Assembly (NCBI RefSeq): GCF_002005225.1
Contig: NZ_CP019724.1
Span: forward strand, 8,226,001-8,290,000
Source: Streptomyces pactum
GTDB taxonomy: Bacteria > Actinomycetota > Actinomycetes > Streptomycetales > Streptomycetaceae
Length of the DNA: 64,000 nucleotides
Direction: 5' to 3'
Shown here: positions 1 to 64,000 of the stretch, one piece after another
How positions within the stretch are numbered: the stretch's first letter is position 1
Layout of the letters: every line of letters starts with the position of its first letter
The notes under the pieces: generated by a model
Database searches by the model: none
Told to the model about the DNA's origin: nothing
What the model saw: only the letters and a program-made list of their open reading frames with translations
Position numbers and translations under genes: made by a program

Positions 1-20
1 TGAGGGCCGCACGTCGCCCG

Positions 21-1484
21 TCAGCCCGCCCGCTCCCCGGTCCTCCCGTCGTCGATGCCAGACCGGTCGCGGAGCCGGGCCGCGTCGATGGCCCGTGCCA
101 GGCGCCGCACGGCGCCGGGCACGGCCTGATCGGCCAGATTGCCGTACCCGAGGACCAGCTTCGAGCCGGCGGCGTCCGCGGCCCGCACCATGCGGTAGTC
201 GTCGAGATCCGCCAGCCGCACCTCCCGCCGTGCCGCCTCCTCGACGACGGCGGGAGCCGAGCAGTCCGTCAGAGACAGCAGCAGATGGAAACCGGCTGCC
301 GCGCCGGACACCGGAAACCCGGGCAGCGACGTCGCGAGTTCGTCCAGGAGGTGGTCGCGTCGCCGTTTGTAGCGCAGCCGTGACGCCCGCAGATAACGGT
401 CGTAGGCCCCGCGGGCCAGGAACCGGGCGAACGCCTCCTGGTCGATGACGGGCGGAGGCATGCCCCCGACGTGTTCCGCGCCCAGGGCGTCCGCCCAGCG
501 CGGCGGGGCCACCGCCCAACCGATCCGCAAGGCCGGCGAGAGCGTCTTGCTGACCGACCCCATCAGCACGACGTGCTCCGGAGCCATGCCCTGGAGGGCG
601 CCCACGGGGTGGCGGTCGTAGCGGAACTCGGCGTCGTAGTCGTCCTCCAGCACCAGGCCGTCGACCTCCCGGGCCCAGGCAACCAGATCGGCGCGGCGGG
701 CCGGGGCGAGGACCACACCGGTCGGGAACTGGTGAGCCGGAGCGACGATCACCGACCGGACCTGCGACGCACGCCGCAGCAGGTCCACCCGCAGGCCGTC
801 GCCGTCCACGGGAACCGGGACGGGCACCAGACCCGCCGCCCTGACCGCGGAGCCCAGCCGCGACCAGCCAGGGTCCTCCACAGCCATATGCGTGTGACCA
901 TCAGCCCGCAGGGCGCGGCACAGCCTGAGCACCGCGTCCAGCGTGCCGGCGCAGACGACGAGCTGCCGGGCGTCCAGTGAGGCGCCGCGCCCCCGCACGA
1001 GGTACGCCGCGAGCCGTTGCCGGAGCCGGGCGTGACCGGCCGCGTCGGGGTATCCCAGCTCGCCCCATGTCAGTGCGCCGGTGGCCTCCCGCACCGCGTC
1101 GGCCCACCGTCTGCGGGGAAACGCCCGCAGGTCGGGCACGCCGGGCAGCATGTCGAACGCCGGCTCCCACCGCGTTACGGCGTCGGTCCCGCTCGTCGCC
1201 GGAGCGGGGGCGGCCTGTGCCCGGACCCTGGTGGCCGAGCCGCTGCGCGCCTCCAGGTACCCCTCGGCCACGAGCTGCGCGTACGCCTCCGTCACGACCC
1301 AGCGTGAGCAGCCCAGCTCCGCCGCGAGTGTCCTGCTCGGCGGCAGGGCGCTGCCGGAGGCGATACGCCCGCCGGTCACCGCCGCCCGAAGCGCACGGGT
1401 CAGTCGCACGTGCATCGGGCCCTCCGCCGACCCGCCCAGCTCGAGGAAGGTCCCCCAGGCCGAGTCCGTGCGATCGTCTGCCAC
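21..1484 (-). CDS. MocR-family (GntR + aminotransferase-fold) transcriptional regulator
   Basis: A 487-aa protein with an N-terminal GntR winged helix (about residues 20-90, with PPSRTLAAELGCSRWVV typical of the recognition region) joined to a fold-type I aminotransferase domain. The PLP-binding segment SVSKTLSPALRIGW carries the expected Schiff-base lysine, and DDYDAEFRYDR is the usual MocR signature. Such proteins bind PLP and regulate vitamin B6, GABA, ectoine or other amine metabolism, usually from the divergent promoter. The start is a GTG at 1484; a longer reading in another frame is a shadow. The gene diverges from an isochorismatase-family gene, and the 283-bp gap contains a tandem 21-bp repeat that suits a MocR dimer. 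The regulated pathway cannot be told from sequence. Confidence 0.93.
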   Translation of the reverse strand: MADDRTDSAWGTFLELGGSAEGPMHVRLTRALRAAVTGGRIASGSALPPSRTLAAELGCSRWVVTEAYAQLVAEGYLEARSGSATRVRAQAAPAPATSGTDAVTRWEPAFDMLPGVPDLRAFPRRRWADAVREATGALTWGELGYPDAAGHARLRQRLAAYLVRGRGASLDARQLVVCAGTLDAVLRLCRALRADGHTHMAVEDPGWSRLGSAVRAAGLVPVPVPVDGDGLRVDLLRRASQVRSVIVAPAHQFPTGVVLAPARRADLVAWAREVDGLVLEDDYDAEFRYDRHPVGALQGMAPEHVVLMGSVSKTLSPALRIGWAVAPPRWADALGAEHVGGMPPPVIDQEAFARFLARGAYDRYLRASRLRYKRRRDHLLDELATSLPGFPVSGAAAGFHLLLSLTDCSAPAVVEEAARREVRLADLDDYRMVRAADAAGSKLVLGYGNLADQAVPGAVRRLARAIDAARLRDRSGIDDGRTGERAG

Positions 1485-1692
1485 GGCAGCCGATGCTACC
1501 CACTGCTCCGCGATGTTCGAGCCGCGCCCTTCACCGACCCCGTACCGACCGCGCCTCGGGTTCCGTGCCGGCCCGCGGCGTCAGGCGGTGACACGGCGAC
1601 TGCCACGTCAGCCCGCCCCGAGTCCTCGTCGCGACCGCGCCCGGCCGCGCCACCTGTGCGCCGGCGACCATCGCACTATCATGGCCACCACA

Positions 1693-1734
1693 ACGCCTGT
1701 CGTGCACTGAACAACGCCGGTCGTGCGCTGAACA
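1693..1734. promoter_or_regulatory. Tandem 21-bp direct repeat, candidate MocR operator
   Basis: Two back-to-back 21-bp units (1693-1713 and 1714-1734) differ at only two positions; the shared 3' part is GTCGTGCRCTGAACA. A 21-bp period is two helical turns, so both copies face the same side of DNA. MocR/PdxR regulators are known to bind directly repeated half-sites. The array lies between the divergent MocR gene and the ATG at 1768. Confidence 0.65.
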
Positions 1735-1767
1735 CGGTTGCTGGACAAACCAGTTGGATGGGGCCTC

Positions 1768-2328
1768 ATGACCACAGCACTGATCATCGGGGACATCCAG
1801 CGGGGCATCACCGGCAGCTACCCGTTCGCCAGGCAGGTCGTGCCGCCGCTCACCGAACTGATTCCCCGGGCCCGCGAGGCCGGCGCCCTCATCGCGTTCG
1901 TGCACTTCGCCCTGCGGGGCAACGGTGCCGATCTGCCGCCGGGCAACGCACTGTTCAGGGCGTTCTACGAGGCGGGGGACACCTTCCACGAAGGATCGGC
2001 CGGCACCGGCATCGCTCTGCCGGTCACCGACGAGGACGTCGTCGTCGTGAAACGCCGTGCCAGCGCATTCGCCGGCACGGATCTCGACCTTGTGCTCCGC
2101 GCAGGCGGCGTCACCACTGTGGCGATCGCCGGCGTCGCGACCAGCGCGATGGTGGCTGCGACGTGCTACGACGCGGCAGATCGCGACTACCGGGTGACCG
2201 TTCTGCGTGACGGTTGCGCCGATGGCGACGTGGCCATGCACGACTTCTTCATGGACGCGGTGTTTCCCAGCCGGGGCTTCGAGGTCGTGGCCTGCGCCGA
2301 TTGGCATGGAGAGCACGCTGAGCCGTGA
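1768..2328 (+). CDS. Isochorismatase-family hydrolase lacking the usual catalytic cysteine
   Basis: A 186-aa protein with the isochorismatase/nicotinamidase fold. The start is taken as the ATG at 1768 because the family's first strand (ALIIGDIQRG) begins immediately; an upstream TTG would add ten atypical residues. Asp9 and Lys95 (VVVVKRRASAF) of the catalytic triad are present. The position that normally carries the nucleophilic Cys in G-x-x-T-x-x-C-V is Met118 (GVATSAMVAATC); the only nearby Cys is Cys123, five residues later. True isochorismatases such as EntB and PhzD also lack the cysteine, so the protein may act without a thiol nucleophile or may be a non-hydrolytic relative. It is probably the target of the divergent MocR regulator. 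Confidence 0.85.
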   Translation: MTTALIIGDIQRGITGSYPFARQVVPPLTELIPRAREAGALIAFVHFALRGNGADLPPGNALFRAFYEAGDTFHEGSAGTGIALPVTDEDVVVVKRRASAFAGTDLDLVLRAGGVTTVAIAGVATSAMVAATCYDAADRDYRVTVLRDGCADGDVAMHDFFMDAVFPSRGFEVVACADWHGEHAEP

Positions 2329-2483
2329 CGCGGGCCGGACGTTGGGCCACGGGGCGGCTAAGAACCCTGGCGCGGGGAGACCGGGCGTGGTGGAGTGGAG
2401 GTGACAGCGGCCGCCCCTGCCGTACGTCAGGATCGGGCCGGTGATGGGCCGTGCCGTCAGGTCCTGGAAGGACGCGGAGCACC

Positions 2484-3212
2484 ATGGGTGACGAGACGTA
2501 CCAATCGCCGGACATGACGTCCCTGCTGCTGGGGACCGACTCCCTGGAACAGTTCCTCCAGGTTCTGGTGGAAAGTGCCCTGGCCATGGCATCCACCGCC
2601 CACGGCGTGGGGATCACCCTGGAGCGGCAGCACCGGCCGCTGACCGTCGTCAGCGCGGGGACGGGAGCTCCTGACCTGGACGAGGCGCAGTACGGGCAGG
2701 ACGACGGTCCCTGCCTGGAGGCTTTGCGCACCGGTCACGAGATCGCCGTGAAGGACATGCTGGGGGAGGAGCGATGGGGTCCCTACCCGGCCTACGCCGC
2801 GGCGTGCGGTACGCGCTCCTCCGTCTCGTTTCCGGTCGCCGCCCGGACTCACACGGCGGGCGCCCTCAACCTGTATTTCGCGAAGGTGGCCGGCTTCGCC
2901 GACACCGACCTGTTCGACCTGCGGACCCTGGCCGCACAGGCCACGGGGGCGATCGCCCTGGCCCAACGCATCGCCGACGCCGAGGAGTACGCGGCCGACC
3001 TCCAGAAAGCGATGGAGTCCCGCAGCGTCATCGACCAGGCCATCGGCGTGATCATGGCTCAACAGCGGTGCTCGGCTGAGGAGGCCTTCACCCTGCTGCG
3101 CAAAGCGTCCCAGCGTCGCAACATCAAGTTGCGCCACCTGTGCGCGGAACTCGTCGCCAACATCGGTCGAAAACCGCCCTCGGACGGCAGGACGCTGCGT
3201 CCCCGGCCCTGA
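2484..3212 (+). CDS. GAF and ANTAR domain protein
   Basis: A 242-aa cytoplasmic protein. Residues about 20-165 form a GAF sensory domain (GQDDGPCLEALRTG is the typical ANTAR-partner motif) and about 175-235 an ANTAR domain (SVIDQAIGVIMAQQRCSAEEAF). ANTAR domains bind dual-hairpin RNA and act as antiterminators. The ATG at 2484 is preferred over an upstream start because family conservation begins there. It is monocistronic here. The ligand is unknown, and no matching RNA hairpin pair was recognised nearby. Confidence 0.93.
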   Translation: MGDETYQSPDMTSLLLGTDSLEQFLQVLVESALAMASTAHGVGITLERQHRPLTVVSAGTGAPDLDEAQYGQDDGPCLEALRTGHEIAVKDMLGEERWGPYPAYAAACGTRSSVSFPVAARTHTAGALNLYFAKVAGFADTDLFDLRTLAAQATGAIALAQRIADAEEYAADLQKAMESRSVIDQAIGVIMAQQRCSAEEAFTLLRKASQRRNIKLRHLCAELVANIGRKPPSDGRTLRPRP

Positions 3213-3249
3213 AGCAGGACACCAGCGCGGCGCACTGGTCGTCGTCGTG

Positions 3250-3577
3250 GGTCGCGGGATCGCGCTGCCGCTCACGGGGACCGCCTGGGCCTGGTGATCG
3301 TCGGCCTCGTCATCAACGGCGGCGTCGGCCTCGCCTGCGGTGCGATGCCCGCCCTGGTCACGAGCCCGTCCCGGTCTCCGAGACGGCCGCCGCCAACGGC
3401 TTCGACACCCTGACGCGCTCGCTCGGCACGACCATCGGGTCGGCGGCGATCGGCGTCGTCCCGGCGCAGATGACCACCACCATGGGCGGCCACACCCTCG
3501 CCTCCGAGGACGGCTTTTGCATGGTGGCGGCCTTCAGCGCGGTCGGCGCCAGGCACCGTCAGTGCACGATATCCTGA
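3250..3577 (+). pseudogene. C-terminal remnant of a DHA2-type MFS drug exporter
   Basis: The end of an EmrB/QacA-type transporter is readable in two frames. One frame gives LVIVGLVINGGVGLACGAMPALV up to about 3360. The other gives PVSETAAANGFDTLTRSLGT followed by a segment with QMTTTMGGHTLASEDGF up to 3577. A frameshift near 3360 separates them and no N-terminal two-thirds is present. It is a relic directly upstream of the metal-resistance operon. Confidence 0.75.
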
Positions 3578-3604
3578 ATTCACGATGCGATGTACTGTCG
3601 GAGG

Positions 3605-3940
3605 ATGCTGACACTCGCTGCCGACATCGAGGTGCTGGCGCGGTTCGGCCGCGCCCTCGCCGATCCCATCCGCTGCCGCGTCCTGCTCGCCCTGCGCAAG
3701 GCCCCGACCTACCCGGCCGACCTCGCCGAGGCCCTGGGCATCTCCCGCACCCGGCTGTCGAACCACCTGGCCTGCCTGCGCGACTGCGGCCTGGTCGTCA
3801 CCGTCCCCGACGGCCGCCGCACCCGTTACGAGCTCGCCGACGAACGCCTCGGCCACGCGTTGGACGACCTGTTGGCGGCCGTGGTCGCCGTCGAAGCGGA
3901 CAAGACCTGCCCAGACGCGGACGAGAAGGGCTGCTGCTGA
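3605..3940 (+). CDS. cmtR: CmtR-type ArsR/SmtB metal-sensing repressor
   Basis: A 111-aa winged-helix repressor. With the ATG at 3605 (GGAGG just upstream), cysteines fall at 24, 57, 61 and 102. Positions 57, 61 and 102 are exactly the Cd(II)/Pb(II) ligands known for mycobacterial CmtR, inside HLACLRDCGLV and the C-terminal tail, which ends DEKGCC. It should repress its own operon and release DNA on binding Cd or Pb. Its TGA is followed at once by the ATG of the CDF exporter, so the two are co-translated. The operator was not pinned down. Confidence 0.93.
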   Translation: MLTLAADIEVLARFGRALADPIRCRVLLALRKAPTYPADLAEALGISRTRLSNHLACLRDCGLVVTVPDGRRTRYELADERLGHALDDLLAAVVAVEADKTCPDADEKGCC

Positions 3941-4642
3941 ATGACCGCGACAGCCACCGGCCGCGGTTCGGCCCGCCGAGACATGCTCACCCGGCGCATA
4001 CGCCTGCTCGTCGCCGCGACCATCACCTACAACGTCATCGAAGCCGTTGTCGCGATCACCGCCGGCACTCTGGCCTCGTCCACCGCCCTGATCGGCTTCG
4101 GACTCGACTCCGTCATCGAAGTCTCCTCCGCCGCAGCCGTCGCCTGGCAGTTCTCCGCCCGCGACCACGCCGCACGCGCAGCCCGAGAACAGCGCACCCT
4201 GCGGATCATCGCCGTCTCCTTCTTCGCCCTCGCCCTCTACGTCGCCATCGACTCCGTCCGCACACTGACCGGCACCAGCGAAGCCGAGCACTCGATCCCC
4301 GGCATAATCCTCGCGGCCCTCTCGCTGGCGATCATGCCGTTCCTGTCGGCAGCCCAACGCAAGGCCGGCCGCGAACTCGGCTCCGCCTCCGCCGTCGCCG
4401 ACTCCAAACAGACCCTGCTGTGTACCTACCTCTCCGCCGTACTCCTGGCCGGCCTGCTGGCCAACCTGCTGCTCGGCTGGACCTGGGCCGACCCGATCGC
4501 CGCCCTCGTCATCGCCGGCATCGCAGCCAAGGAAGGCCGCGACGCCTGGCAGGGCAAGGGCTGCTGCGCGCCCAACACGCACACCGCCACCGCGAGTCCG
4601 GAGGACACCTGCGGCTGCGAAAAGGGCTGTAGCTGTTGCTGA
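3941..4642 (+). CDS. CDF-family metal exporter with Cys-rich tail
   Basis: A 233-aa polytopic membrane protein of the cation diffusion facilitator family. Motifs include GFGLDSVIEVSSA in an early helix and WADPIAALVIAGIAAKEG near the end, supplying membrane metal-site acidic and polar residues. Instead of the usual C-terminal cytoplasmic domain it has a short tail with seven cysteines in its last 31 residues (KGCCAP ... CGCEKGCSCC). The start abuts the stop of the CmtR-type repressor. Likely function is efflux of Cd, Pb or Zn; the soft-metal tail fits the thiolate sensor next door. Confidence 0.9.
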   Translation: MTATATGRGSARRDMLTRRIRLLVAATITYNVIEAVVAITAGTLASSTALIGFGLDSVIEVSSAAAVAWQFSARDHAARAAREQRTLRIIAVSFFALALYVAIDSVRTLTGTSEAEHSIPGIILAALSLAIMPFLSAAQRKAGRELGSASAVADSKQTLLCTYLSAVLLAGLLANLLLGWTWADPIAALVIAGIAAKEGRDAWQGKGCCAPNTHTATASPEDTCGCEKGCSCC

Positions 4643-4821
4643 CGACCCTGCCGACGCCCTTCATCACCCTGCGGCGCCGGCTTCCTGATCCACGCTCATC
4701 GTGACGTGGTCCGGTCTGCCGACGCTCGGGGGAGCGGGGCTCGGGGCCGACGGCCGCTCGTGACCGGCCTTCGCCTACGGTGTGCGTGTCCGACGGAAGG
4801 AACTCGACACAGGGGGCACTA

Positions 4822-6024
4822 TTGAACGTCGGTCTGCAGCGCGGTGCGATCGCGTCCGTGCAAGTGCTCGGTCTCGCCGTGTGGTTCTCCATGTCGGCCG
4901 TGGTCCCGAGCCTGCGCAACGCGTGGGGGCTCACTGACGGCGGAGCCGTGTGGCTGACCGCCTCCGTGCAGTTCGGTTTCGTCGCCGGGGCACTTACCTC
5001 GACCGCCCTGAACCTGGCCGACCGGGTCCCCTCCCCGCGCCTGCTGTCCGTCAGCGCCGCGGCAGCGGCCACCTGCACCGTGGTGCTGGCCGTTTTCGTC
5101 GACCAGTTCTCCCTCGCCGTCCCGCTGCGCTTTCTGACCGGTGTGTTCCTGGCCGGGGTCTACCCCGTGGGCATGAAGCTCATGGCCTCCTGGGCAGGGC
5201 GCGCCGGACGGGGCCTGACCATGGGCGTCCTCATCGCCGCGCTCACCCTCGGCTCCACCCTCCCCCACCTCATCGCCGGCGTGGGGTCCCTGCCCTGGCG
5301 CGGTGTCCTGCTCGCCGCGGCGACGGCCGGGTTCCTGGCCTCCGTCATCTCCTTGCTCTTCGTCCGGCCCGGTCCCCACGCCGCACCGGCCGCTCCCGTC
5401 CGCAACCCGCGCTACGCGCTCACGATGTTCACCGAGCGAGGGCCGCGCCTGGCCAACCTCGGCTACTTCGGACACATGTGGGAGCTCTACGCCCTGTGGA
5501 CCTGGATCCCGACCTTCCTCCTGACCACCGGACGCGCCGAAGAGCTGCCCGTCTCGGTGGAGACCGCGGTGTTCCTCACCATGGGAATCGGCGGAGCGAT
5601 CGGCTGCCTGCTCGGCGGCTGGGGCGCCGACCGCTTCGGCCGCCCGCCCGCCGCCCTGGCAGCGCTCCTGGTCAGTGGCGTGTGCTGCCTGCTCTCTCCA
5701 CTCCTGTTCCCTGCCCCGGCCGCACTCCTGCTGGCCTTCTGCACGGTGTGGGGCGCCGCCGTGATCGCGGACTCCGGGGTGTTCTCGACCACCCTCAGCG
5801 AAGTCGCCGACCAGCGCTACGTCGGAACCGCCCTCACCGCCCAGACCGCCATCGGATTCGCCCTCACCGTCATCACCATCCAGCTCACCCCCCTGCTGGC
5901 CGAAGCCGCAGGCTGGCGGTACGCCTTCCTCCTGCTCGCTCCCGGTCCCCTCGCCGGCGCCGTCGCGATGCGCGCCCTCGGCCGCCGAGCCGGCTCGCTC
6001 GCGCCATCGCCACAGGGGAAGTAG
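4822..6024 (+). CDS. MFS transporter (CynX/NimT-like)
   Basis: A 400-aa protein with about twelve hydrophobic helices and the MFS loop motif GADRFGRPPA between helices 8 and 9. The start is taken as TTG 4822 because AGGGGG lies 6-7 nt upstream; a GTG at 4780 has no ribosome site. The character of the family suggests uptake of a small organic anion or cyanate-like substrate, but the substrate cannot be assigned. It is monocistronic, about 180 bp after the metal operon. Confidence 0.85.
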   Translation: MNVGLQRGAIASVQVLGLAVWFSMSAVVPSLRNAWGLTDGGAVWLTASVQFGFVAGALTSTALNLADRVPSPRLLSVSAAAAATCTVVLAVFVDQFSLAVPLRFLTGVFLAGVYPVGMKLMASWAGRAGRGLTMGVLIAALTLGSTLPHLIAGVGSLPWRGVLLAAATAGFLASVISLLFVRPGPHAAPAAPVRNPRYALTMFTERGPRLANLGYFGHMWELYALWTWIPTFLLTTGRAEELPVSVETAVFLTMGIGGAIGCLLGGWGADRFGRPPAALAALLVSGVCCLLSPLLFPAPAALLLAFCTVWGAAVIADSGVFSTTLSEVADQRYVGTALTAQTAIGFALTVITIQLTPLLAEAAGWRYAFLLLAPGPLAGAVAMRALGRRAGSLAPSPQGK

Positions 6025-6330
6025 GGGCTGCGCCCCTCGTCAGAGATGCGCAGGGCGCAGGTCGAAACGGTACGCCTCGCAGACGTCAGGTCGGAGGATG
6101 TCGCTGAAGCCTTGGGCATCGTCGCCGCGGAGCCGGGCGACGAGCCGGCACCGCGGTCCAGCGTGCCGCCCGGGAGTGCAGGGAAGCCCGAACGATGAGG
6201 TCACGGAGTCCTGCTGGTACTGGCGTCCTGGACCCGATGGATCCCGAGCCGAAGACTGCCGGACGCCGGCACTGTGCAGAGGTCGGCCGCGCGTGCATGC
6301 TGATGTCCCCCTACAGAGACGGAGGCGTCA
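6025..6330. other. Intergenic region
   Basis: No gene, strong hairpin or repeat was recognised in these 306 bases. They presumably contain the end of the MFS transcript and the promoter of the next gene. Confidence 0.5.
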
Positions 6331-6915
6331 GTGGAAGCAGCCACAGCCCGCAGCGTGGCGCGTGCACGCATGGGGTCGGGCCTGGCGGTGGCGGTCCTCC
6401 TGCTGCCTTTCGGCGGCTACGGGCTGGCCAGGGCGGGAGTAGTCCCCGACGGCGCACCGATCGTGCTCGGCCTGCTGTCCGCGATCGCCGGTTTCATCCT
6501 CCTGACCGCACTGTGCGAGGAGAAGGCACCGTTCCGGCACTCGTCGTCGCGCCTGACTGCGCACACCCTGACCGGCGAACGGTCCGTCGACCTCGACCGG
6601 ATCACCACCGTCCGGCTGCTGACGACTTTCTCGTACGGCGGCGCCTATCGGACCCTGCTGGTGCGCGACGCGCACGGCGTGCGCCTGGGTATCACGACCG
6701 AGCGAAGCCGCAGGAAGCTGCGCCGAGCGATCGAGAAGGCCGACGCGAACGCCGTGCGAGGTGCCCGCAGACCCCGTGTGAGCCGTGCGGCCCGGGCGCA
6801 TCTGGGTCTTGCCCGAGCACGCGTGCTCGTCGGCCACACGGTTCTCGCCTTTCTGCTTCTCACGGTGTCCGGCAGCCTGTACGTGGTTGCCGTACTCCGA
6901 CTCGGCGGGCAGTAA
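6331..6915 (+). CDS. Small membrane protein of unknown function
   Basis: A 194-aa protein starting at a GTG. It has two hydrophobic helices near the N-terminus (about residues 15-35 and 42-62), a soluble central part, and one helix near the C-terminus (about 165-187). The central part (HTLTGERSVDLDRITTVRLL, then LLVRDAHGVRLGITTERSRR) resembles the strand pattern of bacterial PH-like domains, which would sit in the cytoplasm. Function unknown. Confidence 0.7.
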   Translation: MEAATARSVARARMGSGLAVAVLLLPFGGYGLARAGVVPDGAPIVLGLLSAIAGFILLTALCEEKAPFRHSSSRLTAHTLTGERSVDLDRITTVRLLTTFSYGGAYRTLLVRDAHGVRLGITTERSRRKLRRAIEKADANAVRGARRPRVSRAARAHLGLARARVLVGHTVLAFLLLTVSGSLYVVAVLRLGGQ

Positions 6916-6939
6916 GCCTTCGTCGTAATGACTGATGAG

Positions 6940-7318
6940 CCGAGGGCTTGACGAGGTCGAGCATCTCGGGCGCACCGTGCGCGCTCAGCTCTGTCGGGTT
7001 GGGGTCGGGTTCGGCGCGAGGACGGTCGGATTCGCTGCTACCGGACCGGATCATCTGCCGGCCCTCAAGGCAGAAGACCGGCAACCAGCTCGGGGGAGGC
7101 ACGGCGGGACAGGCGAACGTGTCGGCGAGTGCGCCCGCACCGAGCAGCGCGGCCAGGTCGGCCCATTGCTGTGCGTCCGTGCCCGCGGATATCGCGGAGA
7201 AGGTTGCGACTTCCGGAAGGTAGGTGGTGGCCCGGCCGCGCCGTCGGGCCAGATGCGCGTGCCGGCCGCCGAGTGAGTATCCCACCGGGTCGTCGAGTAC
7301 CAGGTCGTCATGGTTCAC
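6940..7318 (-). pseudogene. N-terminal remnant of a GNAT acetyltransferase
   Basis: From the ATG at 7318 the frame reads HDDLVLDDPVGYSLGGRHAH and continues to CLEGRQMIRSG, then APEMLDLVKPS, which matches the start of a common actinobacterial GNAT protein. The acetyl-CoA binding core that should follow is missing and the frame runs into unrelated sequence. Truncated and probably non-functional. Confidence 0.6.
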
Positions 7319-7357
7319 CGTCGTGCCGTTCCTTTGAGCCGTGCCCGTGGAATCCGA

Positions 7358-8449
7358 TCAGACTTCTGAGGCCACCTTCGCCTTGTCGGTGTTGCCTGTC
7401 CCTTCGGCCGCCGCGAGCCGCTTGTTGCGGCGGACGGAGGACCAGAAGGAGGCGCCGATCAGGACCACGCCGATCATGCCGGTGATGAACTCGTTGATCT
7501 CGTACTGGATGGTCACCAGCAGGACGACGGAGAGGGCGCCGATGGCGTAGTGGGCGCCGTGCTCCAGGTAGACGTAGTCGTCGAGGGTGCCCTCGCGGAC
7601 CAGGTAGACGGTCAGGGACCGCACGTACATGGCGCCGATACCGAGGCCGAGGGCCATCAGGACGATGTCGTTGGTGATGGCGAAGGCGCCGATGACGCCG
7701 TCGAAGGAGAACGACGCGTCCAGGACCTCGAGGTAGAGGAACATGAAGAACGCGGCCTTGCCGGCCAGCTTGACGGCCGACTTGGGCTTGCCGGCGCGTT
7801 CGGCCTGCTCCTCGGCCTCGTGCTCGCGCTCCTCCTCTTCCTCGAGCTTGTCCTCGAAGAAGCCGGAGAGACCGCCGACGACCAGGTAGGTGATCAGGCC
7901 GGCGATACCGGAGAGCAGGACCGTCTCCGCCTTGTCGGCGTGGGTGCCGCCGTGCTGGTGGGCGTGGGCGCCGAAGGTGAGCGCGGAGATCAGCAGCACG
8001 ATCAGGGCGATGCAGGCCGACAGCATGTCGACCTTGCCGAGCTTGGACAGCGGGCGCTCCAGCCGGCCGAGCCACTTGATGTCCCGGTCCTCGAAGATGA
8101 AGTCGAGGAAGATCATGAGGAGGAACATGCCACCGAAGGCGGCGATCGACGGATGGGCGTCCGTCACCAGCTCCTGGTAGCGGTCCTTGTCGGTGAGCGC
8201 GAGGTCGACGGCCTCGATCGGCCCGAGCGACGCGCTGACCGCGACGATGACGACCGGGAAGACCAGGCGCATGCCGAAGACGGCGATCAGGATGCCGATG
8301 GTGAGGAAGATCTTCTGCCAGAAGGCATTCATCTTCTTCAGGATCCCGGCGTTGACCACCGCGTTGTCGAAGGACAGCGAGATCTCCAGGACGGACAGGA
8401 TCGCCACGATGCCGAAGGCGGCCCACCCCCCGTAGAAGACCGCGGCCAC
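7358..8449 (-). CDS. DUF475 (TerC/Alx-like) integral membrane protein, possible 5' frameshift
   Basis: A 363-aa protein with the DUF475/TerC hallmarks: FDNAVVNAGIL in the first repeat, FSFDGVIGAFAIT in the second, about eight to nine membrane helices, and a charged central loop rich in Glu (LEEEEEREHEAEEQ). The family is implicated in metal handling (Mn export in Alx/TerC) and tellurite resistance. The only usable start in this frame is the GTG at 8449, inside the first helix. The family's normal N-terminus (V-V-K-T-...-W-S-F-A-V-T-A-L-G-L) is visible just upstream, but its first residues are in another frame, as if 2 nt were lost near 8485. It may be damaged or a sequencing error. Confidence 0.85.
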   Translation of the reverse strand: MAAVFYGGWAAFGIVAILSVLEISLSFDNAVVNAGILKKMNAFWQKIFLTIGILIAVFGMRLVFPVVIVAVSASLGPIEAVDLALTDKDRYQELVTDAHPSIAAFGGMFLLMIFLDFIFEDRDIKWLGRLERPLSKLGKVDMLSACIALIVLLISALTFGAHAHQHGGTHADKAETVLLSGIAGLITYLVVGGLSGFFEDKLEEEEEREHEAEEQAERAGKPKSAVKLAGKAAFFMFLYLEVLDASFSFDGVIGAFAITNDIVLMALGLGIGAMYVRSLTVYLVREGTLDDYVYLEHGAHYAIGALSVVLLVTIQYEINEFITGMIGVVLIGASFWSSVRRNKRLAAAEGTGNTDKAKVASEV

Positions 8450-8501
8450 CAGGCCGAGCGCGGTGACCGCGAACGACCACCGAGGTTTTCACAACCACCG
8501 G

Positions 8502-8993
8502 TCAGCTCACCGTGCCTTCGGGGAGAAGGGCGATGCCGTCGTCGTCGGCGTGCAGGATGTCGCCGGGGTGGAAGGTGACGCCGCCGAAGGTGAGGGGGAT
8601 GTCGACGGCTCCGGCGGCGTCCTTGGCGCTCTTGCGGGGGATGGTGCCCAGCGCCTTGATGCCGAGGCGGAGTCCGGCGAGTGTGGCGCTGTCGCGGACG
8701 GCGCCGTGCAGGACGAGGCCGGCCCAGCCGTTGTCCTGGGCGGCGCCGGCGATGAGGTCGCCGACCAGGGCGGTGCGCAGGGAGCCGCCGCCGTCGACGA
8801 CGAGGACGGCGCCATCGCCGGGAGTGCGCAGCAGGTCGCGCAGGAGGCCGTTGTCCTCGTGGCAGGAGACGGTGCGGACCGGGCCGGCGAAGCCGCGGTG
8901 GGCGCCGAACTGGCGGAATTGCAGGTCGCAGACGCGCAGGTCGGTGCCGTACTGGTCGACGAGGTCGGCGGTGGGGACGGGGGTGACTGTCAT
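8502..8993 (-). CDS. rraA: RraA-family protein (HMG/CHA aldolase-like)
   Basis: A 163-aa protein with the RraA fold. Visible motifs are [19 protein letters not shown], the glycine-rich [18 protein letters not shown] and the binding segment [12 protein letters not shown]. Members include the RNase E inhibitor RraA and divalent-metal aldolases acting on 4-hydroxy-4-methyl-2-oxoglutarate and oxaloacetate. Its place as the last gene of an acid-sugar operon favours a metabolic aldolase or decarboxylase role. It lies 48 bp downstream of OtnC. Confidence 0.9.
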
Positions 8994-9041
8994 GAGGCTC
9001 CTTCGCTGGGGTGACTGCCGCGCTCGCGGCTCATCCGGCCG

Positions 9042-9686
9042 TCAGGGGGATGTGGGGGCGAGCGCGGCAGCCTGCTCGGGGGTGAGGGGGCGGGTGGCGT
9101 GTCCTCGCAGGAGGAGATGCAGCTTGGCGGTCTCCTCCAGTTCCTCGATGGCGTCGGCGGCCTGCTCCATGGACGCGCCGGCGATGACGGGTCCGTGGTT
9201 GGCGAGGAGGACGGCGTGGTGGGTGCGGGCCGTTCGTTCGGCGAGGGGTTCCAGGATGCTGTCGCCGGGGGCGTGGTAGGGGAGGAGGGGGAGGGCGCCG
9301 ACGCGCATGGCGTAGTAGGCGGTGAGCGGGGGCAGCGCGTTGGCGGGGTCCACGTCGTCGAGGCAGGAGACGGCGGCGGCGTGGGTGGAGTGCAGGTGCA
9401 CGACCGCGTGGGCGTCCGGCCGGGCGCGGTAGAAGGCGGCGTGCAGGAACGCCTCCTTGGTGGGCCGGGGTCCGTCGAGGTGCTTGCCGTGCGGGTCGGT
9501 GCGCGACAGCTCGGCTTCCTCGACCGTACCGAGGCTGGATCCGGTGGGCGTGAGCAGCAGACTTCCGTCGGCCAGGCGGACGGACAGGTTCCCGGTGGAG
9601 CCGTGCGTGAGTCCGCGGGTGAACAGGGAGCGGGCGGTACGGACGATGAGCGCGCGGGCGGCCGACTCGTCCGCGTAGCCGGTCAC
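9042..9686 (-). CDS. otnC: Class II aldolase, 3-oxo-tetronate 4-phosphate decarboxylase (OtnC-like)
   Basis: A 214-aa class II aldolase/adducin protein. Zn-binding histidines are in HLHSTHAAA and later in ANHGPVIAG, and GLTHGSTGNLSVRL is the phosphate-binding segment. With a DUF1537 kinase it is expected to decarboxylate 3-oxo-tetronate 4-phosphate to dihydroxyacetone phosphate and CO2. Its start overlaps the end of the kinase gene by 4 bp, showing translational coupling. The substrate assignment rests on this pairing. Confidence 0.88.
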   Translation of the reverse strand: MTGYADESAARALIVRTARSLFTRGLTHGSTGNLSVRLADGSLLLTPTGSSLGTVEEAELSRTDPHGKHLDGPRPTKEAFLHAAFYRARPDAHAVVHLHSTHAAAVSCLDDVDPANALPPLTAYYAMRVGALPLLPYHAPGDSILEPLAERTARTHHAVLLANHGPVIAGASMEQAADAIEELEETAKLHLLLRGHATRPLTPEQAAALAPTSP

Positions 9687-10945
9687 TCGGTCTCCGTGAG
9701 GGTGCGGGTGAACAGGTCGGGTGCGCCGAAGTTGCCGGACTTGAGCATGAGGGCGAGGTCGCCGCTCTCGGTGGTCGCGTACGTCCAGGGCACGCCGGGG
9801 TCGGCTTCCTCACCGACCAGCACGGCGCGGATGCCGAGCGCGGTGGTGACGGCGCCCGAGGTCTCACCGCCCGCGACGAGCAGGCGGCGAACACCACGTT
9901 CGACGAGGTGGGAAGCGAGCGTGCCGAGGAGGTCCTCGACCTGTGCGGCGGCCTCGGCGACACCGAGCTGGGCTTGGACGGCCGCCAGTTCCTCGGGCGA
10001 GGCGGAGGCGTAGATGAGGACGGGCAGTTCGGGGTCCTGTTCCGCGTACCAGGCCAGTGCCTCACCGGTTACGTCGCGCCCGGACGCGGCGGCGAGGACG
10101 TCGAGGTGGAGGGAGGGCAGGCCGGCGGCGTAGAACTGGGCGATCTGCTCCAGGGTGCGGGCCGAGCAACTGCCGGCGAGGACGGCGGCCCGCCCCTGAG
10201 ACGGGACCGGTTCGGCGGCGGCCGGTCCGGAGGCCGGATACGCGTGTCCGAGTCCTTCGGCGAGGCCGGCGGCGCCGGCGACGACGGGCAGTTCGAGGGT
10301 GGCGGCACCGAGTACGGCGAGGTCCTCGTCGGTGAGGGCGTCGGCGACGACGTGCCGGACGCCGGCCTGCTGGTGTGCCGTGATCGCCTCGCGGACGGCC
10401 TCGACCCCGCGCCGCACGGTGGCCCAGCCGACCAGGCCCACCGGGTGGCGGGTCTGCGCGGACAGCAGCCTTACCAGGGCGGAGTCCGTCATGGGGTTGA
10501 GCGGGTGGTGGCGCAACGGCGAGTCGGACAGGAGCTGGTCGTGGACGAACAGGTGCCCCTGGTAGACGGTACGGCCGTTGGGCGGAGAGGCCGGACAGTG
10601 CAGGGTCACCGTGGCACCGGCGGCATCCATCAGGGCGTCGGCGACCGGCCCGATGTTGCCCTGCGGGGTGGAGTCGAAGGTGGAGCAGTACTTGAAGTAA
10701 ACCTGCGCCGCACCCTTGGCCCACAGCCAGCGCTGGGCGCTGAGGGAGTCGGCGACGGCCTCGCCGGCCGGAGTGGAACGGGACTTGAGCGCGACCACGG
10801 CGGCGTCGCAGTCCGCCGGTAGACCGGTGGTGTCGTCCGGGGCGCCGAAGACCAGGGCGGTGCGCAGGCCGGCACGCCGGAAGGCGGCGGCGACGTCGGT
10901 GCCGCCGGTGAAGTCGTCGGCTATGCAGCCGATGCGCAGGGTCAT
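9683..10945 (-). CDS. otnK: Four-carbon acid sugar kinase (DUF1537, OtnK-like)
   Basis: A 420-aa kinase of the DUF1537 family. The N-terminal domain opens with LRIGCIADDFTGGTDVAAAF, which binds the sugar acid; the C-terminal nucleotide-binding domain has LLVAGGETSGAVTTALG and LMLKSGNFGAPDLF. It phosphorylates tetronates or 3-oxo-tetronates at C4. The ATG at 10945 is preferred because a GGAGAG ribosome site precedes it. A strong hairpin separates it from the upstream dehydrogenase gene. Confidence 0.92.
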   Translation of the reverse strand: MTLRIGCIADDFTGGTDVAAAFRRAGLRTALVFGAPDDTTGLPADCDAAVVALKSRSTPAGEAVADSLSAQRWLWAKGAAQVYFKYCSTFDSTPQGNIGPVADALMDAAGATVTLHCPASPPNGRTVYQGHLFVHDQLLSDSPLRHHPLNPMTDSALVRLLSAQTRHPVGLVGWATVRRGVEAVREAITAHQQAGVRHVVADALTDEDLAVLGAATLELPVVAGAAGLAEGLGHAYPASGPAAAEPVPSQGRAAVLAGSCSARTLEQIAQFYAAGLPSLHLDVLAAASGRDVTGEALAWYAEQDPELPVLIYASASPEELAAVQAQLGVAEAAAQVEDLLGTLASHLVERGVRRLLVAGGETSGAVTTALGIRAVLVGEEADPGVPWTYATTESGDLALMLKSGNFGAPDLFTRTLTETE

Positions 10946-10987
10946 GCTCGGGTCTCTCCTCGGGCTGTGCGTCGTGCGGCTCATGAG

Positions 10988-11022
10988 GTCCGGGGCGGGC
11001 GGCGTGGAAGCCCGCCCCGGAC
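10988..11022 (-). terminator. Hairpin between dehydrogenase and kinase genes
   Basis: A perfect 13-bp stem (10988-11000 pairing with 11010-11022, arm GTCCGGGGCGGGC) with a 9-nt loop lies 14 bp after the dehydrogenase stop. There is no U-tract. It probably terminates or attenuates transcription, or sets mRNA stability, between the two halves of the leftward acid-sugar operon. Confidence 0.65.
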
Positions 11023-11035
11023 GACCGGGATGCTG

Positions 11036-12115
11036 CTACTGGCCGGCGCCGATCGCCTTGATGACGGCGGCGGTGAACTCGGTGGTGGAGGCGGAGCCGC
11101 CGAGGTCGCGGGTGGAGGTGCCGGCGGCGATCGCGTCGGCCACACCCTGCTCGATGATCTTGGCGACGGCGGCGAGCTTCTCGTCGCCGTGCTTGGCGGC
11201 GAGCCACTCGAACAGCATGGCGCCGGAGAGGATCATGGCGACCGGGTTGGCGATGTTCCGCCCGGCGATGTCGGGGGCCGAGCCGTGCGAGGCCTGCGCC
11301 ATGGCCGCGGTGGCGGAGGAGTTGATGGACGGGGCGGTGCCCAGCGAGCCGGAGATCTCGCCGGCCAGGTCGGAGAGGATGTCGCCGAACATGTTCTCGG
11401 TGACGATGACGTCGAAGTCCTGGGCGCGGCGCACCAGGTGGACGGTCATGGCGTCGATGTGGAAGTCGTCCACGGCCACGTCCGGGTAGTCCTCGGCGAC
11501 TTCCTGGCAGACCGTGCGGAACAGGCCGGTGGTCAGCTTGAGGACGTTGGCCTTGTGGACGATGGTGAGCTTCTTGCGGCGCGAGCGGGCCAGGTCGAAG
11601 GCGACACGGGCGACGCGCTCGGTGGCCTCCCGGGTGATGATGCCCAGCATGATCGCGGTGTCCGGGGTGGGCATGAACTCGCCGGTGCCCGCGAAGGTGT
11701 TGCGGTCGGCGTAGAAGCCCTCGGTGTTCTCGCGGACGATGACCAGGTCGGCGTTGTCGCAGACAGCCTTCGCACCGGGGAAGCTCTTGGCGGGGCGGAT
11801 GTTGGCGAAGAGCTGGAAGTGCTTGCGCAGGGTGCCCGAGGGGTTGAGCGCGGACTTGTGCGGCTCGGGGTAGCCCACGGAGTCGTGCGGGCCGAGGTAC
11901 CAGCCGTCCAGGCCGGCGAGGGCGTCCTTGGTCTCCTCGGGGACCGGGGTGCCGTGCGTCTCGATGGCGGCCGCGCCGAGGGGCAGGGTCACCCAGTCGA
12001 CCGAGACGCCGGCGGCCCGGGCGGCGGCGGTGGCGATCTCGACGGACGACGGGACGATCTCGGGACCGATGCCGTCGCCCTCGAGGACGCCGAGGCGGTA
12101 GGTCTTGCTGCTCAT
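11036..12115 (-). CDS. Isocitrate/isopropylmalate/tartrate dehydrogenase-family oxidoreductase
   Basis: A 359-aa beta-decarboxylating dehydrogenase. The N-terminus YRLGVLEGDGIGPEIV, the substrate Arg segment SGTLRKHFQLFANIRP, the loop VRENTEGFYADRN, the catalytic Lys in VHKANVLKLTTGLF, and the metal Asp residues in FGDILSDLAGEISGSLG are all present. The ATG at 12115 begins the conserved fold; the frame stays open far upstream but that part is not this family. L-threonate and D-erythronate pathways normally use a 3-hydroxyisobutyrate-type dehydrogenase (LtnD/DenD), so this family at that position is unusual and suggests a tartrate- or malate-like substrate. Confidence 0.92.
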   Translation of the reverse strand: MSSKTYRLGVLEGDGIGPEIVPSSVEIATAAARAAGVSVDWVTLPLGAAAIETHGTPVPEETKDALAGLDGWYLGPHDSVGYPEPHKSALNPSGTLRKHFQLFANIRPAKSFPGAKAVCDNADLVIVRENTEGFYADRNTFAGTGEFMPTPDTAIMLGIITREATERVARVAFDLARSRRKKLTIVHKANVLKLTTGLFRTVCQEVAEDYPDVAVDDFHIDAMTVHLVRRAQDFDVIVTENMFGDILSDLAGEISGSLGTAPSINSSATAAMAQASHGSAPDIAGRNIANPVAMILSGAMLFEWLAAKHGDEKLAAVAKIIEQGVADAIAAGTSTRDLGGSASTTEFTAAVIKAIGAGQ

Positions 12116-12165
12116 GGTGCGGGTTCCTCTCAGAACAGGTGGTGGGGGAGTCGGGAGGGGGCGGG

Positions 12166-12999
12166 TCAGGACAGTGCGGCCGCCGCGTCGAGTGCGGTCC
12201 AGGAGCGGGCGGCGGCCTTCGCGCTGTCGCCGTCCTGGGTGTGTTCCAGGGTCAGCCAGCCGGTGAAGCCGCCCTCGTGCAGCGCCGTGAACAGAGCGGG
12301 GAGCCGGGGGTCGCCCACGGACAACGGGCCCCGGGTGGAGGGGGCGGCGAGTTGCAGACAGCCGGTGGAGCCGGCATGGTCCGTGACGGCCCGGACCACG
12401 TCGACGTCTTCGGCATCGAGGTGGTGGGTGTCCAGCACCAGTCCGGCCGGGGCATCGAGGCAGTGGATGACGGCGAGCGCTTCGCCGGGGGTGTTCCACA
12501 GCGAGGTGTTGGCCCGCGACTGGGGTTCCAGCAGCAGCCGGCTGCCGCGGTCGGACGCCTCTGCGGCCAGTTGCGCCACGGCGCGTCCGGCCCACAGCCG
12601 CTGCATGTCCGCCAGCCCCGGCAGGAAGGTGCCGCGGCTCTGTCCGAGGGTGACCGGTACGCCGAGCTCGCCGGCGAGACGGGCCGCGCCCAGCAGGCGG
12701 TGCAGGGCGTGGCGGCGTACGTCGGGCGACGGGTCGGTCAGTGTCAGCCGGTCCTGTGCGCCGACCGGACCGGTGCCGACGCCCAGCACCTTCAGGCCGG
12801 CGGCTTCCACCGTCCGCGCCAGCGCCTCGGCGTCGCGCGCGCCGGCCTCCCGGACCTGCACCTCCACCCCGTCGTAGCCCAACTCGGCCAGACTGCGGAC
12901 GGCTTCGGTCAGCGGTGCGGTGTAGCCGAGCGGCACCGGCGAGGAACAGTCGTCGCCGGAGACGGTGTAGGCCAGCGGCCAGGGCAGGCGCGCGGTCAC
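12166..12999 (-). CDS. TIM-barrel sugar isomerase/epimerase (AP endonuclease family 2, OtnI-like)
   Basis: A 277-aa xylose-isomerase-like TIM barrel. Conserved segments are ELGYDGVEVQV on strand 2, LLLEPQSRANTSL with the metal Glu, GLVLDTHHLDAEDVD with metal Asp and His, and GWLTLEHTQ with the last metal Glu. In tetronate catabolism OtnI interconverts 2-oxo- and 3-oxo-tetronates, which fits between the dehydrogenase and OtnK/OtnC. The GTG start overlaps the upstream gene's stop by 4 bp. Specific substrate not certain. Confidence 0.85.
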   Translation of the reverse strand: MTARLPWPLAYTVSGDDCSSPVPLGYTAPLTEAVRSLAELGYDGVEVQVREAGARDAEALARTVEAAGLKVLGVGTGPVGAQDRLTLTDPSPDVRRHALHRLLGAARLAGELGVPVTLGQSRGTFLPGLADMQRLWAGRAVAQLAAEASDRGSRLLLEPQSRANTSLWNTPGEALAVIHCLDAPAGLVLDTHHLDAEDVDVVRAVTDHAGSTGCLQLAAPSTRGPLSVGDPRLPALFTALHEGGFTGWLTLEHTQDGDSAKAAARSWTALDAAAALS

Positions 13000-13706
13000 G
13001 GTGCGACCGCCGCGGCCGGGGACGCCGACCGCCCCTCGGGTGCGAGCAGGCCGCGCAGTTCACGCGCGGCGGCACCCGCACCGTCCAGGACCGGTACACC
13101 CACCAGGCCGGCCAGGGCGTCGCGGGCGGGAGTGAGCGAGTACTGGGCCAGCAGCACCGCGTCGGCGTCGGCGCTCCCCGCCGCGTGCAGTGCGTCGGCC
13201 AGGTGACGGGCGGTGGCCTCGGCGCCGTCCGCCGCGCCGGCCTCCTCGCTCAGGGCGGTGACGATGTCGAGTGGACGGTCCGGGCGGACGGCCGGGACCA
13301 ACGCTTCGAGCTGGGCGACCGCGGCCGGAACGGCGGGCGGAGTCGAGGCGACGACGGCGATACGCCGGTACGGACCGGCCAGGGCGGCTTTGAACATCGC
13401 CTCGTCGGACTTGAGGACGGGCACGTCCCACAGGGCGCGGGCGGTGTCCACGACCTCGCCGTAGGAGGAGCAGGTCAGCAGCAGGGCCTGGGCGCCGCCG
13501 TCCATGACGTGGCCGATCAGGCGGAGCATGCGCCGACGCAGCGGGCCGGTGAGTCCGCCGGCGCCGCGGGCGTCGTTCAGGAGGCGGTCGTCCAGGACGT
13601 TCCAGACCGTGGCCTGCGGGAACTCCCGCGCGAAGGCCTCTTCGGCGATGCGGTGCGCGGCCGGCACGGCGTGGATCATGGCGACCAGGGGTTGGGGTTG
13701 GATCAC
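12996..13706 (-). CDS. Asp/Glu/hydantoin racemase-family protein
   Basis: A 236-aa protein with the Asp/Glu racemase fold. The two halves each carry a cysteine-type signature: ALLLTCSSYGEVVD with Cys in the first, and VLLAQYSLTPARD in the second, where the usual second Cys is replaced by Gln/Tyr. A single remaining Cys argues for a decarboxylase, lyase or isomerase (as in maleate isomerase or arylmalonate decarboxylase relatives) rather than a two-base racemase. The start is taken as the GTG at 13706, preceded by GAGG; the longer open frame to 13868 overlaps the operator. First gene of the operon. Confidence 0.8.
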   Translation of the reverse strand: MIQPQPLVAMIHAVPAAHRIAEEAFAREFPQATVWNVLDDRLLNDARGAGGLTGPLRRRMLRLIGHVMDGGAQALLLTCSSYGEVVDTARALWDVPVLKSDEAMFKAALAGPYRRIAVVASTPPAVPAAVAQLEALVPAVRPDRPLDIVTALSEEAGAADGAEATARHLADALHAAGSADADAVLLAQYSLTPARDALAGLVGVPVLDGAGAAARELRGLLAPEGRSASPAAAVAP

Positions 13707-13860
13707 CGGGGTTCTTACCTCTTCCGGTAGGCGGGGACCGGTATGGGTCCCGACCGCGGACCTGCTCCGGTCGGCGGTGTACGTCCGCGACATCGGGAAG
13801 GCAGGGCCGAGCTGGGGCGGCAGCGTTGCGTGGTGTGCCGTGCCGTCACTGTAGGCCGAA

Positions 13861-13883
13861 CCGGTCAACCGGTCAACCGGTTG
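13861..13883. promoter_or_regulatory. Double FadR-family operator upstream of the racemase operon
   Basis: Two overlapping copies of CCGGTCAACCGG (13861-13872 and 13869-13880), a CCGGT-NN-ACCGG palindrome, are offset by 8 bp. The 15-mer CCGGTCAACCGGTTG (13869-13883) recurs with one mismatch at 14710-14724. Probably bound by the FadR-family regulator encoded at 13939-14652. Confidence 0.7.
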
Positions 13884-13938
13884 TGCTGATGGAGGGCCAC
13901 GGCTTGCCGGTGCCGGTCCGGCAGTCCGTGGTGCCCCG

Positions 13939-14652
13939 CTATGCGTCGCGCTGTTCGAGCGCCTTCATCAGGCGGCGGGAGGCGCCGTCCATGTGCCGGG
14001 CCATCGCCGTACGGGCGGCCGTGGCGTCGCCCTTCGCGACCGCCTCGTAGATCGGCACGTGGTCGGCGTAGGCCACCTCGCGGGACCGCACGGCGCCGGT
14101 GCGCTCCACCCAGCCGCGCTGGATCATCGCGCGCATGCCCTTGAGCATGTCGCGCAGCACCGTGTTGCCGGCCAGCTCGCCGAGGGCGGCGTGGAAGGCG
14201 GTGTCCGCCTCGGGGAACTCGTCGTCCGGGCACTCCCGCATCGCCGTCAACCGGGCCCGCAGCAGTTCGACGCCCGCCTCGTCGCGCGCCTGCGCGGCCA
14301 GGCCGGCGACGATGACCTCCAGTTCGGCGCGGGCCTGCACCATGTCGCGGGCGCCCCGCTCGCCCAGGACCAGCCCCAGCTCGAACAAGCGGTAGAGCAC
14401 GTCGGAGTCGGTGCCGCGGAAGTACGTCCCGCTGGACTGCCGGATCTCCAGCAGGCCGAGGAACCCGAGCGACTTGATCGCCTCTCGCACGGTGGGCCGG
14501 TTCACTCCGAGCATCTCGGTCAGCCGCCGTTCGGAGGGGATGCGGTCGCCGGGCTGGACCTCGCCGGACATCAGGTAGTCGATCAGGCGGCGGGAGACCT
14601 CGGCGGCCAGCGGCTCGCGCGGCTCGACCGTGATCCTGGCGAGTTCGGCCAT
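13939..14652 (-). CDS. FadR-subfamily GntR regulator (FCD domain)
   Basis: A 237-aa regulator. The winged helix spans about residues 15-80 (GDRIPSERRLTEMLGVNRPT is the DNA-reading region) and a helical FCD effector domain about 95-230, with metal-binding candidates at FHAALGELAGN and the C-terminal RHM. FCD regulators usually bind carboxylic acids such as lactate, gluconate or galactonate. The ATG at 14652 has GAGG 7 nt upstream; a GTG 12 nt earlier does not. It lies between two sets of shared operators, so it probably controls the racemase operon, itself and the CitMHS transporter. Confidence 0.92.
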   Translation of the reverse strand: MAELARITVEPREPLAAEVSRRLIDYLMSGEVQPGDRIPSERRLTEMLGVNRPTVREAIKSLGFLGLLEIRQSSGTYFRGTDSDVLYRLFELGLVLGERGARDMVQARAELEVIVAGLAAQARDEAGVELLRARLTAMRECPDDEFPEADTAFHAALGELAGNTVLRDMLKGMRAMIQRGWVERTGAVRSREVAYADHVPIYEAVAKGDATAARTAMARHMDGASRRLMKALEQRDA

Positions 14653-14701
14653 CGATTTCCTCACTTCGGTATTGACGCGATGGCCGGATTCTAGTTACCT
14701 A

Positions 14702-14724
14702 CCGGCAATCCGGTAAACCGGTTG
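14702..14724. promoter_or_regulatory. Double FadR-family operator between regulator and CitMHS genes
   Basis: CCGGTAAACCGG (14710-14721), preceded at an 8-bp offset by a degenerate copy CCGGCAATCCGG (14702-14713), reproduces the arrangement at 13861-13883. It is in the divergent interval between the regulator (leftward) and the transporter (rightward). Confidence 0.7.
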
Positions 14725-15018
14725 TCCGGAAGTTCGACGGAACGAACAGCGTCTGCTTCCCCGTCGGCAGCCCCCGGAAGCCCCAGCCATGCCAGGCGCA
14801 CTCCTCACGCTTCCAGCGAGCCACCGCCCGCCGCGAACGTGCGCCCGCCGAACCGCCGTACAGGAGCCCGAAGCCCCCGTGACCGACCCGACGCACGAGC
14901 CGAGTACGGTCCCGCGTGCCCTGCCGGTCGCCGTCCGAACCGACCCGCACTGACCCCACGCGCCGTCCCGCGCCGCCGTCCTGACCGGCGGCCCTCAGCC
15001 CTGCCCCAAGGAGCAACG

Positions 15019-16314
15019 ATGCTCGCCGTCCTCGGCTTCGCCACCCTGGGCAGCTTCATGCTGCTCGTGATGCGGAAACACCTCTCCGCGTTCACCGCCA
15101 TCATGCTCACGCCGATCGCCGCCGCCCTCGTCGCGGGCAAGGGCACCCAACTCGGCGACATGATCATGAACGGTCTGGACACCGTCGCGCCCACCGCGGC
15201 GCTGCTGCTGTTCGCCGTCCTCTACTTCGGCCTGATGATGGAAACCAAACTCTTCGAGCCGATCGTCCAGGCCATCGTCCGCGCTTCCAAGGGCGACCCG
15301 GTCCGCATCGTGGTCGGCACCGCCGTGCTCTCCCTGCTGGTCGCCCTCGACGGCGACGGCACCACCAGCTACATGATCGTCTGCTCCGCCTTCCTGCCCA
15401 TCTACCGGCGCCTGGGCATGAACCCCCTCATCCTGGCCACGTTGGCGGCCATGGCGCTGGGCACCATCTCCGGCACCACCCCCTGGGGCGGCGCGGCCAC
15501 CCGCGGCATCAGCGTCCTGCACCTGAGCGCCACCGAGTACTTCGTCCACATGATCGGCCCCATGGCCCTGACCAGCCTGGCCATCATCGCCGTCGCCTAC
15601 TGGCTCGGCCTGCGCGAACGCCACAAGATCGACACCGAGAAGCTCGCCGCCTACAAGCTGGAGATCGCCTCCGGTGAGGCGTTCGAGCCGGTCAAGGCCG
15701 ACTGGCGTATGTGGTTCAACGCCGCCCTCACCCTGCTCCTGATGGTCCTGCTCATCATGGAGGTCGCCGACCTGCTCGTGTTGTTCATGGTGGCGTTCGT
15801 CATCGCCCTGCTCGTCAACATCCGTGCCATCGGCGACCAGCAGGAGCTCATCAAGCGCCAGGCCGCCAACGCCGTCCCGGTGATGATCCTCGTCCTGGCC
15901 GCCGGCGTCTTCACCGGCATCATGACCGACTCCGGCATGATCAAGGCCATGGCCGACGCCGCCCTCGCCGTCGTCCCCGAAGGCTGGGGCAACATCATCC
16001 CCCTGTTCACCGCCATCCTCGCCCTGCCGCTCGGCTTCTTCATGTCCAACGACGGCTACTGGTTCGGCGTCGTCCCCGTGCTCGCGGAGTCCGCCGCGCA
16101 CTACGGCATCCCCGCCAACGAGATCGCCCGCGCCGGCGCCATCGGCCAGATCCTCCACATGATGGGTCCCACCAGCGCCCCGATGTGGGTCCTGCTCGGA
16201 CTGGTCAAGGCCGAGCTGGGCGACTTCCAGCGGCACGCCCTGCGCTGGGGCGTCCTCGTCTCCGCCGCCTACATCCTCTTCGCCGTCGTCACCGGCGCCA
16301 TCAGCGTCACCTGA
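15019..16314 (+). CDS. CitMHS-family citrate/dicarboxylate:H+ symporter
   Basis: A 431-aa membrane protein with about twelve helices. ALDGDGTTSYMIVCSAFLPI and GTTPWGGAATRG in the first half and FFMSNDGYWFGVVPVLAE in the second are the family's hairpin-loop motifs. CitMHS proteins import citrate complexed with Mg or other divalent metals. The ATG at 15019 has AAGGAG 6 nt upstream; the open frame to 14722 runs through the promoter region and is not used. Divergent from the FadR regulator and probably induced with the catabolic operon, so its substrate may be a hydroxy-acid of that pathway. Confidence 0.93.
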   Translation: MLAVLGFATLGSFMLLVMRKHLSAFTAIMLTPIAAALVAGKGTQLGDMIMNGLDTVAPTAALLLFAVLYFGLMMETKLFEPIVQAIVRASKGDPVRIVVGTAVLSLLVALDGDGTTSYMIVCSAFLPIYRRLGMNPLILATLAAMALGTISGTTPWGGAATRGISVLHLSATEYFVHMIGPMALTSLAIIAVAYWLGLRERHKIDTEKLAAYKLEIASGEAFEPVKADWRMWFNAALTLLLMVLLIMEVADLLVLFMVAFVIALLVNIRAIGDQQELIKRQAANAVPVMILVLAAGVFTGIMTDSGMIKAMADAALAVVPEGWGNIIPLFTAILALPLGFFMSNDGYWFGVVPVLAESAAHYGIPANEIARAGAIGQILHMMGPTSAPMWVLLGLVKAELGDFQRHALRWGVLVSAAYILFAVVTGAISVT

Positions 16315-16349
16315 GCCGCGCGCGATGCTCGCGGATCTCCTCGTTCCCC

Positions 16350-16382
16350 GGTGGGCCGCACCACGCCTCGGTGCGGCCCACC
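16350..16382 (+). terminator. Terminator after the CitMHS gene
   Basis: A perfect 13-bp stem (16350-16362 with 16370-16382, arm GGTGGGCCGCACC) and a 7-nt loop, 36 bp after the stop codon. GC-rich and without a U-tract, as is usual in actinomycetes. Confidence 0.75.
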
Positions 16383-16526
16383 AGGGCTGTCACGTGTCGC
16401 GGCGACGGCCCGGCCGGCCGCCACGAGGCTCCGCGTCAGGCGATCGTGAGTACTACGAAGGGCAAGCACCGGGCCAAATCCCGGACCGGCCCGTCGCCTC
16501 CGAAAGCACCGTCGTCCACGACCGCT

Positions 16527-16930
16527 GGGCGTGGCCCTCGCGGTGACGCCCTGGAACTACCTCTCCCGGCAGTCCTTCCGCTTCGCCGCGCCGGCCCTCG
16601 CCGCGACCGTCCTCCAGCACGGAGGGACCGCGCCCGGCGGCTCCGCCCCGTTCGTGGTCCTCGCCGACGCCGACGCCGAGGGGGCCGTCGCCCTGGCCAA
16701 CCGCACCGAGTACGGCCTCGGCGACGCCCCGTGAACGTCCGACCTCGACCGAGCCTGCCGCCTCCCCCGGGTCCTCGACGCCGGCTCCGTCTACGTCAAC
16801 GGCATGTCGCCTCCGACCCGCGCCTGCCCACCGGCGGCGTCAAGAAGTCCGGCGCGGCCGGGTGCACGGAGCCGAAGGCATCCGCGAGTTCGTCAACACC
16901 GAACCGTCCGGATCGACCCGGCCACAACGA
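16527..16930 (+). pseudogene. Aldehyde dehydrogenase remnant with internal deletion and frameshifts
   Basis: Pieces of a succinate-semialdehyde-type ALDH appear in order but in different frames. GVALAVTPWNYLSRQ is followed, after loss of most of the NAD and catalytic domains including the active-site Cys, by FVVLADADAEGAVALANRTE. VLDAGSVYVNGM, then LPTGGVKKSGA, and finally GAEGIREFVNT come last. The gene was lost by a large internal deletion followed by small indels. Confidence 0.85.
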
Positions 16931-16972
16931 CCGCATGAACAGCCCCTTGTCCCGCCTCGCCACGGAGACCCT

Positions 16973-17470
16973 GTGAACCACCCGACCGACGAGCCCTGTT
17001 TCGGCTCCTTCCCGCCCGCCGTCCTGCGCCCGGCCGAACTGACCGCCTTCAGCCGTGGCGGCGGCGCCCGCACCATCCCCCTGGTCACCCAGGCCGTCGG
17101 CGCCGAAGTCTTCCTCACCGGGCAGACCCTTTTCGAGGGCGGTGCCGGCATCGCCCTGCACACCCACAACTGCCCGGAGAGCGTGACCATCCTCGAAGGC
17201 GACGCCATCGTGGAGATCGACGGCACCGAACACCGAGTCACCCGCTTCGACACCACCTACGTCGCCGCAGGTACCCCCCACCGCTTCCGCAACGCCTCCG
17301 CCACCGAACCCATGCGCATCCTCTGGATCTACGCCTCCGTCGACGCCACCCGCACCCTCGTCGGGACCGGCGTCACCGCGCGCGTCGATACCGAGCACGA
17401 CAAAGCCGCCGCCCGGACCCGCGACTGGCCCCGGCCCCGACACTCCCCAGGAACAGGAACGCAACCGTGA
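16973..17470 (+). CDS. Cupin-domain protein
   Basis: A 165-aa protein with one cupin barrel. Motif 1 is GIALHTHNCPESVTILEGDA (His-x-His and Glu metal ligands) and motif 2 is YVAAGTPHRFRN (third His). The GTG at 16973 has GGAGA upstream; the frame stays open further upstream only because it is shared with the ALDH remnant. It overlaps the following ABM gene by 4 bp, so they are co-translated. Substrate not known. Confidence 0.88.
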   Translation: MNHPTDEPCFGSFPPAVLRPAELTAFSRGGGARTIPLVTQAVGAEVFLTGQTLFEGGAGIALHTHNCPESVTILEGDAIVEIDGTEHRVTRFDTTYVAAGTPHRFRNASATEPMRILWIYASVDATRTLVGTGVTARVDTEHDKAAARTRDWPRPRHSPGTGTQP

Positions 17471-17763
17471 TCACTGAGATCGCTCGGATCGAGATCCATC
17501 CGGGCCACGAGAACATGTTCGAGGAGGCCGTCGCCGAGGCCCTGCCCCTCTTCCTCGCGGCCGACGGCTGTGACGGGGTCGACCTGCACCGCAGCGTCGA
17601 ACCCCCCACGCGCTACCGGCTCATGGTCCGGTGGGAGACCCTCGAGCACCACACCGTCGCCTTCCGCGGCTCCCAGGACTTCGCCCGGTGGCGGGCGCTG
17701 GCCGGACCGCATTTCGCGGCTCCGCCGCAGGTCGAACACGTACGCTCCGTCCTCGCACCATGA
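17467..17763 (+). CDS. Antibiotic biosynthesis monooxygenase (ABM) domain protein
   Basis: A 98-aa single-domain protein of the dimeric alpha/beta ferredoxin-like ABM fold (EIARIEIHPGHENMFEEAVA, then YRLMVRWETLEHHTVAFRGS). Such proteins can be cofactor-free oxygenases, quinol monooxygenases or haem-degrading relatives. Coupled to the upstream cupin gene by a GTGA overlap and followed by a terminator, so the two form a small operon. Confidence 0.88.
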   Translation: MITEIARIEIHPGHENMFEEAVAEALPLFLAADGCDGVDLHRSVEPPTRYRLMVRWETLEHHTVAFRGSQDFARWRALAGPHFAAPPQVEHVRSVLAP

Positions 17764-17770
17764 CGCCGGC

Positions 17771-17797
17771 GGCCGGGACCGCCGCACGGTCCCGGCC
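17771..17797 (+). terminator. Terminator after the cupin-ABM operon
   Basis: A perfect 11-bp stem (17771-17781 with 17787-17797, arm GGCCGGGACCG) and 5-nt loop, 8 bp past the stop codon. Confidence 0.75.
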
Positions 17798-18026
17798 CGC
17801 CCCTGTCCTCGCGGAGGCACCGGACGGTGATCGCGCCCTCGGCACAGAACGGGCGTCCGAGTCCGCGCGCCGCCGTGGCTCGGCCGCGCCGCCGGTGAAG
17901 AAGGTCGCGCACGGCCGGGCGGCCTCCTCGGGAATGTGAAGGTCACGTGCAGGCAGCATCCATGGGATTGATCTTGGGCATGCTCCGGCCGCACCTCAGC
18001 GCCCCCACCACGAGGAGAGCCGAGCA

Positions 18027-19478
18027 GTGAACGCCCCGCACTTCACGTCCACACCGACTGCGCTGGGCAGCCTTCCGCTGGTTGGACACGCCCACCACCT
18101 CGCCCGCACCCCGCTTCCCTTCATCGCCTCGCTGCGAGAGCGGGGCAGCGTCGTGCGCATACGCATCGGCACCGCGCCCGCCTACGTGGTCACCGACCCC
18201 GCTCTCACCCGCAAGGTCCTGGTCACCGACGCCGCGGACTTCACCAAGGGCGGCAAGATCATCGACGCACTCCGCGTGTTCTTCGGCGACGGGCTCGCCA
18301 CGGTGGCCGACGGAGACACCCACCTGCGCAACCGGCGCCTGATGCAGCCGATGTTCAACAAAGCGCACATTGCCACCCGCGGCGACGCCATGATCGATCA
18401 GGTTCAGACGATGGTCGCCGCGTGGGAGGACGGCGAGCAACGCGACGTCTTCGCCGACATGAACGACCTGACCCTGGCGGCCTTCCTCGTCGCACTGTTC
18501 GGTACGGACCTGCCGACCCACCTGCAGAGCGAGTTCACCGCGCTCATGCCGGCCATCATGAAGGGAACGATTCGGCAGACCCTCCTGCCGGCCTGGGCCA
18601 GTCGGCTGCCGCTGCCGGCGAACCGTGCCCACGCGGCCCGGGTCGCCCGTCTACGCGCCCTCATCGATCAGGCCATCGACCACCACGCCGGCCCCACCAC
18701 CGGCCCCACCACCGGACCGGCACCCGCGCAGGCCCCCGGATGCCCACACGCCGCCCGCCCCGCGGGACTCTTCGAGACTCTCCTCACCGCCCCGGAGCCA
18801 CTGAGCCGGCAGCAGTTGCAGGACGAAGCCATCACCCTGCTGACCGGTGCCATCGAGACCACCGGCACCACCCTCGCCTGGACGTTGTACGAGATCAGCC
18901 AGCACGCACACATCGAGCAACGCCTGCGCGCCGAACTCGCCTCCGTCTGCCAGGGCCGACGACTGCGCTACGACGACGTCGATCGGCTGGACTACGCCCG
19001 CCGGGTACTGCAGGAGGCCGTGCGTAAGTACGGGCCCGCCTGGATGGTGACGCGAACGGCGACCCGCGACACCGATCTGGGCGGGCACTCCATTCCGGCA
19101 GGTGCGGACGTCGTATGGAGCCCCTACCTCCACCAGCACGACCCGGAGGTCTTTTCCGATCCCGATCGGTTCGACCCGGACCGCTGGACGGCCGGAGCGG
19201 CTTCCGCCACCCGTGGTTCCTTTCTCGCCTTCGGCGACGGGCGACGCAAATGCATCGGGGAGAACTTCGCCTGGGCCGAACTCCAGATCATCCTGGCGAC
19301 CATCCTCCAGAACTGTTCGCACCTCGAACTGACGTCACGACCTCCTCGGGCCCAGGCAGTCGTCACCGTCAAACCCGACCGACTGACCCTCTCCTACGGC
19401 CGTCACACCCATGCCGGCCACGGACCCGCCGACGGTCAGTCGCACCGCCCGCCCACCACGTCGCAGAACGCCTCGTGA
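18027..19478 (+). CDS. Cytochrome P450
   Basis: A 483-aa soluble P450. The haem loop FLAFGDGRRKCIGENFAW has the axial Cys409, the I-helix reads GAIETTGTTLAW, and the K-helix ExxR is EAVRK. Sequence style is that of CYPs acting on terpenoid or fatty substrates. Between the G/H region and the I-helix it carries a low-complexity Gly-Pro-Thr insert (GPTTGPTTGPAPAQAPG) from a 12-bp DNA repeat. The GTG at 18027 has AGGAG upstream. No ferredoxin, terpene synthase or other partner is adjacent, so the role is unknown. Confidence 0.93.
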   Translation: MNAPHFTSTPTALGSLPLVGHAHHLARTPLPFIASLRERGSVVRIRIGTAPAYVVTDPALTRKVLVTDAADFTKGGKIIDALRVFFGDGLATVADGDTHLRNRRLMQPMFNKAHIATRGDAMIDQVQTMVAAWEDGEQRDVFADMNDLTLAAFLVALFGTDLPTHLQSEFTALMPAIMKGTIRQTLLPAWASRLPLPANRAHAARVARLRALIDQAIDHHAGPTTGPTTGPAPAQAPGCPHAARPAGLFETLLTAPEPLSRQQLQDEAITLLTGAIETTGTTLAWTLYEISQHAHIEQRLRAELASVCQGRRLRYDDVDRLDYARRVLQEAVRKYGPAWMVTRTATRDTDLGGHSIPAGADVVWSPYLHQHDPEVFSDPDRFDPDRWTAGAASATRGSFLAFGDGRRKCIGENFAWAELQIILATILQNCSHLELTSRPPRAQAVVTVKPDRLTLSYGRHTHAGHGPADGQSHRPPTTSQNAS

Positions 19479-19670
19479 TCCACCGTCCGTTGACTGGTTG
19501 ACCCGTGTTCCCTCCGGTGTGCGGAGCAAGCCGGGGGCACCAACGGTCCGAGTAGGCGACGGATCCGTGTCACGCCCTGCGACGGCTCACACGATGAAGT
19601 GCCGAGGCACCGGTGTTGGAGACACCCCGGATCGCCGTCGGGCACGACCCGTGTCAGGGACCGCTCCAGC

Positions 19671-19822
19671 AGCCGCCCGCGCCCGGCCGGGCTTCGCGCC
19701 CGGCCGGGCAGTGGTCGGGCCTCTGATCAGCGTCTCCGACGGCACCTCTCGGACGCGGTGACACCATCCCCCCAGGTCATCTCTTCGTCATCCCAGGGGG
19801 CAACAGCCATGCCGGGCTCGGC
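19671..19822 (+). repeat. Solo copy of an IS110-element end (no transposase)
   Basis: About 150 bp closely match 31763-31904, the noncoding leader of the IS110-family element further right, in the same orientation. Two structures are conserved in both copies: a long GC hairpin (here 12-bp stem 19681-19692/19698-19709, 5-nt loop) and a second stem (GTCGGG 19714-19719 with TCCGAC 19735-19740) closing the identical 15-nt loop. No transposase remains next to it. Confidence 0.65.
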
Positions 19823-19948
19823 GTGAGCACGCGACCCCCGCCCCCGCCCCACAACAAAACAGAACGCACACCGCCCACCGGGCAGTGCACAAGTGACCCG
19901 ACGCGCCTACGGTGGGAAACAGACCCCACCCGGCCCGAGGAGCGCGCG

Positions 19949-21610
19949 ATGGCCGAACCCACGGCGGCCGCAGACCGTGGCGGGCTGGCGGAAGGCCGCG
20001 CGGCGTACCGCCGCCGGGACTGGCCCCAGGCCTACGACCGGCTGTCCGCCGCCGACGCGCGAGCGCCGCTCCCGGCTGAGGACACGGAGCACCTAGCCAC
20101 AACCGCGTATCTGGTCGGGCACGAGGAAACGGCCTTCGCCGCCTGGGAGCGGGCCTGGCTCGCCTTCCGCGCCGAGGGCGCGACCGGCCGCGCCGTACGG
20201 TGCGCCTTCTGGCTCGGCCTGACCCTGGCCTTGCTCGGCGAGCACTCGCGCGCGGGCGGCTGGTTCAGCCGCGCGGGACGCCTGCTGGAGGAGTCCGGCG
20301 CGGACTGCGTGGAACGCGGCTATCTCCTGGTGCCCAGCGGCGTGCAGGCACTCGGGACCGGGGACTTCGACCGTGCCCGCACCACGTGCGCCGACGTCGA
20401 GCGGATCGCCGCGCGGTTCGGCGACCCCGACCTCACCGCGTTCGGCACGCTCGGCCAGGGCCAGGCGCTGATCGGCTCCGGGGACGTGGTGCGCGGTACG
20501 GCGCTCCTGGACGAGGCGATGGTCGGCGTGACGGCCGGAGAGGTCTCCCCGGTCACCGCGGGCATCGTCTACTGCGCGGTGATCCTCGCCTGCCGGGACG
20601 CGTTCGACGTGCGGCGCGCCACGGAGTGGACGGCAGCGCTCAGCCGCTGGTGCGACGGACAACCGGGCCTCAAGCCCTACCGCGGGCAGTGTCTGGTGCA
20701 CCGTTCGGAGGTCATGCAGATGCGCGGCGCGTGGTCCGACGCGCTGGCCGAGGTACGTGAGGCCTGTGCCCACATGGCCGACCGCGACTCCGACCCCGCG
20801 CTGGGCATGGCCCAGTACCAGCGGGGAGAACTGCTCCGGCTGCGCGGTGAATTCGCGCACGCCGAGGAGGCCTACCGGCAGGCCGAACGCTGGGGCTGCC
20901 CGCCGCAGCCCGGCCTGGCGCTGCTGCGGCTCGCCCAGGGCCGTACCGCCGATGCCGACGCGGCGGTGCGCAGGGTCGCGGCGCAGGCCGAGGGCGACCG
21001 GGTGCGGCGCGCCCGGATCCTCGCCGCCTACGTCGACATTCTGCTGGCCACCGGCGACACGAGCGGCGCGCGGGAGGCCGCCGACGAGCTCGGAAAGGCG
21101 GCGGACGACCTCGGGCCGCCGTATCTGCGTGCGGTCGCCGCGGGCGCGGACGGCACGGTCCTGCTCGCGGAACGCGACGCGTCCGGCGCCTGGGAGGCCC
21201 TGAACGCCGCCCGAACGCTGTGGCAGGAGCTGCGGGTCCCCTACGAGGCGGCGCGGGCCGGTGTCTCGATGGCCGAGGCGTGCGCGCTGCTCGGCGACCA
21301 CGACACGGCCGGGCTGGAGCTGGACGCCGCCCGCACGGTCTTCGAAGAGCTCGGCGCCGCTCCTGACCTGGCCCGCCTGCGAGCGCGGTCCGAGCGGGCA
21401 CGGCCCCCGCTGCCCGGCGGGCTGACCTCCCGCGAGGCGCAGGTGCTGCGGCTCGTCGCCGGGGGCGCCGGCAACCGGGAGATCGCCGCCACGCTCGTGA
21501 TCAGCGAGAAGACCGTGGCCCGCCATCTGAGCAACATGTTCACGAAGCTGGGCGTCTCCAGCAGGGCCGCGGCCACCGCGTACGCCTACGAGCACGGCCT
21601 CACACGCTGA
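19949..21610 (+). CDS. LuxR-type regulator with TPR-like sensor region
   Basis: A 553-aa protein. About residues 20-470 are helical repeats of TPR type (for example the helix pair around FAHAEEAYRQAERWG), and the C-terminal about 65 residues are a LuxR/GerE helix-turn-helix (LTSREAQVLRLVAGGAGNRE and ISEKTVARHLSNMFTKLGV). There is no ATPase domain, so it is not a full LAL regulator. The ATG at 19949 follows CGAGGAGCG; the frame is open upstream but that part is atypical. It probably controls the hydrolase and methyltransferase genes that follow on the same strand. Confidence 0.87.
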   Translation: MAEPTAAADRGGLAEGRAAYRRRDWPQAYDRLSAADARAPLPAEDTEHLATTAYLVGHEETAFAAWERAWLAFRAEGATGRAVRCAFWLGLTLALLGEHSRAGGWFSRAGRLLEESGADCVERGYLLVPSGVQALGTGDFDRARTTCADVERIAARFGDPDLTAFGTLGQGQALIGSGDVVRGTALLDEAMVGVTAGEVSPVTAGIVYCAVILACRDAFDVRRATEWTAALSRWCDGQPGLKPYRGQCLVHRSEVMQMRGAWSDALAEVREACAHMADRDSDPALGMAQYQRGELLRLRGEFAHAEEAYRQAERWGCPPQPGLALLRLAQGRTADADAAVRRVAAQAEGDRVRRARILAAYVDILLATGDTSGAREAADELGKAADDLGPPYLRAVAAGADGTVLLAERDASGAWEALNAARTLWQELRVPYEAARAGVSMAEACALLGDHDTAGLELDAARTVFEELGAAPDLARLRARSERARPPLPGGLTSREAQVLRLVAGGAGNREIAATLVISEKTVARHLSNMFTKLGVSSRAAATAYAYEHGLTR

Positions 21611-21775
21611 GCCCGCACAGCCGGGCTGCGCCTCCAGATGGGCTCCGCCTTCGCGCATGGGTGGTTCGACCCACGCCGCGCACCCGCCCGGATCTGCGTG
21701 ATTCGCCCGATGCGGCACGCGCGCCGCCGGACGGAGACTCCTCGTAGAACGAAGGGGTCAGTGGAGGAGGCAGTG

Positions 21776-22648
21776 ATGACCACAGCCACCGCACAGGACG
21801 CCAGGCGGCGTCTGCTCGCGGACATTCCCCTCATCGAGCACCGGCGCGACCTCGCCGGTGTGTCGACCGCCGTCCTGGAGGGCGGCAGCGGACCGCCCGT
21901 CGTGCTCCTGCACGGCATCGGCCAGACCTGCTTCTCGTGGGTCCGGGTGATTCCGGAGCTGGTCGACGGCTACTCGTTGGTCGTTCCCGACCTGCCGGGG
22001 CACGGCGCGTCCGAGATCGAGGACGGCCGCCCGCCCACCGCCGACCGGGCCGTCGAGTGGCTCACGGCGCTCGTCGACGACACCTGTGCCGCACCACCCG
22101 TCCTGGTGGGGCACAACATCGGCGGCGCGGCCGCGGCCCGGTTCGCGGTCGAACACTCCGAACGCCTCGCGGGACTCGTGCTCGCCGACGCCTTCGGCCT
22201 GGGCTCGTTCCGCCCGGAGCCGCGGTTCGCCCTCACCGTGGCCGCCTTCCAGATGCACGCGACCGAACGCAATTGGGACCGCATGCTGAACCGGTGCATG
22301 GTGGACTTCGACGGGGTCCAGCGCGACATGGGCGAGTGCTGGGACCGGATCGCCGACTACGCGCTGGACAGGGCCCGCGCGCCCGGTCCGAAGGCCGCGG
22401 GTCGTGCCCTGATGAAACACCTCGGCATGCCGTCCATCCCGGACGCCGATCTCGACCGCATCGACGTTCCCACGACACTGATCTGGGGTCGGCGGGACCC
22501 TGAGACGCGGCTGCGGTTCGCCGAGCGCGCCGCCGAACGGCACGGCTGGCCGCTGCACATCCTGGAGGACTGCGGCGCCGACTCCAACCTCGAACACCCG
22601 GACGCCTTCGTGGCCGCGCTGCGCACCGCGCTCCCGGCCCCGCACTAG
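21776..22648 (+). CDS. Alpha/beta-hydrolase-fold protein missing nucleophile and catalytic His
   Basis: A 290-aa protein with a clear alpha/beta-hydrolase fold: oxyanion-hole segment VVLLHGIGQTCFSWV, PDLPGHGASE, and the acid region WGRRDPETR. The nucleophile elbow, normally G-H-S-x-G-G, reads GHNIGG, so Ser is Asn114. The C-terminal catalytic His position reads CGADSNLEHPDAF where CGHDSNLE... is expected, so His is Ala268. It is therefore probably not a hydrolase; a binding, lyase-like or cofactor-free role is possible. The ATG at 21776 has GGAGGAGG just upstream. Confidence 0.85.
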   Translation: MTTATAQDARRRLLADIPLIEHRRDLAGVSTAVLEGGSGPPVVLLHGIGQTCFSWVRVIPELVDGYSLVVPDLPGHGASEIEDGRPPTADRAVEWLTALVDDTCAAPPVLVGHNIGGAAAARFAVEHSERLAGLVLADAFGLGSFRPEPRFALTVAAFQMHATERNWDRMLNRCMVDFDGVQRDMGECWDRIADYALDRARAPGPKAAGRALMKHLGMPSIPDADLDRIDVPTTLIWGRRDPETRLRFAERAAERHGWPLHILEDCGADSNLEHPDAFVAALRTALPAPH

Positions 22649-22658
22649 GCGAACACGG

Positions 22659-22718
22659 GACAGACAGAGCACGCACGAGACAGACAGAGCACGCACGAGA
22701 CAGAGACAGCACGAGAGG
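22659..22718 (+). repeat. Tandem 20-bp repeat
   Basis: Two perfect copies of GACAGACAGAGCACGCACGA (22659-22678, 22679-22698) and a degenerate third fill the gap between the hydrolase and methyltransferase genes. They end next to the AAGGAG ribosome site of the latter. Confidence 0.9.
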
Positions 22719-22731
22719 AAGGAGCACAGTC

Positions 22732-23589
22732 ATGACCGCCCCCACCCGACACCCAGCGCCCACCCAGGCCCAGATCCGCGCCGCATGGGAGGCCCTCGCC
22801 CCCGCGTTCGACCGCCGGATCACGCCGCGCTCGCTCCTGTTCGCCGACGAGATCCTGTCCGGCGTACGGGTCGGACCCGGCACCCGGCTGCTGGACGTGG
22901 CCGCCGGGAGCGGTGCTCTCGCTCTCCCGGCGGCGCGCCGGGGAGCACAGGTCGTCGCTGTGGACCTCGCGCCGACGATGGTGGACCGCCTCGTCCAGCG
23001 CGCCCACGACGGGGGCCTGACAGAGACCGAGATCCGCGCGCTCGTCATGGACGGCGAGCGCCTGGAGCTGGACGACGACACGTTCGACGTGTGCGTGTCC
23101 CTCAACGGTGTGTCCCTGTTCCCCGGCCTGCACAGCGGACTGACGGAGATGGCACGCGTCACCCGGTCCGGCGGCACGGTGCTGGTGGCCGCGTTCGGCC
23201 TGCCGCAACACGTGGAGTTCATCGGCTGGACGATCGGCGCGCTGAAGGCGGCCGTGCCGGGCTTCGTACCGCTGCCCGCCGACCCGCCCCCGCTGCCGTT
23301 CCGGCTCGCTGACCCGGACCGGTTCGCGGCGGAGCTGCGGGACGCGGGACTGCGGGCAGTCGCCGTGCGGAAGGCGACGGTGGACATGTCCTTCGCGTCC
23401 GCCGCCGAGCTCCTGGACACGCTCCGCGGCAGCAACCCGATCGGCGCCGCGTGGCTCGCCGACCTCACCGAGTCGCAGGCCGCGGAGGTCAGGCAGATCC
23501 TCGACGGCATGCTCCGTGAACGCTCCGGCGGCGGCCCGGGAGCCGTCCTGCACGCGCGGCTGAACATCGGCACGGGCGTGGTCCCGTAG
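22732..23589 (+). CDS. Class I SAM-dependent methyltransferase
   Basis: A 285-aa methyltransferase of the UbiE/CoQ5-like type. Motif I is RLLDVAAGSGALALPAA, the SAM ribose-binding acid is in VVAVDLAPTMVD, and motif IV region is FDVCVSLNGVSLFPGL. The ATG at 22732 has AAGGAG upstream. It is on the same strand as the LuxR and hydrolase genes and may share their transcript. Its substrate is unknown. Confidence 0.9.
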   Translation: MTAPTRHPAPTQAQIRAAWEALAPAFDRRITPRSLLFADEILSGVRVGPGTRLLDVAAGSGALALPAARRGAQVVAVDLAPTMVDRLVQRAHDGGLTETEIRALVMDGERLELDDDTFDVCVSLNGVSLFPGLHSGLTEMARVTRSGGTVLVAAFGLPQHVEFIGWTIGALKAAVPGFVPLPADPPPLPFRLADPDRFAAELRDAGLRAVAVRKATVDMSFASAAELLDTLRGSNPIGAAWLADLTESQAAEVRQILDGMLRERSGGGPGAVLHARLNIGTGVVP

Positions 23590-23639
23590 CCCGGACCGGC
23601 CGACAGCGGATGCGGTTCTCGGCCCGTGCCCGCAGGCGG

Positions 23640-23880
23640 TGGCGGAGTTCGAGCCCGGCGGTTGAGAAGGCGGGGACGGCCTCCCGCCCACCGACGGGCC
23701 AGGATGGCCAGGCCGATGTCGTTGAACCGGTGGATCACGTCCCGGACGGTGTCCTCGTCGGCCTGCACCAGCTTCGCGATCACCGGGGCCCGGCTCCCGG
23801 CGGCCCAGGCCAGCAGCATCATCACCCGCCGGTAGCGCACCGGACTGGAGCTACCAAGGCCCATGAACTGCTGGAGTTTC
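23640..23880 (-). pseudogene. IS630-family transposase N-terminal fragment
   Basis: The minus strand reads VIAKLVQADEDTVRDVIHRF and then AILARRWAGGRPRL, the helix-turn-helix end of an IS630 transposase. The DDE catalytic domain is absent. It is different from the complete IS630 at 34-35 kb. Confidence 0.75.
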
Positions 23881-24026
23881 TGCCCCTCTTTCGAACGCGG
23901 CATCCAGCGCGCCGGGGACGTGGCGCACCACAACGCCCACGACGCCGCGCAGCACGCGTGGGACATCCGGCGGATCCTGGCGTACGTCGACACGGCGCAC
24001 CACCCGCGTGGCCGACGGGGCGTGGA

Positions 24027-25133
24027 TCACGACCGCGGGGACGTGTGCGCGGGCAGCTCCACCGTGATGCGCAGGCCGCCGGTGTCGCGCGGGGTGAGGG
24101 TGAGGGCGCCGTCGTGTGCGCGGGTGATGGTTGTGACGATGGCCAAGCCGAGGCCGACGCCCGTCTGGTCGGCGTGGATGCGCTCGGTGCCCCTCTGAAA
24201 TGGTTCGGTGAGCGTCGAGACCAGGCGCGGATTCAGCTTCTCGCCGGTGTTTTCGACCGTGAGCATCACGGTGCCGGGGTGGGCGCTGGTAGTGACCCAC
24301 ACCCTGCCCTGTCCACACGTGTTGTGGACGATCGCGTTGTGCACGAGGTTCATGGTCAGTTGCAGCAGGAGCGCCGGCGATCCGCTCGTGGGGGTGATGT
24401 CGCCGCGGGTCTCGATGGTGACGCCGTTCTTTTCCGCGAGGGGGAGCAGCGTTTCGGTGGCTTCTTCCGCCATGAGGGACAGGTCGACCTGTTCTCGGGT
24501 GAAGGATCGCCGGTCGGCCCGGCTGAGCAAGAGCAATGCTTCTGTGAGGTCGATCGCTCGGGTATTGACAGCTTGGAGACGGTCGAGGACTTCGCCGGTG
24601 TCCTGTGATGGATCGGTGCGGGCCACGTCGAGAAGTGACTTCGAGATCGCCAGCGGGGTGCGTAGTTCGTGCGAGGCGTTGGCCGCGAATCTCTGCTGCT
24701 CGGCTAGGTGTGCTTCCAGCCGTGCGAGCATCGCGTCGAAGGCGTCGGCAAGTTCGCGGAACTCGTCCTGGCGGCCCGGCATCTGGATACGGTGCGAGAG
24801 CGATCCCGTAGTGGCCGTGCGGGTGGCGTTGGTGATGCGAGTCAGCGGGGCGAGCATTCGGCCGGCGAGGATCCATCCGCCCAGGAGGCCGAACACGAGG
24901 AGGAACACCATCACCGCGGCTGCCGTTGGCGCGAAACCGCGCACGAAGTCGGTGCCCGGAGTTGCTCTCCATGCCCCCTCTTCGTTGGTTCGCAACCATC
25001 CCTGTCGCAGGAGGAACACTCCTATGGCGGCGAGCAGCAAGGCACCGGCGAGCATGAGGAATCCGGCGTAGCTGAGCGTGAGCTTGAGGCGGACACTCAA
25101 TCCGGGCGCTCTGACCACGGTTCTCTCCCCCAT
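24027..25133 (-). CDS. Sensor histidine kinase
   Basis: A 368-aa membrane kinase. Two membrane helices flank a short outside loop (about residues 18-40 and 70-95), then a HAMP domain and the H-box FAANASHELRTPLAISKSLL with the phosphorylated His. The ATP-binding domain has N-box MNLVHNAIVHN and G-box GVGLGLAIVTT. The ATG at 25133 is a cautious choice; the frame is open to 25214 and overlaps the broken regulator gene. Its cognate OmpR-type response regulator just upstream is disrupted, so the kinase is an orphan. Confidence 0.87.
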   Translation of the reverse strand: MGERTVVRAPGLSVRLKLTLSYAGFLMLAGALLLAAIGVFLLRQGWLRTNEEGAWRATPGTDFVRGFAPTAAAVMVFLLVFGLLGGWILAGRMLAPLTRITNATRTATTGSLSHRIQMPGRQDEFRELADAFDAMLARLEAHLAEQQRFAANASHELRTPLAISKSLLDVARTDPSQDTGEVLDRLQAVNTRAIDLTEALLLLSRADRRSFTREQVDLSLMAEEATETLLPLAEKNGVTIETRGDITPTSGSPALLLQLTMNLVHNAIVHNTCGQGRVWVTTSAHPGTVMLTVENTGEKLNPRLVSTLTEPFQRGTERIHADQTGVGLGLAIVTTITRAHDGALTLTPRDTGGLRITVELPAHTSPRS

Positions 25134-25157
25134 TCTCGGCCTGCGGCTGTGCATCGG

Positions 25158-25638
25158 TTCGGCAGCCGACGCCGGCGACCGTGGCGATGAACCACGGCTC
25201 ACCGAGGCGCTCACAGGGTGAGACGGTGATGCGCACAGTATTGGTCAACGGATCGGTGCTTTTGTCCCACGCGCGCTCCAAAGGTTCCTCGGCACTGACG
25301 ACACCACCCTCGGCGGCGATGAGGCCCTTGAGTACGGCGAACTGCTTGGGCGGCAGCGCGATGTAGCGGCCGTCCCGGTAGACCTCGCGTCGGAACGGAT
25401 CCAGTCGCAGCCCCGCGATCTCACGGACCGGAGGCCGGCTGTGGGCACACCTGCGGTCGAGCGCCCGGAGCCTGAGGACGAGTTCCTGTAGTTCGAACGG
25501 TTCGGTGAGGTAGTCGTCGCGCCGGGTTCGAAGCCGGATGCCTTGTCGTCGAGGCGGTCGGCCGCGATTGCCTCCAGGCGCAGGCCATCGCGGATGGCTT
25601 CCGCATACAGGGTTCGTCCTCGACGATCAACACACGCA
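25158..25638 (-). pseudogene. OmpR-type response regulator, disrupted
   Basis: The receiver starts normally (MRVLIVEDEP at 25638) but soon leaves frame. Segments of the receiver's end (DDKASGFEPGA) and of the winged-helix domain (LRLDPFRREVYRDGRYIALP, then TNTVRITVSP and EPWFIATVAGVG) follow in other frames. The middle of the receiver, including the phospho-accepting Asp, is missing. A deletion plus frameshifts has inactivated it. Confidence 0.8.
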
Positions 25639-25774
25639 TACTCTCGATGTTACGAGCGGGCACATATCGTCCGCGTATCAAGAACCGCTTAGAGCTCCTA
25701 ACAGAATGAACCGCTCTCCGATCCGCGCGCGGTGAGGCAAGGCGAGCGCAAAGGAAGATCACTACTCTGCATGG

Positions 25775-27328
25775 GTGTTCTCATACGACGAGTTGACTTC
25801 ACCGGAACGTGAGCTGTGGGACGCGTTCCCCGAGGGACGCCACGTGGACCTGCGCACGGGTGTGCCCGAGGACGGCCGTGTCTCCGAGGGTGGGCAATGG
25901 GGCCCCGAGCGGACGGTCCGGGCCGCCGTGATCGTGGCTCTCCTCCAGGGCGCGAACACCGAGCAGCCGAGCGCCGTCGCGTGCCTGAGGCTCGCCGGGG
26001 CGCGGATATCCGGGCACCTCGACCTGGCCGGCGCACAGATCGCTCACGCCCTCTGGATCGAGGACTGCTGGTTCGAGGAGGGCGTGGACCTCTCCGGAGC
26101 ATCGACCCAGTCCATTGCGATCGTTGGCAGCCGAGTGCCGGGCGTGGAAGCCGGCTCGATCCGTATCGAGGGACGCCTCGACCTGCGGCACTCCCGCCTG
26201 GAAGCTAGCTCTGCCTCGTCTTTCCACCGCAGGATCACCGCCTTGTCGCTCATCAACGCCCACGTGAGCGGCGCCGTGAACCTCAACGGCGCCGAGATCA
26301 CCGCACCCGAGGAATGGGCGGTGTCCGCCGGCGGACTGGTAGCGGAGGGCGGCTTCTACTGCAAGGACGGATTCGTCGCGCACGGCGAAGTCCGTCTCAT
26401 GGGGGCACAGCTGCCAGGCGGATTGCACATGCGGGGCGCACTACTGGAACACCCCGGCCAGCGCGGGGTGGCGCTCGCCCTGGACAACGCCGTGGCCTCG
26501 ACGCTCGACTTCTCCGACGGGTTCACCGCTCACGGGACCGTACGGCTGCGGGGCGCCCGGATCTCGGACCTGACCTTTGAAGGAGCCGTCCTGAACGGGC
26601 CGCCCGACGGCTACGGTCCGTCAGTGGAAGCAGTATTGGTACAGGCCGTCGACTTCGACTTCAGGCTCGCCCGGCCACCGTCCGGCATCGTGGACCTGCG
26701 GGGCGCGCAGGTGTCCTACCTCCACGACAGCGACCACAGCTGGCCGGACGTGGTGGAGCTGGACGGCTTCGTCTACGGCTCCATCAAGTTGGACGAGGCA
26801 GGCGAGCGACGGGAGGCAGTGGGGCGGCGGGACTCCGTGGCCCGCCGCGTGGCATGGATACGACGCAGCCCGGGCTACAGCCCCCAGCCCTATGAGCAGT
26901 TGGCGAGCTGGTACCGGAAGGCCGGCCACGACGACGATGCCCGCCGCGTGCTCCTGGCCAAACAGCGCCATCGGCGTCGAACTCTGCCCCCGGCCGCGCG
27001 TGTGTGGGGGCACCTGCTCGATGCGACCGTCGGCTATGGCTACCGCCCCTGGCTGGCCGGCGTCTGGCTCCTCGTGCTGACCTCGCTGGGCACGCTGTCC
27101 TTCGGCACTCACTCCCCCAACCCGGTCAAACAAGGCGAAGGCGCCCCGTTCCAGCCCCTCGTCTACACCCTCGACCTTTTGATCCCCATCGGAGGTCTGG
27201 GTCAGCGCACGGCGTGGTACTGGGCGAACGACAGCCTCCAGTGGCTGGCCTACCTGCTGATCGCCTTCGGCTGGGTGCTGACAACCGCCGTCATCGCGGG
27301 TGTCACCCGCACCCTGCAGAAGAACTAA
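25775..27328 (+). CDS. Repeat-rich membrane-anchored protein (often annotated oxidoreductase), function unknown
   Basis: A 517-aa protein. About residues 60-330 consist of irregular beta-helix-like repeats of the type LRLAGARISGHLDLAGAQI and VRLRGARISDLTFEGAVL, related to pentapeptide repeats. A basic helical segment follows (about 345-415), then two C-terminal membrane helices (about 425-445 and 485-510). No oxidoreductase motif is visible despite the customary annotation of relatives. The GTG start has an AAGGAAG about 17 nt upstream, farther than usual. It ends 4 bp into an IS5 remnant. Confidence 0.75.
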   Translation: MFSYDELTSPERELWDAFPEGRHVDLRTGVPEDGRVSEGGQWGPERTVRAAVIVALLQGANTEQPSAVACLRLAGARISGHLDLAGAQIAHALWIEDCWFEEGVDLSGASTQSIAIVGSRVPGVEAGSIRIEGRLDLRHSRLEASSASSFHRRITALSLINAHVSGAVNLNGAEITAPEEWAVSAGGLVAEGGFYCKDGFVAHGEVRLMGAQLPGGLHMRGALLEHPGQRGVALALDNAVASTLDFSDGFTAHGTVRLRGARISDLTFEGAVLNGPPDGYGPSVEAVLVQAVDFDFRLARPPSGIVDLRGAQVSYLHDSDHSWPDVVELDGFVYGSIKLDEAGERREAVGRRDSVARRVAWIRRSPGYSPQPYEQLASWYRKAGHDDDARRVLLAKQRHRRRTLPPAARVWGHLLDATVGYGYRPWLAGVWLLVLTSLGTLSFGTHSPNPVKQGEGAPFQPLVYTLDLLIPIGGLGQRTAWYWANDSLQWLAYLLIAFGWVLTTAVIAGVTRTLQKN

Positions 27329-27822
27329 CGAGTGACATCTGAGTTCAGGCGTCGCCAGCAGACCAGTGCGCATCCGAGCGTGCGGAAGGCTTCGTGGACG
27401 TCGTCGCGGATTTCCCAGCGGATCCGCAGGCGGCGGAACCAGCGAAGGTGGGCGAACGCACGCTCCACGATCCAGCGTTGGGCGCCCAGGCCGGAGCCGT
27501 GCTCAGTGCCGCGAGGGGCGATCAGCGGCTTCACACCGAGAGCCCAGACCAGGCGGCGGTACTTGTCGTGGTCGTAGCCGCGGTCGCCCAGTACCAGTCC
27601 GGGCGGCGCCGGGGCCGACCGCGCTTGCCGCGCACGGGCGGCACAGCCTGGAGGAGTGGGATCAGATGGGTGACGTTGTCGCGGTTGCCGTCGGTCAGGG
27701 GGGCAGCGAGCGGGGTGCCGGGTTCGACGCTCAACCTTGGGCAGCAGCGGCTCGATCACCGCCCACAGCTCGTCGTCGGCCTCCCATGGCTTCGGCCGCG
27801 CCACTCCGCACCCCCAGATCAC
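27325..27822 (-). pseudogene. IS5-family transposase remnant with internal deletion
   Basis: The N-terminus (PWEADDELWAVIEPLLPKVE) and C-terminal DDE region (LVLGDRGYDHDKYRRLVWAL, then WIVERAFAHLRWFRRLRIRW) are readable in one frame. The middle is deleted; part of it (ALTDGNRDNVTHLIPLLQAV) is in a second frame. Not active. Confidence 0.85.
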
Positions 27823-28047
27823 CAGGTCCGGAGCAGTCCAACCACCTCGAAGATCATTTTGTTAGTAGTTCTTACAGGAAATGCCGAACTGAGACACCGG
27901 GGATGGGAGCGCCCCCCTGGCGCCCCGTCACCAGCCGGTAAGCAACTGCAGTGGCCGCCCCTCCCCGCACTTGTCTGGCCTTGGAACTGTGTGAGGAGGG
28001 TGGGGATCGAAGAGCAGCCCTTGATCGCCGGATTGTAGGTTTTGGCC

Positions 28048-28527
28048 ATGACTTTTGACTGGCGGATGGATCGGATCGGGACTGCGCTGAGGGGCGAGAA
28101 CCCGACCGTGCTGCGACGCCTGACGGCCGGGTTCGCGGTGATCGGGGATGTTCAGTTCCTGCCGGGCTACTCAGTTCTGCTCATCGACGAACCGGATGTG
28201 CAGCGGTTGTCGGATCTGTCGAGGCCGAAGCGGCTGTCGTTCCTGTCCGACATGGACCAGCTCGGTGAAGCGGTCGAGCGTGCCTGTCGGCGGCTGGATC
28301 CGGCTTTCCGACGGGTCAACCTGGAGATCTTGGGGAATACGGACCCGTTCTTGCACGCGCACGTCTGGCCGCGGTTCGACTGGGAGCCGGCCGATGTGGT
28401 GGGTGCTCCGGTGTGGCTCTACCCGCGTGAGCGGTGGAGTGACGAGCAGTCCAGGCTTGGTCCGCGGCATGACGTGCTGCGGGATGCGATCAGCAGCGAA
28501 CTGGACCGGCTGCGATCGGTGGCCTGA
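28048..28527 (+). CDS. HIT-like hydrolase
   Basis: A 159-aa protein with the histidine-triad-like motif HAHVWPRFDW (His-x-His-x-Trp), as in HIT family nucleotide hydrolases annotated as diadenosine tetraphosphate hydrolase. The ATG at 28048 is preferred over a TTG six bases earlier. It has no operon partner and is flanked by IS5 and SDR remnants, yet appears intact. Confidence 0.8.
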   Translation: MTFDWRMDRIGTALRGENPTVLRRLTAGFAVIGDVQFLPGYSVLLIDEPDVQRLSDLSRPKRLSFLSDMDQLGEAVERACRRLDPAFRRVNLEILGNTDPFLHAHVWPRFDWEPADVVGAPVWLYPRERWSDEQSRLGPRHDVLRDAISSELDRLRSVA

Positions 28528-28704
28528 CGTTTCGGGCCCCGCCCACCGACAGGTCGGCGGGCCCGGTCATCGGTGACGGTCAGCCGAAGCTCACTGGAGA
28601 CGTCTGAGTGGATCGATGGCGGTGACGCGGTTGCTGATCGCGGGGCGGGCGGCTTCCTGGGCGGCGAGCAGGTGGCGAAGGTCCTTCGTGAGGCGCTCGC
28701 CAGG

Positions 28705-29165
28705 TCGGCGCCTTCCCCAAGCGGGACACCGCAGCCGGCGGGCGTACCGCGTACTCGACGAGCAAGCTGGCCGTGATCTACCTGGTTCACGAGTACCGCC
28801 GGCTGCCGGCCGGGATAGACGCCGTCGCCTACAACCCGGGGTTCGTCCCCGGCACCGGCCTCGCCCGCAACGCAGGACCCGTCTCCCGGTTCGCGATGCG
28901 CCGCATCATGCCGATGATGGCCCTCACCCCGTTCGCCACCAGCCGCGGTGCCGCGGGCCGCTACCTGGCCGATGTCGTCCTCGGCGCGATCCAGGCGCCG
29001 ACCGGCTCCTACGTCGACCGCGGCCGTGCGGATCGCTCGTCGCGGGAGTCCTACGACCCGCGGCGCGAAGGCGAGCTGTGGGAGGCCGCCGAGCGGTTCA
29101 CCGCAGCGTACGCAGCCAAGGCGGACACGTTCTCAGGCGACGTGACGAGCGATGCACCCCGGTAG
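28705..29165 (+). pseudogene. C-terminal remnant of an SDR oxidoreductase
   Basis: The frame enters at GAFPKRDTAAGGRTAYSTSK, carrying the SDR YxxxK catalytic pair, and runs through AVAYNPGFVPGTGLARNAG to a stop at 29165. The Rossmann N-terminus with the Gly-rich NAD(P) motif is missing, and no suitable start codon precedes the catalytic Tyr. Confidence 0.75.
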
Positions 29166-29302
29166 ATCGAGCAGCGACCGAAACCGAATGGGCCCGACTG
29201 GAAGCAGTGACACGCGACCTTTGATGATCAAGGTTGTCGAAGCCGTAGATCACGGGAAAAGCGTGGTCACAGGGACTCTCCTGCCCGTAGCCTGCACCCG
29301 TG

Positions 29303-29491
29303 ATGGAGGAAGACGAGTCCAAGCGGGGTGTCCGCGTCGGAGGCGACCGCTATCGAACGATCAGCCTGCGCTTCCACCAGATGACACGCTCCTTCCCACA
29401 AGAGCGTGATGACCTGATGCGCGACTTCCTCGTGACCGCTCAAGGTGAGAGCCGGCGTGGTGAGCGGAGACAGCTCGTCAGCCGTCGATGA
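29303..29491 (+). CDS. Short hypothetical ORF, probably truncated
   Basis: A 62-aa reading frame from an ATG at 29303 (DESKRGVRVGGDRYRTISLR). It resembles no family I recognise. Its 3' end runs into the IS5 remnant, so it may be the start of a gene cut by that insertion, or not a gene. Confidence 0.3.
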   Translation: MEEDESKRGVRVGGDRYRTISLRFHQMTRSFPQERDDLMRDFLVTAQGESRRGERRQLVSRR

Positions 29492-29790
29492 CCCGGCACA
29501 GCGCGCCATGTTGGCGATGTGCGATCAGGCAGCAGGCGGGTTTGCCGGGTATCACGTCGAGCGATCGCCGGCACGATGCCTCGATGGTGGACCCGGTCTC
29601 GGTGGATGTCGTGGTCGCAGCCGCGTACGGCGAACAACGCATCCGGTGCGCGGCCGGGACGGTCGGCCCGGCCGCGCACCGGCGGGATCGCGTCGAGCAA
29701 GGGCGGCACCTGAGTGACGTCGTTGCGGTTGCCGCCCGGCAGGGCCTCGCAGAAGGGGGCCGTGGACGTTGTAGGCCCGTCACGTGGTAG
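29470..29790 (-). pseudogene. Second IS5-family transposase remnant
   Basis: Degenerate DDE-region fragments on the minus strand: GGNRNDVTQVPPLLDAIPPV, then a decayed DRGYDHDKYRR-like stretch (VRGCDHDIHRDRVHHRGIVP). Several frameshifts are present. It is a different copy from the one at 27.3 kb. Confidence 0.65.
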
Positions 29791-29799
29791 GCATGGGCA

Positions 29800-30426
29800 A
29801 TGATCGGTCGCCTCCCGCTTGATGAGCAGCTTGCCGCCCTGAAGTCCGCGCTGGCTCGCAATGAGGTGCTGGTGGAGGTGCTGAACCGCACGGCGGGGCT
29901 GGGGCTGCCCAACTGGTACGTGACGGCGGGATGTCTGTTCCAGACCGTCTGGAACGTGGTCACGGACAGGCGTCCCACCAGCGGGATCAAAGACTATGAC
30001 GTCTTCTACTTCGACGACCGCGATCTGTCGTGGGAAGCGGAGGACGCGGTGATCAAGGCCGTCGGCGAAGCGTTCACAGGGCTTCCGGCAGAGGTCGAGG
30101 TCCGCAACGAGGCTCGCGTCCATCTCTGGTACGAGCAGAAGTTCGGCGTCGCGTGCGCTCCTCACGTCTCTACGGAGGCGGCCATCGACAGCTTCGCGTC
30201 GACCACCTGCTGCCTGGGCGTGCGCCTGGAGTGGGGCGGGCGGTGGCGTGTCTACGCGCCGCACGGGCTCTCCGACGTGTTCAACCTCGTCGTACGCCCC
30301 AACCCGGTGCTTGCTCCGCGCGAGGTGTACGAGGCCAAGACGGCCCGCTGGCAACAGCAGTGGCCCGAGCTCACAGTTCTCGGCTGGCCGTCGGAGTCTG
30401 CCGTCCAGGCACCTTCTCCATCCTGA
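29800..30426 (+). CDS. Nucleotidyltransferase-fold family protein (NTP_transf_6/DUF925)
   Basis: A 208-aa protein. The family motif GIKDYDVFYFDDRDLSWEAE carries the acidic pair expected to bind metal, and GLPNWYVTAGCLFQTVWN is the preceding glycine-containing helix. C-terminal PHGLSDVFNLVVRPNPV is also typical. Members are uncharacterised nucleotidyltransferase-like proteins. It lies intact between IS5 and IS110 remnants. Confidence 0.85.
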   Translation: MIGRLPLDEQLAALKSALARNEVLVEVLNRTAGLGLPNWYVTAGCLFQTVWNVVTDRRPTSGIKDYDVFYFDDRDLSWEAEDAVIKAVGEAFTGLPAEVEVRNEARVHLWYEQKFGVACAPHVSTEAAIDSFASTTCCLGVRLEWGGRWRVYAPHGLSDVFNLVVRPNPVLAPREVYEAKTARWQQQWPELTVLGWPSESAVQAPSPS

Positions 30427-30481
30427 GGTGCGGAGCCGACGCAGGCAGATGATGCTGCCCGGGGGGCCTCTATGTCCTTCG

Positions 30482-31686
30482 TCAAGCGAGTCGAGGGTTT
30501 CTCGGTTCGTAGAAGGTTCCGTCGCGGAGCATGGCGAAGAGGACGCTGATGCGGTGGCGGGCGAGGCGGAGGAGGGCTTGGGTGTGGGATTTGCCGCGGG
30601 CTCGGCAGCGGTCGTAGTAGGTCCGGGAGGCGGGATCGTGCAGGGCCGCGAACGCGGAGAGGAACATCGCCCCTTTTCAGTTGCCGGTTGCCGCCTCTGG
30701 GGGCGTGTTCGCCGTGGATCGAGGTTCCCGACTGGCGGGTCGCCGGGGCGAGGCCGGCGTAGGAGGCCAGGTGGTCTGCGCTCGGGAACGAACTGCCGCC
30801 GCCGACGGTGGTCAGGAGGACTGCGGCGGTCCTGACGCCGATGCCGGGCATCGAAGTCAGGACCTGGGAAAGAGGGTGGGCCTCCAGCAGGGTCTCGATC
30901 CGGGCCTGAAGGGCCGGCGTTGTTCATGGACGGCGGCCAGCGACTTCGCCAGCGAAGGGACGATCACGTCGAGGGTGCCGGTGCCCGGGTCGGTGACGGT
31001 CTGCTCGTCGAGCGCGGTGAAGATGTCGTCGACCAGCCGTTCGGCCATGCGCGGGGCTCTCGGGCGGACGACTTCGACCAGCCTGCGGCGGCCGGCCTTG
31101 CGCAGAGCGGCGGGGGATCCGTAACGCTCGAGAAGCCAGGTGACGGCCTGGTGGTCCAGGCGTGGGCCGAGGACGCGTTCCAGGCCGGGGGTGGAACTGG
31201 GTGAGCAGGCCGCGGATGCGGTTGGAGGTGCGGTTGGCCTCGCCGGCGAGGTCCTGGTCGAAGCCGACGAGCATGGTCAGCTCGGCGGTGACCTCGTCGG
31301 CGAGTTCGAGGGTGCGCAGGGTGTGGGGCATGGTGCGGGCGGCGTCCGCGATGACCGCGGCGTCCCTTCGCGTCGGTCTTGGCCTCGCCGGGGTAGAGGT
31401 CGGCGATCCGCCGCATCGCGAGTCCGGGCAGGCAGGCGACCTGGCAGCCGGCGTGGCGGGCGACGGTCAGCGGCAGGGCGCCGATGGAGGCGGGCTGGTC
31501 CACGACCAGCAGAACCGTGCCGAACTTGGCCTGGAGCTTGTCGAAGACGGCCCGCAGCTTCGGTTCGCTGTTGGGCAGCGGCTTGTCGAAGACCGTCTTC
31601 CCGGCCGGGGTCAGGCCGTGGCCGTGATGCGCGTGCTTGCCGACGTCCAGGCCCAGGAAGACGCCCACCCCGTCGATGCTGATCAC
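30482..31686 (-). pseudogene. IS110-family transposase with four frameshifts
   Basis: Nearly the whole protein can be read right to left: VFLGLDVGKHAHHGHGLTPA (first acidic residue), VLLVVDQPASIGALPL, LYPGEAKTDAK, then AELTMLVGFDQDLAGEANRT. The C-terminal Tnp_20 domain follows (SMPGIGVRTAAVLL, SADHLASYAGLAPATRQSG) and finally YYDRCRARGKSHTQALLRLA. Frames change near 31375, 31188, 30917 and 30675, in each case at a short G or C run. The GTG at 31686 would be the start. As written it is inactive. Confidence 0.85.
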
Positions 31687-31904
31687 CGTGCCCCCACCTG
31701 TGTCGATGCGTGCCGGCCTCGGCGGTTGGGGCCGTTCGCGCGCATCCACGTTATGCAGACCTGCCGCCCGCGAGCGGCCGGGCATTGCGCCCGGCCGGGC
31801 GGTGGTCGGACCTCTGATCAGCGTCTCCGACGGCACCCCTCGAGCCCGGTGACACCACCCCCAGGTCATCCGTTCGACAGGGAGCAACAGTCATGCCGGG
31901 CCCG
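31687..31904 (-). ncRNA. IS110 noncoding leader, candidate bridge-RNA region
   Basis: This is the noncoding stretch between the element's left boundary (near 31904) and its transposase start. The part 31763-31904 is repeated at 19671-19822. It holds a 9-bp hairpin (31775-31783/31789-31797) and a stem GTCGGA (31805-31810)/TCCGAC (31826-31831). IS110-group elements are known to encode their guide (bridge) RNA in this position. Transcription and the guide loops are inferred, not shown. Confidence 0.4.
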
Positions 31905-32420
31905 GAGGCCGGCGGCCCTCTTGCAGGACTGCGAAAAACATAACGGGGGCCAGTGGAAAGCTTCCCCTCCTGGTAGATCTCATCGCCGTGCCGCGTCCGC
32001 ATTCTCAGACCGCCCTTCAGGACGACGTTCCTCATGCGCGACTCCACGCCGCCGCCTTCGATGACGACTGGGGTCTCACCGCGCGTCACAGACACGGCAC
32101 CCCGATGGCCTCGCAGGCGTCCGCGCCGACCGGCAGCACCTGCGTGCCGGCCAGGGTCACGACAGACCAGCCAACGTGCGCGCCATTGCCTCGGTGATTG
32201 TTCCGCAGCTACGGCGGGAGGCGGTTGCGGCTCATGTGCGAAGCCGCGCGCCGCGCCTGGCGGCAGGAGCTGCAGTGGCATCACCGTCCTTGGCTGGTTT
32301 CGCCCGTTCACTCGTATCTGCCATGCCGGTAGCGTTATAACCCGTTAGGTGCACCTGCGGCCTGCTGAGTTGTCAACGGGATGCTCATGCACCGAGTGGT
32401 TCGGTGGCGGACCGTTATGC
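31905..32420. other. Region upstream of the RiPP locus, no intact gene
   Basis: No complete gene was recognised. The minus strand near 32100-32190 reads like the C-terminus of a protein (VGWSVVTLAGTQVLPVGADA up to a stop near 32093) but cannot be extended and may be a relic. The promoter for the peptide genes should lie in 32300-32440; no convincing -35/-10 pair was fixed. Confidence 0.4.
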
Positions 32421-32468
32421 CTCAACCCGGTCCGTACAGCGAAGAACCGATCAACAAGGAGGACCACG

Positions 32469-32561
32469 ATGTCGTGGATCACCAGCGGCCTTCGGATGCT
32501 CAGCGGTGAAATGCGTGCGCGCCGGCACGGGTACTTCGTCGGGTATGGGCAGCGGGACTGA
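32469..32561 (+). CDS. Candidate RiPP precursor peptide 1 (30 aa)
   Basis: A 30-codon ORF with AAGGAGG 6-7 nt before the ATG. The peptide opens MSWITSGLRMLSGEMRARR and ends with an 11-residue Tyr/Gly-rich segment, HGYFVGYGQRD. It shares 21 of 30 residues with the ORF at 32701: 16 of the first 19 but only 5 of the last 11. Conserved leader and variable core are the hallmark of ribosomal peptide precursors. Tyr22 and Tyr26 are kept in both, spaced Y-x-x-x-Y, with further aromatics His20 and Phe23. The P450 downstream is the likely maturase, joining aromatic side chains. Function inferred; not secreted by any recognisable signal peptide. Confidence 0.75.
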   Translation: MSWITSGLRMLSGEMRARRHGYFVGYGQRD

Positions 32562-32700
32562 CGCACTGGCGGTGACATGGGTCGCGTAGCGGGGATCTTC
32601 GCGTCCGACCCTTGCCCTCCAGCAATGACACCACCAGACCCTGTACCGGTCGGGGCCGGCTCCGGACAACTGATGGCACCGATCAACGAGGAGGGCCGCG

Positions 32701-32793
32701 ATGTCGTGGATAGCCAGCACTCTTCGAGTGCTCAGCGGTGAGATGCGTGCCCGTCGGTACGGGTACGGCGGCAAGTACGGACGGAGCGACTGA
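32701..32793 (+). CDS. Candidate RiPP precursor peptide 2 (30 aa)
   Basis: A second 30-codon ORF, with GAGGAGGG upstream of its ATG. It opens MSWIASTLRVLSGEMRARR and ends YGYGGKYGRSD. The duplicate extends into the ribosome-site region (ACCGATCAACRAGGAGG in both). Tyr20, Tyr22 and Tyr26 are candidate crosslinking residues; Phe23 of peptide 1 is Gly here, so the two products would differ. It ends 74 bp before the P450 start, with a hairpin between, and so likely shares a transcript with the P450. Confidence 0.75.
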   Translation: MSWIASTLRVLSGEMRARRYGYGGKYGRSD

Positions 32794-32861
32794 CACCCTC
32801 ACCTTCGGGAAGGGGTGCGCAGATGGATCGCCGCGTCTCATCCCCTGTCAGACGGGCATAA
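32794..32861 (+). promoter_or_regulatory. Hairpin and 12-codon leader ORF before the P450
   Basis: A hairpin (CACCC 32794-32798 with GGGTG 32813-32817; inner CCTT/AAGG stem) contains the GGAAGGGG ribosome site of an ATG at 32823. That ATG is in the P450 frame but meets TAA after 12 codons (32859-32861), 6 nt before the P450 GTG. It could be a leader peptide allowing reinitiation at the P450, or a nonsense change in its original start. Confidence 0.5.
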
Positions 32862-32867
32862 CACCTC

Positions 32868-34073
32868 GTGCTCTTGAATAGACGGAGTCTGTGGACCCAC
32901 CTGCGGCGGTGGGAACAACTGGCGGCGCACGCCGATGGTCCATTCAGGCTCCGCTTCGGGACCCTCTTCATCGCCGACGCAAACGCGGCCCGGGAGGTCC
33001 TGGTCGACTCGGCTGACAACTACCTGCCACAGTCCGGGTTCCTCCGGATCGGGCCGACGCCCCTCTCCCAGGCGCTTCGGACCGAAGCGTCACGCGAGCT
33101 GATCAAAGTCCTGGCCCGTTGCGATCTCGATGCGTCGTTCGACGTTGACGCCGCCGTCCGTGAGCTGAGTGACAGCCGCAGCCGTCTGCGGCATCAGCGG
33201 TGGGGAGTCGGACTGATCCGGCGGTACTTCGCCCCCGTCATAGCGGACCAGCACCATACCGAGATCAACATGCTTGTCGATGACTACGTGACATCGAGCG
33301 TGGTCGCGGACGACATCGTCGGTCACCTGGTGAGAAGACCACACCGTTCGGTACCCCTCATCCGGGCCGGGTTCGCGGAGCAGTTGAGACGCCTGCCGCA
33401 ACGCTCGGCCGACGCGGCGGACCTGGCCGACGCGGTGGACCTGGTCGATCTGGTGCTGGGTCTGCCGGGGGAACTGTCTTCGGCGGATCGCGCGCAACTG
33501 TTGCAGCGGCTCGTCCTTTCCACGGTCGGTTTCACCGGCGTAACCCTTGAATGGGTGGTGCTGCTCGGCATTCAGCACGGGTACAACCGCCCAACAGTAC
33601 GACCAGAGGAGGTCCGTTTCCTGGTCAGGGAGACGCTGCGCCTCTATCCAACCGCATGGCGCCTGGTCAGGGTGGCCGCCACCGCGCATGACATAGCCGG
33701 CGTCTCGGTGCACGAGGGTGAGCACGTTCTGATCGGCACGCACGCGATCCATCGGTCAGGGGCCGTATGGGACAAGCCATTCGAAGTGTGTCCCTCGCGC
33801 TGGGAGAAACCGACCGACGACCAGAGGCGGTCGTATCTCCCCTTCGGGAAAGGCGAGGGGATGTGCCCGGCGAACGGCTTCGCCGTCAAAGCTCTGGAGC
33901 ACCTTGGCTACCTCATCCTCCGAAACTACCGGGGGAGCGTGCGGTTCCGAAGACGCAAGCCACATGTCCGCACGCTCCTCGCACCGCCAGCAGGCTGGAC
34001 CCGCCTCACCAAGGACGGGGAGACCTCGTTCCCGCCCTCGAACGGCGTTACTGACTTCGGCTCGCCAGGGTGA
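32868..34073 (+). CDS. Cytochrome P450, candidate RiPP crosslinking enzyme
   Basis: A 401-aa P450. The haem loop YLPFGKGEGMCPANGFAV has axial Cys333, the K-helix ExxR is E255-T-L-R258, and the I-helix region is VGFTGVTLEW. It directly follows two tandem short-peptide genes, with no other tailoring enzyme, the minimal layout known for biarylitide-, cittilin- and atropopeptide-type P450 RiPPs. The GTG at 32868 lacks a clear ribosome site. The last seven residues (TDFGSPG) and the stop are encoded by the left end of an inserted IS630; excising it restores MKREAGP and a TAA at 35240-35242, the same length. The core enzyme is intact. Confidence 0.87.
   Translation: MLLNRRSLWTHLRRWEQLAAHADGPFRLRFGTLFIADANAAREVLVDSADNYLPQSGFLRIGPTPLSQALRTEASRELIKVLARCDLDASFDVDAAVRELSDSRSRLRHQRWGVGLIRRYFAPVIADQHHTEINMLVDDYVTSSVVADDIVGHLVRRPHRSVPLIRAGFAEQLRRLPQRSADAADLADAVDLVDLVLGLPGELSSADRAQLLQRLVLSTVGFTGVTLEWVVLLGIQHGYNRPTVRPEEVRFLVRETLRLYPTAWRLVRVAATAHDIAGVSVHEGEHVLIGTHAIHRSGAVWDKPFEVCPSRWEKPTDDQRRSYLPFGKGEGMCPANGFAVKALEHLGYLILRNYRGSVRFRRRKPHVRTLLAPPAGWTRLTKDGETSFPPSNGVTDFGSPG
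34051..34073. repeat. IS630 left inverted repeat
   Basis: It begins CTGACTTCGGCTCG and ends CAGGGTGA; its last three bases are the present stop codon of the P450. Confidence 0.93.
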
Positions 34074-34125
34074 ATCTTTGCGAAGTCCCTGATGGGTCTG
34101 GAGCGGTGGCTGTATTCCGTGGTGT

Positions 34126-35204
34126 GTGAGATATGCGGATGGGGGCGGGCTGACCGCTGCGGGACGTCGGCGCCGGGAGTCGGTGCGGATGCAGGCGGCC
34201 GAGCTGTTCGAGCAGGAGATCAAGCCGCCGGAGGTGGCACGGCGACTGCGGGTGAGCCTGAAATCGGCCTACCAGTGGCACCAGCTGTGGCGGGACGGTG
34301 GTCATGAGGCTCTGGCCTCCCGCGGCCCGAGCGGATCCCGTTGCCGGCTGTCCCCGCGCTGTCTGGAGAAACTGGCTGCGTACCTCGATGAGGGCCCGGC
34401 CGCCCACGGCTGGGTGGAGGACCAGGTGTGGACCGCGGCGAGGGTGGCCACGCTGATCGGCCGGAAGTTCCACGTCTCCTACAGCGTCTCCGGTGCCACG
34501 AGGCTGATGCACCGGCTCGGCTTCAGCCCGCAGGTCCCCGCACGGCGGGTCGCCGAGCGCGACGAGAGGGCCGTCACCGTGTGGAAGGAGGTGACCTGGG
34601 CGGAGGTAAAAGAGCCCGGGCGGCCTGCGGGGGCTACATCTGCTTCGAGGACGAAGCAGGGTTCACGCGGAAGCCGCCCCGGGGACGAACCTGGGGCCGG
34701 CGCGGGCACACCCCGGTCGTGACCGTCAGCGGGCGACGCTCGGGGCGGCTGTCGGTGGCCGGACTGATCGCCATGCGGCCCGGCTCCCGTACCCGGCTGT
34801 GCCACCGCCTGCGCGCCCACCGGGCGGGCAGAGGCAAACGCCGCAGCATGGGCGAGCGTGACTTCATCGCGCTCGTCGACGGCGTCCACCAGCTCCTCAA
34901 GGCACCTATCGTGCTGGTCTGGGACCGCCTCAACACCCACGTCTCTCACGCCATGCGCAAGTTGATCGCCGAGCGCGCATGGCTGACAGTGTTCCTGCTG
35001 CCCGCCTACTCACCCGACCTCAACCCCGTCGAATGGGTATGGGCACACATCAAACGCAGCCTGGCCAACCTCGCCGTCGTCGCGCTCGACCGGCTCGAAG
35101 CACTCGTCCGTAACCGACTCAAGCGCCTTCAGTACCGGCCCGGCACCCTCGACGGCTTCATAGCCGGCACCGGCCTGACTCTCGACGAACCTGCCTCACC
35201 CTGA
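34126..35204 (+). CDS. IS630 transposase, probably made by -1 frameshift
   Basis: The first frame (34126 to about 34611) gives the helix-turn-helix half: MRYADGGGLTAAG, then EVARRLRVSLKSAYQWHQLW. The second frame gives the DDE half: YICFEDEAGF, VLVWDRLNTHVS and SPDLNPVEWVWAHIK supply the D, D and E residues. They join at GTA-AAA-GAG (34606-34614), where tRNA-Lys on AAA can slip back one base onto another AAA, giving a continuous protein (V-K-R-A-R-A-A-C-G-G-Y). IS630 members are known to use such frameshifting, so the element may still be active. Confidence 0.85.
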
Positions 35205-35218
35205 CGAGCCGAAGTCAG
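35196..35218. repeat. IS630 right inverted repeat
   Basis: Reverse complement of the left end with one mismatch. It overlaps the last codons of the transposase. Confidence 0.93.
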
Positions 35219-35220
35219 TA

Positions 35221-35636
35221 TGAAGCGAGAGGCCGGTCCATAAGCGATTGTTGTTCTCCTGCAGCCCTGCATCCGACCGGCGTGAGTCCCCCGAACGCCC
35301 GCGGCCATCGCAAGTTGCGAAGGGCGGTGGTGTGGACTCCGGCTCCTGCCGCTGCGGATCGGGCCTGGGATGCTGTGAGTTCGTAGCCGGCTTGCTCCAC
35401 CGCGGAGCGCACGGCCTCGGCAGCGAGCTGCTCAGCCCCGCCGCCGTTCTCGACGCAGCCATCCGACTTCCCGGCGAGCTCCCCGAGGTAGGCGCCGCTC
35501 GGGAGGGAAACCCGCCGCCTGCCGGAGGAATCCGCGCCCGACAACGAACTGTGCCTCATGGCCCACCGGCTGATTGATGCCACAGGCCTGCGACGCGGCC
35601 GGTGCGTGGCCGGAGGCTCAGGCGAGGCCGGCGAGC
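35221..35636. other. Region downstream of the IS630 insertion
   Basis: The first 22 bases are the displaced original 3' end of the P450 gene (TGAAGCGAGA... to TAA at 35240-35242). Open frames exist on both strands in the rest; the minus-strand one (EAVRSAVEQAGYELTASQAR) looks protein-like but matches no family I know. No gene is claimed. Confidence 0.4.
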
Positions 35637-37478
35637 TCAGGGCGTCACGGGAACCAGCGCGAGCTGTGGTTCGCCGTGCGGGTCCGGTCCGCCGAGCACT
35701 GCGGTGAAGGACTCCGTGCGCAGCACCAGCCCTTCCTCCGTCCGCTCACAGACCATGGTCAGGGGCTCGGTGGCCGCCACCCCGTAGCGCACCGCGAAGA
35801 CGTCGAGCCCGTCCGGCGCGTCCGGCGCGGGTCCCGCTTCCAGAGCGGTCGAGGTCCGCAGGTGCCGCCAGCCCGCGTCGGGGTCGCCATACCCACGAGG
35901 ATCGGCGGCCAGCTCGAACGCGGCCTGCTGCTGGGTGAGTGCGGCGCGGGCGTCGAACGAGTCCGGGCTGCCCTCCTCAGGGTGCGTGAGACGCAGGGCC
36001 CCGGCCGCCGCGACGAGCGGGAGGTCACCCACCCGGCGGAACCGGTCGCCGTCCGCCGCGACGTACGGCATTCCGGCGAGCAGATAGCCGTCCCCGCCCA
36101 GCCGTTCGACGACCACGATCGTCCACAGCCGCGTGCCGTCCGTGACGTACAGCGACCGGACGTGGCGCAGTACATGGTCCCGGCCGACGACCGGCTTGCT
36201 CACCAGTTTGGCCGCGAGCCTCCCGACGCGGTGATCCGCCACCCGCACCGAGCCCATCGGACGACACAGCAGGGTTGTGTCCGTCACGGGTCCGAATCCG
36301 TGCTGCCGGTTGACCGCGGCCGCGACGAGCGCCGTGCCGCCCGCCTCGATCACGGACGGCGTCATCCGGTCGTCGAAGGACACCGTGACCGTGCCCGACC
36401 GCAGTTGGTGACGGGTGGGTGCTTCGCTCGGGGTGCGGTGCCAGCGTGTGGAGTCCTGGATCTGCCAGACGAGCAGGAACGCGAAGTGCCCGTCCACCTC
36501 TCCGTCGGCCCCGACCGCGTGCCGGGCCCAGCGCGAGTCCCCGGCGTAGCGGCCGATGTCGGCACCGACACGGTGGCCGAAGTACCGAAGCCCGAGGACG
36601 GATTCGAAGGCGGAGTGCTGCTCGCTGTAGCGCGGACCGCCGATGTCGAAGCCGCTCCCGCAGACCCGCGCGTCGATGTAGCGGGCGAGCGCGTCACCGT
36701 CCCGCGCGAAGACTTCGTCGCCGCTGACCCGGTGGGCCTGGGCGAGGAACGACAGGGAGATCGGCCCGTAGTTGTTGTCGTACGCGCCCCCGTGCTCCGG
36801 AGGCAGGAGCGCGCCCCGGTCCCGCACACGCCGGGCCCGGACCTCGTCGAGGTACAGCCGCATGGACCGTCGCCGGACCGATTCGCCCTCTGTGGGCGGA
36901 AGATGACGGGCGAGCATCAGTCCGCCGACCACGCATCCGATGGCCTGGTTCGCCGCGTCCTGCGGGTTGAAGACCGTGGCCTGGGTGAGCCAGCGCCAGT
37001 AACCGCCCGCCACGCCCAGGAGTTCGCGGTACTGCTCCTCGTCGACGAGCCCGTCGGCCGCGTCCAGGACGTTCACCGCCTGGAGCAGCGCCCACACCGT
37101 GCTGGGCCAGTCACCCACGGGATGCGCGCCGGCCTCCAGGACGTAACGGGCGTACGGCAGACCGGAGTCGCGAAGTGTCAGGTTCGGGTAGCCGGGGTTG
37201 TCCTCGGTGAAGACCCGCGAGTCCAGGTGGAAGGCGAGGCTGCGGCGCACGGCTTCGGGAAGGCGCGGGTCCTTTGTGCGGTGCCACGCGAGGGCGAGCA
37301 GTGAGGTGATGCCGAGTGAGGTGTCGCCGATGTCCTCGCTCGCCGCCCGGTTCTCGAGGTTGCCCTCGGGGGCGAGCCGGGCCAACGCCGCCTCGGTGAC
37401 GCCGGCCAGTACGGCGTCGTAGGCAGCCGGGTCGTCCGAGAGGTGGTGCACCTGGCCACGCTGGTGGGGGAGATGCAC
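35637..37478 (-). CDS. Large cytoplasmic protein of the sugar cluster, probable alpha/alpha-toroid fold
   Basis: A 613-aa protein without a signal peptide. The first half is rich in paired helices with aromatic and acidic residues (ENRAASEDIGDTSLGITSLL, GAYDNNYGPISLSFLAQAHR), as in alpha/alpha-toroid glycoside hydrolases and heparinase-like lyases; the second half is beta-rich. I cannot assign a family firmly. The GTG at 37478 is 4 bp past the stop of the ABC permease, so it is the last gene of that operon and may process the imported sugar. Confidence 0.7.
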   Translation of the reverse strand: MHLPHQRGQVHHLSDDPAAYDAVLAGVTEAALARLAPEGNLENRAASEDIGDTSLGITSLLALAWHRTKDPRLPEAVRRSLAFHLDSRVFTEDNPGYPNLTLRDSGLPYARYVLEAGAHPVGDWPSTVWALLQAVNVLDAADGLVDEEQYRELLGVAGGYWRWLTQATVFNPQDAANQAIGCVVGGLMLARHLPPTEGESVRRRSMRLYLDEVRARRVRDRGALLPPEHGGAYDNNYGPISLSFLAQAHRVSGDEVFARDGDALARYIDARVCGSGFDIGGPRYSEQHSAFESVLGLRYFGHRVGADIGRYAGDSRWARHAVGADGEVDGHFAFLLVWQIQDSTRWHRTPSEAPTRHQLRSGTVTVSFDDRMTPSVIEAGGTALVAAAVNRQHGFGPVTDTTLLCRPMGSVRVADHRVGRLAAKLVSKPVVGRDHVLRHVRSLYVTDGTRLWTIVVVERLGGDGYLLAGMPYVAADGDRFRRVGDLPLVAAAGALRLTHPEEGSPDSFDARAALTQQQAAFELAADPRGYGDPDAGWRHLRTSTALEAGPAPDAPDGLDVFAVRYGVAATEPLTMVCERTEEGLVLRTESFTAVLGGPDPHGEPQLALVPVTP

Positions 37479-37481
37479 GTT

Positions 37482-38363
37482 TCAGCCCTTCATGCCCGAG
37501 GTCGACAAGCCTTCCACCAGTCTCTTCTGGAAGATGAGGAAGCAGATGAGTGTGGGCAGGAGAGCGAGCGTCGACATGGCGAACATCGCGCCGTAGGAGG
37601 AGCCGCTGGTCTGGTCCAGGAACAGCGTCAAGCCGAGGGGAACGGTGAACTTGTCGTTCTGCTGCAGGTAGACGAGCTGGTGGAGGAAGTCGTCGTACGT
37701 CCAGATGAAGGTGAAGATCGTGGTGGTGATCAGGGCCGGCTTCATCAGCGGCAGAATGATCTTCCAGTAGATCTGAAAGGGGTTGGCACCGTCCATCATG
37801 GCCGCCTGGTCCAGCTCACGCGGGATGGAGCGGATGAACTGGACCATCAGGAAGATGAAGAAGGCGTCCACCGCCAGGAACTTCGGGACGATCAGCGGCA
37901 GGAACGTGTTGATCCAGGTCAGGTTGTAGAAGATCGTGTACTGCGGGATCAGCACGGCCTGCGTGGGCAGCATCAGCGTGCCCAGCATCAGACCGAACCA
38001 GATCCTCTTGCCGCGGAACTCGAAGCGCGCGAAGGCGTAGGCCGCCAGCGAGCAGGAGATCACGTTTCCGATCACCGCGCCGATCGTGACGATCAGCGAG
38101 TTGGTGATGTAGAGGGAGAAGGAGTTGCCGGAGCCGCTCCAGCCCTCGGAGTAGTTCTCCGGACGCAGCGAGCTCGGGACGAGCCCGGGCTGGGTGAAGA
38201 TCTCGGTGTCGGGCTTGAGGGAGCTGCTCAGCATCCACAGCAGCGGATAGAGCATGACGATCGCCACGCCGATGAGCACGGTGTGGATGAAGATGCGGCG
38301 GGAACCGGTGGCGGAGCGCAGCCTGTGCAGCGGCGACTTCGGGGCCGTGGTGGTGGCGGACAT
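37482..38363 (-). CDS. Carbohydrate ABC transporter permease (MalG type)
   Basis: A 293-aa inner-membrane permease with six helices. The EAA loop that contacts the ATPase is IPRELDQAAMMDGANPFQIY. The C-terminus SGMKG is typical of MalG-like proteins. It is the third gene of a binding protein-permease-permease operon. No ATPase gene is present, as is common in Streptomyces, where a shared MsiK serves many sugar importers. Confidence 0.95.
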   Translation of the reverse strand: MSATTTAPKSPLHRLRSATGSRRIFIHTVLIGVAIVMLYPLLWMLSSSLKPDTEIFTQPGLVPSSLRPENYSEGWSGSGNSFSLYITNSLIVTIGAVIGNVISCSLAAYAFARFEFRGKRIWFGLMLGTLMLPTQAVLIPQYTIFYNLTWINTFLPLIVPKFLAVDAFFIFLMVQFIRSIPRELDQAAMMDGANPFQIYWKIILPLMKPALITTTIFTFIWTYDDFLHQLVYLQQNDKFTVPLGLTLFLDQTSGSSYGAMFAMSTLALLPTLICFLIFQKRLVEGLSTSGMKG

Positions 38364-38381
38364 GGTGGACGGACTCCTCGC

Positions 38382-39365
38382 TCAGTCGTCGTAGTGGACC
38401 CAGTAGCGGCTGGCGATGAAGTTGACCGCCGTGAAGCCTGCGATGACCAGGAAGAGCACCCAGGCGAGCGCCGAGGCGTATCCCATCTGGAGGTCGGTGA
38501 AGCCCTTCTTGTACAGGTAGAGGGAGTACAGCATGGTCGAGTTGAGCGGTCCGCCGGAGCCGTTGCTGATGACGAAGGCTGGGGTGAACGTCTTGAACGC
38601 GTCGATGATCTGCAGGACCACGTTGAAGAAGACGATCGGGGTCAGCAACGGCAGGGTGATCTTGAAGAACCGGGTGACGGGACTGGCACCGTCGATCGCG
38701 GCCGCCTCGTACACGTCCTTCGGCAGTTGCTTCAGACCGGCGAGGAAGATGACCATCGGGGTGCCGAACTGCCAGACGGCCAGCAGGATCAGCGTGTAGA
38801 GCGCGGTGTCGGGGCTGGAGATCCAGTCCTGGCCCTTGATGCCGAACCAGGCGAGGAAGTCGTTGAACAGGCCGTCACCGCCGAAGACCTGCCGCCACAC
38901 GATGGCGATGGCCACCGCCCCGCCGAGCAGGGAGGGCAGGTAGAAGGCGGCGCGGTAGAGGCCGATGCCCTTCAGGTCGCGGTTGAGCAGCATCGCCACG
39001 CCGAGGGCGAGCGCCAGCTTCAGCGGCACCGAGACGACGACGTACAGCAGGGTGGCGTGCACCGAGTCCCAGAAGACCGGGTCGTCGGTGAACATCTTGT
39101 CGTAGTTGTCCACTCCGACCCACTGCGCGGGTGTCAGCAGGTCGAAGTCGGTGAAGGACAGATACAGCGAGTCCATCATCGGGTAGATCGTCAGGCCGAA
39201 CAGGCCGATGAACCAGGGGGCCAGGAAGAGGTACGGCCACCAGCCCCCGCCCCGCCTTCTCGCGAGGCGGCGGCGCATGCGGTCGCGCTCCCGCTGGTCG
39301 GACGGGGTCACGGGAGCGGACTGCTCCTTCACTGCCGCGTCTGTCTTCGCGGTGGTCATACTCAT
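38382..39365 (-). CDS. Carbohydrate ABC transporter permease (MalF type)
   Basis: A 327-aa permease with six to seven helices and the EAA loop LPKDVYEAAAIDGASPVTRF. The ATG at 39365 has GGGAGA upstream; the frame is open to 39611 but that part is not conserved. It pairs with the MalG-type permease 18 bp downstream. Confidence 0.95.
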   Translation of the reverse strand: MSMTTAKTDAAVKEQSAPVTPSDQRERDRMRRRLARRRGGGWWPYLFLAPWFIGLFGLTIYPMMDSLYLSFTDFDLLTPAQWVGVDNYDKMFTDDPVFWDSVHATLLYVVVSVPLKLALALGVAMLLNRDLKGIGLYRAAFYLPSLLGGAVAIAIVWRQVFGGDGLFNDFLAWFGIKGQDWISSPDTALYTLILLAVWQFGTPMVIFLAGLKQLPKDVYEAAAIDGASPVTRFFKITLPLLTPIVFFNVVLQIIDAFKTFTPAFVISNGSGGPLNSTMLYSLYLYKKGFTDLQMGYASALAWVLFLVIAGFTAVNFIASRYWVHYDD

Positions 39366-39489
39366 GGCTCTCCCTGGCCCTCTCCCCGGTCTTTGACTGG
39401 TGCGGCGCTGCTCGGCGGACGTGCCGCGCCCCCCGGGCGGGCGCGACCGGCCCGCGGTTCCCGAACGGCACGTCGGCCGAGCGGAGCGC

Positions 39490-40821
39490 TCAGCCGCCCA
39501 GAATCCCGGCTGCCTGGTCGAAGAACTCGCCGAGCTGCGCCTTGATCGTCTTCTTGCCGAAGGCGACGGCGAGGTTCGACTGGAACAGCAGGTCCCAGAT
39601 CTGGTCCGCACCCTGCGGCGGCGGCGCCGGAGCGGGCAGGGCGTTGGCCGCCTTCGAGACGCGTTGGGAGATGTAGTCCGCGCACTCCATGTTCAGCTTG
39701 TCCGTCTCGGTCAGGCTCGACGCGATCAGGTCGCGGGCCTTCTCCGTCGGCGGGATGCCGCGCAGCAACTGCATGCCCTTGATCGCCGTCTCGTCCTGCG
39801 CGAAGAACGTCATGACCTTCACCGAGTCGGCGACCTTCTTGCTGGCCTTCGTGGCGCTCAGCAGCACCCCGCCGTTGACGTAGTTGCCCTCACGGGCATT
39901 GGACCAGTCGCCTTGCGGGGTGGGCAGGAAGTCGAGCTGTGCCTCGGTGATGGAGCCGCCCGCACCGTAGACGCCGATGTCGAAGGTGAACAGGGCCTTG
40001 CCGATGACGACCGCGTTCTTGGTGAGGTCGTTGTGCGCGGCGGAGGTGATCGCGGGCGGCGGGCAGGCGTTGAGCCTGCGCATCTCGGCCCAGTACTCCC
40101 ACCATTCCTGGAGGGTGTCGGCGGTGAAGCCGACCTTCTTGCCGTCGTCGGAGAAGAAGGTCTGGCCGTGCTCGCGGGCGAAGACCTCGAAGGCCTGGAG
40201 GGCGCCGCCGCCGACGTCGTCGACACCGTGGACCTTGCCGCCGCTCTTCTTGTGGACGTCCTGGGAGATCTTCCTCAGGTCGGCCCAGGTCCACTCGCGG
40301 TCCGGCAGCTTCAGACCGAGCTTCTCCAAGCCGGTCCGGTTGACGGTGAGCTGGTTGACACCGATGCCGGACGGGACGCCGTACAGCTTGCCGTCGACGG
40401 TGCCGGCCGCGAGCAGGGTCTTGGAGAAGCCCGTGAGGTCCAGAGCCTTGCCGACGTACTGGTCGATGGGGGCCAGGACACCCTTGCGCGCGTACTGGGC
40501 GACCAGGGCGGTGTCCATCTGCAGCAGGTCCGGGGCGCTGCCGCCGGCGATGTTGGTGTTGAACTTGTCGAAGTAGCCTTCGTATCCGGAGTAGGTCTCC
40601 CGGATCTTGATCTCCGGGTTCTCCTGCTGGAAGTGGGCGAGCGCCTTTTTGTAGGCGTTGTGCCGGTCGTCGCTGCCCCACCAGGTCATGGTCAGGTCGC
40701 TGCTGGTGCTGCCGGCGCCGGTGCCACCGCTGCAGGCGCTGAGCGCGCTGCCGAGCGCTCCGGTGACGGCGAGTCCGCTCGCGGTGCGGAAGAGGGTTCT
40801 GCGCGAGATCTGGTGACCCAC
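39490..40821 (-). CDS. Sugar ABC transporter substrate-binding lipoprotein
   Basis: A 443-aa extracellular binding protein. The signal region has twin Arg (ISRRTLFRTASGLAVTG) and a lipobox LSAC, so it is probably Tat-exported and lipid-anchored. The mature part (LTMTWWGSDDRHNAYKKALA) is of the family 1 sugar-binding type. The GTG at 40821 follows AGGAGG. It is first in its operon and is preceded by an AAGCGCTT-centred operator. The sugar is not known; the nearby GH38 enzyme suggests mannosides. Confidence 0.94.
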   Translation of the reverse strand: MGHQISRRTLFRTASGLAVTGALGSALSACSGGTGAGSTSSDLTMTWWGSDDRHNAYKKALAHFQQENPEIKIRETYSGYEGYFDKFNTNIAGGSAPDLLQMDTALVAQYARKGVLAPIDQYVGKALDLTGFSKTLLAAGTVDGKLYGVPSGIGVNQLTVNRTGLEKLGLKLPDREWTWADLRKISQDVHKKSGGKVHGVDDVGGGALQAFEVFAREHGQTFFSDDGKKVGFTADTLQEWWEYWAEMRRLNACPPPAITSAAHNDLTKNAVVIGKALFTFDIGVYGAGGSITEAQLDFLPTPQGDWSNAREGNYVNGGVLLSATKASKKVADSVKVMTFFAQDETAIKGMQLLRGIPPTEKARDLIASSLTETDKLNMECADYISQRVSKAANALPAPAPPPQGADQIWDLLFQSNLAVAFGKKTIKAQLGEFFDQAAGILGG

Positions 40822-41042
40822 AGGGTCCTCCTGGAGTGCGTGACGGATCCCCTGGCCGGTCGAGCGGCTCGGGTCTTTCCAAGGGGCGGGCGCTCCTGCG
40901 CGCGGCCTCGCCCGGCCGCGGCGCACTGACGGGTGGGAATCCCCGGCCCCCGCGGGCCGTGGCCGTACGAGCGCGCCCTCGCACGGCTGCCGTACTGCGT
41001 GTACGGCGGGACGCCTCACTCAGAGCCGGGTCCCACCGGCTA

Positions 41043-41058
41043 TGGAAAGCGCTTGTCC
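41043..41058. promoter_or_regulatory. LacI-type operator upstream of the sugar importer
   Basis: TGGAAAGCGCTTGTCC, a near-palindrome centred on AAGCGCTT (41047-41054), the shape bound by actinobacterial LacI-family sugar repressors. The same core occurs upstream of the GH38 gene. No LacI gene is in the window. Confidence 0.6.
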
Positions 41059-41086
41059 GGACATTGGCAGACCCACACGTAAGCCG

Positions 41087-42208
41087 TCAATGCTTCGCCC
41101 GCATACCACCGGTCACGGTTTGACGGCCATGGGCCACGGCGAGCCGGCTCGCGCCCGCCACGGTGCCGTTGTCGCCGACCATGCTGCTGACCACGTCGGT
41201 GGGCCAGCTCAGCCGGGCGAGCTCGGCCCGTACACCGGGCAGGAGCTGCGGATACGCGCCCGTGCCGCCGCCCAGGACGAGCAGTCCCGGATCCAGCACG
41301 GCGGTCACCGCGGCGGCGAGCCGACCGATGTCGGCCGCGTGGCGGTCGACCACGGCACGGGCCGTGCCATGTCCCTCGTCGGCAAGGGCGAAGAGCCGTT
41401 CGACGGTCCGGGGGCACGGGCCGTCGGTGCCCTGCCAGGCCTCCGCGGCTCTGCCCAGGAGGGAGCGCGAGCCCATGTGTGCTTCCAGGGCCTCATGGCG
41501 CGGTTCAGTGCCGTCGTCCCAGGGGTAGGGCAGTCGGGCCACCTCTCCGGCCGCGCCGTTCGCCCCGCTCAGTACGTGGCCGCCGACGACGATGCCGAGG
41601 CCGATACCCACACCGATGCGCAGGTAGCCGAAGGTGTCCCTGCCGCGCGCGGCGCCTTCGTGCAGCTCGGCGAGCGCGGCGCAGTTGACGTTGTTCTCGA
41701 GGTGGACGGGGGCACCGGGCGGCAGCGCGACGGCCATGGCGTCGTAGGCGGGGCCGGCCTTGGCGGTCGCGGGGCGCGTCGCGACGCCCTGTCGGTCCCG
41801 TGCCGCGACGTCGCCCACGGCCACGACGACGGCGCGCAGCGGGGCTCCGGCCGGCAGCGCGTCCAGGGCCTTGCGCACGGTGTCGGCGGACTCCTCCCGG
41901 AGCCCGGTGCCGTGGGCGAGCAGGGTGCCGTCCAGAGCGCAGCCCCGCACCCGGGTGTGGCTGGGGCCGAGGTCGACGGCCAGGACGGCGCCGGCGGCGG
42001 GCCCGAGTCCGTAGACGGCGGCGGAGCGGCCGGTGCCGCCGGAGACGGTGCCGGAATGGGCGGCGAGTTCGGCGCTCTCCAATTCGGCGACGGCCGAGGA
42101 GACGGTCGGCTTGGACAGCCCCGCGCCGGCCGCCAGTTGGGGCCGGGTGGCGGTGCCCGCCTCCGCCAGGACGGCGAACACCGCGCGGGCGCTCTCACTC
42201 AGCTTCAT
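41087..42208 (-). CDS. ROK-family transcriptional regulator
   Basis: A 373-aa regulator. The N-terminal winged helix (TRPQLAAGAGLSKPTVSSAV) is followed by a ROK sugar-kinase-like domain (AVLAVDLGPSHTRVRG, HLENNVNCAALAELHEGA, GIGLGIVVGGHVLSGANGAA). The Zn motif (CxCGxxGCxE) found in most ROK proteins is absent: GEVARLPYPWDDG is followed by no cysteines, so it is a non-canonical ROK. It is upstream of and codirectional with the importer, and an inverted repeat lies before its start. Confidence 0.92.
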   Translation of the reverse strand: MKLSESARAVFAVLAEAGTATRPQLAAGAGLSKPTVSSAVAELESAELAAHSGTVSGGTGRSAAVYGLGPAAGAVLAVDLGPSHTRVRGCALDGTLLAHGTGLREESADTVRKALDALPAGAPLRAVVVAVGDVAARDRQGVATRPATAKAGPAYDAMAVALPPGAPVHLENNVNCAALAELHEGAARGRDTFGYLRIGVGIGLGIVVGGHVLSGANGAAGEVARLPYPWDDGTEPRHEALEAHMGSRSLLGRAAEAWQGTDGPCPRTVERLFALADEGHGTARAVVDRHAADIGRLAAAVTAVLDPGLLVLGGGTGAYPQLLPGVRAELARLSWPTDVVSSMVGDNGTVAGASRLAVAHGRQTVTGGMRAKH

Positions 42209-42290
42209 GGGCTCTCCCAGGTCATGCCGCGGCGGTCGGTCGAAAAAGGTTGTACGGCACCGGAATTCCGTATCCCTTGACGCACCCTAC

Positions 42291-42314
42291 TTCGTTAGTT
42301 AGCTTCCTAACGAA
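42291..42314. promoter_or_regulatory. Inverted repeat upstream of the ROK gene
   Basis: TTCGTTAG (42291-42298) and CTAACGAA (42307-42314) form a perfect 8-bp inverted repeat with an 8-bp spacer, 83 bp before the ROK start. It resembles ROK/NagC-type operators (TTNGTTA...TAACNAA) and is probably autoregulatory. Confidence 0.65.
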
Positions 42315-43040
42315 CTCGCGCGGCACCCGCCTGCCGCGCTCGCCAGAAGCCCGTCCCGGGGCTTCCCTAGTGCTCGCCCCAAGAAACGATCGCCCGTTCA
42401 GGGACACGGTTCGCCCGCCGTTCGCTTCGCATGCGCAGGACCGCGCAACGACGAGAGAGGCTCCGTGCAGAACTCCATGCCCATCGTCGTCGGCACCGAC
42501 GTGGTGCGTCTTCGTGCCACTTACGAGCGCCGACGTGGACGGCACGAAGACCCCCCTTCTCGCGAAGGCCGGGAAAACCCCCGGCCCCACGCGGAGTGCG
42601 GTCACCGATCACGCGCGCAGGAGCAGGGGGCAGCGGACGCGCGATGCCCTGTCCGCTTCCACGGGGTCGACCGCGTTGACCGACGACGTGTTGCCCCGCT
42701 GCGTGCGTACGGCCACGGTGGCCACAGGCGGGCCCGCCTGTGAGGCACCTCGCCGGTGCGAGGGGGTCCTCCGCGTACCCCGTGCTCTTCTCGGCACCCC
42801 CCGCCTCGCGGTGGGCGACGCCGAACTCCTCGCAACCGCCGCCGGCCTGGACAGGGGTGCCGGTTTCGTCGCCGAGAGCGGTTCGGGTGCCGCCGGGTGC
42901 GGAAGTGGTGGCGCCTGCCCGTCTCTGCCGGCGGTGACACGGGCCGCACCTGCTGCTCAGAACACCCCGTCGACCGCTGTCCGGAGAACCCGGGCGTTCG
43001 ACTCGCCGTGAGAAGTCCGGGTTCAGCTCGCGTGCCGTTG
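42315..43040. other. No intact gene; possible decayed BadF-type kinase and an 11-bp inverted repeat
   Basis: The plus strand holds short stretches reminiscent of a BadF/BadG sugar kinase in different frames: MPIVVGTDVV near 42480, VDGTKTPLLA near 42535, and VGDAELLATAAG near 42810. The evidence is weak. GTCTTCGTGCC (42508-42518) and GGCACGAAGAC (42541-42551) form a perfect inverted repeat across a 22-nt loop. Confidence 0.3.
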
Positions 43041-43072
43041 GCGTTTCACCGCTCTCGCGTTTCACCGTTCTC
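43041..43072 (+). promoter_or_regulatory. Tandem 16-bp repeat upstream of the phosphatase gene
   Basis: GCGTTTCACCGCTCTC and GCGTTTCACCGTTCTC are adjacent and differ by one base, 45 bp before the phosphatase start. Each contains TTCACCG, as in PhoP boxes (GTTCACC), but the 16-bp period is not the usual 11. Confidence 0.5.
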
Positions 43073-43116
43073 GCCGTCTTCCCTCCCGTCGCGACTTCAG
43101 AAGGAGAGGCACCCTC

Positions 43117-45033
43117 ATGCCCGGTGCGCACCCCCGTTACCGTCATGACAGAGCCGCCGTCGACCGCCGTGTGTTCCTGCGGACCTCCGTGGGCGTCTCG
43201 TCCGGGCTGGTCGCGGGCCCCGTGGCGGTGTCCTGGCCGGCGGCCGCGGCCTCGGTGGTCACCAGCACGTCCGCCGCCTTCGTGGACGCGTACACCACCA
43301 ACGCCATCGGCAACCTCACGTCCGAGACCAACGCGGCCGTGCACATCCTCGACGGCTTCGCCCGCATCTGGAAGACGGGCACGGCCTGGAACACCGGCGT
43401 TTCACTCATGCCCGACGTGCTGCGCGCCAACATGCGCTACTGCGCGCGTGTCACCCGGCGCCGCACGGAGGCCGAGGCCCGCACGGCCTTTGTCCAGGAC
43501 CGCCAGCACCAGAGTTACGCGGTGATCACCGGCCTCGGACCGCTCGCCGACCTCTACAAGCGCGGAGCGAAGGCCGTCACCGGCATCACCTCGGCGCCGG
43601 ACGGCATCCCGGCGGGCAAAATACACGACACGCTCCCGGCCGACGCGCCCGAGGGCTCCGCGCTGGGCGCCGGTTCCCACGACTCGGACCTCGGCAAGGT
43701 GGCGGAACTGGTCGACACGGTGCGCGGTCCGTTCGCGTCGAGCAACCCCTCCAAGCTCGCCTACCAGTACCCCCGTCCGTGGCGCATGAACGAGGACAAC
43801 GAGGTCGTCGAGACGGGGAGGACGGACGAACAGGGCTTCCCCGTCTACGAGTCCGACGTCGTGGTCGTCCCGCAGTTGCTGCGGCAGCGCGGCACCGACC
43901 CCGCCGACGACGGCGGCTTCACCAGCGGGCACACGAACGCCTTCTACCTCGCGGCCCTGGCCATGGGCTATGCGGTCCCCGAGCGGTTCCAGGAACTGGT
44001 GGCCCGTGCCTCCGAGCTCGCCCACACCCGCATCGTGGCCGGCATGCACTCCACCGTGGACGTGGTCGGCGGCCGGACCCTCGCCACCGCCCTCGCGGCG
44101 GCGGCGCTCGCCGACCCGAAGAACGCCGGCCTCAAGGCGGCCGCCCGTGCGCAGGCCGCCGCGTACTTCCAGGAGCAGACGGGCACGAACCCCGACACCC
44201 TGTACGGCTACGCCCACTCGGCCGGTCCGGACACCGATCCGTACGCGGACCGCTCCGCCAACTGGAGTGCGCTCGGCCCCCGGTTGACGTACGTACTGCC
44301 CAGACGCCACGTAGACGACCGCATGACCGTGCCGAAGGGCGCCGAAGTCCTGCTGGAGACACGACTGCCGTATCTCTCGGCGGCCCAGCGGCGCGAGGTG
44401 CTCAGGACGACCGCGTTGCCCGCCGGTTACGTCCTCCTGGACGGTTTCGAGAAGTGGGGGCGGCTGAACCTCTTCGCCGCGGCCGACGGTTACGGGGCCT
44501 TCGACACGGACGTGCACGTCACGCTGGAGGCGGCCGCAGGGGGCTTCGGCGCCACCGACACCTGGCGCAACGACATCGGCGGCCGGGGCGCGCTCGTCAA
44601 GCACGGCAGCGGCACGCTGACCCTCACCGGCGACAACGATTACACCGGTGGCAGCACGCTGGAGGAGGGCGTCCTCGCGACCGGTTCGACGAACGCGCTC
44701 GGCTGCGGCGACGTACGGGTGAAGGGCGGTGCCCTGCACGCGACTTCGCCGCTGTGGGTGCGGGGCTCGTACATCCAGGCGGCCGGTACGACTCTCGACG
44801 TGACGCTCGACGGGGACCGGGTCCCCGCGCTGAAGGTGAGCCGTCGTGTGCTGCTCGGCCGGGACAGCAGACTCGTCGTCCGACTCGACACCTCATGCCG
44901 TCCGCGGCGGGGTGCCGTCTTGCCGGTGCTTGAGACCCGGACGCTGCGAGGACGGTTCCGCAGCATCACGGTGGACGGGGTTCCCGCCGAGCCGGTCTTC
45001 ACCGGGCGCGGGCTGTCCGTACGGCTCGGCTGA
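43117..45033 (+). CDS. Secreted PAP2/vanadium-haloperoxidase-type phosphatase with autotransporter-like repeat
   Basis: A 638-aa protein. A Tat-type signal (DRRVFLRTSVGVSSGLVAGP) leads to a PAP2 core with the three phosphatase motifs: KLAYQYPRPWR, GGFTSGHTNAFY, and ARIVAGMHSTVDVVGG (catalytic His and Asp). The C-terminal part (about 485-640) contains GTLTLTGDNDYTGGSTLEEG, the PATR autotransporter-associated repeat, otherwise typical of Gram-negative passenger domains. The ATG at 43117 has AAGGAG upstream. It is expected to act outside the cell on phosphate esters and may be phosphate-controlled. A terminator follows. Confidence 0.9.
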   Translation: MPGAHPRYRHDRAAVDRRVFLRTSVGVSSGLVAGPVAVSWPAAAASVVTSTSAAFVDAYTTNAIGNLTSETNAAVHILDGFARIWKTGTAWNTGVSLMPDVLRANMRYCARVTRRRTEAEARTAFVQDRQHQSYAVITGLGPLADLYKRGAKAVTGITSAPDGIPAGKIHDTLPADAPEGSALGAGSHDSDLGKVAELVDTVRGPFASSNPSKLAYQYPRPWRMNEDNEVVETGRTDEQGFPVYESDVVVVPQLLRQRGTDPADDGGFTSGHTNAFYLAALAMGYAVPERFQELVARASELAHTRIVAGMHSTVDVVGGRTLATALAAAALADPKNAGLKAAARAQAAAYFQEQTGTNPDTLYGYAHSAGPDTDPYADRSANWSALGPRLTYVLPRRHVDDRMTVPKGAEVLLETRLPYLSAAQRREVLRTTALPAGYVLLDGFEKWGRLNLFAAADGYGAFDTDVHVTLEAAAGGFGATDTWRNDIGGRGALVKHGSGTLTLTGDNDYTGGSTLEEGVLATGSTNALGCGDVRVKGGALHATSPLWVRGSYIQAAGTTLDVTLDGDRVPALKVSRRVLLGRDSRLVVRLDTSCRPRRGAVLPVLETRTLRGRFRSITVDGVPAEPVFTGRGLSVRLG

Positions 45034-45044
45034 CCGTTTCGCCG

Positions 45045-45085
45045 ACCGCCCCGTGGAAAGCACGGTCGTGAAACCACGGGGCGGT
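45045..45085 (+). terminator. Terminator after the phosphatase gene
   Basis: A perfect 12-bp stem (45045-45056 with 45074-45085, arm ACCGCCCCGTGG) with a 17-nt loop, 12 bp after the stop. Confidence 0.7.
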
Positions 45086-45314
45086 GAGGGCTGGGCGCGC
45101 TCATACCGCGGGGTCGCAAGCGGCACCGTCCCGACTGGTCGCCTTCCAGGAACCACCGTGCGACAGGTCCGGCGTAAGCGGCGCGAGCCGTCGCCGAGCC
45201 GAGCTCCTGGGGGACAGGCCGTGAACCGCTGCCCCGCACCCGCTCGTCGACTCAGTGAACGGAGCGAGGTCGCAGGATGTGCCGGAGTCCATCCTGGTCG
45301 GATCCATTGTGCAG

Positions 45315-45327
45315 TAAGCGCTTTCCC
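45315..45327. promoter_or_regulatory. LacI-type operator core upstream of the GH38 gene
   Basis: TAAGCGCTTTCCC contains the AAGCGCTT core (45316-45323) also found before the sugar importer; read on the other strand it is GGGAAAGCGCTTA. It lies about 20 bp before the GH38 start. The shared core suggests co-regulation by one repressor. Confidence 0.55.
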
Positions 45328-45346
45328 TTCCTCTCTGGAGACTTTC

Positions 45347-48300
45347 ATGCACGACGACCGCCGACGCATCGAGGAGCGCGTCCAGCGCCTTCACGACCAG
45401 CGCATCAAGGCAGCGATCTACGCGGCCACCGTGCCTCTCGAAGTCGAGGCCTGGCAGGCACCGGGGGAGCCCGTCTCCTTCGAAGAGGCCGGGGCGGCCC
45501 CGTACGAGCCCTTCGCCATGGACACCCCGTGGGGGCCGCCCTGGGGCACGACCTGGTTCCGGATGCGCGGGAAGGTGCCGGCGAAATGGGCCGCCAAGCG
45601 CGTCGAGGCCGTCATCGACCTCGGTTTCGTCGGCGGCTGGCCGGGCAACCAGGCCGAGGCGCTCGTCCATCTCACGGACGGCACCCCGCTGAAGGCCGTC
45701 AACCCGTTCAACCAGTACGTGGCGATCGCCGACCCCGCGACCGGCGGTGAGCGGATCGACTACCTGGTGGAGGCCGCTTCCAATCCGGACATCCTCGCCG
45801 ACGACTTCGCGAGGACCACACCGCTCGGTGACATCCTCACCGCCGGCGACAAACCGCTCTACACCTTCCGGCGCGCCGACATCGCCGTCCTCGATGAGGA
45901 AGTCTGGCACCTCGACCTGGACATCCAGGTGCTGCGCGAGCTGATGCTGGAGCTGGGCGAGCACGACCCGCGCCGCCACGAGATCACACACACTCTCGAC
46001 CGAGCCCTGGACCTGCTGGACCTGGACGACGTCTGCGGCACGGCGGCGGACGTACGGGACGCGCTGCGGCCGTCCCTGTCGAAGCCCGCGAACGCCAGCG
46101 CCCACGTCATCTCCGGTGTCGGCCACGCCCACATCGACTCCGCCTGGCTCTGGCCGATCCGCGAGACCAAGCGCAAGACGGTCCGCACCTTCTCGAACGT
46201 CACCTCGCTCGCCGGCGAATACGACGACTTCATCTTCGCCTGCTCACAGGCCCAGCAGTACGAGTGGGTGCGCGACAACCACCCGAAGGTGTGGGCCCGC
46301 ATCCAGGAGTCTGTCGAGAAGGGCCAGTGGGCGCCGGTCGGCGGCATGTGGGTCGAGGCCGACGGCAACCTGCCCGGCGGCGAGGCCGTCGCCCGCCAGC
46401 TCATCCACGGCAAGCGGTTCTTCATCGAGCACTTCGGGATCGAGACCAAGGGCGTCTGGCTGCCGGACTCCTTCGGTTACACCGCGGCCTACCCGCAGCT
46501 CGCCAAGCTCGCGGGCAACGAGTGGTTCCTGACCCAGAAGATCTCCTGGAACCAGACCAACAAGTTCCCGCACCACACCTTCTGGTGGGAGGGCATCGAC
46601 GGCACGCGGATCTTCACCCACTTCCCGCCGGTCGACACCTACAACGCCCGCTTCAGCGGGGTGGAGATGGCCCGCGCCACGCGCAACTACCGGGAGAAGG
46701 GAGCCGCCACGCGCTCACTGGCCCCCTTCGGCTGGGGCGACGGCGGCGGCGGCCCCACCCGCGAGATCATGGAACGGGCTCGCAGGCTCGCCGACCTGGA
46801 AGGCTCGCCCAAAGTGGTTGTCGAGCATCCCGACGACTTCTTCGCCAAGGCCCGCGAGGAGTACCCCGACGCCCCGGTCTGGGTCGGCGAGCTCTATCTG
46901 GAGCTGCACCGCGCCACCTACACGTCGCAGGCCCGCACCAAGCAGGGCAACCGCAGGAGCGAACACAGACTCCGCGAGGCCGAGTTGTGGGCGACGACGG
47001 CCGCGCTCCACGTGCCGGGCTACGCCTACCCGTACGGGCGCCTCGACCGGCTCTGGAAGACGGTCCTGCTCCACCAGTTCCACGACATCCTGCCGGGATC
47101 GTCGATCGCCTGGGTGCACCGGGAGGCCGAGGCCGAGTACGCGCGCGTGGCGAGGGAGGTCGAGGACCTGACGGCCGAGGCGGTCACCGCGCTCGGAGCA
47201 GGTGCCCCACGCGTCTTCAACACCAGTCCGGTCGAGCGCCGGGAGGTCGTTCGGACCGCCGACGGCTCCCTGGCCCACACCGTCGTCCCGGCGAACGGCA
47301 GCGCACCGCTCGGCGCCGGTGAGGGACCCCTGCCGGTGACGGTCGCCGGCCGCGTCCTGGACAACGGCCTGGTCCGAGTGGAGGTCGCCGAGGACGGCAC
47401 CCTGGCCTCCGTACGTGATCTGCGCTCCGGCGGCCGCGAGGTCCTGGCCGACAAGGGCAACCTGCTCCGTCTGCACACCGATCTCCCGAACCACTGGGAC
47501 GCCTGGGACGTCGACAAGCACTACAGGAACCGCTACACGGACCTGCTGGACACGGACTCCGTGACAGCGGTCGAGGAGCACTCGCTGCTCGGGGCGATCC
47601 GCGTGGAGCGCTCCTTCGGGAGGGGGTCGAGTATCGTCCAGACGATCACACTCCGCGCCGGCAGCCCCCGGATCGACTTCGAGACGGACATCGACTGGCA
47701 CGAGGCGGAGAAGTTCCTCAAGGCGGGCTTCCCGGTCGACATCCGGGCGGCCCACTCGTCAGCCGAGATCGCCTTCGGCCACATCCAGCGCCCGACGCAC
47801 ACCAACACAAGCTGGGAGTCGGCCCGCTTCGAGGTCTCCGGCCACCGCTGGGTCCACATCGGCGAACCGGGCTACGGCGTCGCGCTCATCAACGACTCCA
47901 CCTACGGCCACGACGTCTCCCGCACGGTCCGCGAGGACGGCGGTACGACCACCACGGTCCGCCTCAGCCTCGTCCGTGCTCCGCGCATCCCGGACCCGGA
48001 GGCCGACCAGGGCAGGCACCGCTTCACGTACGCGCTGCTGCCCGGTGCCACGATCGAGGAAGCGGTCGCGGAGGGCTACGCGCTCAACCTGCCGCTACGG
48101 CTGGCCAACGCGGCGGGCGCCCCCGAACCGGTGGTGTCCGTGGCAGGAAACGGGGTGACCATCGAAGCAGTCAAACTGGCCGACGACTCCTCGGGCGATG
48201 TCGTCGTACGCCTTTACGAGTCCCGCGGCGGACGCGCCGAGGGCGTCCTGCGCACGGGCTTCCCCCTCGCCGGCGCGCGGATCACCGACCTCCTGGAGCG

Positions 48301-48397
48301 CCCGCTGACGACGACGGACACGGACGGCAACAGCGTCCCCGTCGCCCTCCGCCCCTTCGAGATCCAGACGCTGCGGTTGGCCGTGCGGGAAGAGTGA
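45347..48397 (+). CDS. Glycoside hydrolase family 38 alpha-mannosidase
   Basis: A 1016-aa cytoplasmic enzyme. After an N-terminal beta domain of about 250 residues comes the GH38 catalytic domain: GVGHAHIDSAWLWPIRETKR holds the Zn ligands His262 and Asp264, and WLPDSFGYTAAYPQL the nucleophile, probably Asp374. HQFHDILPGSSI supplies a later Zn His. The central and C-terminal beta domains (about 620-1016) complete the fold. It removes alpha-linked mannose from oligosaccharides. The ATG at 45347 follows GGAG. The long open frame upstream is not used. Probably co-regulated with the sugar importer and degrading what it brings in. Confidence 0.94.
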   Translation: MHDDRRRIEERVQRLHDQRIKAAIYAATVPLEVEAWQAPGEPVSFEEAGAAPYEPFAMDTPWGPPWGTTWFRMRGKVPAKWAAKRVEAVIDLGFVGGWPGNQAEALVHLTDGTPLKAVNPFNQYVAIADPATGGERIDYLVEAASNPDILADDFARTTPLGDILTAGDKPLYTFRRADIAVLDEEVWHLDLDIQVLRELMLELGEHDPRRHEITHTLDRALDLLDLDDVCGTAADVRDALRPSLSKPANASAHVISGVGHAHIDSAWLWPIRETKRKTVRTFSNVTSLAGEYDDFIFACSQAQQYEWVRDNHPKVWARIQESVEKGQWAPVGGMWVEADGNLPGGEAVARQLIHGKRFFIEHFGIETKGVWLPDSFGYTAAYPQLAKLAGNEWFLTQKISWNQTNKFPHHTFWWEGIDGTRIFTHFPPVDTYNARFSGVEMARATRNYREKGAATRSLAPFGWGDGGGGPTREIMERARRLADLEGSPKVVVEHPDDFFAKAREEYPDAPVWVGELYLELHRATYTSQARTKQGNRRSEHRLREAELWATTAALHVPGYAYPYGRLDRLWKTVLLHQFHDILPGSSIAWVHREAEAEYARVAREVEDLTAEAVTALGAGAPRVFNTSPVERREVVRTADGSLAHTVVPANGSAPLGAGEGPLPVTVAGRVLDNGLVRVEVAEDGTLASVRDLRSGGREVLADKGNLLRLHTDLPNHWDAWDVDKHYRNRYTDLLDTDSVTAVEEHSLLGAIRVERSFGRGSSIVQTITLRAGSPRIDFETDIDWHEAEKFLKAGFPVDIRAAHSSAEIAFGHIQRPTHTNTSWESARFEVSGHRWVHIGEPGYGVALINDSTYGHDVSRTVREDGGTTTTVRLSLVRAPRIPDPEADQGRHRFTYALLPGATIEEAVAEGYALNLPLRLANAAGAPEPVVSVAGNGVTIEAVKLADDSSGDVVVRLYESRGGRAEGVLRTGFPLAGARITDLLERPLTTTDTDGNSVPVALRPFEIQTLRLAVREE

Positions 48398-48576
48398 AGG
48401 GGCCAGGGGCGAAGCCGCCCTGTCGGGCCGCGGAGTCGAGGTGGGTATGCGGGCGGATGGCCGGCTGTCCCTCACGCCAGAACATTGACACTTCCGGGCG
48501 TCGAGAACGCGGCACCGGCTCCGTCCCAGGGGTACCAGTTATCGGAACGGACCGCGCGACGAAGAAGGAGTACCCC

Positions 48577-49017
48577 GTGACGATTGAGCGGATGGACAAC
48601 GTAGGCGTCGTCGTCGACGACCTGGAGGCTGCCGTCGCCTTCTTCACCGAGCTGGGCATGGAGCTGGAAGGCGAAGCGCAGATCGAGGGAACCTGGGCAG
48701 ACCAGACGGTCGGCCTCGACGGGGTCCGCAGCGCCATCGCGATGATGCGCACCCCGGACGGCCACGGCAAGCTGGAGCTGACGATGTTCCACACCCCCGC
48801 GGCGATCACTGCCGGACCGCTCAACCCGCCACCCAACACCCTGGGCCTGCACCGGGTCATGTTCGCCGTCGACGACATCGACGACACGATCACCCGCCTG
48901 CGCCGCCATGGCGCCGAACTTCTCGGCGAGGTGGCGCAGTACGAGAACATCTACCGACTCTGCAACCTCCGCGGTCCCTCGGGAATCATCGTCGCTCTGG
49001 CCGAACGGATCGGCTAG
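48577..49017 (+). CDS. VOC-family (glyoxalase/bleomycin-resistance) protein
   Basis: A 146-aa protein with two beta-alpha-beta-beta-beta units (MDNVGVVVDDLEAAVAFFTE and LGLHRVMFAVDDIDDTITRL). The GTG at 48577 has AAGAAGGAG upstream. VOC proteins include lactoylglutathione lyases, dioxygenases and antibiotic-binding proteins; no clear Glu/His metal set picks one. Confidence 0.88.
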   Translation: MTIERMDNVGVVVDDLEAAVAFFTELGMELEGEAQIEGTWADQTVGLDGVRSAIAMMRTPDGHGKLELTMFHTPAAITAGPLNPPPNTLGLHRVMFAVDDIDDTITRLRRHGAELLGEVAQYENIYRLCNLRGPSGIIVALAERIG

Positions 49018-49121
49018 GTTCTGTCTCTTCGGTCAGCGTCCACTCGTACGACGGCTGCGTTCCGAGCGTGGTGACCACATTGGACCTGCGGCGCGAGCAC
49101 GCCACGCCGGGTCCACCTCCC

Positions 49122-50132
49122 TCAGCGCGGTGCCGTGGTGGCCCAGGCGTCGTCGTCCAGGGCGAGGTACGGGTCGGTCTCCGCGCGTGGCGGCATGACC
49201 GGAACGTCGTCCCTGGTCCGCAACGCGGCGGCGGCCGCCAGATGGCCGAGGCGCAGCCGTGAGCGTTCGTCGCGGTTCTCCAGGACGCCGGCCAGGTAAC
49301 CGGCCGCGAACGCGTCACCCGCGCCGACCGGTTCGACCACCTTGGTGGGCAGTGAGGGTACGAACGTCCGCGACCCGTGGGCGTACGAGGCCGCTCCGTG
49401 CTCGGCGTCCTTCACGACCACGAGGGGTACGGGATCGAACAGGGCTGCGATGTCGTCCGGACGGGCGGTGCCCCACAGCTCCTCGGCCTCGTCCCGTCCC
49501 ACGAACACCATGTCCGCGGCCCGGGCGAACGCCAGCAGCCTCCGCGCGGCTGCCGCGCCGTCGCGCCAGAGTGCGGGGCGGTGGTTCACGTCGAAGGAGA
49601 CGACCGGGCCGCGCAGGTCGCGGCCTTCCCGTCCGAAGAGCAGCGCCTCCACGAGGCCGGCGCAACTGTCGGAGATGGCCGCGGCAACGCCCGACAGATG
49701 CACGATGCGTGCCCGGCGGAGTACGGGCTGCCGGGCCAGCTCCGGTCCCATCCGGGTCGCGGCCGAGCCGCCGCGGTAGTAGTGCGTGCGAGTGCGGCCC
49801 GGACCGGGGTCCTTGAAGTAGACGCCGGTCGGCCGGTCCGGATCGGCTTCGACGGCGCTCACGTCCACGCCGCGCGCGGTGAGTTCGGCCAGGATGCGGC
49901 GGGCGAACGGATCGTCGCCCAGGCGGCTCAGCCAGGCGGCGCGGTGCCCGAGCCCCGCCAGCCCGCAGGCGACGTTGGATTCGGCGCCGCCGATGGCCAA
50001 GCTGAGCACGGGCTGCTCGGCGAGCGGGCGGGCGTCCGGCGGGCTGAGGACGGCCATCGTCTCGCCGACGCACACGATGTCGGCCACCGGCACCTGGCTG
50101 TCGGCGGCGTGGGGAGGGGACGGCAAGGGCAC
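49122..50132 (-). CDS. PfkB-family sugar kinase, likely 2-keto-3-deoxygluconate kinase
   Basis: A 336-aa ribokinase-fold kinase. ADIVCVGETMAVLSP opens the fold, SLAIGGAESNVACGLAGLG is the sugar-binding Gly region, and EPVGAGDAFAAGYLAG is the catalytic PfkB signature with the base Asp. Its neighbours produce 2-keto-3-deoxygluconate (KDG), so KDG phosphorylation to KDPG is the likely reaction. The GTG start follows AGGAG. It is the last gene of the leftward operon. Confidence 0.9.
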   Translation of the reverse strand: MPLPSPPHAADSQVPVADIVCVGETMAVLSPPDARPLAEQPVLSLAIGGAESNVACGLAGLGHRAAWLSRLGDDPFARRILAELTARGVDVSAVEADPDRPTGVYFKDPGPGRTRTHYYRGGSAATRMGPELARQPVLRRARIVHLSGVAAAISDSCAGLVEALLFGREGRDLRGPVVSFDVNHRPALWRDGAAAARRLLAFARAADMVFVGRDEAEELWGTARPDDIAALFDPVPLVVVKDAEHGAASYAHGSRTFVPSLPTKVVEPVGAGDAFAAGYLAGVLENRDERSRLRLGHLAAAAALRTRDDVPVMPPRAETDPYLALDDDAWATTAPR

Positions 50133-50251
50133 TGAGTTCTCCTGGCGGACGGTGCGGGCGGCGGACTAGGTCACGTAGTGCAGGGTGCGCAGGCACAGCG
50201 CGGAGGCGCCCCGCGTGGCGGGCGGGCCCGTACACGAAGGCCCGCACCGCG

Positions 50252-51322
50252 TCACAACTCGGCGGCCTCGGCGGCCTCGGTGGCCTCGGTGGCCTCGGCG
50301 GTGAGGCGCAGCATGACCTTGCTGCTCCCGCTCCTCGGGTCGGCGGCGACGGCGAGCGCCTCCTCTGCCCGGTCCAGCGGGAAGCGGTGTGTGATCAGCG
50401 GGGTCACGTCCAGGCCGTCCCCCAGTGCGCGCAGTGCGTCGTCGATCTCCTCGACGAAGCGGTACGAGCCGACCCAGGTGATCTCCCGGGTCACCAGGTC
50501 TCCGAGAGCGGCGGCCGCGGCCGTACCGGGCAGATTGCCCACCTGGACGAGCGTGCCTCCTCGGGCCGTGGCCCGCAGCACCGGCCCGAGCGCGGCCGGG
50601 GCGCCGGACGCCTCGAAGACCACCTCCACATCCTCGGGCAACCCCTCGCCGGCGGCGAGGTCGCACGTTGCGTCGGCCCCCATGGCTCGGGCGACAGCGA
50701 GGGAGGACGACGTCAGGTCGGCGGCGACGACCCGGCCCGCACCGCGATACCGTGCGGCGGCGACGACCAGGGAGCCGATCGGCCCGCAGCCGTTGACCAG
50801 GACCGTACGGCCGCGCAGTTCCGGGGCCCGGCCCACGGCGTGCAGCGCCACGGCCAATGGTTCGGCCAGAGCGCCTTGTTCGGTGCCGACACCGTCGGGT
50901 ATGGGGCGGATCTGGGCTGCGGGGACCGCCCGGTACTCGCTGAACCCGCCGTCGGTGTGCGGGACGAAGGCCGCCGAGCCGAAGTAGCGGACGTTCGGGT
51001 GGAGATTGGTCCGTCCGGCGATCCGGTCGGGAAGGACACCGTCACCGACCGGTCGGGCCGGGTGCACGGTGACCGGCTGCCCTTCGCGGAGGCCGGTGAC
51101 CCCGCTGCCGAGCGCGGCGATCCGACCCGCGAACTCGTGTCCGAGCACGAGGGGGTGTGCCAGCGAAGCGGTGCCGGACGCGCCCTTCTCCCAGTACGCG
51201 ATGTCGGATCCGCAGATGCCGCCCCATTCCAGGGCCAGTATCACCTCGCCCGTGCCCGGCACCGGCCGGTCCCGTTCCTCGACGCGTACGTCGCCGGGAC
51301 CGTGCACCACTACCGCCCTCAT
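50252..51322 (-). CDS. Zinc-type alcohol dehydrogenase, L-idonate/L-gulonate 5-dehydrogenase-like
   Basis: A 356-aa medium-chain dehydrogenase. Catalytic Zn ligands are in GGICGSDIAYW and VLGHEFAG; the NAD motif is VLVNGCGPIGSLVV. The lobe that normally holds four structural-Zn cysteines reads RPVGDGVLPDRIAGRTNLHP, with none. GTVQ-like YFGSAAFVPHTDGGF matches the idonate dehydrogenase subgroup. The extreme C-terminus is a simple repeat (EATEATEAAEAAEL, 9-bp DNA period). Its start overlaps the MFS stop by 4 bp. In RspA/RspB-type pathways this enzyme oxidises L-gulonate to D-fructuronate. Confidence 0.88.
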   Translation of the reverse strand: MRAVVVHGPGDVRVEERDRPVPGTGEVILALEWGGICGSDIAYWEKGASGTASLAHPLVLGHEFAGRIAALGSGVTGLREGQPVTVHPARPVGDGVLPDRIAGRTNLHPNVRYFGSAAFVPHTDGGFSEYRAVPAAQIRPIPDGVGTEQGALAEPLAVALHAVGRAPELRGRTVLVNGCGPIGSLVVAAARYRGAGRVVAADLTSSSLAVARAMGADATCDLAAGEGLPEDVEVVFEASGAPAALGPVLRATARGGTLVQVGNLPGTAAAAALGDLVTREITWVGSYRFVEEIDDALRALGDGLDVTPLITHRFPLDRAEEALAVAADPRSGSSKVMLRLTAEATEATEAAEAAEL

Positions 51323-52713
51323 ACGGCGTCCTCCAGCCGGACCAGGTCGCGTCCGCGTGTCTCGGGCGCGAGGAACGCGCTGACGAAGGTGATGAGCGAA
51401 TAGACGATGAGCATCGCCGCGATGGGCCACCAACTGCCGGTGACGGTCGTGAGGGTGGCCGCGAGTACCGGGCCGATCGCCGTGGCGAGGATGCCGCCGA
51501 TCTCCTTGGCGAGTGCGAGCTGGGTGAACCGGTTGCGGGAACCGAAGAGTTCGGCCATCGTGACGCTTTCGAGCGAGAACAGACCGAGGACGCCGACATT
51601 CAAACCGAGGACCATGCCGATCATCACGCCCGGGGTGGAGCCGGAGGTGACGAGGAGCATCACCGGGAAGGCGAGGGCGACGGTCAGCAGCGACAGCGCG
51701 AGGTAGACCGTGCGGCGTCCGAAACGGTCACCGAGCAGGCCGATCACCGGCACGGTGGCGAATCCCACCAGTGAGCCGTACACGATCGCGTCTGTCGGGA
51801 CGGACCGGCCGACCGCCAGATTGGTGGCGATGTAGCCGACCAGGAACGTCTGGATCAGCCCGGAGTTGCCGGCCTGGCCGAAGCGCAGCCCCAGCGCGAG
51901 GAAGAACGCCTTGCCCTTGCGCTGGCGAATACCGGCTGCCAGGACACCGCCCTCGTGCTTGTCCGCCGTGGCGATCGCGGACTCGGCCTCGTCGCGGGCC
52001 AGTGCCACACCGTCGACCACGTCGGGGCGCTCCTCGAAGACCGGGCTCTCCTTCAGACTGCGGCGCAGCCAGACCGCGAAGATCATCAGCGCGAAGCTCA
52101 GCAGGAAGGGCAACCGCCAGCCCCAGGCGAGCAGTTGATCCTCGCTGAGCACGGCGAGCAGAACGGCCCACAGGCCGGAGGCGGCGAGCGTTCCGGAGTT
52201 CGTGCCGAGCGACACCAGCGAGGAGATGAGACCGCGCTTCCGTACGGGCGCGTACTCGGTCAGCATCACGGTGGCCCCGGCGATCTCGGCACCCGCGCCG
52301 AAGCCCTGCACCAGGCGCAGCACGACGAGAAGCACCGGCGCGAGGAGGCCGATGGTGGCGTACGTGGGCAGGGCGCCGATGAGGGTGGTGGAGGCGCCCA
52401 TCAGCAGGATCGTGAGGTACAGGACCTTCTTGCGGCCGATCCGGTCGCCCATCCGCCCGAAGTAGACGGCGCCGGCGAGCCGGGCGACGTACCCGACGCC
52501 GTACGTGGCCATCGCGGCGATCAGCCCGATGGCCGGGCTGACGTCCGGAAAGAAGATCTTGTTGAAGACGATCGCGGCGGCCAGCGAGTAGAGCTGGAAG
52601 TCCATGAACTCCATGGCCGTGCCGAGCCAGCCCGAGACGGCGGCCCGGGTCAGATCGCGTGTGGTGCGCTGGGCGGATGGCGCCTGCTGAGCGGCTATGA
52701 CGCTGTCCTTCAT
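51319..52713 (-). CDS. MFS transporter, metabolite:H+ symporter (MHS) family
   Basis: A 464-aa twelve-helix transporter. GRMGDRIGRKKVLYLTILLM is the loop 2-3 motif and RLVQGFGAGAEIAGATVMLT the helix 5 motif of the MHS group (citrate, shikimate, ketoglutarate, proline/betaine). The ATG at 52713 follows GGAG. It stands inside the hexonate operon and probably imports the sugar acid. Confidence 0.92.
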   Translation of the reverse strand: MKDSVIAAQQAPSAQRTTRDLTRAAVSGWLGTAMEFMDFQLYSLAAAIVFNKIFFPDVSPAIGLIAAMATYGVGYVARLAGAVYFGRMGDRIGRKKVLYLTILLMGASTTLIGALPTYATIGLLAPVLLVVLRLVQGFGAGAEIAGATVMLTEYAPVRKRGLISSLVSLGTNSGTLAASGLWAVLLAVLSEDQLLAWGWRLPFLLSFALMIFAVWLRRSLKESPVFEERPDVVDGVALARDEAESAIATADKHEGGVLAAGIRQRKGKAFFLALGLRFGQAGNSGLIQTFLVGYIATNLAVGRSVPTDAIVYGSLVGFATVPVIGLLGDRFGRRTVYLALSLLTVALAFPVMLLVTSGSTPGVMIGMVLGLNVGVLGLFSLESVTMAELFGSRNRFTQLALAKEIGGILATAIGPVLAATLTTVTGSWWPIAAMLIVYSLITFVSAFLAPETRGRDLVRLEDAV

Positions 52714-52798
52714 CTTGAACTCCGTTGTTCGGGGAAATGGAGTGCGGCTCAGATGCCCCGGCCTGAGAGGCGTTGGGCTGACGGGTGCCGACGGGGCT

Positions 52799-54250
52799 TC
52801 AGATTTCGACACGTCCGGCACGCAGAGCGGGGAGCCGGTCCGCGACGGCGGTGGTGAGCGCGTCGTCGTCCGCCAGGTCCGCCGCGCCGAGCACGCGCAG
52901 CAGCGCGCGTACGGTTTCGGCGGGGCGGGCCGTGGCCCGCCAACAGGTGGTCAGCGCCTCGGCGACGGGATCGGCGGGTGCGTCGGCCGTGCCGGTGCTG
53001 TGCGCCCAGGCGGCGAGGGCGAGTTCGAGGACCGGGGTGCTCGTGCCCCGGGCCCGCAGTTCGCGCAGGGCCGGCAGCCAGCGCTCCGTGATCTTCAGTG
53101 ATCCGTCGGAGCCGATCTGCCGCAGCAGGTGGTGCATGGCGGGGTTGCGGAAACGTACGACGAGGTCGTCGGCGTACGCGGCCGGACCGGGGCCGCCGGC
53201 CGGGAGGGTGGGCGCGATCTCCGCGCACAGCGCCCGGACGAGGCGCTCGCCCCAGCCCGTCGCCATGGCCTCGGCGATCGTGGTGAGCCCCGCGGCCCTG
53301 CCGAGGTAGGCCAGGGCCGAGTGGGAGCCGTTGAGCAGCCGGAGCTTGGTGAGCTGGTAGGGCGTGACATCGGGGACGAACAGGGCGCCGTCGAACTCCC
53401 AGGGCGGCCGGGGAGCGGCGAAGGAATCCGCCAGCACCCACTGACGGTAGGGCTCACCGGTCACGGGCAGGGCGTCGAACACCCCGAGCGCGGCGCCGGC
53501 CGCCGCCCGGTCGGCCTCGCTCGTCGCGGGCACGATCCGGTCCACGACCGTCCCGGGGAAGGAGACGGCCTCGGCCATCCGGTCCAGGATCTCCGCACGG
53601 TCCGGCCAGGCGGACGCACGGACGAAGTCGTGTACCACGCCGCCCAGCGCGGCGCCGTTGTCCGCCATGTTGTCGCAGGACACAACGCTGACCGGGGGCG
53701 CGCCCGCGCGCATCCGGGCGGCCAGTCCGGCGGCCAGGCGTCCGACCACCGTGGTGAGGTGTCCGTCGGGGGCAGCCGTGAGGTCGCCGGCGACAGACCC
53801 CGCCGTGGTGTCCAGCCCGCCCGTAGACGGGGAGCGGTGGTAACCCTTCTCCGTCACGGTCACCGTCACCACCGTCACCTCGGGGTCGGCGAGCAGGGCG
53901 TCGACGGCCTTGGCATCGGGTCCCATGGCCAGTGCGCCGACGACGGCACCGACGACGCGGGTGCGGTGTCCGTCCGGACGGCGTTCGGTGAGCGAATACA
54001 GACAGTCCTGGTCCCGCAGTGCTCGTACGGTCCCGGCCGACCGGGGCGCGACCGCGGTGATGCCCCAGGGTTCGCCGGACCGGGCGGCGGCGTGCTCGGT
54101 GAACACCGCCTGATGTGCTCGGTGGAAGGCGCCGAGACCGAAGTGGACGACCCGGGTGCGCAGTTCGGCGGGGTCGATCACGGGCCGCAGCTCGGGCGAG
54201 AGCCGGGGGAGCACCGTGCGGTCGAGTCGGGAGAGGGCGTCGGCGCTCAC
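52799..54250 (-). CDS. Mannitol dehydrogenase-family oxidoreductase, probable fructuronate reductase
   Basis: A 483-aa polyol/uronate dehydrogenase. [19 protein letters not shown] is the Rossmann entry and family signature; [16 protein letters not shown] and the catalytic segment [18 protein letters not shown] (Lys, Asn, His) are present. It should interconvert D-fructuronate and D-mannonate with NAD(H). The GTG start overlaps the ManD stop by 4 bp. Confidence 0.93.
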
Positions 54251-55455
54251 CAGTCGTGCACCGACCCGTCGAGTCGGCGGGCCACCGGGAGGTAGCGCCG
54301 TCGGTAGGGGAAGCGCTCTGCCGCCTTCTCGTCGTACTCGACGCCGAGACCCGGCTCCTCGGAGGGGCGCAGCATGCCGTCGGCGAAGGTGACCCCCGTG
54401 CGGAACACCTCGGCTGTCTCGTCGCAGTGGCCCATGTGTTCCTGGATGCCGAAGTTCGGCACGGCGATGTCGACGTGCACGGCGGCCGCCATGCTGACGG
54501 GGGAGAGGTCGGTCGCCCCGTGGGACCCGGTCCGTACCTGGTAGAGCGCGGCGAGGTCGAAGATCCGCCGCAGATGCGTGATGCCGCCCGCGTGGACGAC
54601 GGTGGTGCGGACGTAGTCGATGAGCTGTTCTGTGATCAGGTGCTGGACGTCCCAGATCGAGTTCATCACCTCGCCGACCGCGATCGGTGTCGTGGTGTGC
54701 CGGCGGATGAGCCGGAACGACTCCTGGTTCTCGGCCGGGGTCGGGTCCTCCATCCAGAACAGGCGGCAGCCCTCGACGCTCTTGCCGAAACGGGCCGCCT
54801 CGATCGGGGTCAGCCGGTGGTGCACGTCGTGGAGGAGGTGGAAGCCGAAGCCGAAACGTTCCCGCACCGCTTCCAGATAGGTGGGCGCGAAGCCCAGATA
54901 GGCCTCGGTGTCCCAGGGCTGTTCGTCGGGCAGCTCGGTCGCGGCCGGCTCGTAGACCTTGCCCTTGCGCACGCCGTACGTGCCGCCGACGCCGGGCACG
55001 GCGGCCTGGGCCCGTACCGCCTGGTAACCCAGTTCCAGATGGCGCTCGACGTCGGCCAGCAGCGAGGGGGTGTCGGTGCCGCTGGCGTGCGAGTAGACCA
55101 GTACGCCGTCGCGCGACCGGCCGCCGAGGAGCTGGTAGACGGGCAGCCCAGCGGTCTTGCCCTTGATGTCCCACAGCGCGGTGTCGACGGCGGCGATCGC
55201 GGTCATGGTGACCGGCCCGCGCCGCCAGTAGGCACCCTTGTAGAGGTACTGCCACATGTCCTCGACACGGGCGGGGTCCCTGCCGATCAGCAGCGGAACC
55301 ACGTGGTCGCGCAGGTAGCTCGCGACGGCCAGCTCACGACCGTTGAGCGTGGCGTCACCGAGCCCGGTCACTCCGTCCGAGGTGGTGATGCGCAAAGTGA
55401 CGAAGGTCCGGCCGGGAGAGGCGACGAACACCTCGACGCGTTCGATCTTGCTCAC
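54247..55455 (-). CDS. manD: D-mannonate dehydratase-type enolase-superfamily protein (ManD/RspA)
   Basis: A 402-aa enolase-superfamily enzyme, the same size as Rsp[34 protein letters not shown], and GEVMNSIWD supply the metal ligands; [16 protein letters not shown] and FGIQEHMGH complete the site. ManD enzymes dehydrate D-mannonate (some D-gluconate) to KDG. The GTG at 55455 follows AAGGAG. First gene of the leftward operon, divergent from the GntR gene; with the dehydrogenases and KDG kinase it completes L-gulonate/fructuronate to KDPG. Confidence 0.94.
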
Positions 55456-55478
55456 AGGTACTCCTTGGTCGCGAAGTA

Positions 55479-55490
55479 CTTGTATACAAG
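55479..55490. promoter_or_regulatory. Palindromic GntR operator
   Basis: CTTGTATACAAG is a perfect 12-bp palindrome with the FadR-family TNGT...ACNA shape. A second half-site, TACTTGT, is at about 55513. Both lie in the 90-bp divergent interval between ManD and the GntR gene. Confidence 0.7.
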
Positions 55491-55545
55491 CATCCGTCGC
55501 GGAGCATGGCAATACTTGTCCCGTCGGTCTACGTACGATGTGCAC

Positions 55546-56256
55546 ATGCCTCAAACGAACGGGCGGACGAGTCGGCGCGACATCTACCTGAAGTTGCGTC
55601 AGATGGTCCTGACCCTCAAACTCGCCCCGGGTGCGGCTCTCTCGGAGAACGAACTCGCCGCGTCGCTGGGCGTCAGCCGCACGCCCGTGCGGGAGAGTCT
55701 GATCCTGCTGGCTCAGGAGGGCCTGGTGCAGGTCTTCCCGAAGATCGGGTCGTTCGTGTCGCGGGTGGATCCGGCGCAGGTCGCGGACGCGCAGTTCCTC
55801 CGGGAGGCGGTGGAGCTCGCATCGCTCCACGACCTCCCCGAGCGGCTCGACCCCGCAGTCGTCGAGGACCTGCGGGCCAACCTGAACCGCCAGAAGTGCG
55901 CCGACCTCGACCTGGAGGAGTTCTTCGAACTGGACGAGGCGTTCCATCAGGGCCTGATGCGGCTGAGTGGACACGGCAATGTGTGGACCACCGTCGCCGC
56001 GGCCAAGGGCCACCTGGACCGGGCCCGGCGCCTCGGCCTCCATGAGAACGTGTCCCCGGCCGCGTTCGCCGCCCAGCACCACGAGATCTTCGAGGCGATC
56101 CTCGGCGGGGACGTCCCGCTCGCCCACACGGCCATGCGCACCCACCTGAGGGCCGTCTTCAGCGACATCGAACGTATCCGCGCACACTCGCCCGAACTCT
56201 TCGCCGGCGACACCTCGACGGTGCCCGTGCGACGTAACGTCGTGGTCTGGGAATGA
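55546..56256 (+). CDS. GntR/FadR-family regulator of the hexonate operon
   Basis: A 236-aa regulator. A winged helix ([20 protein letters not shown]) occupies the N-terminal about 75 residues; the FCD domain (about 85-215) carries candidate metal ligands at [20 protein letters not shown] and MRTHL. It is divergent from the ManD operon with a palindrome between. Probably a repressor relieved by a hexonate or hexuronate. Confidence 0.92.
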
Positions 56257-56454
56257 CCCCACCGGCTGCCCGGACCCCGGCCGACGAGTGAGGCCTGTGC
56301 CGTCGAACGGTTGGCGCGACCCTGCGCCGGGGGCCGCGAGCAGCCCTCCTGTCTGCGGGAGCAGTGGGCCGGGCTACTGCCTCTCCTGCGGCCGGGAGTG
56401 CGGCGTCCGCGTGGGGAAGAGCGGAGGAGGTCAGCTCTGGGCGGTGGGTCGCAC

Positions 56455-56768
56455 GACGATCGTAGATCGTCGAGAGGCGAGACCGTGCCGACTCCGGCGT
56501 TGCTGACGAGTACGTCGAGTCGGCCGAATCGCTCACCGGCCAGCGCGACCAGGTCGTGCAGGTCCTCCCGCCGGGTCACGTCGGTGCGGATATGTACGGC
56601 TGTGCCGCCCGCCTTCTCGATCCGGGCCACCAGTTCCGCCAGGCGCTCTGACCGGCGCGCACCGAGGACCAGTCGCGCACCGCGTTCGGCCAGCAGTCGC
56701 GCGGTCGCCTCGCCGATGCCGCTGCTGGCTCCCGTGATGGCCACGACCTTGCCCTTGATTCCGGACAT
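56455..56768 (-). pseudogene. SDR oxidoreductase, N-terminal fragment
   Basis: From the ATG at 56768 it reads KVVAITGASSGIGEATARLL with the NADP glycine motif and LDVLVSNAGVGTVSPLDDLR, then stops matching. The catalytic Ser-Tyr-Lys half is missing, replaced by unrelated sequence near 56455. Confidence 0.75.
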
Positions 56769-56827
56769 GAACTCGTCCTCTCCGTCCTTGACGCCGGGGC
56801 TGGGGTACTGAGCGGCAGCAGATCCTG

Positions 56828-57238
56828 GTGGGGCGCAGGGAAGCTGTTGCGCACTCGGAGGCCGGGCGCCGGTGCCTGCCCCAGACCGGCCGCCGCCGGA
56901 CCCCGGGCCTTCGCCGGGAGGAACTGGCACTGCTGGCCGGGATCAGCGCCACCTGGTACTCGTACCTGGAGCAGGGGCGGGAGATCCGCGCCTCCGAACA
57001 AGTGCTCAACGCCCTCGCCGCGGCGCTGCGGCTCGACCGTCACGAGCGCGATCACCTGCTCCAGCTTGCCGGTCACGTGCCCGCGGCCCAAGCCGAGGAA
57101 CGCGAGCCGCTGACGGCCGAGCGGCATCCGCGACAGGGAGCGGTCGATTATGCCTACACCGCTTTTCACCTGGCCGAACAACCGGAGCAGACGCAGGTGG
57201 TCTATTTCGACAGTGGTGAACTGCCCGCCGGGGCGTAG
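56828..57238 (+). pseudogene. XRE/MmyB-type regulator, truncated
   Basis: The helix-turn-helix part is readable: RRTPGLRREELALLAGISAT, then YLEQGREIRASEQVLNALAA. The first helix is short or missing and the ligand domain is reduced to a small piece (TQVVYFDSGEL) before the stop at 57238. It is divergent from the SDR fragment, a common regulator-target layout that has decayed. Confidence 0.55.
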
Positions 57239-57626
57239 AGCCGTGACCTTCGCCCACCTTCGCTACCGCGTGGCGCGCTGGCCGGTGCGTCGCGGAGCGA
57301 CTCCCCTCATGAAGGAGCGCCCGCGGAGCGCGGAGCCGAGCCTGGCGGGAGCGGATGCTGGAGGCGGGCTGCGCCTGCCCCTCGGCCCGCTTCTGATCTC
57401 GCGGCGTCGTCTGGTCCGTCTGACGGAGAAGTTGGCCGATCCGCGGCAGGCCGCCACCCCGCTGCGTGAGGCGGGAGCACTCGTGGCCAGTCCACGCGCC
57501 AGAACGACCCGGCCGACCACGATCGCCACCGACGGGACATGCCACCTGTCGAAGGTGGGTGGTGACCCGGCTCATGGGACCGACGCAGGTCACGGCCTTC
57601 CTGCGCAAAGGAACCGAAACAGCCTG
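57239..57626. other. Intergenic region, no gene recognised
   Basis: Open frames exist on both strands but none resembles a known family or has a good start. Nothing repetitive was noticed. Confidence 0.4.
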
Positions 57627-58655
57627 TCAGCGCCTGCGTTTGAAGCGGGAGAAGAAGAACCCCTTCGGCTTCTCGGGCTTCTCGGGGGCAGGCTGGTGGA
57701 GGGCTTTGACATCGTGGCGGTCTTCCTCGACCAGCCGCACGAGTTCCTCGGCGACTTCGGCCGCTTCCGCGTGCCGGTTCAGCGTGGGGAGCAGGTCACC
57801 GAGCACACGGAGCGCCCGGATCAGTTGCTGTCGCCACCCGTCCGGATTCGCCGTGGAGTACCTACGGACGATTCCGATCGCCTCGGTGGCGGCGGTGTGC
57901 GCCTCGTCCAGCCGGCCGACGGCCACCAAGGCCTTGGCCATGGTGGGCAGAGCATTGGCCAAGTACGGCTCAACACCCCCGGGGTTGGTATCGCCTAGCC
58001 GTCGGAAGATCGCCACCGCCTCCTCGGAGTTGGCCAGGGCATGCTCGTTACAGTGCAGATGCAACAGGACTCCGCACTGACTGGCCAGCGTCACGGCCAA
58101 CTGCATCGCCGCCTCGGCGGAATCCTCACGGCGCAGGAGGGCAATGGCCGCGTCGAAGTCGTCCCTCGCCTCGGCGACCAGGCCGCGGGCATTGCCCAGG
58201 CTGTTCAACGCCCGGGCCAAGGGGACCTCGTACTGCGGCCTGCCCTGCTCCGCCAGACTCCGATACGTCGCGGCCGACTCGGTCAAGACCGCGATCGCCT
58301 CCGGCTGGGACCCGCACTCGTTCAGGGCGCTGCCGAGGTTCTTCAGCGCACCCGCAAGGTCGGCGGTGAACTCGTGGCTCTTGTCGCTGTAGATCCGCGT
58401 GATCTTGATCGAATGCTCGAGCACGGGGATGGCCTCGGCCGGCCGGCCCCAGTCGATGAGCATGCCGCCCAGGTTGCTCAGGGCCAGTGCCAGATGGTTG
58501 ATTTTGGCGGGTTCCGCCACGGCCAGTTGGCGGCATACGGCGATTCCCTGCCGCAGTAGGGTCACAGCCTCCTCGCGCAGACCTTGGCTCCACAATGCCA
58601 AGCCACGGTTGACCAGCGATACCCCCTCGGCCTCCAGCATGTCCGACGTGTGCAC
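57627..58655 (-). CDS. Tetratricopeptide-repeat protein
   Basis: A 342-aa helical-repeat protein with about six to seven TPR units (for example VNRGLALWSQGLREEAVTLL and LGGMLIDWGRPAEAIPVLEH), ending in a very basic tail (FFFSRFKRRR) that could bind membrane or nucleic acid. The GTG at 58655 follows GGAGG. Similar TPR stretches occur in large NB-ARC/CHAT proteins, but no such domain is attached. Function unknown. Confidence 0.85.
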   Translation of the reverse strand: MHTSDMLEAEGVSLVNRGLALWSQGLREEAVTLLRQGIAVCRQLAVAEPAKINHLALALSNLGGMLIDWGRPAEAIPVLEHSIKITRIYSDKSHEFTADLAGALKNLGSALNECGSQPEAIAVLTESAATYRSLAEQGRPQYEVPLARALNSLGNARGLVAEARDDFDAAIALLRREDSAEAAMQLAVTLASQCGVLLHLHCNEHALANSEEAVAIFRRLGDTNPGGVEPYLANALPTMAKALVAVGRLDEAHTAATEAIGIVRRYSTANPDGWRQQLIRALRVLGDLLPTLNRHAEAAEVAEELVRLVEEDRHDVKALHQPAPEKPEKPKGFFFSRFKRRR

Positions 58656-59493
58656 GGAAATCGCCTCCTCAACCGCAGATTCGACTCAGCTCGACTTGTC
58701 ATGCACGGCCCGGAAGCAGCTTCTCAGCGGCCACAGCACCAGCCGACGAACGATGGCCGGCGTGCGACCGCCGAAACCTCCGGACCCTCAGTCACCTGTT
58801 TCCATGACTGCAGCACCGCCGGCATTGTTCAGCAGCTACTTCTACCGACGTGAACAATTCCCCCGACGGGTGCAGGCCAGGGGTTGGTAACTGATGGTCA
58901 GTGTGGGCAGGGCCGTGTGTCTCGCCAGTAGCGGATGCAGGTGGCGGTGAAGTGGAGTGTGGCCGGGAGCCATTGGGGGAGATCGCGCTGCTGCTGAGCC
59001 GTTACGCACTCGGACGTGCCGCGCTGCACCGGACGGTCGACCCCGCTCGCCAGCGCCGCCGCTGCTTCACTCGCCGATGTGCCGATGCCGGTGGCGGCAC
59101 CCGGTACGCCTACACCGCTCGAGCTGCGCAGTGGACGCTCATACGACCCGTGTACGACGCGGGCGACGATGCTGCGACCGCAAGCAGCCGTCGGCAGGCG
59201 AAGACGGCTGGTGGCGGCCGCGCGGCTGTCGGACGAGGCGGCGAAGGGCGTTTCCTGCGTTGTTTCGGGCGGTACCCCCATAGCTCCGCGCAGCCACTGG
59301 ACGATCCGGCACCGGAAGGGGTGATGGCGTGCTGCCCAGACTCCAAGAACCTGTGCCCTCGGCACTTCGCTCCGCCTCTGCGGCCGCACCGCTGATGACG
59401 ACTGCCGCATTCCGACGCCGGCTCCAGTGGGCCTGTTCATCGAAAGCCCAGCAGTGATCGCGGAGTAGGGGCGTGAGGAAGGCGGACGCGCTT
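58656..59493. other. Region with no confident gene
   Basis: About 840 bp. A minus-strand open frame (58898-59440) and several plus-strand ones overlap, none with a recognisable domain, plausible start or coding-like composition. It may be decayed insertion sequence. Confidence 0.4.
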
Positions 59494-60720
59494 CTAATGG
59501 AGTTCTTCGACGACCGAGGTCAAGTTCGCGCTCCAGAACTCCGGGATGGCGCGGGCACCGGGAAGCGCGCTGTCATAGAACATGCCGCATCTGATGATGC
59601 CCGCGGCGCGGGTGAACGAGATGTAACTCAGTCGTTCGTCGTACAGATCGTTGAACATCGATGCGGCGTAAAGGTGAGCTCCCTGGCAGGTGAAAGTAGC
59701 CGGGAGGCCGATCGTGCTGGCGATCAAGGGGCATGTCGCCTTGGCGGTGATCACCTTGCCCGTCATCTCTCCGAGGCGGGAGGGCATCAGGCGGAGGGCC
59801 ACACGCGATACGTCCCGTTGGCGGGTGGCACGCACCCGTCGGGTCTGACGGTGGACGGAGTGAAGGGCCTGACCGAAGTCAGGCGCAGAGGAGGGCAGGG
59901 TGAGACGAAGCCCGGTTACCCGGTTGCCAGGCGCATGACGCTCGTGGTCCTGGCGCAGAGACAGTGGCACGAGGGCATGTACATCGGGACAGCGCGGGGT
60001 GGGCTCCAGGTAGGTCGTACGCCAGTGCTGAAGGGCCTGGGCGAGTGCCGCCAGGCATACGTCGTTGACGGTCACATCATGCGCCTGTGCCGCTTTGCGC
60101 GCGCACGCCTCGGGAACGTCTCGATAAGTCCACTGCGTCCGGTGTGTTGGGGGCTGGTGCAGGACGGGCCAGGTCTTCTTGGGGAACAGGGAGCGCGTGA
60201 GGGCCCATCCTTCACGGAGGGCACCCGAGGCTGTGGGAGCGGTGGCACGATGCGGGTGTGGGCCTGGCGTCGGTCGGTCCGCCAGGAGTGTCAGGAGCGT
60301 GTGTGCGGCGCCGGCTCCGTCTTGCAGGGCGTGGTGAACCCGGTAGCAGATGCGAAAGCGACACCGGTCGGAAGGGAGAAGCCACAGGTCCCAGGGTGGG
60401 TGGGGGGCGCTGGGCAAGGGCTGCCGGAGCACTGTGTTGGTGACACTCTCCAGGCCCTGTTCTGCTCCGGGCGGTTCGCTTCGGTGCACGTGGATTGCTT
60501 CGGAGAGTGTTTCGAGGTGCGGTTTCCACTGGTGCTTGCCGGACGTGGGAGGTGACAGGTTGAGCGTGGGCAGGCTGGACGCCCGCTGGATGACGCGGGC
60601 AGCGAGTTGTTCCGGTGGTGGGGCCGGTCCGTCGAGGTCCAGGACGAACCCGGTGATGGTGCCAAGGCGCAGGAAGAGGCGATCCAGTGGTCCACTGGTG
60701 TGGTGCGGGGTGGCGCTCAC
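59494..60720 (-). CDS. Wax ester synthase/diacylglycerol acyltransferase (WS/DGAT) family protein
   Basis: A 408-aa acyltransferase. The catalytic motif HHxxxDG is YRVHHALQDGAGA; the C-terminal domain has ATCPLIASTIGLPATF and a late ND-type motif (MFNDLYDERLSYISF). It should transfer acyl groups from CoA to an alcohol or diacylglycerol, giving wax esters or triacylglycerol. The GTG start overlaps the ABC exporter's stop by 4 bp; last gene of the operon. Confidence 0.87.
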   Translation of the reverse strand: MSATPHHTSGPLDRLFLRLGTITGFVLDLDGPAPPPEQLAARVIQRASSLPTLNLSPPTSGKHQWKPHLETLSEAIHVHRSEPPGAEQGLESVTNTVLRQPLPSAPHPPWDLWLLPSDRCRFRICYRVHHALQDGAGAAHTLLTLLADRPTPGPHPHRATAPTASGALREGWALTRSLFPKKTWPVLHQPPTHRTQWTYRDVPEACARKAAQAHDVTVNDVCLAALAQALQHWRTTYLEPTPRCPDVHALVPLSLRQDHERHAPGNRVTGLRLTLPSSAPDFGQALHSVHRQTRRVRATRQRDVSRVALRLMPSRLGEMTGKVITAKATCPLIASTIGLPATFTCQGAHLYAASMFNDLYDERLSYISFTRAAGIIRCGMFYDSALPGARAIPEFWSANLTSVVEELH

Positions 60721-62570
60721 GCGGAAGTCTCCTGATGGGAGTGCGGCCTGACGACGCTTTCGGGGGGCGGGAGCGCGGGAGTAAGAACCTCGTCGTGGTG
60801 GGTTTCGTCGGCACGGTGTATGGCGGGTGTCTGGGTGTGTGCGGCTGAAGGCAGGCGGGTGGTGACGGCCTCCGCGGGATCGGTGCTGCGGTCCGCGGGG
60901 GGCGGGATGGCGATGGTGTGGTGAGCGTGGCGGAGTGTGGCGGGTCGGTGTGTGGCCATGATGATCGGGCGTGTCGCCGCGAGGTGTTGGAGGAGCTGAA
61001 GTACTTGCTGTTCGCTTGTGTGATCGAGCTGTGAGGTTGGCTCGTCCAGCAGGAAGAGGTTGGCACCAGTGAGAAGCGCACGGGCTAGTGACAGGCGTTG
61101 TTGCTGGCCGCCGGACAGTGCCTGCCCCCGGCCCAGCAGCGTGTCCAGGCCGTAGGGGAGTCGTTGGACGACTTCATGCAGTCCTACTGTCTTGAGCGCT
61201 TCCCAGAGGTCGTCGTCTGAGGTGCTGTCAGGACTGCCCAATCGCAGGTTCTGCCGAACGGTGCCTTCCAGGACGGTGGTGCGCTGCTCCACGTAGGCGA
61301 TTCGGCGGCGCAGGGACGAGAGCTGCCATGATCCGACCTCTTGTCCCAGGACGCGGATATGTCCCGCGTCGGGTTCCGAGAATCGGCTGATCAGGGAGAA
61401 GACCGTCGATTTGCCGGCTCCTGTAGGGCCGGTGAGGGCAGTCAGGCCGGTCGCCGGGACGGTGAAGGACAAACCGTCGAGCACGGGCCGACCGGTGCCT
61501 GGATATGTGAAGGTGACGTTTCGGAAGACCACGGCGTGACGTACTGGTAGAGGGGCCGGACGCGGCTTCGTGCGGGGTTGCTCCTGCTCGGTCTGGAGAG
61601 CGAGCAGCGTCTCGAGACGAGCACGGGCAGCCAGACCTGTCCGCAGGTGGGCGATGCCGAGGGCGGTGACTGTTACCGGGGAAGGGAGGAACAGCAGGAG
61701 GAAGAGAAAAGCGCTGAAGGTGACCAGTGACATGCCGCCTGAGGTGATGCGGTGTGTTGCTGTGACGGTGACTGTAACCAGTGCGACTTGCTGCCCCAGT
61801 CCCACCAAGGGGCCGATGAGCGCTTGCAGGCGCGCGGCGGTGACGGAGGCGGAGCTCAGATCGCTCGCCGCGTGGCTGATGGTTCGGGTGGCTCGCGCCT
61901 CGCAGCGGTATGCCTTGATGGTGGTCAGCGCCACGAGCTGTGAGAGGAAGCGCTGGCTGAGGTCTGCAAGGGCGGCCTGCTGGTCAGAGGCCGCGCGCCG
62001 CGTGCGGGCCAGGACGCCGACCAATGGCGCGCCGGCGAGGACGAATGCCGCGGACGCCAGCAGGGTGAGCACCGGATCGACGGCCACCATGGCTGCGAGG
62101 GTGGCGATGGTCCCGAGTCCTGCCGCTGGGAGGTGCACTACAGCGGTCTCTGCCCAGGCGCGTACCTGAGCGGCGTCGGAGGTGATGCGGGTGTGGAGGT
62201 CACCGCTGCCGCAGGCCCGGACCGCGGGCATGGGAAGGCGCAGGATGTGGTCCGTCACGTGGCGTCGCAGGTTGAGCAGCAGGCGTTCCCCGACCCGGGC
62301 GAGCAGCCATCCGCAACCTGCCTGGCCCAGCGCTGTGGCCAGGGTCAGGGCGGTCAGCATGAGGAGCGGACGTGTGACCGGGCTTTGCTCGATCAGGGCT
62401 CGTGTTACGTCCTGGACCAGCCACGGCAGGGTCAGTCCTGCCGCGGTCGAGGACCAGGCGAGGGTGACAGCACAAACCCAAGGGAAACGGTGGCTTTTCA
62501 ACAGTTCGGACAGGCGTAGTTGCGGCTTCCGTCCCGCAGCCCGCCGGCGCTGCGGGAAGCGGACGCTCAT
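60717..62570 (-). CDS. ABC transporter, fused permease and ATPase (exporter type)
   Basis: A 617-aa half-transporter. Residues about 25-310 form six membrane helices; the ATPase follows with Walker A GPTGAGKST, signature LSGGQQQRLSLARALL and Walker B NLFLLDEPTSQLD, and an H-loop ATHRP. It acts as a homodimer or with a partner not in view. It overlaps the SDR and acyltransferase genes on each side by 4 bp, so it may export the product they make. Confidence 0.93.
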   Translation of the reverse strand: MSVRFPQRRRAAGRKPQLRLSELLKSHRFPWVCAVTLAWSSTAAGLTLPWLVQDVTRALIEQSPVTRPLLMLTALTLATALGQAGCGWLLARVGERLLLNLRRHVTDHILRLPMPAVRACGSGDLHTRITSDAAQVRAWAETAVVHLPAAGLGTIATLAAMVAVDPVLTLLASAAFVLAGAPLVGVLARTRRAASDQQAALADLSQRFLSQLVALTTIKAYRCEARATRTISHAASDLSSASVTAARLQALIGPLVGLGQQVALVTVTVTATHRITSGGMSLVTFSAFLFLLLFLPSPVTVTALGIAHLRTGLAARARLETLLALQTEQEQPRTKPRPAPLPVRHAVVFRNVTFTYPGTGRPVLDGLSFTVPATGLTALTGPTGAGKSTVFSLISRFSEPDAGHIRVLGQEVGSWQLSSLRRRIAYVEQRTTVLEGTVRQNLRLGSPDSTSDDDLWEALKTVGLHEVVQRLPYGLDTLLGRGQALSGGQQQRLSLARALLTGANLFLLDEPTSQLDHTSEQQVLQLLQHLAATRPIIMATHRPATLRHAHHTIAIPPPADRSTDPAEAVTTRLPSAAHTQTPAIHRADETHHDEVLTPALPPPESVVRPHSHQETSA

Positions 62571-63370
62571 GCGCGTGTTCCCGGTGGTTCGGCCGGCGCT
62601 CCACGGCCGGTGCTGAAGTCCCAGCCCAGTGCGGCGGTCAGGCGGTGCGGGAGGTGGCGCATGCCCCAGACTGCGGCTTTGTACCGCCAGGACGGGATGC
62701 TGACCAGTCGGCCTTGGGACAGGTCGCGCAGGGCGTCACTGGCGACCTGGTCGGCGCTCAGCCACATCCATGCCGGTAGGTGGTCGGTGCCCATACCAGC
62801 CCGGGTGTGGAACGCCGTTCGGGTGTAGCCGGGGAGGACGGCCATGAGGTGAACACCGCTGCGTCGGACCGTCGCCGAGCGTGCGATGGATTCGGTGAAG
62901 GAGAGCACCCAGGATTTGCTGGCCGGGTAGGTGCTGGCCAGCCAAGCGGGTCCGCAGGCAGCCACGGAGGTCACGTTGACGACCGCGCCGGTATTGCGAC
63001 GCAGCATGCCCGGAAGGGCCGCATGGGTGGTGCGCATGACGGCAACGACGTTCAGGCGCACCTGAGCCTCTTCGGCCGCCGCGTTCGTGAAGGGGAAGGC
63101 ACCCCCGAGCCCCATGCCCGCGCTGTTGATCAGGAGATCCGGCGTCCGGCTCTCCAGAGCTGCCGTGACCCGGTTGATGCCGGTGTCAGTGACCAGGTCG
63201 GCGGCCAGTACCCGTACCTGTCGTCCAGAACGTCGCAGCGCGGCAGCGGTCGGGTCGAGGCTGGCGGTGGTGCGAGCCACCAGCGTCAGGTCATAGCCCT
63301 GGGCGGCCAGTTGCCCGGCGAAGGCGCGGCCGATCCCGGAGCTGGCTCCGGTGATGAAGGCGGTGGGCAC
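62567..63370 (-). CDS. Short-chain dehydrogenase/reductase
   Basis: A 267-aa classical SDR. AFITGASSGIGRAFAGQLAA is the NADP motif, LINSAGMGLGG the NAG-like motif, NVTSVAACG the Ser, and STYPASKSWV the Tyr-x-x-x-Lys. In a lipid operon it could be a fatty acyl or ketoacyl reductase. It overlaps the next gene by 4 bp. Confidence 0.92.
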   Translation of the reverse strand: MPTAFITGASSGIGRAFAGQLAAQGYDLTLVARTTASLDPTAAALRRSGRQVRVLAADLVTDTGINRVTAALESRTPDLLINSAGMGLGGAFPFTNAAAEEAQVRLNVVAVMRTTHAALPGMLRRNTGAVVNVTSVAACGPAWLASTYPASKSWVLSFTESIARSATVRRSGVHLMAVLPGYTRTAFHTRAGMGTDHLPAWMWLSADQVASDALRDLSQGRLVSIPSWRYKAAVWGMRHLPHRLTAALGWDFSTGRGAPAEPPGTRA

Positions 63371-63373
63371 GGC

Positions 63374-63997
63374 TCACACCGGCTGGGGGACGTCATCCGG
63401 CGTGTACTTCACGGCTGTGCCGTACAGGTCCAGCAGGCCGGTGAACGACTCCTGGCGCAAGCCGGGCTTCCATAGTTCCACGGCCATCTCGCCGTGGTAG
63501 AGGAGTGGCCAGCGTACGAAGCGGCGGTGGTCGTCGGGGTCGTGCACGGCGGCGGAGCGGGTGATGGTCGTGCGGGCTACCTCCATGGTCAGGTCGGTGC
63601 CGCAGCCGAAGCCGTAGGGGAACTGTTGCCGGTCCGGCTCGATGGTCTCGATGACCGAATCGTCGCTCCCGGTGACGCCCACGTGCGCGTGGATGCCGGC
63701 CCGGATCATCGGAACCAGTCGTTCCCCGTTCGGGTCGAACCGCCATCGTCCTGCGTCGTCGCGGCTCACGCGCACCTTGGGTACTGCTTCCATCAGCGCG
63801 CAGATTTCCCATGTCTCCACGGATGGTTGCAGCGGGAGTGTGTCGTGTGGGGCCAGGACGCGCAGGCGCTGTCCGTTGACAAGGTGAGGGTCGACGGCCA
63901 CGATCTGCTCGCGCGTCAGGGCACGTTTGTCGACGTCCCAGCTACCGGAGCCGGTGACCATCAGGCAGTCGAGGTCGGGGTCGTACGCGAAGAGCAT
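63374..63997 (-). CDS. Hypothetical protein, possibly 5'-incomplete
   Basis: At least 207 aa. An ATG is at 63997, only 3 bases from the window edge, so the true start may be outside. I recognise no family. Notable parts are HAHVGVTGSDDSVIETIEPD and FPYGFGCGTDLTMEVARTT; there is no signal peptide or membrane helix. It is 3 bp upstream of the SDR and belongs to the same leftward operon. Confidence 0.65.
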   Translation of the reverse strand: MLFAYDPDLDCLMVTGSGSWDVDKRALTREQIVAVDPHLVNGQRLRVLAPHDTLPLQPSVETWEICALMEAVPKVRVSRDDAGRWRFDPNGERLVPMIRAGIHAHVGVTGSDDSVIETIEPDRQQFPYGFGCGTDLTMEVARTTITRSAAVHDPDDHRRFVRWPLLYHGEMAVELWKPGLRQESFTGLLDLYGTAVKYTPDDVPQPV

Positions 63998-64000
63998 TCC

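Follow-up and report, generated by a model that had tools for sequence, protein, structure and literature searches.

We identified in Streptomyces pactum a compact three-gene locus that is likely a RiPP cassette, in which one cytochrome P450 would oxidise two short precursor peptides, A and B, most likely by bonding Tyr22 to Tyr26. The locus lies in a stretch of 64,000 nucleotides (the window; bases 8,226,001-8,290,000 within the 8,550,793-base genome). Given the co-occurrence of precursors and P450, their fixed gene order, the selection acting on the peptides and the kinship of the P450 to hyalucidin-type enzymes, the reading of this locus as a P450-RiPP system is well supported at the level of sequence comparison. 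Its features are as follows.

32289..32335, + strand: promoter-like element, CTTGGCTGGTTTCGCCCGTTCACT (32289-32312) and TAGCGT (32330-32335), from a block aligned in 15/15 loci
32469..32561, + strand: precursor A, MSWITSGLRMLSGEMRARRHGYFVGYGQRD, a 30-codon ORF with orthologues in 14/15 loci
32701..32793, + strand: precursor B, MSWIASTLRVLSGEMRARRYGYGGKYGRSD, a 30-codon ORF with orthologues in 14/15 loci
32807..32844, + strand: hairpin between B and the P450, a possible attenuator, from 12 aligned loci and weak in the window itself
32868..34073, + strand: cytochrome P450 of 401 residues, the proposed modifying enzyme for A and B, with a match to Pfam PF00067 and orthologues in other genomes

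The layout agrees with what an earlier note on this DNA had described: both short ORFs are exactly 30 codons long and are found at the coordinates it gave, each has a strong ribosome site (AAGGAGG and GAGGAGG were seen upstream), 21 of the 30 positions carry the same residue in both (16 of the first 19 and 5 of the last 11), and the P450, which starts with the GTG at 32868, begins 74 bases past B. The note's remark that no protease or exporter lies nearby was borne out in the relatives, where none is conserved next to the cassette. An IS110-type transposase frame (30964-31887, − strand) and an IS630-like transposase (34126-35204, + strand), the latter split over two overlapping frames, flank the cassette in the window. 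The window also encodes a second P450 (18027-19478, + strand), which is canonical and 483 residues long; next come a LuxR-type regulator at 19823-21610 and, at 21638-22648, an alpha/beta hydrolase.

A protein search with the cassette P450 returned 62 proteins out of 8000 scored candidates, 51 of which (P0003-P0053) are 66-86% identical to it; those entries that bear names are from Streptomyces, plus one Embleya. One protein with 43% identity came from a Pseudonocardiales MAG, and the relatives P0054 (42-43%) and P0059 (31-33%) are protein sequences only, with no flanking DNA. Two family P450s (P0010 and P0032) belong to Streptomyces sp. Wb2n-11, apparently on one 7,583,077-base contig, and perhaps represent two cassettes. 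A scan of the genome collection yielded 37 stretches, giving 8 loci, and one of 72,556 records matched in the plasmid collection.

The genome distributions of P450 and precursors coincide. At a threshold of E 1e-20, the P450 search picked up 12 of 392 Streptomyces genomes. Six of these have orthologues, whose best E does not exceed 6.7e-118; in the other six the matches are weaker (best E 6.5e-23 to 9.3e-22, 29-35% identity). When the same 392 genomes were searched with a profile of 18 precursors, 11 gave matches at E 0.01. The six with the orthologous P450 each contain two copies (E no higher than 8.4e-12); each of the other five has a single weak match (0.0018-0.0082), which in four cases sits inside a longer frame. 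The P450 profile matched 8 of 394 genomes drawn at the family level, five of them strongly and each of these five with both A and B; the remaining matches were one 91-residue remnant and two hyalucidin-type P450s. The remnant, L055 from another genus of the family, is present where a precursor match is absent. At the class level, 2 of 394 genomes (137 genera) matched, both from the same genus as the window, and the genus, family and class draws of genomes overlap.

After duplicates had been dropped (L013 is L003, L017 is L007, and L052 is 99.7% identical to L051), 15 non-redundant loci with an orthologous P450 were available for comparison (the window, L001-L008, L014, L015, L016, L043, L051 and L053). 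Had short ORFs not been conserved upstream of orthologous P450s, the proposal of the earlier note would have fallen; all 15 loci carry at least one precursor and 13 carry both, in every case directly upstream of the P450. L001 has only A and L006 only B, so that the pair is not indispensable. Chance ORFs are ruled out by this recurrence and by a genome distribution that matches that of the P450. In an all-against-all comparison of ORFs from the 15 flanks, which differ in length (those of L004 and L053 are short), only the P450 and frames overlapping the cassette recur in more than 3 loci; a conserved protease or exporter is thereby ruled out. Blastn against L001, the closest named relative with DNA, gave homology from about 32183 to 34047, with most of B unaligned. 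In S. altiplanensis (L007:5001-6145, the same as L046, G119:C410), a frame change interrupts the orthologous P450, reflecting either decay or a sequencing error, and A and B are intact.

The precursors themselves align over 30 columns without a gap. In an alignment of 18 rows, which omits B of L016 (its start, by eye, lies seven codons further upstream) and counts GTG starts as M, the residues M1, W3, S12, E14, R16, Y22, Y26 and G27 are invariant. In a tree of the 14 A and 14 B genes, a single branch separates all A from all B (99/98), and this split corresponds to 1 change against a shuffled mean of 9.6; of the 25 inner branches only 3 are starred, which is to be expected with 90 bases. Identity over the full length is 0.83 within A, 0.72 within B and 0.52 between them, and over residues 20-30 it is 0.84, 0.72 and 0.32, respectively. 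A conserved leader followed by a variable core had been proposed in the earlier note. The leader is indeed of one kind, but the last 11 residues form two fixed core types, and the residue 20-30 identities within and between the groups rule out a freely variable core. All 14 A contain HGYF, and 13 of the 14 B contain YGDRYG; the exception is the window's own B with YGYGGKYG. Judging from the tree and these alignments, A, with the core HGYF..YG, and B, in most loci with YGDRYG, are old paralogues that have been kept together.

Selection at the peptide level extends over the whole length of both precursors. By the Nei-Gojobori method over all pairs of 14 sequences, which are not independent of one another, precursor A has a pN/pS of 0.31 (leader 0.34, core 0.26) and precursor B one of 0.42 (leader 0.40, core 0.48). 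A point against the proposed Tyr22-Tyr26 reading is that the codons of the two tyrosines barely vary, with TAC coding Y22 in 27 and Y26 in 25 of the 28 precursors. The 21 residues shared by A and B of the window compare with 12-19 in the other 12 two-gene loci, and the bases around the two ribosome sites are also alike in the window, which may perhaps reflect local gene conversion between A and B.

Pfam PF00067 matches residues 253-367 of the 401 in the proposed modifying enzyme (E 1.2e-18). The earlier note had called its motifs intact, which holds for the haem cysteine and the ExxR motif (ETLR) but not for the I-helix, where the acid-alcohol pair is absent: the E-T pair of a canonical P450 from the same genome (L010) aligns to G-F. 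Canonical P450 haem motifs have His or Arg two residues before the cysteine and Gly two residues after it. In the alignment with L010, the haem loop of the cassette enzyme, FGKGEGMCPA, keeps the cysteine and lacks both the His/Arg at Cys-2 and the Gly at Cys+2. Among 51 homologues, 48 have VGFTG, 49 E.LRL.P.AWRL and 50 FG[KR]G..MC[PA]A. The nearest solved chain is 9ulw, with E 1.7e-18 to the cassette P450 and 1.2e-69 to the P450 of a hyalucidin-type locus, L022; no mention of 9ULW was found in the literature searched. In a P450 tree, the cassette P450 falls in a clade of 9 rows (98/99) separate from the hyalucidin-type enzymes. The tree omits, through its motif filter, L011 and the second P450s of hyalucidin-type loci, and, having flagged long branches, is used solely for this clade. 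By sequence, the closest named company of the cassette P450 is thus a RiPP P450 group, with the cassette enzymes forming a clade of their own.

This group was represented by eight hyalucidin-type loci (L018, L019, L020, L022, L023, L025, L056 and L057), of which L056 and L057 came from the profile search and the other six from the genus-level P450 search; L023 and L025 share one genome (G276). The P450s of those six are 30-35% identical to the cassette P450 over part of the length. In all eight, a short peptide follows the P450 and ends in WYLYHHI (seven) or WYVYHHI (one), and the peptides of L022 and L023 exceed the cut-off of the NCBIfam model 'hyalucidin A family RiPP precursor' (NF053510). 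In L018, L019, L020 and L022, a 407-residue frame comes next; that of L022, the one tested, is a P450. The hyalucidin-type P450s are the nearest named relatives found for the cassette P450: in both systems a precursor of 28-30 residues adjoins the P450, the I-helix acid is lost and 9ulw is the nearest solved chain. By contrast, the hyalucidin order is P450 and then one precursor, with a second 407-residue frame in four loci, the precursor has its own ending, WY[LV]YHHI, and searches with NF053510 at E up to 1 gave no match to the A and B peptides of the window and L003. Tandem P450s are reportedly part of the hyalucidin pathway, going by the title of Yin 2026, whereas the cassette has one P450, and none is conserved beside it in the 15 flanks.

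The arrangement of a short precursor gene beside a modifying enzyme, the two conserved together, is that of RiPP loci in general. The core of cittilin is YIYY, and YxYY occurs in 0 of the 18 precursor rows. The earlier note had seen in the locus the pattern of biarylitide and atropopeptide pathways; the P450-RiPP kind stands, but the defining features of both classes are absent. Atropopeptides such as tryptorubin A are described, in the available part of PMC11450843, as products of small clusters with a precursor, one P450 and no dedicated protease that carry aromatic cross-links, and biarylitides, in the parts available of PMC12951456 and PMC13417212, as products of minimal clusters with one P450 that carry Tyr-based links. 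The small cluster with a single P450 is common to the cassette and both classes, and the lack of a protease fits the accounts given of atropopeptides (PMC11450843) and, in the portion seen, of biarylitides (PMC12951456). However, the former are defined in the same part of PMC11450843 by a KSLK-type leader motif (KSLK/RSLK/ESLK/KSRK/KPLK/PSLK) at positions 17-20 and a Trp at core position 2. By eye, such a motif is found in 0 of the 28 A and B sequences, the nearest resemblance being a KSLR or RSLR that some B have at residues 6-9, and residues 20-30 are without Trp in all 28. Two precursors were apparent in 2 of 683 atropopeptide clusters, as far as the available text of PMC11450843 reports, suggesting that a conserved pair such as that of the cassette would be unusual there. 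Biarylitide precursors have five residues, in contrast to the 30 residues with a long leader found here.

The best NCBIfam match of the cassette P450 was the model for ApyO (E 4.6e-13, residues 249-354), at 48.6 bits against a cut-off of 525. ApyO, the aminopyruvatide enzyme, is a RiPP P450 that links two tyrosines in a YLYD motif and has an MNIO enzyme as partner, according to the part of PMC13192836 available, whereas the cassette has YxxxY and no conserved MNIO neighbour. The i,i+4 spacing of the tyrosines in A and B exceeds the three- and four-residue scaffolds named in that part of PMC13192836, a point against the proposed Tyr22-Tyr26 link. By the features tested, the cassette is not an atropopeptide, biarylitide, aminopyruvatide or hyalucidin locus, and it works at most like biarylitide and atropopeptide pathways.

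There is nevertheless a substantial possibility that surveys of P450-RiPPs (He 2023, Hu 2023, Liu 2024, Nam 2023) already include the family, perhaps as an uncharacterised one. Mining for atropopeptides and biarylitides likewise brought in many other P450s, and the SPECO survey covered 20,399 actinomycete genomes and gave 1057 clusters in 11 categories and 19 novel clusters, as stated in the available part of PMC12299652. Against this, the leader and core strings were absent from the main texts searched, those surveys excepted, and neither NCBIfam nor Pfam has a model that matches the precursors of the window or of L003. The 93-base A and B genes are also absent from the annotation of one plasmid copy, for which the gene table is incomplete; short genes with no model and missing from an annotation make such loci easily overlooked.

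Two non-coding elements accompany the genes. A block like TTTGGCYGGTT..CGGCAGTTCACCCGG and then TAGCGT, about 100-180 bases upstream of the first precursor, aligns in 15/15 loci, and its strict expression matches 13/15; a spacing of 17 bases separates TTCACT (32307-32312) from TAGCGT (32330-32335) in the window. When up to 3 mismatches are allowed, the pattern occurs in the own genome at the cassette and at four overlapping places in one tandem repeat, compared with 1 match for the reversed pattern and an expectation of 0.01 per window. We infer that this block is a promoter. Between B and the P450, a hairpin was aligned for 12 of the 15 loci, as the gaps of L004 and L008 are only 35 and 27 bases and L001 has no B. 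Its cells are paired in 90.9%, compared with 86.3 in shuffles (1/500 as high) and 47.7-58.3 when slid; further pair types numbered 16 against 12.0 in shuffles (0/500), and covariation was 0.296 against 0.225 (5/500). Four pairs changed on both sides, a value reached by 55/500 shuffles. The 60-base stretches past the last precursor, folded singly, gave z from -5.3 (L053) to +1.1 (L008), that of the window (z -0.5) folding no better than shuffles, and no Rfam match was found at E up to 0.1. These data lend moderate support to a conserved hairpin, which could possibly act as an attenuator.

Taken together, we propose a pathway in which the unit would be read in the order promoter, precursor A, precursor B, hairpin and P450. 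The common leader, approximately residues 1-19 (MSWxxxxLRxLSGExRxRx), would bring A and B to the same P450, which would oxidise their last 11 residues; one kind of leader with two fixed cores and one P450 suggests that a single enzyme oxidises both peptides. A Tyr22-Tyr26 bond, either C-C or C-O, would close a five-residue ring at a cost of 2 Da per peptide, and a protease encoded elsewhere would release two different cyclic peptides. The cassette P450 probably makes this link, because Y22 and Y26 are the sole aromatics of residues 20-30 common to all A and B. Either bond is conceivable given that ApyO joins tyrosines through C-C links and, when its substrates are altered, forms C-O links, according to the available part of PMC13192836.

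A P450-RiPP with another change, such as hydroxylation or links that in A involve Trp19, His20 or Phe23 and in a subset of B involve His28, with bonds that differ between the peptides, is unlikely. It is favoured by the conservation in A of W19 (12/14), H20 and F23 (14/14 each), which may thus serve as other sites, and by the Y26-G27-H28 of B in several loci, a Tyr-x-His as in biarylitides; Trp19, His20, Phe23 and His28 are not common to A and B, however, whereas Y22, Y26 and G27 are invariant in both. It is very improbable that the short ORFs encode peptides with a signal, antimicrobial or regulatory role, sharing the P450 transcript without being P450 substrates: modification by the P450 is deduced and a hairpin separates the ORFs from it, but the whole-length selection on the peptides, the exact co-occurrence across genomes and the RiPP-type kin of the P450 all speak against such a role.

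Returning to a cassette whose P450 oxidises A and B, we only tentatively suggest that one P450 has co-evolved with two conserved, diverged substrates and turns them into a matched pair of Tyr-Tyr (i,i+4) five-residue cyclic peptides with a joint action. Such a two-peptide P450-RiPP would have a five-residue i,i+4 ring, a size not described in the cited literature. P450-RiPPs increasingly supply rigid cyclic peptides and ring-closing enzymes, and the cassette would add a new family of ribosomal cyclic peptides. The family looks like a natural two-substrate P450 system, in which a single enzyme would serve two fixed cores behind a leader of one kind, and the natural A/B pairs from many strains allow leader-guided specificity and core tolerance to be tested.
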